A stretch of DNA of 32,960 nt from a virus. The stretch lies in IMG/VR virus record IMGVR_UViG_3300025151_000156, positions 1-32,960 of that record. The stretch is one strand, 5' to 3'. Below are positions 1 to 32,960 of the stretch, in pieces; the first letter of the stretch is position 1, and every line of letters begins with the position of its first letter. The translations under genes were made by a program, and so were the position numbers. A model generated the notes under the pieces. It was not told the DNA's origin. It made no database searches and saw nothing but the letters and a program-made list of their open reading frames with translations.

Positions 1-142
1 AATCAGGCCGTTTACTTACCGTCCAATCTAACTTAGCAGCGATAAGCATCTCTTCAGGAGACATATTGTTGTCTACCTTTACTCCTAGCCCATGCCAAGG
101 GACTTCCCCTGCATAAGCCATTGTTTCTACTTGGTGAGCCAT
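1..142 (-). CDS. DUF932/TIGR03299-like phage/plasmid protein (N-terminus only)
   Basis: The first 47 codons are present and the rest lies beyond the left edge. The protein starts with MAHQVETMAYAGEVPWHGLG and continues with KVDNNMSPEEMLIAAKLDW. This opening, with its AGEVPWHGLG core, is what I know from the phage/plasmid-like protein family TIGR03299 (DUF932), which is widespread in phages and plasmids and has no firmly established biochemical function. The ATG at 142-140 is preceded by AAAGAAAGGG seven bases upstream, a good ribosome binding site that matches those of the other early genes. It is the last visible gene of the leftward early block, 19 bases after the preceding gene. The family call rests on the N-terminus alone. 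Confidence 0.7.
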   Translation of the reverse strand, partial: MAHQVETMAYAGEVPWHGLGVKVDNNMSPEEMLIAAKLDWTVSKRPD

Positions 143-161
143 AATATAACCCTTTCTTTGG

Positions 162-476
162 TTAGTGGATTGAAGGATCAGCGGTGCGGTATTCTTCTGG
201 CACATCGCTGTCTGGTATCTCTGCAACAGGTAAGGAATTAAACTCCTCAAAACTAATATCTATCCAACCTGAATGCAAAGGGCTGAATGCGACTTGTATA
301 CGCATCTCAACATCGTTATGTGGCATGTCAAAACAAACAGGAAGCATAGCATCATCTGCTATAGTATCAAGTGCATCCTGCAACATGTCACGGTTAAGTG
401 ACCTATTTCTTTCAGCTTTTATTGCGTTCTCATTAACTGCAATAAGCTGTTCCTTATTAAAGTAACGTACTTTCAT
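162..476 (-). CDS. Small acidic hypothetical protein (104 aa)
   Basis: I do not recognise this protein. It is 104 residues and acidic, without Cys pairs, membrane segments or a signal peptide. Residues 1-45 look helical and the C-terminal half is rich in Asp, Glu and Pro (for example AEIPDSDVPEEY). The start at 476 has GAAAGG eight to nine bases upstream, in the same AATAGAAAGG context as two other genes of the early block, which supports both the gene and its start. It lies between the UvrD-type helicase and the DUF932-like gene on the same strand, so it is probably co-transcribed with the replication genes. The ORF that exactly covers it on the opposite strand has no comparable ribosome binding site and is treated as a shadow. 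Confidence 0.7.
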   Translation of the reverse strand: MKVRYFNKEQLIAVNENAIKAERNRSLNRDMLQDALDTIADDAMLPVCFDMPHNDVEMRIQVAFSPLHSGWIDISFEEFNSLPVAEIPDSDVPEEYRTADPSIH

Positions 477-563
477 ATAGCTTACCTTTCTATTTAAGCT
501 GTTAATATGGTTAATATATTGTAACCGTTTATCCTGAGAAAGTGTTAGTTTATCTTATTTGTT

Positions 564-2081
564 CTAGTAAGGGAGAGCGTACCCTTGACTAAACATAGGA
601 TGCACTAGATGTAACTGCTCTTTAGCTCTTGTTAAACCAACGTAAAATACTCGCGCCTCATCTTCATCATACGTATTTATTTTTCGCCACATAGAATATG
701 GCCTACGCATTACATCAGTAAGTAACATTACATTAGTTGCCTCTGCTCCTTTCGCAGAGTGGATTGTAGAAATCCTAATCCTAGGTGTTTGGTCTAACTT
801 TTCACCCTTCCGTAAACAGGCTTTTAAATACACTTTATCACGCTGTGATATTTTACCTAACCCTTGATCCCATGGATCTGCATGTAATAACCCATGCGAT
901 TGCTGTAAATCTTCAATACTATACAACGTACCATCTTCCCCATCTGGCATGGTTTTATAGCCATAGACAATTTGTTTATTCAGCAACATATATTTATAAA
1001 TTAATCTAACTTGATCGGCAGTTATACGTTCTCCATTTCTAACTGCTTCCCAAAACCTAACCGCATCTATAACCTTACTATCTAAACTTCTAGAACCATT
1101 GTATATATACAGGTGTCCTCTTTTCCTTACCTCTTCTTCTATTTGCTCAGCACCCCTAGTTGTTCTACTTAACAATAACCAATCTTTATCTGATAGGTCT
1201 ACTTCCTCAGAATGTCTATGCCAAAATATTTCACCTTTATCTTCTTTTGCTGTAAACGGTTTTTCGCGACGCCCTACAATTTTATGTATTACTTGGATAC
1301 TTAGATCGTGATGTAAAGAGGGGATGCGATAACTTTTATCTAACAAAGTTACATCACCCTCTAACCCTACAAACTGTTCTACATCTGCACCTGCATATCT
1401 AAATATGGCTTGGTCATCATCACCTGCAACATAACAAATCTTACTTCTTTCTTCTAATCGTCTTACCATTTCCCACTGGATAGGTGATAAATCCTGTGCT
1501 TCATCTATAAACACAACCTCTAACTTAGGACATAAGTCTCTATGTAAAAATAATTCTAACATACCTGTGTAATCAAACAGCCCATACGCCTCTTTCCAAT
1601 GTTCTAACCCTCTCGCAACGTAATCTACTCTAGCCCAATCTGTTTTAAGAGGTACGATACTCTGGTTGTAGATTTTTTTCAATGGCTCACGTAATATTCT
1701 AGCCATATTGATAATTTCTAAAAACTTATCACCATAACCAAAATCTTTGTATGGGCCTTGCTCTGTCACTCCCCCTATAAAAAACTTACCAATCTTTAGC
1801 CACTCTGCTATCTCTTGGTACTTTTCTGATGTGATTACCTGTGAATGATTTAAACCTGCTTGCTGAAAAGCTAAACTATGTAAGGTGCGGAAGTAGGGTA
1901 ATTCTTTTTTACTAAAGTTAAATTTTAAACAAGCCCTATCAATAGCTTCTTGTGCGGCTCTACGTGTAAACGCAAAATATCCTATACGATCTGGCGGTAC
2001 ACCTGACTCAAGGTAAGATTCTACTAGGCTAAGTAGCTTCGTTGTTTTACCTGTTCCTGGAGGTCCTAGTACAATGTGCAT
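564..2081 (-). CDS. UvrD/Rep-family superfamily 1A DNA helicase
   Basis: An ATP-dependent DNA helicase of the UvrD/Rep/PcrA type (expected 3'-5' translocation), probably unwinding DNA during phage replication or recombination. The SF1A motifs appear in order: Walker A GPPGTGKT at residues 6-13; motif Ia around FAFTRRAAQEA (37-47); Walker B DEAQD at 193-197; motif III GDDDQAIF at 220-227; motif IV SYR at 250-252; motif V RISTIHSAKGAE near 437; and motif VI VFYVGLTRAKEQL near 478-490. At 505 residues it is shorter than cellular UvrD (about 720), so the accessory subdomains are reduced, as is common in phages. The ATG shares one base with the stop of the upstream primase gene (TAATG), so the two are very likely translationally coupled and act together. 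Confidence 0.93.
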   Translation of the reverse strand: MHIVLGPPGTGKTTKLLSLVESYLESGVPPDRIGYFAFTRRAAQEAIDRACLKFNFSKKELPYFRTLHSLAFQQAGLNHSQVITSEKYQEIAEWLKIGKFFIGGVTEQGPYKDFGYGDKFLEIINMARILREPLKKIYNQSIVPLKTDWARVDYVARGLEHWKEAYGLFDYTGMLELFLHRDLCPKLEVVFIDEAQDLSPIQWEMVRRLEERSKICYVAGDDDQAIFRYAGADVEQFVGLEGDVTLLDKSYRIPSLHHDLSIQVIHKIVGRREKPFTAKEDKGEIFWHRHSEEVDLSDKDWLLLSRTTRGAEQIEEEVRKRGHLYIYNGSRSLDSKVIDAVRFWEAVRNGERITADQVRLIYKYMLLNKQIVYGYKTMPDGEDGTLYSIEDLQQSHGLLHADPWDQGLGKISQRDKVYLKACLRKGEKLDQTPRIRISTIHSAKGAEATNVMLLTDVMRRPYSMWRKINTYDEDEARVFYVGLTRAKEQLHLVHPMFSQGYALPY

Positions 2082-3604
2082 TACAATATTTCTTGTGATG
2101 CAGGGAGTGCAGGTAACTCAATCTCTGATTCATCTGTTTCAAAGTACGATTGTTCTAACGACCACACATGCACACCCTTACCCCTAACACGCCAGAACAT
2201 TTTTTCGGCATTTAAATCACGCAATCGCAACGTAACTCGGTTAGAAGTGTAGTGGTTGAAATCGTTTACAGACAAGTGCTTTTTTAAATCTTTTACTTGG
2301 AAATAAACCCTATCATCTAGCCAAACAGCAACACCCTGTAATATATCTTCGCGCTCCTCACCTTTAGCTCTTTCACAAGCAAAAGCATGGAGTAAATCTT
2401 CAAACTCACCTTTAAACGTAGCGTCAGGTGGCACCTCTACAATAGTTACATTATCTAACAACATTTGTATTCTTGTTTGCCATGCTCGTTGATTCATAGC
2501 TACAGGAAACATATTGATTTGTGATACACATTCTTTTTGAAACTGTGCTTGGCTTGTTAATCCAGTAGTAGTTAGCTCTAATCGTTTATTATTTACATTC
2601 AATATCCAAATGGGTGGGTCGCCATCTATTTTAGTAAGGCTTGACATATCAGCCGCGATACCATTAGGCCCAACACCAAACTTCCTAGTTTTACATAACT
2701 CTTTATCGCAGAAAGGTTTGATGGGTTGGTCTTCGCATTTGTAGAAGTAATCTTTTTTCTTTAACTGTCGTATAGTATTACCTACCTCACTATGGCTTAG
2801 TGGTGGTGATAGGTAATCTATATTGTACCTTTGTACTAACTGTTCCCAATTATCTTCATCAAACAACCTTGCATACACACCTAAATTAAATAGAGCGTTA
2901 TTACGTGAACCTTCACTAAATCCTTTACTGCATAAGTGCTGTAGGCAAGGAGGCCCTTCCTCTATAACACCCTCCTCTGTACCAAAACTTAAATTTAGTT
3001 TACGGAATTTTGTGGGAGTCAGTATAAAAGTTTTTGCATACTCTATAAAAGCTGTCGGGTTTAGTGCCTCACCATTTTCATCAAATCCATATCGAGTTGT
3101 TTTATTACCGCCGTGGTACGGCATATTCAAAAAGTTACCTGTATCACCTCTATCTTTTAATATAGTTGTTTGTTTAGGGAATATTTCACTGCCAGAAAAA
3201 CCTAGAGCCGCGCTTAGTTCTGTAATCCTACGTTGCATTTCCTCTGCCTCTATAGGTTCAGATAAGAACATCCAAACATGCGCTCCGCCACTTTTAGTTC
3301 TACCAACAACAGCAGGAATTTTATTTTCTTTTAAAACAGTAATTAGTTTTTTATGACTAACATCATATTGGTCAATATCTATTGCACCCCACTGACACAT
3401 ATTATCGCTTCTAATTGGTATAATACCTAGCCCGATACCTCCGTTTAAATGTTCTTCCCACATTTCAACTTTGGTAGGCTCTTTTATAACCTTTGCTATA
3501 CCTTGCTTTTTACCATCAATAGCTCGATTATTTTTTACTTCATAGGTACCGTGTGCAATATCACTACCTTTAAATAAGGCAAAAAATTCTTGTGATAAAT
3601 CCAT
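2081..3604 (-). CDS. Archaeo-eukaryotic (AEP) primase, TOTE-associated type, with C-terminal Cys cluster
   Basis: Predicted primase or primase-polymerase that makes primers for phage replication. The AEP signature is visible: WGAIDID with catalytic D76 and D78, then GRTKSGGAHVWMF (101-113) with the SGGxH nucleotide-binding motif (H109), then GDTGNFLNMPYHGG (153-166), which fits the third conserved strand. This arrangement is what I associate with the AEP domain of TOTE conflict systems and related phage primases. The C-terminal half has PPCL (C220), C225, a helical stretch with RNNALFNLG, and C290, C299 and C304, spaced like the Cys ligands of a PriL/PriCT-type metal or Fe-S site. The N-terminal residues probably contact template. 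The ATG follows GGAG at a 6-base spacing. It is coupled by a 1-base overlap to the helicase gene. No family-B or family-A polymerase is seen in the window. Confidence 0.85.
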   Translation of the reverse strand: MDLSQEFFALFKGSDIAHGTYEVKNNRAIDGKKQGIAKVIKEPTKVEMWEEHLNGGIGLGIIPIRSDNMCQWGAIDIDQYDVSHKKLITVLKENKIPAVVGRTKSGGAHVWMFLSEPIEAEEMQRRITELSAALGFSGSEIFPKQTTILKDRGDTGNFLNMPYHGGNKTTRYGFDENGEALNPTAFIEYAKTFILTPTKFRKLNLSFGTEEGVIEEGPPCLQHLCSKGFSEGSRNNALFNLGVYARLFDEDNWEQLVQRYNIDYLSPPLSHSEVGNTIRQLKKKDYFYKCEDQPIKPFCDKELCKTRKFGVGPNGIAADMSSLTKIDGDPPIWILNVNNKRLELTTTGLTSQAQFQKECVSQINMFPVAMNQRAWQTRIQMLLDNVTIVEVPPDATFKGEFEDLLHAFACERAKGEEREDILQGVAVWLDDRVYFQVKDLKKHLSVNDFNHYTSNRVTLRLRDLNAEKMFWRVRGKGVHVWSLEQSYFETDESEIELPALPASQEIL

Positions 3605-3722
3605 AGTTCACTCCAATAAAAGGGTGGAGGCTACTTACTTAGGAAGGGTTTAGAAACCTAAGTAGTAGCCTCCGCAGAACAGAGCGATCAACTCCCTGCC
3701 CTGTAGGTGGTAAACTTATAGA
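3605..3722 (-). promoter_or_regulatory. Intergenic hairpin between the SSB-like and primase genes
   Basis: The gap holds a strong inverted repeat. The left arm is 3626-3643 (starts GGAGGCTACT, ends CTTAGG) and the right arm is 3657-3673 (CCTAAGTAG to CCTCC). They pair over 17 bp with a single bulged T, around a 13-base loop. On the transcribed minus strand the hairpin is followed by ACCCTTTTATT, a short imperfect T-tract, and then by the primase ribosome binding site GGAG. It could be a leaky intrinsic terminator that lowers primase/helicase expression relative to the SSB-like gene, or an RNA-processing or stability element. Structure is seen directly; function is inferred. Confidence 0.6.
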
Positions 3723-4517
3723 TTAGAATGGCACATTATCATCTGGGTCTGTGCCAACATGGTTAGAGCCATCATTTAGCTCTACATCACCTGCCTTAAC
3801 AGATTTAGCAAAAGCAACCGCCATATCAAAAACATCTTTATCACCTTGGTTGCTTAAATCTAGTGAGCGTTCCCTAGCTATCTCCCAACCGTACCAACTA
3901 CCTTTATCATTTTGCTCTGGTACGCTTGTAACCTTATAAACTTGTGACATTAATGGTAATGTATACAAACCGTTTTTACCCTGAGCAGTAAGTGATTGTG
4001 CTTGTGTCAACCATTTACGGCCCTTCTTTAATTGTGTAGATGCCATAGTCATTAAGGCTTTTTGTGGGCCTAGCTCGGGATGTAACATCAGCACAAAAAA
4101 CTGTGCCGTATTAGTAAGCTGATTACCATTGGGTAATAAATCTTGCCCTTGGTCACTGCGAGTAACTGTTTTAACAATAGGGTCATCAGGTGTGTACGAA
4201 CCTACATATCCGCCACCTTCTTCCCTACCACGCCACTCTACATAACGACGATTGTAATGGCATGGTATAACAAAGATACCATCTTTTTCTGCCTCATATA
4301 CTTCATTTAGCACAGTGTTAAATATCATACCAGCTTCGGCACCTTCGACATAAGCACCATCACGCTTTTTAACTTGTGGGCTTACATCAGCAAGCACACG
4401 TAAAAACGGAATAGCAAGGTCTTCTGTTTTTACTTCACTAAAACCTTCACCTTGGAACTGTTCAAAACCTTCATATACGGCTACTTCATTAGCCTCTTTT
4501 TTTGCTACTTGCGACAT
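3723..4517 (-). CDS. Candidate phage single-stranded DNA-binding protein
   Basis: A 264-residue protein of a type common next to phage replication genes. Three things support a ssDNA-binding role. It sits directly upstream of the primase and helicase genes. It is a soluble mixed alpha/beta protein with many aromatic and basic residues in the core (for example CHYNRRYVEWRGRE near 85-98 and STQLKKGRKW near 163-172). It ends in an acidic tail closing with DPDDNVPF, like the D/E-rich ...DDxPF ends of SSB proteins, which recruit partner proteins. The segment FLRVLADVSPQVKKRDGAY near 38-56 is family-like from memory. I cannot see a canonical OB-fold signature, so the role is inferred from tail and context. 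GAGAGGA lies 7-8 bases upstream of the ATG. It follows the 184-aa gene after only 4 bases. Confidence 0.55.
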   Translation of the reverse strand: MSQVAKKEANEVAVYEGFEQFQGEGFSEVKTEDLAIPFLRVLADVSPQVKKRDGAYVEGAEAGMIFNTVLNEVYEAEKDGIFVIPCHYNRRYVEWRGREEGGGYVGSYTPDDPIVKTVTRSDQGQDLLPNGNQLTNTAQFFVLMLHPELGPQKALMTMASTQLKKGRKWLTQAQSLTAQGKNGLYTLPLMSQVYKVTSVPEQNDKGSWYGWEIARERSLDLSNQGDKDVFDMAVAFAKSVKAGDVELNDGSNHVGTDPDDNVPF

Positions 4518-4521
4518 TTTT

Positions 4522-5076
4522 TTATCCTCTCTTTGCTTTACTTATTTTTGTTTTCTCACCTATATACAACCCAAACAAATCGGCAGGAACATTATTGCCT
4601 TGTTCAAATTGGTCTTTTACAAATGCTTTCAGCGTCATAGGCTCTACCCACTTTTTGGTGTTTACTGCCATGCCTCTGTGTATTAAGTCATCTGCAAACT
4701 GTTTTGCTTGTTCTTCTTGTCCACGAACAAACGTCGTTGCTACTTGGTTTTTAATTAAATCACCAAAGTCATTATCTACTAACCATGTAAATGCTTCATC
4801 TGCTCTATCTTTACTTATAGATGCACTGTAGAATTTACCCACGCTTACACGTGACCCATCTTCTAATACAAGCTCACTAATACTATGTTCTGCCATAGCT
4901 GAAGGTAATTGTTCCTCTGCTATCTCACGCAAATCACGCTTTGCTTGTTTAAGGTCTTCTTCTAATTGTGCAATACGCTGTTCAATTGTTAATTGTAGAT
5001 TAGCTAGTTTGCTGACTAAACTTAAACCCTGTTCATCCACCGTTTTTAAATCGGTGGCTACATCCTCAAAATCCAT
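4522..5076 (-). CDS. Conserved phage early protein with N-terminal coiled coil (184 aa)
   Basis: I cannot assign a function. Residues about 25-60 (LANLQLTIEQRI through REIAEEQ) form a charged heptad-rich coiled coil, suggesting an oligomer. A small globular part follows, containing VLEDGSRVSVGKFYSASI and a conserved-looking C-terminal motif MTLKAFVKDQFEQGNNVP near 147-164, then DLFGLYIGEKTKI and a basic tail. From memory, proteins with this C-terminal motif are frequent in phages next to SSB or recombination genes. The start is backed by AATAGAAAGGGTTTACT directly upstream. It lies 12 bases after the preceding small gene and 4 bases before the SSB-like gene, so all three are probably one transcript and one pathway, such as replication or recombination. 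Confidence 0.75.
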   Translation of the reverse strand: MDFEDVATDLKTVDEQGLSLVSKLANLQLTIEQRIAQLEEDLKQAKRDLREIAEEQLPSAMAEHSISELVLEDGSRVSVGKFYSASISKDRADEAFTWLVDNDFGDLIKNQVATTFVRGQEEQAKQFADDLIHRGMAVNTKKWVEPMTLKAFVKDQFEQGNNVPADLFGLYIGEKTKISKAKRG

Positions 5077-5088
5077 AGTAAACCCTTT

Positions 5089-5397
5089 CTATTCATTAAA
5101 GTTTGCTTCAAGTGGGTAATACTTATTATCTAACCTATCCCACTTCAGCATTTTGTAACGGCCCATATTGTGCCGTGATGCAATACTCGCAGCTAACCCA
5201 ATTATTACAGGATCACCAGAAAGTAACAGGTAATCATCATCTGTAAACTTACTTAACTTACGAGTTAATTGTTTTATTAATGGCTGAGTAGAAAAACTTG
5301 CCTGCTCAGATGCAGGTATCAGAACTTCTATATCGCCAAAGGTAACCGCATCACTTAGATCACGGCCACGCATTTCTTGTACTATGTAAACTGTCAT
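5089..5397 (-). CDS. Conserved small phage early protein (102 aa), first gene of the leftward early operon
   Basis: I do not recognise a functional family. The protein begins MTVYIVQEMRGRDLSDAVTF and contains a β-α pattern (FGDIEVLIPA; YLLLSGDPVIIGLAASIASRH), with no Cys cluster or membrane span. An upstream in-frame ATG at 5415 would add six residues, but GGAG sits exactly six bases before the ATG at 5397, so I choose 5397. It is the first gene read leftward from the divergent control region, where a TTGACA/TATAAT pair lies just upstream, so it should be among the earliest expressed genes. Confidence 0.75.
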   Translation of the reverse strand: MTVYIVQEMRGRDLSDAVTFGDIEVLIPASEQASFSTQPLIKQLTRKLSKFTDDDYLLLSGDPVIIGLAASIASRHNMGRYKMLKWDRLDNKYYPLEANFNE

Positions 5398-5428
5398 GCC
5401 TTTCTCCACATGCAACTAGGTAATGGGC

Positions 5429-5462
5429 AATACTAGCATATATTATAATTGGCACTAGTATT
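5429..5462. promoter_or_regulatory. Operator-like inverted repeat spanning the leftward -10 box
   Basis: Arms AATACTAG (5429-5436) and CTAGTATT (5455-5462) are perfect 8-bp reverse complements separated by 18 bases. The arm centres are 26 bp apart, about two and a half helical turns. The -10 hexamer of the leftward promoter candidate lies between the arms. This geometry suits binding by a dimeric repressor; no regulator gene is seen in the window. Confidence 0.45.
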
Positions 5463-5472
5463 TTTATGTCAA
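5442..5472 (-). promoter_or_regulatory. Leftward promoter candidate for the early operon
   Basis: On the minus strand a perfect TTGACA (5472-5467) is followed after 19 bases by a perfect TATAAT (5447-5442). The spacing is two bases longer than ideal for a sigma-70 promoter, but both hexamers match exactly. It lies about 45 bases upstream of the first leftward gene. It overlaps the AATACTAG/CTAGTATT inverted repeat, so repression by a dimeric regulator is plausible. Confidence 0.5.
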
Positions 5473-5506
5473 TAAAAAATAAAATATCTCAAGGTTACAC
5501 AGACTT

Positions 5507-5515
5507 TGCTATAAT
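5507..5515 (+). promoter_or_regulatory. Extended -10 promoter candidate, rightward
   Basis: TGCTATAAT is a perfect extended -10 element (TGn followed by TATAAT at 5510-5515). No good -35 hexamer is found at the usual distance, which is acceptable for extended -10 promoters. It would transcribe toward the SNF2-type helicase and methyltransferase with a leader of about 215 bases. Confidence 0.4.
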
Positions 5516-5581
5516 AGGGGCAAAACCCAAAGAAACCCTAGAAAAAATAAATCCAAAAACGTCGCGCGTACCGAGAAAGTT

Positions 5582-5602
5582 GTATATTGTATATCGTATA
5601 TC
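5582..5602. repeat. Three tandem 7-bp repeats, GTATATY
   Basis: GTATATT, GTATATC and GTATATC follow each other without gaps between 5582 and 5602. Small tandem iterons like this are found at phage origins and multi-site operators; here they lie in the middle of the divergent control region. The repeat is seen directly, its role is not. Confidence 0.5.
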
Positions 5603-5613
5603 GGAAAATGTTA

Positions 5614-5625
5614 GAATTTAAATTC
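5614..5625. repeat. Perfect 12-bp palindrome GAATTTAAATTC
   Basis: The sequence GAATTTAAATTC is its own reverse complement. It lies inside the wider inverted pair CGGAAAA/TTTTCCG (5602-5608 and 5637-5643), although the two centres are offset by 3 bases. It may be a protein-binding site or part of an origin; AT-rich 12-bp palindromes can also arise by chance. Confidence 0.4.
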
Positions 5626-5678
5626 ATCGTTTTTCGTTTTCCGGTACTATATAGCAAAGTTACTTGATAAACCTTTTA

Positions 5679-5707
5679 TTGCTCGCGCTTTTGTTTACGT
5701 TTAAAAT
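5679..5707 (+). promoter_or_regulatory. Second rightward promoter candidate, close to the helicase gene
   Basis: TTGCTC (5679-5684) and TAAAAT (5702-5707, five of six matches) are separated by exactly 17 bases, giving a short leader before the helicase gene. The -35 box is weak, so this ranks below the extended -10 element as evidence. Confidence 0.3.
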
Positions 5708-5736
5708 GTAACTATTCCCAATAGAAAGAGGGTAAA

Positions 5737-7176
5737 ATGCGTTACAAATTTAAATACCAACCATACAAGCATCAATTAGATGCTTTGGAAAAGTCGTGGG
5801 ATAAAAACTTTTTTGCACTGTTTATGGATATGGGAACAGGCAAATCTAAAGTGCTTATAGATACGATTGCCATGCTGTATGATAAAGGCAAAATAGATTC
5901 TGCCCTTATTATCGCACCTAAAGGTGTATACAGAAACTGGGAACGTAAAGAGTTACCCACTCATTTACCTGACCATATTGAAGCAAACATTGTTGTATGG
6001 TCACCACAAAAAACTAAAAAGAAACAAGCAGAATTAGCTACACTAAATGAGCCGTCGGATAAACTGCAAATTTTCCTTATGAATGTAGAAGCGTTATCCA
6101 GTAGCAGAGGAGAATGGTTTGCCTCTAAATTTATATTGTGCCATAAAGCAATGCTTGCTGTAGATGAAAGCACCACTATTAAATCTAGAACAGCTAACAG
6201 AACTAAAAACCTGATAAAATTATCAAGGAACGCCCCATACCGTAGGATACTTACTGGCTCTCCTGTAACTAAATCACCATTAGATTTATATACACAATGT
6301 GAGTTTTTAGAACATTACATATTAGGTCACTCCTCATTTTGGACATTCCAAAACCGTTATGCTAAAATGATACGCAAAACAATGGGAGCGCACTCTTTTA
6401 ATCATATTGTAGGCTACCAAAATTTAGAAGAGTTAAATGGTATTATAGAACCTTTTTCGTTTAGGGTGCGTAAAGAAGATTGTTTAGATTTACCTGATAA
6501 AGTGTATACGCAACGCAGTGTAGAGTTAACGAAAGAGCAACGTGTTCTTTATGATCAAATGAAAAAGAACGCTATGTCTGTTATAGAAAACGAAGGCATT
6601 ATGTCTGCTCCTACAGTGCTTACTCAAATACTACGGTTACAACAAGTTTGTTCTGGGTTTGCTAAATTAGAAGATGGGAGAATAGTAAAAGTAGCTAACA
6701 ATAAACTGCCTGAGTTGTTATCTGTATTAGAAGAAACAGATGGTAAAGTTATTATCTGGGGTAATTTTACTTACGACCTAGAATTAATTCAGCAAGAGCT
6801 TATGAAAACATATGGTGCTGATTCAGTAGAACTATTTTATGGTAATACCCCTGCAGAACAACGACAGCTAATTGTTGAGCGGTTCCAAGACCCTGATGAC
6901 CCACTACGGTTTTTTGTAGGGCAACCAAGAACAGGAGGTTATGGGCTTACACTTACTGAAGCAAACACCGTTATATACTACAGTAACGGATACGATTTAG
7001 AAGTGCGGTTGCAAAGTGAAGATAGAGCGCATCGTATCGGGCAAACAAACAAAGTTACTTATATAGATATTACAGCAGAAGATACAGTAGACCAGAAAGT
7101 TATAAAAGCCTTACGGAGTAAGATAGATATAAGCACTACAGTATTAGCTGAAGGGTATAAAGAGTGGATAATTTAA
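5737..7176 (+). CDS. SNF2-type DEAD/DEAH superfamily 2 helicase/ATPase
   Basis: An ATP-driven DNA translocase of the SNF2 family. The N-terminal RecA-like lobe has a Q-type YQPYKHQLDAL (7-17), Walker A DMGTGKSK (31-38), motif Ia LIIAPKGVYRNW, Walker B AVDEST (141-146) and motif III LTGSP (172-176). The C-terminal lobe has VIIWGNF, the motif V region TGGYGLTLTEANTVIYY and motif VI QSEDRAHRIGQ (426-436), the hallmark of SNF2 proteins. It is 479 residues, the compact form common in phages, with no fused nuclease. The ATG follows AATAGAAAGAGGG at a good spacing. It starts the only rightward unit and overlaps the methyltransferase gene by 13 bases, so the two are co-expressed. It may act in replication, recombination or against host defence; the exact role is not visible. 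Confidence 0.92.
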   Translation: MRYKFKYQPYKHQLDALEKSWDKNFFALFMDMGTGKSKVLIDTIAMLYDKGKIDSALIIAPKGVYRNWERKELPTHLPDHIEANIVVWSPQKTKKKQAELATLNEPSDKLQIFLMNVEALSSSRGEWFASKFILCHKAMLAVDESTTIKSRTANRTKNLIKLSRNAPYRRILTGSPVTKSPLDLYTQCEFLEHYILGHSSFWTFQNRYAKMIRKTMGAHSFNHIVGYQNLEELNGIIEPFSFRVRKEDCLDLPDKVYTQRSVELTKEQRVLYDQMKKNAMSVIENEGIMSAPTVLTQILRLQQVCSGFAKLEDGRIVKVANNKLPELLSVLEETDGKVIIWGNFTYDLELIQQELMKTYGADSVELFYGNTPAEQRQLIVERFQDPDDPLRFFVGQPRTGGYGLTLTEANTVIYYSNGYDLEVRLQSEDRAHRIGQTNKVTYIDITAEDTVDQKVIKALRSKIDISTTVLAEGYKEWII

Positions 7177-7835
7177 TCCTAGGCGATAGCACTGTTGTAA
7201 TTAAAACATTTGCAAATGAACAGTTTGATATAGTGTTTACATCGCCTCCTTACAATAGAAAGAGGGATGATAAGTACGCTTCGTTTACAGATATTTATGA
7301 TGATTACTTTGATTTTCTTGTAGAATCTATAGAACAATGTTTACGAGTTTGTAAAGGTAATGTCTTTTATAATGTTCAGAAAAACTTTTACAATCGTGTT
7401 GAACTCTATAAATTGTTTGGGCATTTTGCAGAACAAATAATAGAAACAATTATTTGGAATAAATCTAATCCAACTCCGGCAGGTGGTGATGCCGTTACTA
7501 ATGCTTACGAATATATTTTAGTATTGAGTAATAATAATACCGCACTTAAAGGTAATGATACGTATACAAAAAATCATTTCTGTACACCTGTTTATTCAGA
7601 GAACCCTTACAAAGAACAACACAGAGCAGTGATGCACCCAAAGGCAGTAGAGTTTATTTTACGTTCGTTCTGTCACCCATACCAAAATGTACTTGACCCA
7701 TTTATGGGTACAGGGACAACAGGCGTTGTCTGTAAACAGTTTGGTATGGAGTTTACAGGCATTGAGTTAGTTGAGGAATATTACAATATATCTAAACAAC
7801 AACTCAGTAATTATACCCAAGCATTTTTACTTTAG
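7164..7835 (+). CDS. Beta-class DNA methyltransferase (N4-cytosine or N6-adenine)
   Basis: An S-adenosylmethionine-dependent DNA methylase of the N6/N4 family. Catalytic motif IV TSPPY lies at residues 26-30, and SAM-binding motif I DPFMGTGTT at 178-186, followed by FTGIELVEEYY. The order IV before I, with the presumed target-recognition region between them, defines the beta class. The SPPY form fits either N4-cytosine or N6-adenine methylation, so the target base is undecided. At 223 residues it is small. It starts with GTG, supported by GAAGGG eight bases upstream, and overlaps the SNF2-type gene by 13 bases. No restriction endonuclease partner is seen, so it is an orphan methylase that could mask restriction sites or mark phage DNA. 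Its stop overlaps the converging late operon's last stop by 3 bases. Confidence 0.9.
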   Translation: MDNLILGDSTVVIKTFANEQFDIVFTSPPYNRKRDDKYASFTDIYDDYFDFLVESIEQCLRVCKGNVFYNVQKNFYNRVELYKLFGHFAEQIIETIIWNKSNPTPAGGDAVTNAYEYILVLSNNNTALKGNDTYTKNHFCTPVYSENPYKEQHRAVMHPKAVEFILRSFCHPYQNVLDPFMGTGTTGVVCKQFGMEFTGIELVEEYYNISKQQLSNYTQAFLL

Positions 7836-10800
7836 GTCATTAATGAGCCTAAACCTTGTTGCTGTTGCTGTCGCTTTTGTATTGCTGCTGAGGTTGGATC
7901 AAATGGAAACAGTGATGCAACATCAACTTGGCTTCCTCCTGTGGGTGCGATAGGAGGCGGAGGAGCGATCTGACTGAAATCCATTGATGGTGGTGGGGGT
8001 GCAGGAGCAATAGGTGTCGTCTCAATAGCTTCATTTGTTTCTGGGCTTACACCAAATGATTGTCCTGAATTAGGGAAGGTAGCAAGTGGTGTAGCCTTTT
8101 CCATCTCTTGGTTTATTTGTTCTACTGCTTCTATACCAGAACCAATTAGATAATTATTTACTTTACGCTGGATTGGTCCTGGAATACGTCCTACAGGCGT
8201 TGCCTCAGGTAATTCTGTTGTAAGCATTTTTGCTAATTGTGGGTCTGTAATTGCTTCGCGCATAAGTGCATTCATTCGTATTTCGTTTTGCGCTCCTATA
8301 GCCCTACTTGCTAAATAGATAAAAGCTGTTCTTGGGGAGATCCTGTTTTCTTTTACAGCAAGTACCCTAGTAGAAACAGCAGCAGGTGATGTACCAAGAG
8401 CTTCTGCAATCTTTGCAATAATCCCACTATTATTTAAACCCTTAAACTCTAAAATGGGTATTGTATTTATACGCTCAGAAGCATCAGCTAATAAGTATAG
8501 GTCTTTCATATGTGATTCGGAAAAACCTGCATCTTTTAATAATTGTGTGTTTTTATCTTGTTGCATCCACGCTTTAAATTTTTCTGGGTCTTGCATAATT
8601 TTCATTTGTTCATCTAATTTTTCAAAGATGGTTCTTCTAAATACATTTTCCGCACCAGTTTTTCCTAATGACTTTCCTTCTTCTGAGGCAAGAAAATCAT
8701 TCCTAGTTTTAACCATAGTCCGTTGCCCACCTTCTTTTGTGGGCCTCATTACTAATTGTGTAAGGAAATCCTCTTCTGGTTCTAAAGTGCCTTGTTTTGT
8801 TTCTCTTTCAAAAAACTTACCTAATAAACTCTTTTGTATTTCTTCTTTACGTTGGGTCGCTTGTTTCCTACGTAATAATGATTGTTGTAATAATCGTTGT
8901 GTATTTGTTAAATCTTGGAAAAAATTATTATCACCTGTTCCAGGAAGTAAATCTAAATAATTTTTATTATCACCCATCCATTTATTAATACGTGCCTCAT
9001 CCCATTGGCCTTTACCTGCAACGTAAGCAGAATCATATAAATCATCTAACAAAACATTTTTTAAATCATTTACTTCTGGGGCATCTGCACCAACAGTACT
9101 AACAAACCTTCGTAATATTTCGGGTTCTTGTTTTAGAAATGTTTTTGTAATCTGTTCCCCTTGGGTAATAAACCGATCTGCTTTTTGATCTTTCCTTGTA
9201 ACACCCATAATTAAAGAACGTTCAAAAGGGTCGTACAAATTTGTTTTAGCAAAATCAACAAACTCTTTATATTTAGGGCCGAGGTTGTTGAAACCACTTA
9301 TGGCAAAATCTTCAAGCATATCTCTATATGCCATGAGTGTAGGAAGCTGTGCATCGCCATAAGTGCTTCCCTTACTGATTGCATTACTAACTTCTTCCCT
9401 TGCTAATAACCAATCACGAAAAGTAAAATCTTTACTCGAATCCCACTGCGCTATTGATTTTATACTTGCAGGTAATTTGTCAAACGAAAAAGCTTCTGTT
9501 CCTTCGCGAGGTAAAATTTCTCTTTGCACTCTTTGTTGTAATGCTAATACTGCCTCTGGTTCAACTAAATCATCTGGTCTAGTTAATACTTTTTCGCGCT
9601 TACCTGAAGCTTTGATAGGTCTTCTTTCTTGTACTATACCTAACCTAATTTTTTCTTTCTCTACTGCTTCTTTAGCTTCTTCTACTCTTTTAGCAAGTGA
9701 TTCTTGTAAACTTAACCTAGCTGTTTGTCTTTCCGCCCCTGTGCGTTCTATCCCCCTTGCTTGTTGTGTTAAAAAGGCTTCTGCATCAGTTATTTCATCT
9801 GCCTCTTTTGCTACTCCTAGGTCAAATGTTTTTCTAGCACTATCCATTACCAAAATATTACTGCCAGTAACTCCAGTATCGGTACCCTCTACACCTATTG
9901 TACCTTTAAACTTTGTTGCTCCACTTACATAACCTTCTAACAAAGCATTAAGAGCAGGGATTTGCTCATTAGGTGCATCTAATACAGCATCTTGGAAAGT
10001 TTTAATTAATGCTTGGTTATCAAATACTTGTCCAGGAGCCATTGTTTCAAGTTCTGGTATTTTAGCTACAATTTCTTGGAACCGTTCAACAGCAGCTTTT
10101 GATTGTTCTGGGTTAAGATTTAATTGTTCTTGTATCATCCTTTGGGCTTTATTAACTAAAAAGTCTCCACCTTCTCCTTCAGTCGCACTTTTTGCACCTG
10201 TAGCAACATCTCTTAAATCACTTATTTTTCCAGGAGTTCTTTGTCTCAGCCAATTGATCCCCATAGCTGTTGGTGTTCTTTTAATAATTCCTGGAATAGC
10301 AGATGGCAAGAAAGCTGCTCCAATACCTAGTAATGGACTATCTGTTGTTTCTGTAACACCACCTGCTAAACCACTAATCCCTGCCTCTGTCGCGGCTACC
10401 GTTCCAGGAGCTACTGCTTGTGCTCGTAATATATCATCTGTAACATTAGCAGTTGTTCCTCCTGCAATGGGAGCAACTTTAGGGGTTAGTAATCCTGCAG
10501 ACTTAGTAGCAAGATTAGCCGCCGTTTGTAACCCCATTGCGACAGGAGCGCCCTCTCCAAGAAATTTACCTGCCCCATATACAAACTCGCTTGCTAATCC
10601 CTCTTCTGGCGTTACACCAATATCAGCACCTTCTCCATATTGAATAGGTATACCTAATACATTACTCATAATATTTTGTGTTTCAAAATCACCCGAGGCA
10701 AATACACGAGCCATCTGGTTTCTTTCTGGCTGGATATTTGCCAACATAGGACTGCCTGTTGCTTCTCCTATTTTCCTGAGTGCAACAGCAGCATTATATA

Positions 10801-11068
10801 TGACAGGGTCAACTAAATTAGCTAACCCTCTATTAAAACCTGTTATCGCTGTTGTTAAAATACTATCACCAAATACAGGCTCTAAACCATCACCTAAACC
10901 AGTTACCCTAGAAGGTTGTGCTTCACCTTCAAAACCAAGTGAGGCACCTTCTACAGGATCACCAACCTTAGTTATATCCTGTGCAGATTTTAAAACCTCT
11001 ACTTCGCTTATTTCAGGCCCAGAAACAGCTTGAATCATTCGCTCATCTAATGAATCATCAAGAGACAT
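7832..11068 (-). CDS. Very large internal virion (ejection) protein, 1078 aa
   Basis: Last gene of the late operon and the largest in the window. No enzymatic domain is visible. The N-terminal third is Gly/Ala-rich, with hydrophobic patches around 165-270 (for example ILTTAITGFNRGLANLVDP earlier, then GISGLAGGV). The middle third is strongly charged and helical with coiled-coil character (AKRVEEAKEAVEKEKIR near 460). The C-terminus is Pro-rich, with PAPPPPS and PPPPIAP runs, then VDVASLFPFDPTSAAIQKR and a Gln run. From memory, the SLFPxDPxSxAI ending recurs in marine phage virion proteins. Size, composition and position after three other large virion genes fit an internal core protein ejected with DNA. 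The start directly follows the stop of the 904-aa gene, with GAGGAG about 10 bases upstream. Confidence 0.65.
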   Translation of the reverse strand: MSLDDSLDERMIQAVSGPEISEVEVLKSAQDITKVGDPVEGASLGFEGEAQPSRVTGLGDGLEPVFGDSILTTAITGFNRGLANLVDPVIYNAAVALRKIGEATGSPMLANIQPERNQMARVFASGDFETQNIMSNVLGIPIQYGEGADIGVTPEEGLASEFVYGAGKFLGEGAPVAMGLQTAANLATKSAGLLTPKVAPIAGGTTANVTDDILRAQAVAPGTVAATEAGISGLAGGVTETTDSPLLGIGAAFLPSAIPGIIKRTPTAMGINWLRQRTPGKISDLRDVATGAKSATEGEGGDFLVNKAQRMIQEQLNLNPEQSKAAVERFQEIVAKIPELETMAPGQVFDNQALIKTFQDAVLDAPNEQIPALNALLEGYVSGATKFKGTIGVEGTDTGVTGSNILVMDSARKTFDLGVAKEADEITDAEAFLTQQARGIERTGAERQTARLSLQESLAKRVEEAKEAVEKEKIRLGIVQERRPIKASGKREKVLTRPDDLVEPEAVLALQQRVQREILPREGTEAFSFDKLPASIKSIAQWDSSKDFTFRDWLLAREEVSNAISKGSTYGDAQLPTLMAYRDMLEDFAISGFNNLGPKYKEFVDFAKTNLYDPFERSLIMGVTRKDQKADRFITQGEQITKTFLKQEPEILRRFVSTVGADAPEVNDLKNVLLDDLYDSAYVAGKGQWDEARINKWMGDNKNYLDLLPGTGDNNFFQDLTNTQRLLQQSLLRRKQATQRKEEIQKSLLGKFFERETKQGTLEPEEDFLTQLVMRPTKEGGQRTMVKTRNDFLASEEGKSLGKTGAENVFRRTIFEKLDEQMKIMQDPEKFKAWMQQDKNTQLLKDAGFSESHMKDLYLLADASERINTIPILEFKGLNNSGIIAKIAEALGTSPAAVSTRVLAVKENRISPRTAFIYLASRAIGAQNEIRMNALMREAITDPQLAKMLTTELPEATPVGRIPGPIQRKVNNYLIGSGIEAVEQINQEMEKATPLATFPNSGQSFGVSPETNEAIETTPIAPAPPPPSMDFSQIAPPPPIAPTGGSQVDVASLFPFDPTSAAIQKRQQQQQGLGSLMT
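7833..7851. repeat. Imperfect inverted repeat at the convergent gene ends
   Basis: TAGG, then the palindrome TCATTAATGA, then G and CCTA, can fold as a 7-bp stem with one bulged G and a TTAA loop. It contains the stop codon of the methyltransferase and overlaps that of the converging virion gene. No T-run follows on either strand, so it is a weak terminator candidate at best. Confidence 0.3.
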
Positions 11069-13783
11069 TTATTGGTTTCTCCTCTGTTTTCGAGTAAGAC
11101 CTGCTGTACTAGATCCACTTATTTCAGTGCGTCCATTACGATTAATTGTTTTTAATTTAACTGTTATTAATTCTTGCGGATTAGCTTCTTTACGTTTCCA
11201 AACATTTTCTGGCAAGCCTAGTGTTTCAGCTTGTTTAACCGTCATTATGGCAAATTGGTTTTGCAAATCTCTTCCACTTTCAGCTAACCTTTTAGCAAAG
11301 TTAAAAGCAGGAAGATATCTCATTTGTTGTCCATCTGAGTTTGTAGTGGTAATCACTTCATCAAACCTAAATGGGTCTTCTTTTGACCCACTCTGCATTT
11401 GATACACTCTTGCTGAAGGGTTATCTACAGGGTTTAGTAAATGTAAATCAGTTAATTGTTCATTTGTATTTGCCGCCATAAATGTTTGAATCTGTTTAAG
11501 GACAGCCGTAGGTTGTGTAAAAATTTCACCTGCTTTTGGCAATAACTGTTGAAGTTGTTCTAATTCTCTTACAGGGAACCTTGACGATAACGCTAAAGAA
11601 CGTTTAACTAATCTATCAAGTAATTGACTTGTAGTTCTGTACTCTTCAGAATTTACATCAGTTAATGCTCTAGCAAACTTAGTATCACCAAAAAGACCTG
11701 CAACATTACCAGAGATAAATGAAGTCATACCACCTTTAATACCAAAAGTTTTTAAGAAATCTTCATTTAACAACTTATCGTTTATTTCTCTAATTAATTC
11801 ACCTCTATTCGCTGTTTTTTCTTGTAACTCATTTCTAAGTTTTTCAGGTAATATGTACTGATTGTCTTGGTTTTTAGGGAAAGAAACAGAAGGAGTTACT
11901 CTGTAAATTGTTGGGTTACCTAAATCAACGCTATCGCCAATAGTTAATGTTTTTCCATATAAGTTTTCTAATCTACTTTTGTTTTCTTCGGTAACTGTAT
12001 ATTTACCATAAGGGGAGTTACCACCAGTAGCAGCACCAAAAGCATTTGGTGAGCGCTCGTCTATAGGTGTACGAGAAATTATAGAGTTATCGGATGGGTT
12101 TCTAATAATTTTAAATCTAACACCTTGCTCATTTTTTACTTCGTAAATCGATTTGCCATCATCCCTAAAATATTCTCCAGGATTTAATGCTGTAAACCCT
12201 CCCCTGTCATTTGGTATGTAATCCCTACCATTAAGGAAAAAACCTTCTACCCTTTTAAAACCAGTCGCTATGCCATTTGCATCTTTTTGTAAAATTTGGA
12301 GAGGTTTAGGTTTTGCGTTTTTAAGCGCATCTTTTAATGCTCCTGAATTAGGCCCATCAATTAAGTCATCTACCTCTAAGGGTTTTACAGGACGGTAATC
12401 ATTAGGGGGAGCGCCATCAACAAATTTGTTTGTTTTAGGATCTAAATATTTTCCGGCCTTATCATAAAAAACAAGGGTTTCCATTTCGCCTGTTGTTGGG
12501 TTTTTCCTTGCGTAAACTACTTGGTCACTTAAAGTATTATTAGATTTATCAATTGTATATCCAGCATTTAATGCTTTAATTGCAGCATCTCTCTTTTTAC
12601 CTGCTTCTTTTAAACCTTCGCGAACAAGGATTGCAGTTTGATCATTAATTGTTTTAGCATTTGATCTTTTATTTGCAAGGGCCTCTTCAATAGCTTTATT
12701 AGCAGTTGTTTCCCCAAAAGCCCTAACCTGCTCTTTTTGTTTTAGTGAAAGATCAAAAGCCGCACCTTTTGCCTCACGCTCTGCCTTAGATTTTGTTGCT
12801 GCAATTTTACTTAAACTTTCAGCAAAAGGCCCTGCTGCTGTTGTTAATCCTGTAAGTAAAGATCCTGGAGTTTGGGCAAGTTGTGAACCTGCTCGAGCTA
12901 ATGCTAAAAATGCTTGAGTTTCTGCAGCATCTGCATCTGTTGTACCCATAAACTCCTTACGTTTTGCAAGTATATCTTCTGGTTCTTCTGCTGTAGGTGC
13001 ATACTGTTTACGTAATATATCTAACTCTTTAGCAATTTTTACAGGATCTTCTTCCCCTTTAACTAAATTAAAACTATCTAAAAGACCTGTAAAATCTTTC
13101 ACTTTACTTCTTATATTACCTATATCTATATCAGGATAAGTTGGAAGCGGAATAGGAGATAATGTGCGACCAGTTTGTAATTGACTTAATAATCCTGGAG
13201 CATTTGGGCTTGCTCTCATATTTCTAACGTTTTCTAAAGTATTTGCTGGAGGAAACCTTCCGTTAAATTGAGTAGGAGAGTTGCCCATAAAATTTATATC
13301 ACCTGCATAAAACCCATTAGCCGCTTTTACTGGCATTTCACCACGCGATATTGCTAGGACAGCCTCTGCCTGATCAGTTGGTGCTGTGGCAGAGGGACTA
13401 CTAAAATTTTCTTCGGAACCTTCCACACCTCCCATCGGGGCTGATGCAATACCCCCATCAGGTACTGATTGTAATATTTGGAAAGTAGGCTGTAATACAG
13501 TAAGAACAGACTCAGGTGTTTTCTTTGCATCGGCAGGGCCAACTAACTCAGCTAACTCATTATACCGTTCTGACAATGGCTGTTCATCACCACGCATTGC
13601 ATTAATAACATCTTCTATATTTTCAGAACTATCTAGTTTATTATATACCTGCTCCATCTGAGAAGCCATCGATCGCATGGTCTCCACTCCATCAGGTGGA
13701 GCAACCTCGGCCATCATACCTGAAGCAATGCCCGAGTTTTCTGAAGCAGGGGTCATTGGTTGCATCATCATTTTATTCATCAT
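11069..13783 (-). CDS. Large internal virion (ejection) protein, 904 aa
   Basis: Structural role inferred from context; no known catalytic motif. The protein opens with a Met-rich stretch (MMNKMMMQPM), then an acidic, low-complexity N-terminal region up to about residue 200. A long Ala/Lys/Glu-rich helical region with coiled-coil character follows around 270-400 (ESLSKIAATKSKAEREAKG; AIEEALANKRSNAKT). The C-terminal half is mixed and includes short beta-rich segments such as GEYFRDDGKSIYEVKNEQG near 550. The Met-rich start leaves the exact initiation codon uncertain, because several in-frame ATGs lie within the first ten codons; AAAGGCGG precedes the first. It abuts the 1078-aa gene with no gap and follows the 508-aa gene after 19 bases. 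Confidence 0.65.
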   Translation of the reverse strand: MMNKMMMQPMTPASENSGIASGMMAEVAPPDGVETMRSMASQMEQVYNKLDSSENIEDVINAMRGDEQPLSERYNELAELVGPADAKKTPESVLTVLQPTFQILQSVPDGGIASAPMGGVEGSEENFSSPSATAPTDQAEAVLAISRGEMPVKAANGFYAGDINFMGNSPTQFNGRFPPANTLENVRNMRASPNAPGLLSQLQTGRTLSPIPLPTYPDIDIGNIRSKVKDFTGLLDSFNLVKGEEDPVKIAKELDILRKQYAPTAEEPEDILAKRKEFMGTTDADAAETQAFLALARAGSQLAQTPGSLLTGLTTAAGPFAESLSKIAATKSKAEREAKGAAFDLSLKQKEQVRAFGETTANKAIEEALANKRSNAKTINDQTAILVREGLKEAGKKRDAAIKALNAGYTIDKSNNTLSDQVVYARKNPTTGEMETLVFYDKAGKYLDPKTNKFVDGAPPNDYRPVKPLEVDDLIDGPNSGALKDALKNAKPKPLQILQKDANGIATGFKRVEGFFLNGRDYIPNDRGGFTALNPGEYFRDDGKSIYEVKNEQGVRFKIIRNPSDNSIISRTPIDERSPNAFGAATGGNSPYGKYTVTEENKSRLENLYGKTLTIGDSVDLGNPTIYRVTPSVSFPKNQDNQYILPEKLRNELQEKTANRGELIREINDKLLNEDFLKTFGIKGGMTSFISGNVAGLFGDTKFARALTDVNSEEYRTTSQLLDRLVKRSLALSSRFPVRELEQLQQLLPKAGEIFTQPTAVLKQIQTFMAANTNEQLTDLHLLNPVDNPSARVYQMQSGSKEDPFRFDEVITTTNSDGQQMRYLPAFNFAKRLAESGRDLQNQFAIMTVKQAETLGLPENVWKRKEANPQELITVKLKTINRNGRTEISGSSTAGLTRKQRRNQ

Positions 13784-13802
13784 ATCAACTTACCGCCTTT
13801 TA

Positions 13803-15329
13803 TTAAAACTGCTCATTACCTGTAAAACTGTACGTTGGCCCTTGGTTTGCTCCTCCTCGTTGATTAGGGTATCCTGGAGAATTAAACTGCAATTTATCCA
13901 TTTGTTGAAACATTTGTTCTCGGGTGGGAGCGTTAAACTCCATTGGGGAAGGCACGCTCCTATCTGGACGTGTACCTGTTGCATCACTTGTATCATATGG
14001 GTTTTTATTGATATTCCCTGTGTACATATTATACAATGTATTTAAAATCCCTAATGGATTAATAGTAGGAACAGCAGAAAATTGTTGTGCCATATTAGGC
14101 AGATCAGCGATTAATTGTTGCACACTATCATAACCTGTTCCGGTAGGACCTCCTAAACTAATTTGATCTGCTCCACCAGTCCCATCCGCATTTATACTAG
14201 AAGAAGGTGCTTGCCTGACAATATCAAGAAAATCTTTTACTTGTCTATCTGCATATGTATCACCTGCTCCTGTTATACCTAATTGATCATATGCTCGTAA
14301 TATCCCCTCTGTCCCTCCAGCTACCCCAAACATAGTTTCACCACTGGCATTCGGATTATACGCATAACTAATTATTTCATCCACTCGTCCAGGAAGTTTA
14401 TCTTCATTAGTGCTACCATAGTTACGATCGATTAACCTATCACGTAAATTAACATTTATATCACCAACAAGGTCGTATATATCACCAATAGTATTTGCTC
14501 CAGTGTAAAACTCTGGTCGTAATTCACCTTGGGTTCCTGGATCATCCATATCTCGCGTGTTTGCTAATATTGTAGCAAAAGCAAGCATCCGTGGGTCAAT
14601 CTGCACAGAAGATATACCCTCTGTTGAACGTCTTAAAGAAGGTAATCTGGTTACTTCTTCCTGCATTAAAGATCTGCCATTATCGGCATAACCTGCTACT
14701 TGCCTACCTTCGTTCATTCCATAATCACGGAAATGTTCTCTTGCAGTATTTTCTACAACTCTTTGAAACTCTGTTCCAGGACTTAAACCTGTTGCCCGTG
14801 CTGTACGGACAGCATGATCTAATACTGCAGGATTTGCTGCAAGATAGCCTTGTACAACAGCACTTGATTGATATTGATTATCAGCGTTTACTTCTCCACC
14901 TTCTGCAAAATTTTCTCCTTGCTCTATATCGCCAATAGGCACTAAAGGTACTAACTCATTATTAGTTGGCGGAGGCGTAACCATACCTGTTGAACCAGTT
15001 GGTGCATCGCGTTCTTGTATTAATTCTTCTCTTCGCTCTGGTGATAAACCAAAAGTATCACCTAACCTTGGCGTTAATAAACCCCCAAGGAATGTCCGTC
15101 CACCATATGCCCTGCCTTCTGGCTGACCATGGAAAGCATAATGTAATTCTGCATCGCGCTCTATTTGCGCTTGCCTTGCTAAACCCTGCAACCCTCTTGC
15201 TTCAGCATTAGCTATAGACGCATTAAATACATCTGGGTTTTGTGCCATATATCGTAAAGCAGGAGATAAATATACCGAACCGCCTCTGTTAAATTTAGCT
15301 ACAAACATGGGTCTGTTAAGAGGATTCAT
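13803..15329 (-). CDS. Internal virion protein with two NPxV...EGR modules, 508 aa
   Basis: A structural protein by context. It carries two copies of a helical module. Copy 1 covers residues 20-73 (YLSPALRYMAQNPDV ... HYAFHGQPEGR). Copy 2 covers 160-209 (GYLAANPAV ... HFRDYGMNEGR). From memory, the YLAxNPDV...HYxxxGxxEGR pattern also occurs as repeats in bacterial secreted RTX-type proteins, so it is probably a small protein-binding module. A GGxV motif stands before each copy (RGGSV at 15-19, EGGEV at 143-147). The rest is Gly/Asn/Asp-rich with a Pro-rich linker at 117-135. AGGA lies six bases before the ATG. It is third of the three genes that precede the two giants in the operon, and a DNA-ejection role is inferred, not seen. 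Confidence 0.65.
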   Translation of the reverse strand: MNPLNRPMFVAKFNRGGSVYLSPALRYMAQNPDVFNASIANAEARGLQGLARQAQIERDAELHYAFHGQPEGRAYGGRTFLGGLLTPRLGDTFGLSPERREELIQERDAPTGSTGMVTPPPTNNELVPLVPIGDIEQGENFAEGGEVNADNQYQSSAVVQGYLAANPAVLDHAVRTARATGLSPGTEFQRVVENTAREHFRDYGMNEGRQVAGYADNGRSLMQEEVTRLPSLRRSTEGISSVQIDPRMLAFATILANTRDMDDPGTQGELRPEFYTGANTIGDIYDLVGDINVNLRDRLIDRNYGSTNEDKLPGRVDEIISYAYNPNASGETMFGVAGGTEGILRAYDQLGITGAGDTYADRQVKDFLDIVRQAPSSSINADGTGGADQISLGGPTGTGYDSVQQLIADLPNMAQQFSAVPTINPLGILNTLYNMYTGNINKNPYDTSDATGTRPDRSVPSPMEFNAPTREQMFQQMDKLQFNSPGYPNQRGGANQGPTYSFTGNEQF

Positions 15330-15337
15330 AATACTTC

Positions 15338-16963
15338 CTAAAATATTTTATTAGCTGCTCCTGCTAAACCTAACCCTGTAGCCGCACCACCGACAACTTG
15401 ATTAAGTAAAGAAGGATTAGGGGTAGAAGCCTGCGATATACTCATTTGTGTAGATGGCGCTCCTCGTAATATATCACTGTAAAAACCTAACCGTTGGTAT
15501 GGCTCGTATACTTCGGCTAATTGATCTTGTTGTTGAGCATCTAGTTTCGCTTGCTCTGTCTGGAACCGTTGTTGTCCCAACTGGTTCATCATATCAACAT
15601 CTTGTCTTTGTAGCCCAGATTGTAACTCAGCAAGTGCCGCGCGTTGCGCTGCCTGACGACCTATATCGTTAGCAACACTTTGTAAACCTTGCGCTCCTTG
15701 CAAACCAAGTTGCGCTCCACCAAGTAATGTATTAGCTCTTAATTCAGCTTCACTTAACCCTAACCTAGCTGCTTCACTAGCAAGAGAGCCTTGTTGCGCT
15801 GCTTCTCGTAATGCTAACTCTTCTGCACTTAATCCTAACTGTCCTCCTCTAAGAGCAAGGTCTGCAGCTGCTTGTGATGCACTTAACCCCAACTGTCCAG
15901 AACCCAATGCTCCCTGTTGTGCTAACTGCTCTGCACTTAATTGTGTTCCTGCTCCTGCCTGCCCTAGCTGTCCTGTTAGTTGTGCTAAATTTTGTTGTCC
16001 GGATCTGCCTGCTTCAAACGCTTGCTGAGCTTGCTGTAGAGCTTGTCCGTAACCTTGTTGCCTTAATTGTGCTGCAATCCTTGCTTGAGCATCTAACAAA
16101 TTTCTATCGCGTTCTGCTTGTACAATACCTGCTCGGGAACCACCAAACGCCCCTGCCTGTGCTGCCTGTGCATCTTCACGTATAGCCGCAATATCACTTG
16201 CCCTTTGTAAATCAGCCAAACTTTGATCTATTACAGCAGATGTATAAGGGTTAAAAAAGTTAGAAACAGATTTGCTAGGGTCAAAAACACCACCTATTCC
16301 TGCCTCAGTAGGGGTAAAACCTGTTCCTGCTAATGCTGTTATTGCTTCTTCTGCTTTTTGTTTACCAAAAACCCCTGCTTCACGAGCTTTTGTAACCGCT
16401 TCTACTTGAGCTCTCCTTGCTCGCTCTGCATCAGATGTAGCTGCACGAGTAACCCCTTGGTCTATACCTATTCGTTGTGCATCAATTGCACTTAAAGCAC
16501 CTGTTCCAGCTTCTCCTGGAGTACCAAATATATTTGCACGAACGTTTCCTGCAGCGGTTCCACCCCTTCTAATAGCACCAAGGATGCCATCTGTTCCTGT
16601 AGGAGTGCCTATTGCAGAAGTAATCCTACCGCCCATTGTATTTAATAAAGTATCTCTATCTGCATCGGTGTAACTAGCAAGCGCATCAGTGTATGCTTTA
16701 GTTACTGCATTTTTTAATCTATTTGTGGCTTCTTGATTGCCTGTAAAAGCATCTGATAAATAAGGAGCAAAGGAACCAATAGCAGCAGTAGCTAAATTTC
16801 TTGCTCGGTCTTGGAATGGGTCATAAGCAGCAAACTGTGTTTGTGGTAACCCACCTGTAGGAGCTGTTTCAACAAGACCCTTGGCTGCATTTATTAGACC
16901 TAGTTTTAAAGCCTCTACTTCAGGGGCTTCTCTTTGGATAATCGTTTGTTCTTCTGTTGCCAT
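15338..16963 (-). CDS. Ala/Gln-rich internal virion protein with LGLS repeats, 541 aa
   Basis: The protein is extremely rich in Ala, Gln, Gly and Leu and is predicted to be almost wholly helical from residue 240 on. An imperfect repeat centred on (Q/R)LGL occurs at 357, 375, 400 and 418, each but the last followed by S and an acidic or Ala-rich helix (QLGLSASQAAADLALRG; QLGLSAEELALREAAQQ; RLGLSEAELRANTLL). Further upstream are EDAQAAQAGAFGGSRAGI and a Gln-rich helix around 298-316. The C-terminal 25 residues are Gly/Ala-rich and hydrophobic (VVGGAATGLGLAGAANKIF). These properties resemble internal core proteins of podoviruses that form a channel across the periplasm, but no homology is claimed. 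It starts 2 bases after the 555-aa gene's stop without a clear ribosome binding site, so translation is probably coupled. Confidence 0.65.
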   Translation of the reverse strand: MATEEQTIIQREAPEVEALKLGLINAAKGLVETAPTGGLPQTQFAAYDPFQDRARNLATAAIGSFAPYLSDAFTGNQEATNRLKNAVTKAYTDALASYTDADRDTLLNTMGGRITSAIGTPTGTDGILGAIRRGGTAAGNVRANIFGTPGEAGTGALSAIDAQRIGIDQGVTRAATSDAERARRAQVEAVTKAREAGVFGKQKAEEAITALAGTGFTPTEAGIGGVFDPSKSVSNFFNPYTSAVIDQSLADLQRASDIAAIREDAQAAQAGAFGGSRAGIVQAERDRNLLDAQARIAAQLRQQGYGQALQQAQQAFEAGRSGQQNLAQLTGQLGQAGAGTQLSAEQLAQQGALGSGQLGLSASQAAADLALRGGQLGLSAEELALREAAQQGSLASEAARLGLSEAELRANTLLGGAQLGLQGAQGLQSVANDIGRQAAQRAALAELQSGLQRQDVDMMNQLGQQRFQTEQAKLDAQQQDQLAEVYEPYQRLGFYSDILRGAPSTQMSISQASTPNPSLLNQVVGGAATGLGLAGAANKIF

Positions 16964-16965
16964 GA

Positions 16966-18633
16966 TTATGCTGCCGCTTCTTTTTCAAATTGTCGCATCA
17001 TTGCATACATTCGTTTTGCACCTTTTTCACGATCATTACCACCTGCACCTCTAACAGCTTTTGCTGTCATTACAAACTCACCATCACTTAACATAGCAGG
17101 TATAGAATCACTTGTTCCTGTTCCAGGACCTTCTATTTCACCACCCTGCCTAGCTCGGGTAAATCGTTGGTAGAATGGGTTTGAACCGTAAAATGTCCGT
17201 GGATTAAAACCATACTGGAATCTACCAGAAGCAATATCTTCTTCTAATAAATCTTGCCCTGTTTTTTCAAATGCTGTTTTATCTAATGCTTCTTGTTCTG
17301 CAGGAAATAAAGCATCTGCTGCTAATATACCAGCTCCACCAACTGCTAATAATGGCCCATATCTTGTAAGAACACCTGCATCTTTAGCTAATCCAGGACG
17401 GTTTGGCGATAAATAGGTACCAAACAAATCACTTCCTTTATCAACTATATTTCCTAAAAACGAAACGTTTCCTGTACCCATATCAGGGCCTTGAGCAATT
17501 ATCCCTGCTTGTCTAGCAGTTTCCGAAGAACCAACATTTGGAGAAAACGCACCAGTTGACATTTCTGCTCCTACCCCTGTAACATTTGGGCTTTGGAAAA
17601 CTGGTGGTACATTAGCTCCAGCAGGTGGGATAGAACCAGATTTAAACAACTCGGGCGGAGCTCCTATTCCAGGAGAAGGTGGAGCCATGCTTGCCTCAAT
17701 ACCGCTGATATTATTCATAGCTGCTCGCATATCCCCAAAACCAGCACCTGTCCGTGTGGCTGCTGGCCCTGTTTGAACACCCATTCCTGCAAAGTTGGGA
17801 TCAACAGATGCAACTAAATTATTAGAGATACCTGTTTCTAAAGGTATACTTGGGATACTTGCATCTAAGCCAATACCTTCCATGCCACCAAAGCCTAATC
17901 CAGCATCTGCAAATACTTGGTTTGTAATTGGCGAAGCATTAGCTGATAAACTAAATGTTTCTGCAGGAACGCCTATAGCAGCATCGGGGCTAATAGCAGG
18001 AGTAGGTGTAGCACCTTGACCGAAAACACTTTTTATAGAAGGTAGACCCATACTTTCAGGTGTAGCTGTAAAACCTCCTAAACTACCTGCAGATAAAGCA
18101 GAACCAACACCTGCCATACCACCTGCAATCACAGCATTTTTCAAAGAGGTTTTAAAATCATTACCTGCAATCAAATTACCAGCTAGACTGCCAATACCTG
18201 CTGTAAGAAAAAGAGGCATAGCAGGTAACAAAAAAGGAGCAACAATCGGTAAAACAATCGGGGCTACCTTTTTTGCAATATTGATAACTTTTTTGCCAAC
18301 TTTTTTAATTTTTTTAAATAATTTTTTAAAGAAAAACTCAGGTTGTCCTGTAACAGGGTTTAACGAGTTCATTTCATTACCAACAACATACCGCTCTGGC
18401 TGTAACCCAAGCTCTTCCATTTGTTGATATATCATAGTTTTAAGTTTAGGGTTACTTTCTAATACTTCCAACGGAAGCACTGTTTCACCTTCAGCAGCAT
18501 GAACTACATATGTATCGCCATTTCTACCAAACTCTGCAAGTAAATCAGCAGCACCTTTAAGCTGTTGCATACCACCATCAGGAACTAACGGTTGGTCTTT
18601 AACCTCATAACCTAAAGATTCAATTCCTTGCAT
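16966..18633 (-). CDS. Virion protein with polybasic amphipathic segment and hydrophobic stretch, 555 aa
   Basis: Probable internal virion or tail protein. After an N-terminal globular part (NGDTYVVHAAEGETVLPLEV near 38-57) comes a conspicuous stretch: PEFFFKKLFKKIKKVGKKV at 98-116, INIAKKVAPIVLPIVAPF at 117-134, then a hydrophobic Gly/Ala segment to about 155 (LFLTAGIGSLAGNLIAG). This looks like a membrane-active helix pair. Residues 160-480 are low-complexity Gly/Pro/Ser/Ala. The C-terminus has QGGEIEGPGTG, then SDSIPAMLSDGEFVM and a basic helix, a combination I recall from marine phage virion proteins. A membrane role during DNA ejection is inferred. The first in-frame ATG is used; AGGG precedes it at a long spacing. 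A 100-bp gap separates it from the upstream gene. Confidence 0.65.
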   Translation of the reverse strand: MQGIESLGYEVKDQPLVPDGGMQQLKGAADLLAEFGRNGDTYVVHAAEGETVLPLEVLESNPKLKTMIYQQMEELGLQPERYVVGNEMNSLNPVTGQPEFFFKKLFKKIKKVGKKVINIAKKVAPIVLPIVAPFLLPAMPLFLTAGIGSLAGNLIAGNDFKTSLKNAVIAGGMAGVGSALSAGSLGGFTATPESMGLPSIKSVFGQGATPTPAISPDAAIGVPAETFSLSANASPITNQVFADAGLGFGGMEGIGLDASIPSIPLETGISNNLVASVDPNFAGMGVQTGPAATRTGAGFGDMRAAMNNISGIEASMAPPSPGIGAPPELFKSGSIPPAGANVPPVFQSPNVTGVGAEMSTGAFSPNVGSSETARQAGIIAQGPDMGTGNVSFLGNIVDKGSDLFGTYLSPNRPGLAKDAGVLTRYGPLLAVGGAGILAADALFPAEQEALDKTAFEKTGQDLLEEDIASGRFQYGFNPRTFYGSNPFYQRFTRARQGGEIEGPGTGTSDSIPAMLSDGEFVMTAKAVRGAGGNDREKGAKRMYAMMRQFEKEAAA

Positions 18634-18694
18634 ATTGCGATACCCTAAATCGTTTACATCTATGCAGGGAGCGATTCCTGACTACGCTGCAAGA

Positions 18695-18723
18695 AGCATA
18701 CAGTCAAGAAAACTTTTTCGCAA
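18695..18723 (-). promoter_or_regulatory. Weak internal promoter candidate before the internal virion genes
   Basis: The 100-bp gap 18634-18733 is the longest non-coding stretch in the late block. On the minus strand it holds TTGCGA (18723-18718) and TATGCT (18700-18695), each four of six matches to consensus, spaced 17 bases apart. It could boost the five genes for internal virion proteins, but the match is weak and chance cannot be excluded. Confidence 0.25.
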
Positions 18724-18733
18724 CCTACTTTCA

Positions 18734-19027
18734 TCATACTGTAACTGTTACCGAACCTACATTTCCTGTTGCGCTAACACCTCTAGGATGCGAACGGTTA
18801 ATTGTTACTATTTTAACAAATCCATCTTGTTGAAAAAGAGCGCCTGTTTCTAATCCAAACGCATCTTCTTGTAATGCAGTAAGAGTCAAATTTGTATTTC
18901 TGCCTTCTCCAGGACTCAAAAACTGTTGTATAAATACCTGAAACGTTCGCACAACAGAGTTTGCATAATCTTGTTTATACTCTGCAGGGGCAACAGGAAA
19001 TTGTGGGGGTGGTAAAATCCTCGCCAT
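18734..19027 (-). CDS. Small conserved virion-associated protein (97 aa)
   Basis: I do not recognise a named family. The first 13 residues are Pro-rich (MARILPPPQFPVAP). A helical segment follows (DYANSVVRTFQVFIQQF), and the C-terminal half is beta-rich (FVKIVTINRS, GSVTVTV). No Cys, signal peptide or membrane span. The ATG shares one base with the stop of the tail-hub gene (TAATG), so it is translationally coupled to it and may be a partner, plug or assembly factor of the hub. That role is a guess from coupling only. Confidence 0.7.
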   Translation of the reverse strand: MARILPPPQFPVAPAEYKQDYANSVVRTFQVFIQQFLSPGEGRNTNLTLTALQEDAFGLETGALFQQDGFVKIVTINRSHPRGVSATGNVGSVTVTV

Positions 19028-20952
19028 TACCTACGGCCATCTGGTCTTATATCTACTCTTGGCGAGCCTAGCCTCCATCCTGCTGCTAAATCAGTAGAAG
19101 AAACTTTTAATGCAAACGACCTACCTCGTAATCTTACATGCACTAAATCTGTAAATTGCTCTACAGTAGTGGTGCTTTCTGCTACTGTTTGTGTGACTGT
19201 ACTAGGGTCATTTTGTGTATACGCACTTCCAGGACCTGCTCTAGTTTGCAAAGTAAACAGAGCAGAGGGAGAACTATTTGTAGAGTTTCTAAATGTAATA
19301 TCGGGTATAAGACGGTGAACAAAAGTAAATTGATCACCATCACCTATATCAAATTGACTAGACTCTATATGTGCAGCAAGAGCAGAAGCTGGTTCTGTAC
19401 TACCATCATCAAAACCATTTTCATGGTCATATACATAATGATCTGTTCCAACACTGACGGGGTATTGTTCTATACCCCTATCTAACCAAGCTGTTCTAGC
19501 TAATGAACCTGTATACCAAATTTGTTGTTCGTAATTGTAAATAACGTATTTATCATTTTCATCACTTGCCTCGGAAGGATAAAACCACCAAATTTCTGCA
19601 AATGAAGAGTTCAGCCCAGAAGCTATTTTTCTACCTTGACTCCAATTTAAATCTGAAAATACATGGTCGCGCACACTACACGGCATTCTTTGAACTGTGC
19701 CTGTGTACACATAAAATTCATTTTTACCCATCCAATACACTGTATCTTGTACAGATGTAACAGCAAGAGGTCCTGCAATAGTGGTATTATCTGCTATTGT
19801 ACTTAAACCAAAAGTAAAAGGAGGCCCTATAAATTGCATCGCATGTAAACTGGTTTCAGTAAAAATAAGTATTTGTTGGCGTGTTTCAACTGCTTTTATA
19901 ATTTCAGAACCAACACCAAGTTTTAAATCACCTGCGGTATTAGTAGCTGTAGAGGCCCAATCTGTTAAACTTCCTTGGTCTGCAAACCTTATAAGCAGAG
20001 GATCTTGCACACCAATATTATCAGCAGGGTCACAACCAAATGCAATAACATGTCTATCTACATCTGATACAAGCACTTGTTTTGCTATTGTAGGTGCAGA
20101 GGTAGAACCTGATAAAGAATTTAATAAAACTGCTCTGTTTGCTGTTGTACCAGATTTATCCCAATAAGCGATTTGCCCATCTCTTACATTTAGCAGTAAA
20201 TCTTCACCAAAGTTATCATGTGACCAAATTCGTAAATTATTTGTACTTACTGCTACATCTGCATCAGAGTTCCAAGTGCCTCTTCCATATGCTCCTGCGT
20301 TCCAACCGACTCCTGGAACGGCAACATCTATACCTACATTTACTTGATACTGTGCTACGGTTGATCCTCCACCATTACCTGTATCACTACCGTTTGCAGT
20401 TACCGGAGTAGGATTTAAACCACTTGTAGTTGTTATGGATGCTATTGTTGTTCCTGCTGTTCTAGCTTGTATAGTAAAAGTGTTGCTGGTTGGAACAGAA
20501 ACAATTTGATATTCTTGATTTAGAACAGCAGCAGTTATATTACCGCCTAGAGAAACAGCAGAGGAAAATGTAACAAAATCGTTTATTACCGCTCCATGAT
20601 CAGTATCAGTAACTGTTATTGTAGAAGAACCATTTGTAGCTGCAAAAGTAGCTTCTCCTGTAACAGTAGAGCGCACAGGCGTTATATCAAAAAAAGATTG
20701 ACCCACTAATAAATAGTATTTAAGGTGTGTGCCTATACCAATAAATGTTCCACCATCTAATGCTGTCCAATTATGTAAAGCTCTTGCAGAACCAAGAATA
20801 GCTTCTGTAGATTTTTTTAGCCAACCACCAATTTTTTCAGCATAACCTGCTCTGAATCGTACTTTGTCTGAATCAAACCAACCACCCTCATTACTATAAG
20901 AAGTGGTTTCTTTATTAATCCCAGGACGAAAATTTAACTTAGTTAAGGGCAT
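19027..20952 (-). CDS. P22 gp10-like DNA stabilisation / tail hub protein, 641 aa
   Basis: Recognised as the phage stabilisation-protein type: a beta-propeller-like protein that closes the tail tube beneath the adaptor ring in short-tailed phages. Family-like segments are the start MPLTKLNFRPGINKETTSYS, SDKVRFRAGYAEKIGGW (28-44), RHVIAFGCDPADN, the core LLIRFADQGSLTDW through LKLGVGSEIIKAVETRQQ, then YWMGKNEFYVYTG and FAEIWWFYPSE. Residues about 97-205 look like a separate inserted beta domain (FAATNGSSTITVTDTDHG ... ASDTGNG-type end), similar in pattern to FCCH-like domains found inserted in phage proteins. The C-terminal 100 residues are beta-rich. The gene is flanked by the propeller genes and the internal virion genes, as expected for a hub. 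Confidence 0.7.
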   Translation of the reverse strand: MPLTKLNFRPGINKETTSYSNEGGWFDSDKVRFRAGYAEKIGGWLKKSTEAILGSARALHNWTALDGGTFIGIGTHLKYYLLVGQSFFDITPVRSTVTGEATFAATNGSSTITVTDTDHGAVINDFVTFSSAVSLGGNITAAVLNQEYQIVSVPTSNTFTIQARTAGTTIASITTTSGLNPTPVTANGSDTGNGGGSTVAQYQVNVGIDVAVPGVGWNAGAYGRGTWNSDADVAVSTNNLRIWSHDNFGEDLLLNVRDGQIAYWDKSGTTANRAVLLNSLSGSTSAPTIAKQVLVSDVDRHVIAFGCDPADNIGVQDPLLIRFADQGSLTDWASTATNTAGDLKLGVGSEIIKAVETRQQILIFTETSLHAMQFIGPPFTFGLSTIADNTTIAGPLAVTSVQDTVYWMGKNEFYVYTGTVQRMPCSVRDHVFSDLNWSQGRKIASGLNSSFAEIWWFYPSEASDENDKYVIYNYEQQIWYTGSLARTAWLDRGIEQYPVSVGTDHYVYDHENGFDDGSTEPASALAAHIESSQFDIGDGDQFTFVHRLIPDITFRNSTNSSPSALFTLQTRAGPGSAYTQNDPSTVTQTVAESTTTVEQFTDLVHVRLRGRSFALKVSSTDLAAGWRLGSPRVDIRPDGRR

Positions 20953-20965
20953 TATAAAAAACTCA

Positions 20966-22414
20966 TTACTCTTTCACTATAAGTTCCGTTGCAGATATAG
21001 CTGTCCCTGCAAAAACACTTGTACTATCTGCTGTCAATCCGAGTGTACCGTCCCCCTGCACAAAATATTGTTGTCCTGCTGTAAGAGATGTTTGATCAGC
21101 ATTAACTGTCCCTACAACATCAACAGTTACACTTTGTCCATCTGCATATGATCCACCTGTTGCTATACCAATGTAATTTTCTGTGGTTATGTTTTGGGAA
21201 GCGTTTCTTAATATTCTTGCAGTGCCATCATCTCCATCACCTGCATCTTTATATGAAATAACTGTTCTTTCTGCGTTGCTATCATAACCTAAACCAATAT
21301 ACTCTGTGTTAGTGTTAAATGTAGCAGGTGTATTGAAACTGATGGAATTACTAGAACCAACAGTTCCTATGACATATGTACCAGCATTACTATTATCTAC
21401 ATCTCTATACGCTATGACCACCACTCCAGCGGAAGCATCAAACACTGCATCAATGTATTGATTATCAGCAGATGCAAAAACGACAGGTGTACCAAGGCTA
21501 TTAAACTCTGTATTGTTTACGTCACCCACCACTGCTGTACCGTAGCTACTATTGCTATCATCGTGATATGCCATCACGATTCTTTGATTAGTGCTATCGT
21601 ATGCTAAACCTACGTAATCGCCACCAGTAACAGATACTCGTATCTCACTACCAAAACTTATAGATGTTCCTGATACAGTACCTACACACAAACTAGGATA
21701 ATAACTATTACCTAAATCAATATAGCCAAAAACAACCCTTTGTTGATCGCTATCATAAACACACCGAGGAAAATGTGTATTTGCATTATTAAATACAACA
21801 GGAGTGCCAAACGATATAGATGTACCGCTTACTGTTGCTACAACAGCAGTGCCATGACCACTGTTACCAAAGTCAGTATAACTGATAACAACTTTGTTAG
21901 TGCTACTATCGAAGCAAGCATCTATATATACAGCGTTGTTAGTCGTAAAAGTAGCTTCCGACCCAAAACTGATGCTGTTATCGCTAGGGTCTACAGTGCC
22001 AACTACTGCCTTACCTTTGTTACTATCTGTCGTATCTCTGTAAGCTATAACAATTTTGTTAGAGTTTGAATCAAAAGCTATACCATAAAATTCTGCTTCA
22101 CCTGATGAATCAAAAGCAACAGTAGTTCCAAATGTTACAGATGTACCACTTACTGAACCGACGGTTGCTGTTCCATTACTATTACTTCCATTTTTATGTG
22201 CAATAACAATTCTATTACTATTACTATCAAATGCCACACGATTGTAGTTAGATGCATCACTTGAATATTCTGTTTCAGAACCAAGTGATAATGTAGTTTC
22301 TGCAACTGCGCTCACCGTTCCTGCACTATTTGCTATGACAGGCTTACCATTAGCTATAGCACCAGATGCGATTGCTCTGTATTTACCTTTTTCTGTTGGT
22401 GGTACTGTACGCAT
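20966..22414 (-). CDS. Seven-repeat beta-propeller tail protein, copy 3 (482 aa)
   Basis: Residues about 44-395 consist of exactly seven imperfect repeats of about 52 residues. Each has the pattern (V/T)F...(I)AFDS(N/S)xNKxVIAYxD, then (G)TAVVGTVSG, then TSISFGTPV. The count and length fit a seven-bladed beta-propeller, probably a receptor-binding domain of a tail fibre or spike. The N-terminal cap (RAIASGAIANGKPVIANSAG, 13-32) and C-terminal cap (NITTENYIGIATGGSYADG, then LTAGQQYFVQGDGTLGLTAD and ATELIVKE) are shared with the two neighbouring paralogues, so caps and propeller are separate modules. Blade 4 (with PRCVYDSDQQRVVFGYIDLG) and blade 7 are the most divergent. AAGG lies seven bases before the ATG; the gap to the previous paralogue is 2 bases. 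Confidence 0.75.
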   Translation of the reverse strand: MRTVPPTEKGKYRAIASGAIANGKPVIANSAGTVSAVAETTLSLGSETEYSSDASNYNRVAFDSNSNRIVIAHKNGSNSNGTATVGSVSGTSVTFGTTVAFDSSGEAEFYGIAFDSNSNKIVIAYRDTTDSNKGKAVVGTVDPSDNSISFGSEATFTTNNAVYIDACFDSSTNKVVISYTDFGNSGHGTAVVATVSGTSISFGTPVVFNNANTHFPRCVYDSDQQRVVFGYIDLGNSYYPSLCVGTVSGTSISFGSEIRVSVTGGDYVGLAYDSTNQRIVMAYHDDSNSSYGTAVVGDVNNTEFNSLGTPVVFASADNQYIDAVFDASAGVVVIAYRDVDNSNAGTYVIGTVGSSNSISFNTPATFNTNTEYIGLGYDSNAERTVISYKDAGDGDDGTARILRNASQNITTENYIGIATGGSYADGQSVTVDVVGTVNADQTSLTAGQQYFVQGDGTLGLTADSTSVFAGTAISATELIVKE

Positions 22415-22416
22415 AT

Positions 22417-23853
22417 TTAGCCTTTCACCAATAATTTAGTAGCAGTAACCGCTGTTCCTGCTGTTACAGAGGGGGTATCTGCAGTTAGGGCGATTGTGCC
22501 ATCTGTTTGAACAAAATACGTTTGCCCTGCGGTCAACCCTGTTTGATTTTCGTCTAATGCACCTTGCGTATTAATAAGGATTTTAGCACCATCTGCTACT
22601 GAATGTTCTGAAAAACCAACAAAGTTTTCTGAGGAAAGACTTGCAGTTCCTAAAGTTAAAACATATGCGGTTCCATAATAACTATTACCTGAATCGTTAT
22701 GTGCAACCACCAATTTATTATTAGAACTATCAAAAACTACAATAGAATGCGCTCCTCCTGTATCTGTATCTATAATAAAATCACTTCCAAAAGTAATACT
22801 ATTACCACTCACAGTTCCTGTTACTACACTAAACCCACCATTAGAGTTTACTATAACTATTTTATCGTTAAAAGGATCATACGCAATACCTACATAAGAT
22901 GCAGCATTTCCTGATGCTGGAGTATCAAAATTGATAGCGTCTCCAAAACTTATAGAAGTTCCAGATACTGTTCCTACCCTTGCTTCTCCTACATTAGAAC
23001 TACCTGAATTTGCATAGGCAACTATTGTTTTTTGTTGATCAGGGTCATATGCGTTTGCCATATAATTTGCAACTGCTGACGAGGTAAAAGTTGTTGCACT
23101 TCCAAAACTTATACCTGTACCCGACACTGTTCCTACAATTCCAGTACCATAGTTGCTATTATCTGTATCCGTATACGTTATTACAATTTTGTTGTTTGTG
23201 CTATCAAATGACAATGAAATGTTGCTAGAACCAGCACTTTCAAATACGGTAGCTGTACCGAAACTAATACTTGTTCCGCTTACAGTGCCTACTACAGCAG
23301 TTCCATAGTTACCACTACCAGCATCTCTGTATCCAATAACAACTTTATTAGAGTTTGAGTCAAACGTAGCCCCTTGAGGATAATTTAAAGGTTGAGCAGC
23401 CCATTGTGCCTCACTTCCAAGACTAATGCTTGTACCGCTAACAGTGCCAACTTTAGCCTTTCCCACGCCACCTCTTCTATAAAGTAAAACTACTTTATTT
23501 GAGTCTGAATCAAATACAACATTAGGTTCAATAACATTCGATTCTATCGTAACAGGCGTTCCATAACTTATAGATGTACCTGATACTGTTCCCACAATTA
23601 CTAAACCATCATTATTGCTACCATTTCCATATGCAATAATAACTTTATTGTTAGAGCTATCAAAAGCCATGTTTATATAATTTGTTGGATTAACACTTTG
23701 AAACACAGCTGCTGATCCTACACTATCAGGATTAGGGACACTCACAGTTCCATCAGTATTTACAATAACAGGTTTTCCAGCAGCAGATATCGCACCACTG
23801 GCAGTAGCGGTTATCTCCCTAGGTAATAGAGGATTATTACCAATTACACGCAT
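22417..23853 (-). CDS. Seven-repeat beta-propeller tail protein, copy 2 (478 aa)
   Basis: Residues about 47-400 are seven imperfect repeats of 48-55 residues of the AFDSSNNKVIIAYxxx / VGTVSGTSISYGTPV type, fitting one seven-bladed beta-propeller. Caps match the paralogues: N-terminal ITATASGAISAAGKPVIVN (13-31) and C-terminal LSSENFVGFSEHSVADG (406-422) followed by LTAGQTYFVQTDGTIALTAD and ATKLLVKG. The caps recall modules from memory in marine phage tail proteins, where different middle domains occur. Blade 6 is altered (VGIAYDPFNDKIVIVNSNGG) and lacks the usual GTA strand. It is probably a virion receptor-binding or decoration protein. It follows the 87-aa gene after 8 bases with a weak ribosome binding site. 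Confidence 0.75.
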   Translation of the reverse strand: MRVIGNNPLLPREITATASGAISAAGKPVIVNTDGTVSVPNPDSVGSAAVFQSVNPTNYINMAFDSSNNKVIIAYGNGSNNDGLVIVGTVSGTSISYGTPVTIESNVIEPNVVFDSDSNKVVLLYRRGGVGKAKVGTVSGTSISLGSEAQWAAQPLNYPQGATFDSNSNKVVIGYRDAGSGNYGTAVVGTVSGTSISFGTATVFESAGSSNISLSFDSTNNKIVITYTDTDNSNYGTGIVGTVSGTGISFGSATTFTSSAVANYMANAYDPDQQKTIVAYANSGSSNVGEARVGTVSGTSISFGDAINFDTPASGNAASYVGIAYDPFNDKIVIVNSNGGFSVVTGTVSGNSITFGSDFIIDTDTGGAHSIVVFDSSNNKLVVAHNDSGNSYYGTAYVLTLGTASLSSENFVGFSEHSVADGAKILINTQGALDENQTGLTAGQTYFVQTDGTIALTADTPSVTAGTAVTATKLLVKG

Positions 23854-23861
23854 GGGCTATC

Positions 23862-24125
23862 TTACTCTTCTTCTCTTGGATCAACAAAATTTTCGTTTGC
23901 AGACCATGTGGTACCGTCAAACTTATACTTGTTGCCGTACCAATCTGAAGGTGCGTTATCTACATCTTCATGTAAAGTTGCATTGCCACTGTTAAGATCA
24001 CCTATATAAAAATCTACAGGGTCACTACCTACAGTGATTTTATCAGAAGCCATGCTGACTGCTTTATCGTCAGCGAGTAAGTATTTTGATATTTTAGTTG
24101 AGTTTTCTATTATTGTTTTTGCCAT
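23862..24125 (-). CDS. Small conserved tail-associated protein (87 aa)
   Basis: A short acidic protein starting MAKTIIENSTKISKYLLADD and ending in PREEE. Midway it has FYIGDLNSGNATLHEDV and a C-terminal GNKYKFDGTTWSANENF. From memory, small proteins of this pattern are common beside marine phage tail genes; I know no function. It lies between propeller copy 1 and copy 2, with GAAAGG seven bases before the ATG and 3- and 8-base gaps on either side. Position suggests a chaperone, adaptor or collar for the propeller fibres. Confidence 0.7.
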   Translation of the reverse strand: MAKTIIENSTKISKYLLADDKAVSMASDKITVGSDPVDFYIGDLNSGNATLHEDVDNAPSDWYGNKYKFDGTTWSANENFVDPREEE

Positions 24126-24128
24126 AAT

Positions 24129-26708
24129 TTATCCTTTCACAATTAAATCAGTAGTTCCTATGGCTGTACCAGCAACAACAGAGGGAGAATCTGCAGTTTC
24201 TTTTACTGTTCCGTCTGTTTGTACAAAATATTGCTGTCCTATAGTGAGGTTTTGTAATACTCCACCAGTTGGGGCTAACGTGATACCTTTACCTTTATTG
24301 CTGTCACTACTATCTCTAAAAAATATAACAGATCTATTTTCATTACTATCAAAGGTAGCTGAATTATATAAAGTAGTTCCTTCATTAAAGGTAGTTGCAG
24401 AGGTAAACGAAATAGACGTATCCGAAACGGTTCCTAAAACATATTTTCCATAATCGTTGTCATCATCATCATAATAAGCGATAACTGCTTTATTTACATT
24501 ACTATCAAAAGTAATTGCTATATCTTCTGTACCAGCAGCTTCAAATACTGCGGCAGAACCAAAACTTATGGAGGTTCCGCTTACAGTTCCTACGATAGCC
24601 GTACCATGTCCACTGTTGCTCGCATCCCTATAGGAAATAATTACTTTATTGTTTGAACTGTCAAAAACTATGCCTACATTTGTTGTACTGCCAGACTCAA
24701 ACACCACTGCTGTTCCGAAACTTATATCTGTGCCAGATATTGTACCGACAATAGCTGTGCCATAACTACTATTTCCTGCATCATGGTACGCAACGACTAC
24801 TTTGTTATTACTACTATCAAACGCACATTCAATATGTTGGGTGTCTGCACTTTCAAAAGTTACTTCTGTGCCAAAAGTTATAGATGTGCCTGATACAGTG
24901 CCTACTCTTGACTTGCCATGCCCGCCACCTGAGTATAAATCTCTATATACGATAGCAACTTTATTACTATTAGTATCAAAAGTAGCTGCATTATTGCTAG
25001 TGCCACTAGAGGAATCATATGTGGCAGCAGTGCCGAAACTGATTGAGTTGTTAGATGGATCTACAGTTCCTACACTCGCTTGGCTTATTTCACTAGAGGC
25101 TTGGTTAGTATAGACAACAACAACTTTATTATTACTACTGTCAAAAGTTGCACCAAAGGCAAGGAGATTTGCACTTTGGATAACTACCGGAGTGCCGAAT
25201 GTAATAGTTGAACCACTTACTGACCCAACACAAGCAGTCCCATAAGATGAGTTGTTTACATCTTGATAAAAAACAACTACCCTATTATTAGAACTATCAA
25301 ATGTTGCAAAAGTACCCTCACCGCCTTCGCCCACTTCGCCAGTTTCAAAAACAGTTTCTGATCCAAGCACATCAGAAGTATTAGGTGTCTGTATACTTCT
25401 AGCTATACTGTTAGCACTCTGTATTGTGGCTACTGCACCATCTGCAACAGCATCTTTTGCAAAGCCTATAAAGTTTTCTGATGTAAGGTTTGCACTTGAT
25501 GGGTTATAAACTATTGCAGAAAGATTATTTGATGGAGCAAATCCAGCAACAATCTTTTCATCATTGACTGTAGTTCCATAAATAAAAGTAACTGCTGTAG
25601 AATCAAGTTCTGTTGAAGAACCAAAAGTAATAGTAGTCCCTGATGTTGATCCTTTTATTGCAGCAGGTTTAAGATCATCATTTAAATAAGCAACAACAAA
25701 ATCATTTTCAGTAAACTTTGTTACAGAGGGCCATACATTACTTTCATCACTGGCTCTAAATACTACAGGTGACCCTAAAGTTATGCTAGTGCCTGATACC
25801 GTTCCCGCGATAGCTGTAGCATAGTTGTTTCCAGTTCTATCATCATTGTAGGCTATGACAAACTTGGTATCACTTAATGCTGCAAGTGAATGCCTTATAA
25901 CTCTACTGGCATCATACTGTACAGCAGATCCGAATGATATAGAAGTACCCGATACTGTGCCTACAATAACTTCGCCATCTTCTGGTGGAGAGCTCGGAGT
26001 ATCTGAATAAGCTATAACAATTTTAGTTGAACTTAATGCACCTATTGAAGCATACTTAGAAGAGTTTGCTGTAGCAAAAGTTGCAGGAGAACCAAAAGAC
26101 AAACTTGTACCTGATACTGTTCCTACGATTGCTTTAGCTTTACTGCTATCAGAGGCGTCTTCAAAAGCAATTACAAATGTTGTGTCAGTTAAACGAGCAG
26201 CATTACCAAAGTCGTTCATGCTTGTTTGACCTGCTTCAAACTCAGCAACGCTTCCATAAGTAATACTGTTATCTGATGCGTCTACTGTGCCAAGCCTAGC
26301 CTTACCTTTATTTGAGTCACCACTATCTCTATATACAATTACAAACGTGGTGGAAGTTAAGCCAAGCACATCAAAGTTTTCATACTGTGCGTGTGATGTA
26401 GAAGATGCACTGCCATAAGAAATAGATGAACCTGAGACTACACCTACTATTGCTGTTCCATAATAACTATTATCTTGATCACGAGCAAAACCAACAAATT
26501 TTGAAACTCCGGGCAATCCTGTTAAATAAGGCCCACCGACGTTACTATTGAAACCCATATCAGCTACACTGCCAATACTAGCAGAGGAAATAGCCGTGGT
26601 AGCAACCGTACCATCAGAGTTAATTATAACTGGCTTACCTGCCGTTATAGCACCATCAGCAGTTGCTACTACCTCTGAGTCAGAAGCTATATTTCCAACA
26701 ACCCTCAT
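24129..26708 (-). CDS. Double seven-repeat beta-propeller tail protein, copy 1 (859 aa)
   Basis: The protein holds two sets of seven ~52-residue repeats. Set A is residues about 45-405 and is more divergent, with blades such as LTSTTFVIVYRDSGDSNKG. Set B is about 446-815 with blades such as FDSSNNKVVVAYHDAGNSS and GTAIVGTVSGTSISFG. The N-terminal cap (EVVATADGAITAGKPVIIN, 12-30) and C-terminal cap (LTIGQQYFVQTDGTVKETAD and LIVKG) match the two paralogues. The cap strand ENFIGFAKDAVADGAVATIQ lies between the sets at 411-430, not next to the final cap, so set B seems inserted inside the C-terminal cap. The likely role is host recognition on the tail. AAGGGATG precedes the ATG; the gap to the previous gene is 9 bases. 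Confidence 0.75.
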   Translation of the reverse strand: MRVVGNIASDSEVVATADGAITAGKPVIINSDGTVATTAISSASIGSVADMGFNSNVGGPYLTGLPGVSKFVGFARDQDNSYYGTAIVGVVSGSSISYGSASSTSHAQYENFDVLGLTSTTFVIVYRDSGDSNKGKARLGTVDASDNSITYGSVAEFEAGQTSMNDFGNAARLTDTTFVIAFEDASDSSKAKAIVGTVSGTSLSFGSPATFATANSSKYASIGALSSTKIVIAYSDTPSSPPEDGEVIVGTVSGTSISFGSAVQYDASRVIRHSLAALSDTKFVIAYNDDRTGNNYATAIAGTVSGTSITLGSPVVFRASDESNVWPSVTKFTENDFVVAYLNDDLKPAAIKGSTSGTTITFGSSTELDSTAVTFIYGTTVNDEKIVAGFAPSNNLSAIVYNPSSANLTSENFIGFAKDAVADGAVATIQSANSIARSIQTPNTSDVLGSETVFETGEVGEGGEGTFATFDSSNNRVVVFYQDVNNSSYGTACVGSVSGSTITFGTPVVIQSANLLAFGATFDSSNNKVVVVYTNQASSEISQASVGTVDPSNNSISFGTAATYDSSSGTSNNAATFDTNSNKVAIVYRDLYSGGGHGKSRVGTVSGTSITFGTEVTFESADTQHIECAFDSSNNKVVVAYHDAGNSSYGTAIVGTISGTDISFGTAVVFESGSTTNVGIVFDSSNNKVIISYRDASNSGHGTAIVGTVSGTSISFGSAAVFEAAGTEDIAITFDSNVNKAVIAYYDDDDNDYGKYVLGTVSDTSISFTSATTFNEGTTLYNSATFDSNENRSVIFFRDSSDSNKGKGITLAPTGGVLQNLTIGQQYFVQTDGTVKETADSPSVVAGTAIGTTDLIVKG
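24264..25373 (-). repeat. Seven tandem ~156-bp coding repeats, propeller B of the double gene
   Basis: Seven consecutive degenerate units of about 52 codons. The most uniform blades read FDSSNNKV(V/I)(V/I)(A/S)Y then (A/R)VGT(V/I)SGT(S/D)I(S/T)FGT. Blades 4 and 5 are the most alike. Such internal repeats offer substrate for recombination with the equivalent blocks in the two genes downstream. Confidence 0.65.
25494..26576 (-). repeat. Seven tandem ~156-bp coding repeats, propeller A of the double gene
   Basis: Seven units with the same strand pattern as propeller B but lacking the FDSSNNK turn, which is replaced by L(T/S)(S/D)T(T/K)F or similar. The GTVSGTSISFGS strand is kept in most blades, while blades 6 and 7 are degenerate (IKGSTSGTTITFG; APSNNLSAIVYN). 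Confidence 0.6.
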
Positions 26709-26717
26709 TTACATCCC

Positions 26718-27092
26718 TTACGACAGTTCTTCGTATGTGATTGTATATGTTAAATCGTTAGCTACACTTGCAGTAACACCAAGGGATGTATCTTCTTCTA
26801 AATACATTCCAACATCTTTATCTATTGCTATTAAAAATGAGTTAGGTGCTACAGACACTGCATTTGCATACACGACTGCTGTACCTCCTATATCATCTTG
26901 TGGGTATATACCTATAGTTATTGTAGCTGATGCTGAAGCATCCACATTTGATATTACTAAACTGTTTACTTTCATTACTTTACCAGAAGAAGCAGGGTTA
27001 TTTAAAGCATTAGTAGCTGCTGTAGATGAAAGTAAAGCTGTATCTGTCTTTGCCGTAATAGTGGCGACATTGACAATATTAGGTGCTGCCAT
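26718..27092 (-). CDS. Small beta-rich virion protein (124 aa)
   Basis: I do not recognise a named family. The protein is Ala/Thr/Val/Ser-rich and looks all-beta (VMKVNSLVISNVDASASATI; NDLTYTITYEEL), with a mid segment LIAIDKDVGMYLEEDTSLGV. Composition and position between a fibre-like gene and the propeller genes suggest a tail or fibre-attachment structural protein. GAGGA precedes the ATG at about 11 bases. No Cys, transmembrane segment or signal peptide. Confidence 0.7.
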   Translation of the reverse strand: MAAPNIVNVATITAKTDTALLSSTAATNALNNPASSGKVMKVNSLVISNVDASASATITIGIYPQDDIGGTAVVYANAVSVAPNSFLIAIDKDVGMYLEEDTSLGVTASVANDLTYTITYEELS

Positions 27093-27109
27093 TTTTTATA
27101 TCCTCTCTG

Positions 27110-27976
27110 TTAACCGAAAACCATAGCCATTGCAATCGCTTTTCCTGTGCTTGCTTTACTGGTCACCGCATTTATTTCTGCTGCTGTAACAGTAACTAGA
27201 GTAGAACCTAATACTAATCCATTACTACCATCATGCGAAGCAATAGTAAAATTGTTTGTACCATCAGCTATGGTTGCATTTCCGCTAAATGTGGAATTTC
27301 CTGTTATAAGAAGAGTGTCTGTCCCATCTTCATCATACTCTATACTTACATCTTGATCATTACCAAATTTAATTTTCTTATCATCTGCAATGTAAACATC
27401 ACCCCACTCTAAAGAAGTTGTCCCTATATCAGCTCCTCCAGAAGCATCAGGCACAAGAGCAGTTGAAGCAGTAATAGTTGTTCCAGAAATAGTACTTGCA
27501 CCTGTAATAGCTCCTGCAACATCAAGCGTTCCTGCAACACTTAAATCGGTAAAAGCATCGTAAACAATACCACTAGCACCACCACCATCTGTAACAACTA
27601 CCTTTACTTTGCCATTGGGGATAGTAACTGTCGCTCCACTGCCTTGTTTTATAATCGTAGAGTAAGGGCCACTAGAACCTGAATCTGTGGTAGCATTTTC
27701 AATTATCCATATTTTAGAAACAGTGTTCGGGGCAAGAGTAACTGTACAGTTTTGCCCTAATGCACCAGTAAGTTTAAGATAAAAGGATCTTACACCGTCA
27801 GAAACCGCATCTGCCATTGTAATCGTAGCTGTAGAAGCATCACTTAATGCTTCCGTGCCATAACCAAAAGCCTCACCTATCAGCTCTAAATTTGTGTTTG
27901 TTGCAGTTCCCCACGTTCCTGAACGCTCACCAGAACCTATTTCTTCTAAACGTAAATTATTTACATATGTACTCAT
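27110..27976 (-). CDS. Tail fibre-like protein (288 aa)
   Basis: A Gly/Ser/Thr/Ala-rich protein with fibre features. The N-terminal part (MSTYVNNLRLEEIGSGERSG, TWGTATNTNLELIGEAFG) is what I recall from marine phage tail fibre starts, with the pattern of a bundle-forming attachment domain. The middle has beta-helix-like runs DLSVAGTLDVAGAITGAST and ISGTTITASTALVPDASGG, then DIGTTSLEWGDVYIADDKKI, a motif seen at fibre shafts, and GNSTFSGNATIADG. The C-terminus is a helix ending IAMAMVFG. A complete receptor-binding tip is not evident, so it may be a shaft or adaptor fibre that works with the propeller proteins downstream. AAGGAG sits five bases before the ATG, a strong site. Confidence 0.7.
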   Translation of the reverse strand: MSTYVNNLRLEEIGSGERSGTWGTATNTNLELIGEAFGYGTEALSDASTATITMADAVSDGVRSFYLKLTGALGQNCTVTLAPNTVSKIWIIENATTDSGSSGPYSTIIKQGSGATVTIPNGKVKVVVTDGGGASGIVYDAFTDLSVAGTLDVAGAITGASTISGTTITASTALVPDASGGADIGTTSLEWGDVYIADDKKIKFGNDQDVSIEYDEDGTDTLLITGNSTFSGNATIADGTNNFTIASHDGSNGLVLGSTLVTVTAAEINAVTSKASTGKAIAMAMVFG

Positions 27977-27985
27977 TTTAACTCC

Positions 27986-28714
27986 TTATGCCGCTATTTC
28001 TTGCCAATTAGGATCTTGGTCTGGTACATTCAGCCCCCAAACAAAACCAACACCCACAACACCGACTGCCCCTGCGCTTGTGACATTTACAATATTTGCA
28101 TCGCCAATCACAGTTACACCATTTACCAGACCTGTCATAGTGAGATCTGCAGTAGAAACTACAAAAGAAGTATCTGCACCTAAAATTTGAACTGAACCTA
28201 CGCCACCTGTGCTTGGGATTCCAGTGATTGTTACTGCTGTGCCTCCTGCAGCTGCAACGGCTGTGGTTGCTCCAGTAGCGATAGGTATTATAGAGGAAGT
28301 AAAAATATTTGCTGTTCCACCCATACCACTATGATTAGAACAATAATAATATAATGTATCAGGTGCATCAAAAGGAACTACAAAGGTAACTGTTGCACCA
28401 CCCGAACCAGCAGAACCCGAAACTGTAACTCCTGATGTATAAGCAGAACCACCCCCATGCGTCCCATCAGAAGTTGTAGAAAACTGTAGTGGGTGACCAC
28501 TGACAGAACTATCTGAAACGTCAAAAACGTATGTTGCTCCTCTAGCTAAATAGAGTGTAGCTTGTTGAGTGCCATCAATAGCATACTTATTGCCGCTTCC
28601 TGTTGAAACAACTGTGACGGTTTTAGCTGTATCTAAATCAGCACCCCACGATTGCTCATTCCACGCCTGACTGAGACTTCCCCAACCTGTAAATGGAACA
28701 ACTATATCGGTCAT
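27986..28714 (-). CDS. Virion protein with cupredoxin-like domain (242 aa)
   Basis: Residues about 31-137 resemble a cupredoxin (plastocyanin/azurin-type) domain: a beta-rich sequence with SGHPLQF (H74) and, near its end, YYYCSNHSGMGG with C125, H128 and M131. This Cys-x2-His-x2-Met cluster plus the upstream His is the usual type-1 copper ligand set, although Met is closer to Cys than in plastocyanin. Around it, GWGSLSQAWNEQSWG (10-24) is a W/G-rich opening and the C-terminal 90 residues are a second beta region ending NWQEIAA. From memory, YYYCSNHSGMGG occurs in other marine phage structural proteins. No signal peptide. The ATG immediately follows the previous stop without a ribosome binding site, so it is coupled. 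Copper binding is not demonstrated. Confidence 0.65.
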   Translation of the reverse strand: MTDIVVPFTGWGSLSQAWNEQSWGADLDTAKTVTVVSTGSGNKYAIDGTQQATLYLARGATYVFDVSDSSVSGHPLQFSTTSDGTHGGGSAYTSGVTVSGSAGSGGATVTFVVPFDAPDTLYYYCSNHSGMGGTANIFTSSIIPIATGATTAVAAAGGTAVTITGIPSTGGVGSVQILGADTSFVVSTADLTMTGLVNGVTVIGDANIVNVTSAGAVGVVGVGFVWGLNVPDQDPNWQEIAA

Positions 28715-29173
28715 TTAGGCAATCCGTATTATCGCATTTGAAGCATCTGCTGTAGGAAACACAATAGTAAAATCCCCTGCACTAGCTGCTTTATCTGAAC
28801 TAAAATCTAAAACAAGGACTGATGGATTACTTACAGAAATAGATGTAGTATTAGGAGTTGTATTATAAATCAAAGCTCCCCTAACACTAGATATTGTAAC
28901 AGTAGAAAAAACTAAATCATCAAAATCTACAATAGCTGTTGTCCCTGTAGTAGAGGGGTCTACTGAGTTTAATGTTCCTCCCCCTGCAGAGTAATTAGTT
29001 CCAGTGACTTCATTACTGGTGGTGTAAGCTGTTGTTGCTGCCGTAAACGAGGCACTGTTAGTATACAATGCTAATTTGTACGTATCACCTGAAGCAGATG
29101 TATCAAAATCGTGTACGCCGAAGAGTAACTCTTTTTTGAAAGAGGTACACATAAAATTCCCACTAAACGCCAT
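28715..29173 (-). CDS. Beta-rich virion structural protein (152 aa)
   Basis: An Ala/Ser/Thr-rich, beta-dominated protein beginning MAFSGNFMCTSFKKELLFGV and containing YKLALYTNSASFTAATTAY, YSAGGGTL and the end FTIVFPTADASNAIIRIA. From memory, the combination of KxALYT...YSAGGxTL and the FPTADASNAIIRIA ending recurs in marine phage structural genes between neck and tail genes; no function is assigned there. It is likely a small tail or neck component. AAGGAG lies eight bases before the ATG, inside the end of the upstream gene, from which it is separated by one base. Confidence 0.7.
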   Translation of the reverse strand: MAFSGNFMCTSFKKELLFGVHDFDTSASGDTYKLALYTNSASFTAATTAYTTSNEVTGTNYSAGGGTLNSVDPSTTGTTAIVDFDDLVFSTVTISSVRGALIYNTTPNTTSISVSNPSVLVLDFSSDKAASAGDFTIVFPTADASNAIIRIA

Positions 29174-29174
29174 A

Positions 29175-29468
29175 TTAGAGTCTCCTTATCAGTTCAGCTA
29201 GTTCTGGGTGTCCTGCGTCTACTAAAGCGTTAAAAACTGTCGTTCTATCACTTTGTACAGCTTGTTTCATGTAAGAGGCAATCACTTTTTCAATATGTGC
29301 AGCAAAGGCATGGGCTTGATCTCGTATTGCAGGTTCTGCTTTATCGGATACATAAACGAGTTTTTTTACACATCTTGCAGCTATTTCTTCGGGGCTTGCA
29401 CCTCTATTATTAGTCGTATGCACCTCAACTTGAAAGTCGCTTGGTAAACTTAGAGTATCTGTAAACAT
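29175..29468 (-). CDS. Small helical phage protein (97 aa)
   Basis: Predicted to be largely helical. After a short beta start (MFTDTLSLPSDFQVEVHTTN) it has GASPEEIAARCVKKLVYVSD, then EPAIRDQAHAFAAHIEKVI and SYMKQAVQSDRTTVFNAL, ending LAELIRRL. From memory, the QAVQSDRTTxxNALxxAGHPxLAELIR ending is a frequent small protein in marine phage structural operons; its function is unknown. A tail-assembly chaperone is possible but not evident. The ATG shares one base with the stop of the upstream adaptor gene (TAATG), so it is coupled to it. Confidence 0.7.
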   Translation of the reverse strand: MFTDTLSLPSDFQVEVHTTNNRGASPEEIAARCVKKLVYVSDKAEPAIRDQAHAFAAHIEKVIASYMKQAVQSDRTTVFNALVDAGHPELAELIRRL

Positions 29469-30322
29469 TACGTTCTTTCTTTCTTAATATAACCTGCAGA
29501 ATAATCATCTGTAACTTCTAATGCCTCGCCTAAATTTTTCAAGCGATTAATTGCTTCCCCATACCGTTGATTGTACATATTCATTACATCTTGCTCACCT
29601 TTCATAAAAAGGTAACACTCAGCAAGTGAAGCATATAAAAGAGCCACCTCAGCGTTTTCACTTAACCAACTATTTGTTGTATCTGCACCAACGGCAGTGA
29701 TTACAGCAGTCGCACCACTTGTACCGCCTGTTATTGTTTCACCAACAGTATAATTTTGACTTGGTATGCCAACGGTCAAACTGGTAGCACTTTCAACGAC
29801 CCCTATGGTTGAGCTTTGTCCGCTTGTACCGCCAGTGATAGTTTCACCAACAACAAATGTCCCTGATACTGTACTCAGAGTTAATAGATATAAACTTTGC
29901 GTTAAGCTGGTAGGTCTATGAAAATAACTTAGACTAACTGTATATGTCGCGTCGGGGGTGGGAGCTAGAATAAAATAGTTAGCATCAAATTGTCCATAGT
30001 ATTTCGGGGTACCTGTTGCCGAAGCATTAGGATTGTATGATTGCACAAACTCAAGTTCTTTAAATTGTAAATACTCATACAAGCTATTGTTCGTAATACT
30101 TAGTGAGTGAGGTGATAAAAAATCACTAGGAACAGCTAGGTACTCACTTCCTAACAAAAGTGTTCCCGTCACATTTTTTTGAAATACGTTTAATTGAGTT
30201 GATTTTAAAATACGCTCTTCTGCTAAACGAATAAACATATCCATAGAATTAAGGAAAACTGTTTCTGTATTTTGCGTGTAGTTTTTGATAGCATCTTTGA
30301 GAGTACTGTATGTGAAACTCAT
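29468..30322 (-). CDS. Phage adaptor (neck) protein, SU10/phiEco32-type (284 aa)
   Basis: Recognised as an adaptor that links portal to tail hub in short-tailed phages. Family-like parts are the start TYSTLKDAIKNYTQNTETVF (residues 4-23), MFIRLAEERILKSTQLNVFQ (29-48), EYLAVPSDFLSPHSL (60-74), YYGQFDANYFILAPTP (108-123) and the helical C-terminus EVALLYASLAECYLFMKGE. Between the strand LSYFHRPTSL and this C-terminus, residues 154-211 are an insertion made of two GETITGGTSG repeats that do not belong to the core fold. The same repeats occur in the 300-aa protein two genes upstream. GGAGG lies about 10 bases before the ATG, and the ATG overlaps the zinc-ribbon gene's end by 4 bases. Confidence 0.75.
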   Translation of the reverse strand: MSFTYSTLKDAIKNYTQNTETVFLNSMDMFIRLAEERILKSTQLNVFQKNVTGTLLLGSEYLAVPSDFLSPHSLSITNNSLYEYLQFKELEFVQSYNPNASATGTPKYYGQFDANYFILAPTPDATYTVSLSYFHRPTSLTQSLYLLTLSTVSGTFVVGETITGGTSGQSSTIGVVESATSLTVGIPSQNYTVGETITGGTSGATAVITAVGADTTNSWLSENAEVALLYASLAECYLFMKGEQDVMNMYNQRYGEAINRLKNLGEALEVTDDYSAGYIKKERT

Positions 30323-30621
30323 GATACGACAACCTCCACTCTACCAATAGAAGTAATTGCATGTGTGGAAGCATTAGATAAAACAGGAAATGTTTTCTGC
30401 CCAACAAGAATATCTAAACCCTCAGCTCTATCTGGCCTTGGGTCGTATAAAGCCTCTGGCTCAAATGGTGGTGGTGGGGGTTCTAATTGTGGGTGTTTAG
30501 GCTCAAAACAATCTATACAAACTTTTAGCCCATTCCACTCTTTTTGTAAGGAGGTATATGGATACTCAAACCCACACCTATCACAAATCGCTCTTGCGTA
30601 TTTTCCAGAAGCATACTTCAT
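30319..30621 (-). CDS. Small zinc-ribbon protein (100 aa)
   Basis: Two CxxC pairs, C13-C16 and C35-C38, spaced by 18 residues, are the signature of a treble-clef or zinc-ribbon finger (AICDRCGFEYPYTSL ... GLKVCIDCFEPKHPQ). A Pro-rich linker follows (PPPPPFEPEAL, around 48-58), then RPDRAEGLDILVG and a beta-rich tail ending VEVVVS. From memory, this small finger protein is common between adaptor genes of marine phages. It overlaps both neighbours by 4 bases and has no good ribosome binding site of its own, so it is translated by coupling and is probably a neck component or assembly factor. Confidence 0.75.
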   Translation of the reverse strand: MKYASGKYARAICDRCGFEYPYTSLQKEWNGLKVCIDCFEPKHPQLEPPPPPFEPEALYDPRPDRAEGLDILVGQKTFPVLSNASTHAITSIGRVEVVVS

Positions 30622-31520
30622 CTTATAAACGTATAATAATCACGGCTTGGGGTTAAACTTAAACTTGCTCTATCTCTATCTTCGGCTGCTGCTCGCTCAA
30701 ACTCTTCTTCATATACAGCTTTCAAAAGCTGTGTTCTTTGTGGAGCACGTTTTAGGGAAATGTAATAAGCCAACCCTGCAGATAAGCAAGGGTAAAATCT
30801 AAATGGTACATCCACAGTATTTTGTGGGTTATCTACATCATCTATACGAGTGAGTTTATCATAAACTAATGTATAAGTATTATTATTTGGAGTAGGCCAA
30901 AGTTTAATTTCAGGAGTGATTAGCCTATCTACATAAAATTGTGTAGGGCGTGAGGTGCTGTTTTTATTAGAAATATTAATATAAGCATCTCTACTTATCC
31001 TACTTATAGCAACATCTGTTTGATCAGAACCAGTTCCTGTCCTAATTACTGCAGATAATACATCAATAGTAGATTGTATTGGCACTAATGAAATAGCAGA
31101 AGAAACTGTGGTGGTAGCTGAACTCGTACCTCCTGTTATTGTTTCTGATGCTGAAAAAGTTCCCTCTGGCACTGTGATATCTATTGCGGTAGAAGAGCGG
31201 ATGCTAGTTATACTTGCCGTAGCTCCGCTCGTACCACCTGTTATAGTTTCTCCTACCGAAAATGAACCACTGGCTGCAACTGTCATAGTAAGTGTTCCAG
31301 CAGGGTATATAGCTACACCTGAGGCTAGAGGTAACGTAGCCTGCTCTATTGTCCACCTATTAAGACCACGGTTAGCCCAATCAGCAAACAATAAATTCAG
31401 AGATCTACGCGCACTCGTAAGATCATAACCTGTACGCACTTCGAGGCCGCATCTTTCAAATGCTTCCTCGACGTACTCAGCTACATCAAGTTCAAAATCG
31501 GTAGAACCAGAAACTGCCAT
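30618..31520 (-). CDS. Phage head-tail connector/adaptor protein (300 aa)
   Basis: The N-terminus (LDVAEYVEEAFERCGLEVRT, 11-30; GYDLTSARRSLNLLFADWAN, 31-50; RGLNRWTIEQ) is typical in my recollection of P22 gp4-like tail accessory/connector proteins and their marine phage relatives. The C-terminal half (KLWPTPNNNTYTLVYDKLTR, then FRFYPCLSAGLAYYISLKRA) has the adaptor pattern of beta strands followed by a long helical part (LLKAVYEEEFERAAAEDRDR). Residues 85-140 contain two GETITGG-type repeats (FSVGETITGGTSGATASI; FSASETITGGTSSATTTV) that look like an insertion. It starts the adaptor trio (this gene, zinc ribbon, second adaptor) and follows the basic-protein gene after 10 bases. AAGG precedes the ATG. 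Confidence 0.7.
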   Translation of the reverse strand: MAVSGSTDFELDVAEYVEEAFERCGLEVRTGYDLTSARRSLNLLFADWANRGLNRWTIEQATLPLASGVAIYPAGTLTMTVAASGSFSVGETITGGTSGATASITSIRSSTAIDITVPEGTFSASETITGGTSSATTTVSSAISLVPIQSTIDVLSAVIRTGTGSDQTDVAISRISRDAYINISNKNSTSRPTQFYVDRLITPEIKLWPTPNNNTYTLVYDKLTRIDDVDNPQNTVDVPFRFYPCLSAGLAYYISLKRAPQRTQLLKAVYEEEFERAAAEDRDRASLSLTPSRDYYTFIR

Positions 31521-31530
31521 AAATTACACC

Positions 31531-31938
31531 TTAACTGTAAGGGCCTTTGACTACACCGCCTTTAGCCATCTTTTTAACACGACCTCCACGGCTCATCTTT
31601 TTAGGCATGGAAACCTTGCCACCATTACGCATTTTCATCATGGAGACTTTACCGCCACGCTTCATTTTCTTAGGCATAGATACTTTACCGCCCATCATCA
31701 TTTTCTTTGGTTTTTTCACTTCTCCGCCCTCTCTTTTTTTGATTGGTTTTTTCTTTGGTTTAGGTGGTGTGTCTTCTTTCACAGGCCCATTTCGTTTAGC
31801 TTGCTTGCGTAGATATTCAGCTGTTTCGGGGTCTTCACCCCTACGTACTTTTTCGCCAAGCTCTTTCATATCTCTACGAAACCTTGCCTCTTTAGCATCT
31901 CTAGGCTTGGGTGGTTTTTTTGCTGGTTTTTTTGCCAT
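31531..31938 (-). CDS. Very basic Lys/Met/Gly repeat protein (135 aa)
   Basis: Extremely rich in Lys and Arg, with Pro in the N-terminal part (MAKKPAKKPPKPRDAKEARF). A charged helix (RDMKELGEKVRRGEDPETAE) precedes the C-terminal half. From residue 71 to 130 the protein is a degenerate repeat of about 12 residues centred on GGxV: GGEV, GGKV, GGKV, GGKV, GGRV and GGVV at 71, 83, 95, 106, 118 and 127, separated by KKM-type basic stretches. Such composition suggests DNA condensation or binding to virion DNA or negatively charged protein, but no known fold is recognised. AAGGAGG lies five bases before the ATG, an almost ideal site. Repeat count could vary between related phages. Confidence 0.75.
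   Translation of the reverse strand: MAKKPAKKPPKPRDAKEARFRRDMKELGEKVRRGEDPETAEYLRKQAKRNGPVKEDTPPKPKKKPIKKREGGEVKKPKKMMMGGKVSMPKKMKRGGKVSMMKMRNGGKVSMPKKMSRGGRVKKMAKGGVVKGPYS
31549..31728 (-). repeat. Six degenerate ~36-bp coding repeats (GGxV units)
   Basis: Six consecutive units of about 12 codons, each containing GG[E/K/R/V]V, with the spacing 12, 12, 11, 12 and 9 residues. Units two to five read approximately GGKVSMPKKMKR. The repeats code for the basic C-terminal half of the 135-aa protein. Confidence 0.7.
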
Positions 31939-32111
31939 TATGTCCTCCTTCTTCTGATGGCTGCAAATGCACCTTTTTTAGGAGCACCCTTTTGTCCCAC
32001 TTTACGCATTTTTTCGCCACTTCCTGCAGCGATACGTTTCCTTTTTGCGTTGAGATTAGCATAAAGTCCAGGAGGTTTTTTCCTACCTACTTTTCTAATT
32101 TGTTTTGACAT
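31938..32111 (-). CDS. Small basic phage protein with YANLNAKRKRIAAGSGEK motif (57 aa)
   Basis: A small, strongly basic protein: MSKQIRKVGRKKPPGLYANL, followed by AKRKRIAAGSGEKMRKVGQK and a tail ending RRRRT. From memory, the PGLYANxxAKRKRIxxGSGEKMRKxGxKGAP pattern recurs in small phage proteins grouped as a DUF (I believe DUF5872/DUF6321); no function is known. An upstream in-frame ATG at 32132 would add seven residues, but only the ATG at 32111 has a close ribosome binding site (GAGGAG ending four bases away), so I prefer it. It shares one base with the start of the 135-aa gene (TAATG). It probably acts with its basic neighbours on virion nucleic acid, by inference only. Confidence 0.7.
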   Translation of the reverse strand: MSKQIRKVGRKKPPGLYANLNAKRKRIAAGSGEKMRKVGQKGAPKKGAFAAIRRRRT

Positions 32112-32140
32112 TTGACTCCTCGATATTGCCATGATCTATA

Positions 32141-32425
32141 TCACCATGCCTTACAAGACCAATATCGCGCACTAAATTTATCTTTAGCTGTGGCACAATT
32201 ATGTCTTGCTCGAAACGATTTTCTTCTAGCAGGTTGGTCTTTTTTAATACTCATGTTTGGGTCACCAAACCGCACTAATTTTACTTGATTACCTTTTTTA
32301 GCTAAAACAGCAGATTTTTTTGGCCCATTCGGGGTCTTTTTTGGTTTATTATATCCCGAAAAAGTCACACCACGGTAGGTAAGCCTACCAGATGGGCTTC
32401 TTTTGACATCTTTTGTTGTAGCCAT
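32141..32425 (-). CDS. Small basic conserved phage protein (94 aa)
   Basis: A basic protein with a flexible Lys-rich N-terminal half (MATTKDVKRSPSGRLTYRGV) and a C-terminal half with the characteristic string GDPNMSIKKDQPARRKSFRA and then RHNCATAKDKFSARYWSCKA. From memory, this GDPNMxIKKxxPxRRKSFRARHxC...ARYWSCKxW ending is frequent in phages and has no established role. The two Cys (in HNC and WSC) and the Trp are fixed features in the ones I recall. AGGG lies about seven bases before the ATG. It belongs to a run of three small basic genes upstream of the adaptors, so a virion-related nucleic-acid-binding role is possible. Confidence 0.75.
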   Translation of the reverse strand: MATTKDVKRSPSGRLTYRGVTFSGYNKPKKTPNGPKKSAVLAKKGNQVKLVRFGDPNMSIKKDQPARRKSFRARHNCATAKDKFSARYWSCKAW

Positions 32426-32433
32426 AATAATCC

Positions 32434-32709
32434 CTACGCAAAGAATATCGTCAATGCAGTGATGTTTGTTGCGGTAGCAACATGGATATCGTCGGTGAAC
32501 AGCACACCCTCATCTGGAATGTTTACAGAGTGTGTTTGACTTGCCGTAAAATCTAAATCAAGAAGGGTTGAACCTCCATTGCCATCAGAAAAAGTTAGCC
32601 GACCTGCTGTTCCTGCTACCAAAACCTGAACCTGACGCAACCGAGCGCGACCTGTAGAGGCCGCGCCTGTGCCTGTCAAGCGTTTGGCTCGTATATCTGA
32701 GTTTGCCAT
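32434..32709 (-). CDS. Small beta-rich virion protein (91 aa)
   Basis: Not assigned to a named family. The N-terminal third is Arg-rich (SDIRAKRLTGTGAASTGRAR), and the rest is beta-rich with LRQVQVLVAGTAGRLTFSDG, STLLDLDFTASQTHSVNIPD and a C-terminal NITALTIFFA. The pattern, a strand-rich body ending in a hydrophobic strand, suggests a small structural protein such as a fibre- or capsid-decorating component. AAGGAG is eight bases before the ATG, a strong site. It follows the truncated gene at the right edge after 12 bases, and its composition resembles that gene. Confidence 0.7.
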   Translation of the reverse strand: MANSDIRAKRLTGTGAASTGRARLRQVQVLVAGTAGRLTFSDGNGGSTLLDLDFTASQTHSVNIPDEGVLFTDDIHVATATNITALTIFFA

Positions 32710-32721
32710 ACGGAACTCTCC

Positions 32722-32960
32722 TTACGATGCGTCAGAGGAGCTAGAGATACCGAAAAATTTCAAAACAATTACTGTATCCCCTCCTGGATCACCAGAAACT
32801 ACTATCTCAACTTCATCGGGGGTAGCACCACTTGCTGATGTCGTAAATCCTGACATGCCAAGAACACCATTACAACCAAAAAAGCCTTTGAAACCAGTAG
32901 AGTTTACTGCGGCAGAGATTCCATCTACAAAACCATCTGTATCAGCATCTGTGCCAATAT
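32722..32960 (-). CDS. Virion protein, C-terminal part only (runs off the right edge)
   Basis: The final 78 residues of a gene whose start lies beyond the right edge. The visible part reads IGTDADTDGFVDGISAAVNS, then TGFKGFFGCNGVLGMSGFTT, then a Gly/Ser-rich linker (SASGATPDEVEIVVSGDPGG) and the end VIVLKFFGISSSSDAS. The strand-rich, Gly/Ser-rich end fits a small phage structural protein, and it is similar in character to the 91-aa protein that follows. No stop occurs in this frame between the edge and 32724, and the other minus-strand frames hit stops early. The family is not recognised. Confidence 0.6.
   Translation of the reverse strand, partial: IGTDADTDGFVDGISAAVNSTGFKGFFGCNGVLGMSGFTTSASGATPDEVEIVVSGDPGGDTVIVLKFFGISSSSDAS

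Follow-up and report, generated by a model that had tools for sequence, protein, structure and literature searches.

Genes at the propeller locus

The stretch of DNA analysed here, referred to as the window, comprises 32,960 nucleotides of IMG/VR record IMGVR_UViG_3300025151_000156 and contains three neighbouring propeller genes, A, B and C, all on the minus strand (Table 1). An earlier note on this DNA, made from the sequence alone, had described the range from 20966 to 26708 as three tandem paralogues. The paralogues are present, but a separate 87-aa gene lies inside the same range. No tRNAs were found in the window.

Table 1. Propeller genes of the window and their neighbours; propeller folds are predicted
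Feature	Position	Strand	Remarks
641-aa tail hub-type protein, downstream of cluster	19027..20952	-	phrog_3287, E 1.9e-66
Gene A, 482 aa: frame plus one predicted seven-bladed propeller	20966..22414	-	7 units; frame ends conserved relative to contig L001
Propeller of gene A	about 21212-22288		
Gene B, 478 aa: frame plus one predicted seven-bladed propeller	22417..23853	-	7 units; AlphaFold2 model
Propeller of gene B	about 22651-23718		
87-aa gene accompanying the propeller genes	23862..24125	-	Beside nearly all propeller clusters
Gene C, 859 aa: frame plus two predicted seven-bladed propellers in two loops	24129..26708	-	14 units; model pLDDT 83
Propellers of gene C, first then second	about 25491-26576 and 24270-25370		
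124-aa gene, usually immediately upstream of cluster	26718..27092	-	Synteny in most propeller loci
288-aa fibre-like protein, longer in relatives without propellers	27110..27976	-	phrog_31104, E 1e-17
Tail adaptor-like protein, upstream of cluster	29468..30322	-	PF24175 SU10_adaptor, E 7e-22

The cassette is flanked by adaptor-like genes and a fibre-like gene on one side and by the hub gene on the other; tblastn to isolated podophages finds homologues of the hub-type protein annotated as 'stabilization protein'. In the related genome G003, about 8 kb separate the capsid gene from the cassette downstream of it. Locus L202, whose hub is 89% identical, has no propeller in this slot. In its place are a 668-aa protein with a match to a tail-fibre family and a tail-fibre assembly chaperone; the fibre-like gene of this locus is longer than that of the window and matches tail fibre families. 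Across loci, the fibre-like protein has a median length of 298 aa where propellers are present and 481 aa where they are not. The 87-aa protein is related to the N-terminal part of gp48, a tail-fibre assembly chaperone protein of Lentibacter phage vB_LenP_ICBM2 (tblastn, 42%) that also carries Phage_tail_APC (E 1e-18). In ICBM2, gp48, with both parts fused in one protein, is encoded next to a propeller gene, and the authors of that genome termed the region tail fibres. Gene context therefore favours the tail over the head as the probable location of these proteins, and the earlier placement on a phage tail gains support from the slot between the fibre-like and hub genes.

Repeat units and predicted fold

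A hidden Markov model of the repeat unit gives 7, 7 and 14 (7+7) units in the 482-, 478- and 859-aa proteins, the same seven per set that had been counted by eye. Self-comparison against shuffled sequences peaks at a period of 52 residues in the 482-aa protein (11.5 s.d.), at 105 (8.5 s.d.) and 53 (5.4 s.d.) in the 478-aa protein, and at 54 (4.7 s.d.) and 52 (14.1 s.d.) in the first and second halves of the 859-aa protein, so all sets show a period of 52-54 residues or twice that. Two details of the first description need correction: the units, given there as ~52 residues, vary between about 48 and 54, and the proteins do not divide wholly into seven units, as about 115 residues of each are not blade. 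One weak point is unit 7 of the first set in the 859-aa protein: the seed model gives it -1.6 bits, and it can be counted safely only with the family model. In the consensus, the final 'SGTSISFGxxV' strand is missing from the last unit of each set and a 'GSxxVF' strand precedes unit 1, the pattern that ring closure by the N-terminal strand should produce. Among ORFs from 79 related IMG/VR loci, collected by homology, complete sets hold 7 units (n=111) or 14 (n=33); counts of 6 or 8 are rare, and most of them can be put down to edge effects, for instance a partial hit near residue 19. The requirement of a closed ring would explain a count fixed at seven or twice seven. Column entropies in the blade peak immediately before strand A.

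The AlphaFold2 model of gene B, built with 76 relatives in the alignment, has a pLDDT of 92.3 and a pTM of 0.87. Its best solved structural matches, by VIA-align, are E. coli YncE (residues 44-401; Z 32.4, rmsd 2.6 over 307 residues) and the Photorhabdus PLL/PHL lectins (about residues 58-402; Z 30-32 over about 310 residues). The model of gene C contains two propellers, the first of which (residues 40-406) aligns to a double-propeller chain with Z 28.6 and the second (residues 447-813) to YncE with Z 33.2; the best Foldseek match of this protein is Elp2. Overall, the predicted models align to closed seven-bladed rings with four-stranded blades at Z 28-33. It is well supported at the level of structure prediction that genes A-C encode four closed seven-bladed propellers, in agreement with the fold first proposed for them; neither of the outcomes that the earlier note had named as refuting, a β-helix or a unit count other than seven, was found. 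Searches of the whole proteins against Pfam and PHROGs returned no significant family, and neither gene B nor the family alignment nor the frame gave a relevant match in PDB sequence searches. Only 8 loci were found among 84,980 cellular species genomes, all of them on metagenome-assembled genome (MAG) contigs, so there is no clear cellular homologue among them.

Some relatives depart from the usual arrangement. Locus L020 (775-11850) carries six tandem paralogues of about 600 aa with seven blades each and differing N-terminal parts of ~165 residues, and L175 (7439-14491), on a contig assigned to a Euryarchaeota MAG bin, encodes a 2350-aa protein of 28 units, or four propellers, with a relative of the 87-aa gene alongside. 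In L117 (8090-9991), a propeller has six blades about 81% alike, and a 127-aa frame without a propeller lies nearby. Blade amplification is a known source of new propellers (PMC9218822). L117 may represent a young amplification with an empty socket, or else assembly collapse; because of the latter possibility we left it out of the evidence.

A cement-like frame around the propellers

The picture of these proteins as propellers only had overlooked a second domain. Each protein contains a separate frame of ~115 residues, about 40 N-terminal and 75 C-terminal, and the propeller is an insertion in one of its loops. The second propeller of gene C interrupts a loop further along the same frame. L040, L008 and L055 carry a propeller at a site different from both, so several loops can accept one. 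The frame becomes visible in profile searches only when its halves are joined with the propeller omitted. Joined in this way, the gene B frame scores 29.3 bits against Pfam Phage_cement (cut-off 27; E 1.1e-6). Among 22 frames searched, 18 match XM1 gp53, 16 Phage_cement and 14 Phage_cement_2, mostly weakly, and any other family recurs in at most 4; most frames other than that of gene B, and the bare frame of L117 as well, fall below the Phage_cement cut-off. Searches against PHROGs match head-decoration families (best E 9.1e-7). No match to E217 gp24 homologues was obtained with hhalign, and PF22758 found nothing above its cut-off in the genomes of relatives, a search in which a split frame would hide a match. 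In sequence, the frame can be called cement-like rather than an established cement protein.

These matches, of which that of gene B passes the cut-off, speak for the view that the frames are true head cement proteins and the propellers auxiliary adhesins spread over the capsid, like Hoc or head fibres elsewhere, and host adhesion by decoration proteins is indeed known (PMC7602432). However, the cluster is found among the tail genes, some 8 kb away from the capsid gene in G003; tail-fibre genes take its place in L202; and an annotated tail-fibre protein that has a collar domain includes a relative of the frame. Together with the lack of an hhalign match to E217 gp24 homologues, this makes capsid decoration unlikely in our assessment.

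Fixed gene positions and exchanged propellers

Three frame genes are present in 29 of 33 intact clusters with at least two, a set that includes some near-identical contigs; the exceptions are L020 (six), L063 (four), L117 (two) and L027 (two). When the frames of 22 non-redundant loci are clustered, all 12 multi-member classes keep a single position, whereas shuffles reach at most 7 (p<5e-5). The three genes are position-specific paralogues common to the group.

Frames of the same class share a mean identity of 80%, whereas their propellers share 41%, against 38% between classes. Across 21 genomes, propeller identity is 44.0% within a genome and 43.6% between genomes, and the nearest relative of a propeller is at the same position in 35 of 80 cases (26.6 expected, p 0.05), only a slight excess. 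The near-twin contig L001 is the clearest case: 15 of its 17 other shared proteins are 92-100% identical to those of the window and the remaining two 86% and 77% (dS 0.03-0.43), whereas the three propeller proteins are 54-62% identical (dS 0.8-1.5) and the propellers alone about 30-64%. Taken per 20 residues, frames are mostly 65-100% and blades mostly 25-75% identical, and the differences extend over about 1 kb and stop at the frame. Between these close relatives, the propeller proteins are far more divergent than the adjacent structural genes.

Other pairs are informative about how such differences arise. The double protein of L055 and L040 has a first propeller that is 88-100% identical and a second that is 16-64% identical; one of the two propellers has been replaced. 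Proteins L038_2 and L028_1 have blades 86% alike and frames only 64% alike, with synonymous differences of 0.33 and 0.56, respectively, so a head has moved between frames. Propellers of L018_3 and L055_2b are 90% alike though at different positions. Five comparable pairs give pN/pS values of 0.25-0.55 in the blades, with no excess of amino-acid change; as all five are below 1, replacement rather than fast point change explains most of the diversity. The earlier note had suggested looking for positive selection on the blades, and these values give no direct sign of selection for change. Its proposal of tandem duplication followed by diversification needs amending: the genes are position-specific paralogues, and their propellers differ chiefly because entire propellers have been replaced or exchanged.

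Most of the apparent exchange could be an artefact if short reads of related strains had been misjoined through the repeats, given that the close relatives are all metagenome contigs, that motifs such as VSGTSISFG recur and that L117 may be one such case. Yet the position-specific frame order is kept in 22 of 22 loci, the differences cover about 1 kb and end at the frame, and unit counts remain 7 or 14, so we consider this explanation very unlikely.

Discussion

We think it probable that genes A-C of this short-tailed marine phage encode receptor-binding heads that can be exchanged on conserved sockets. They would be surface adhesins in which a small conserved frame anchors each protein at its own fixed place on the tail, and the one or two complete propellers held in the frame loops would serve as heads, probably glycan-binding, that recognize surface glycans or proteins. 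If the propeller is replaced as a whole and the frame is kept, a new head would come to sit on a fixed socket, which could change the host. We infer that the proteins are present in the virion and attached to the tail, that the frames trimerise, that the heads bind the host surface and that host range drives the exchange. If so, a single virion would display several kinds of head. A bolder form of this idea, possible but doubtful, is that the A, B and C frames build one heterotrimeric socket of cement-protein descent, now on the tail, which presents several heads at once, drawn from a shared pool by exact whole-propeller exchange; each lineage would then display its own combination of heads. 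That the propellers are instead enzymes, for example glycan-cleaving ones, is very unlikely. Sialidases do occur in a Foldseek list of many propellers and phage endosialidases are propellers, but their ring is six-bladed where seven blades are found here, and the sialidase rows lie below the lectin and YncE rows in TM-score, with none in the top 50 by Z.

Among the closest known counterparts of genes A-C is gp49 of ICBM2 (AYP28108.1, 'hypothetical protein'), which, judged by a structure comparison that covers nearly its full length (A0A3G2YRE6; TM 0.77, 24% identity), has the same frame-plus-propeller architecture. ICBM2 is an isolated phage with Lentibacter sp. SH36 as its laboratory host, and its propeller gene likewise adjoins a relative of the 87-aa gene, but it has one propeller gene rather than three, the sequences are distant, and the ICBM2 paper never describes gp49 as a propeller. 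Receptor-binding protein Gp45 of Staphylococcus phage phi11 also has a propeller head (PMC4901313), but with five blades, a single head type, a homotrimer with a helical stem and no cement-like frame. According to its citation in the same paper, phiKZ gp131C is a seven-bladed propeller at the baseplate edge, proposed to bind receptors; we liken it to genes A-C by that description, although it is a single domain. The Photorhabdus PLL/PHL lectins have the seven-bladed ring that is predicted here, at about 10% identity, and are known to bind sugars, but they are free bacterial lectins. Cement proteins (PF22758, PF09956; E217 gp24) resemble the frame in profile once the propeller is omitted; the frame here differs in being split by propellers, in its tail-region setting and in having no hhalign match to E217 gp24 homologues. 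Finally, the nozzle protein of phage SU10 places a seven-bladed propeller in a podovirus tail (PMC9509320), but there it forms a structural hexamer that lines the tail channel; in the window, such a role suits the neighbouring hub gene rather than genes A-C.

Propellers in phage receptor-binding proteins and the replacement of fibre tips (PMC10386132) are already known. The known swaps concern C-terminal fibre tips, whereas here a whole closed propeller is apparently exchanged in the middle of its holder, at three parallel positions. Our search of the published open-access literature turned up no account of propellers inserted in cement-like frames at three fixed positions. If confirmed, the system would amount to a natural collection of seven-bladed binding domains whose borders are conserved, would allow host-range change in uncultivated marine phages to be read from sequence alone, and would provide a test case for the origin and spread of new propellers.

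Other observations in the window

After the propeller proteins, the most divergent product of the window is a 508-aa protein (13803-15329), which is 77% identical to its L001 counterpart among neighbours at 92-100% and 48% identical to that of L009, and which has weak similarity to the family of an adjacent 904-aa protein. Helicase-like and methyltransferase-like genes at 5737-7835 are on the plus strand, whereas the rest of the window is read from the minus strand. A 135-aa gene at 31531-31938 contains a 36-bp tandem repeat (31639-31707), and its length varies among close relatives.
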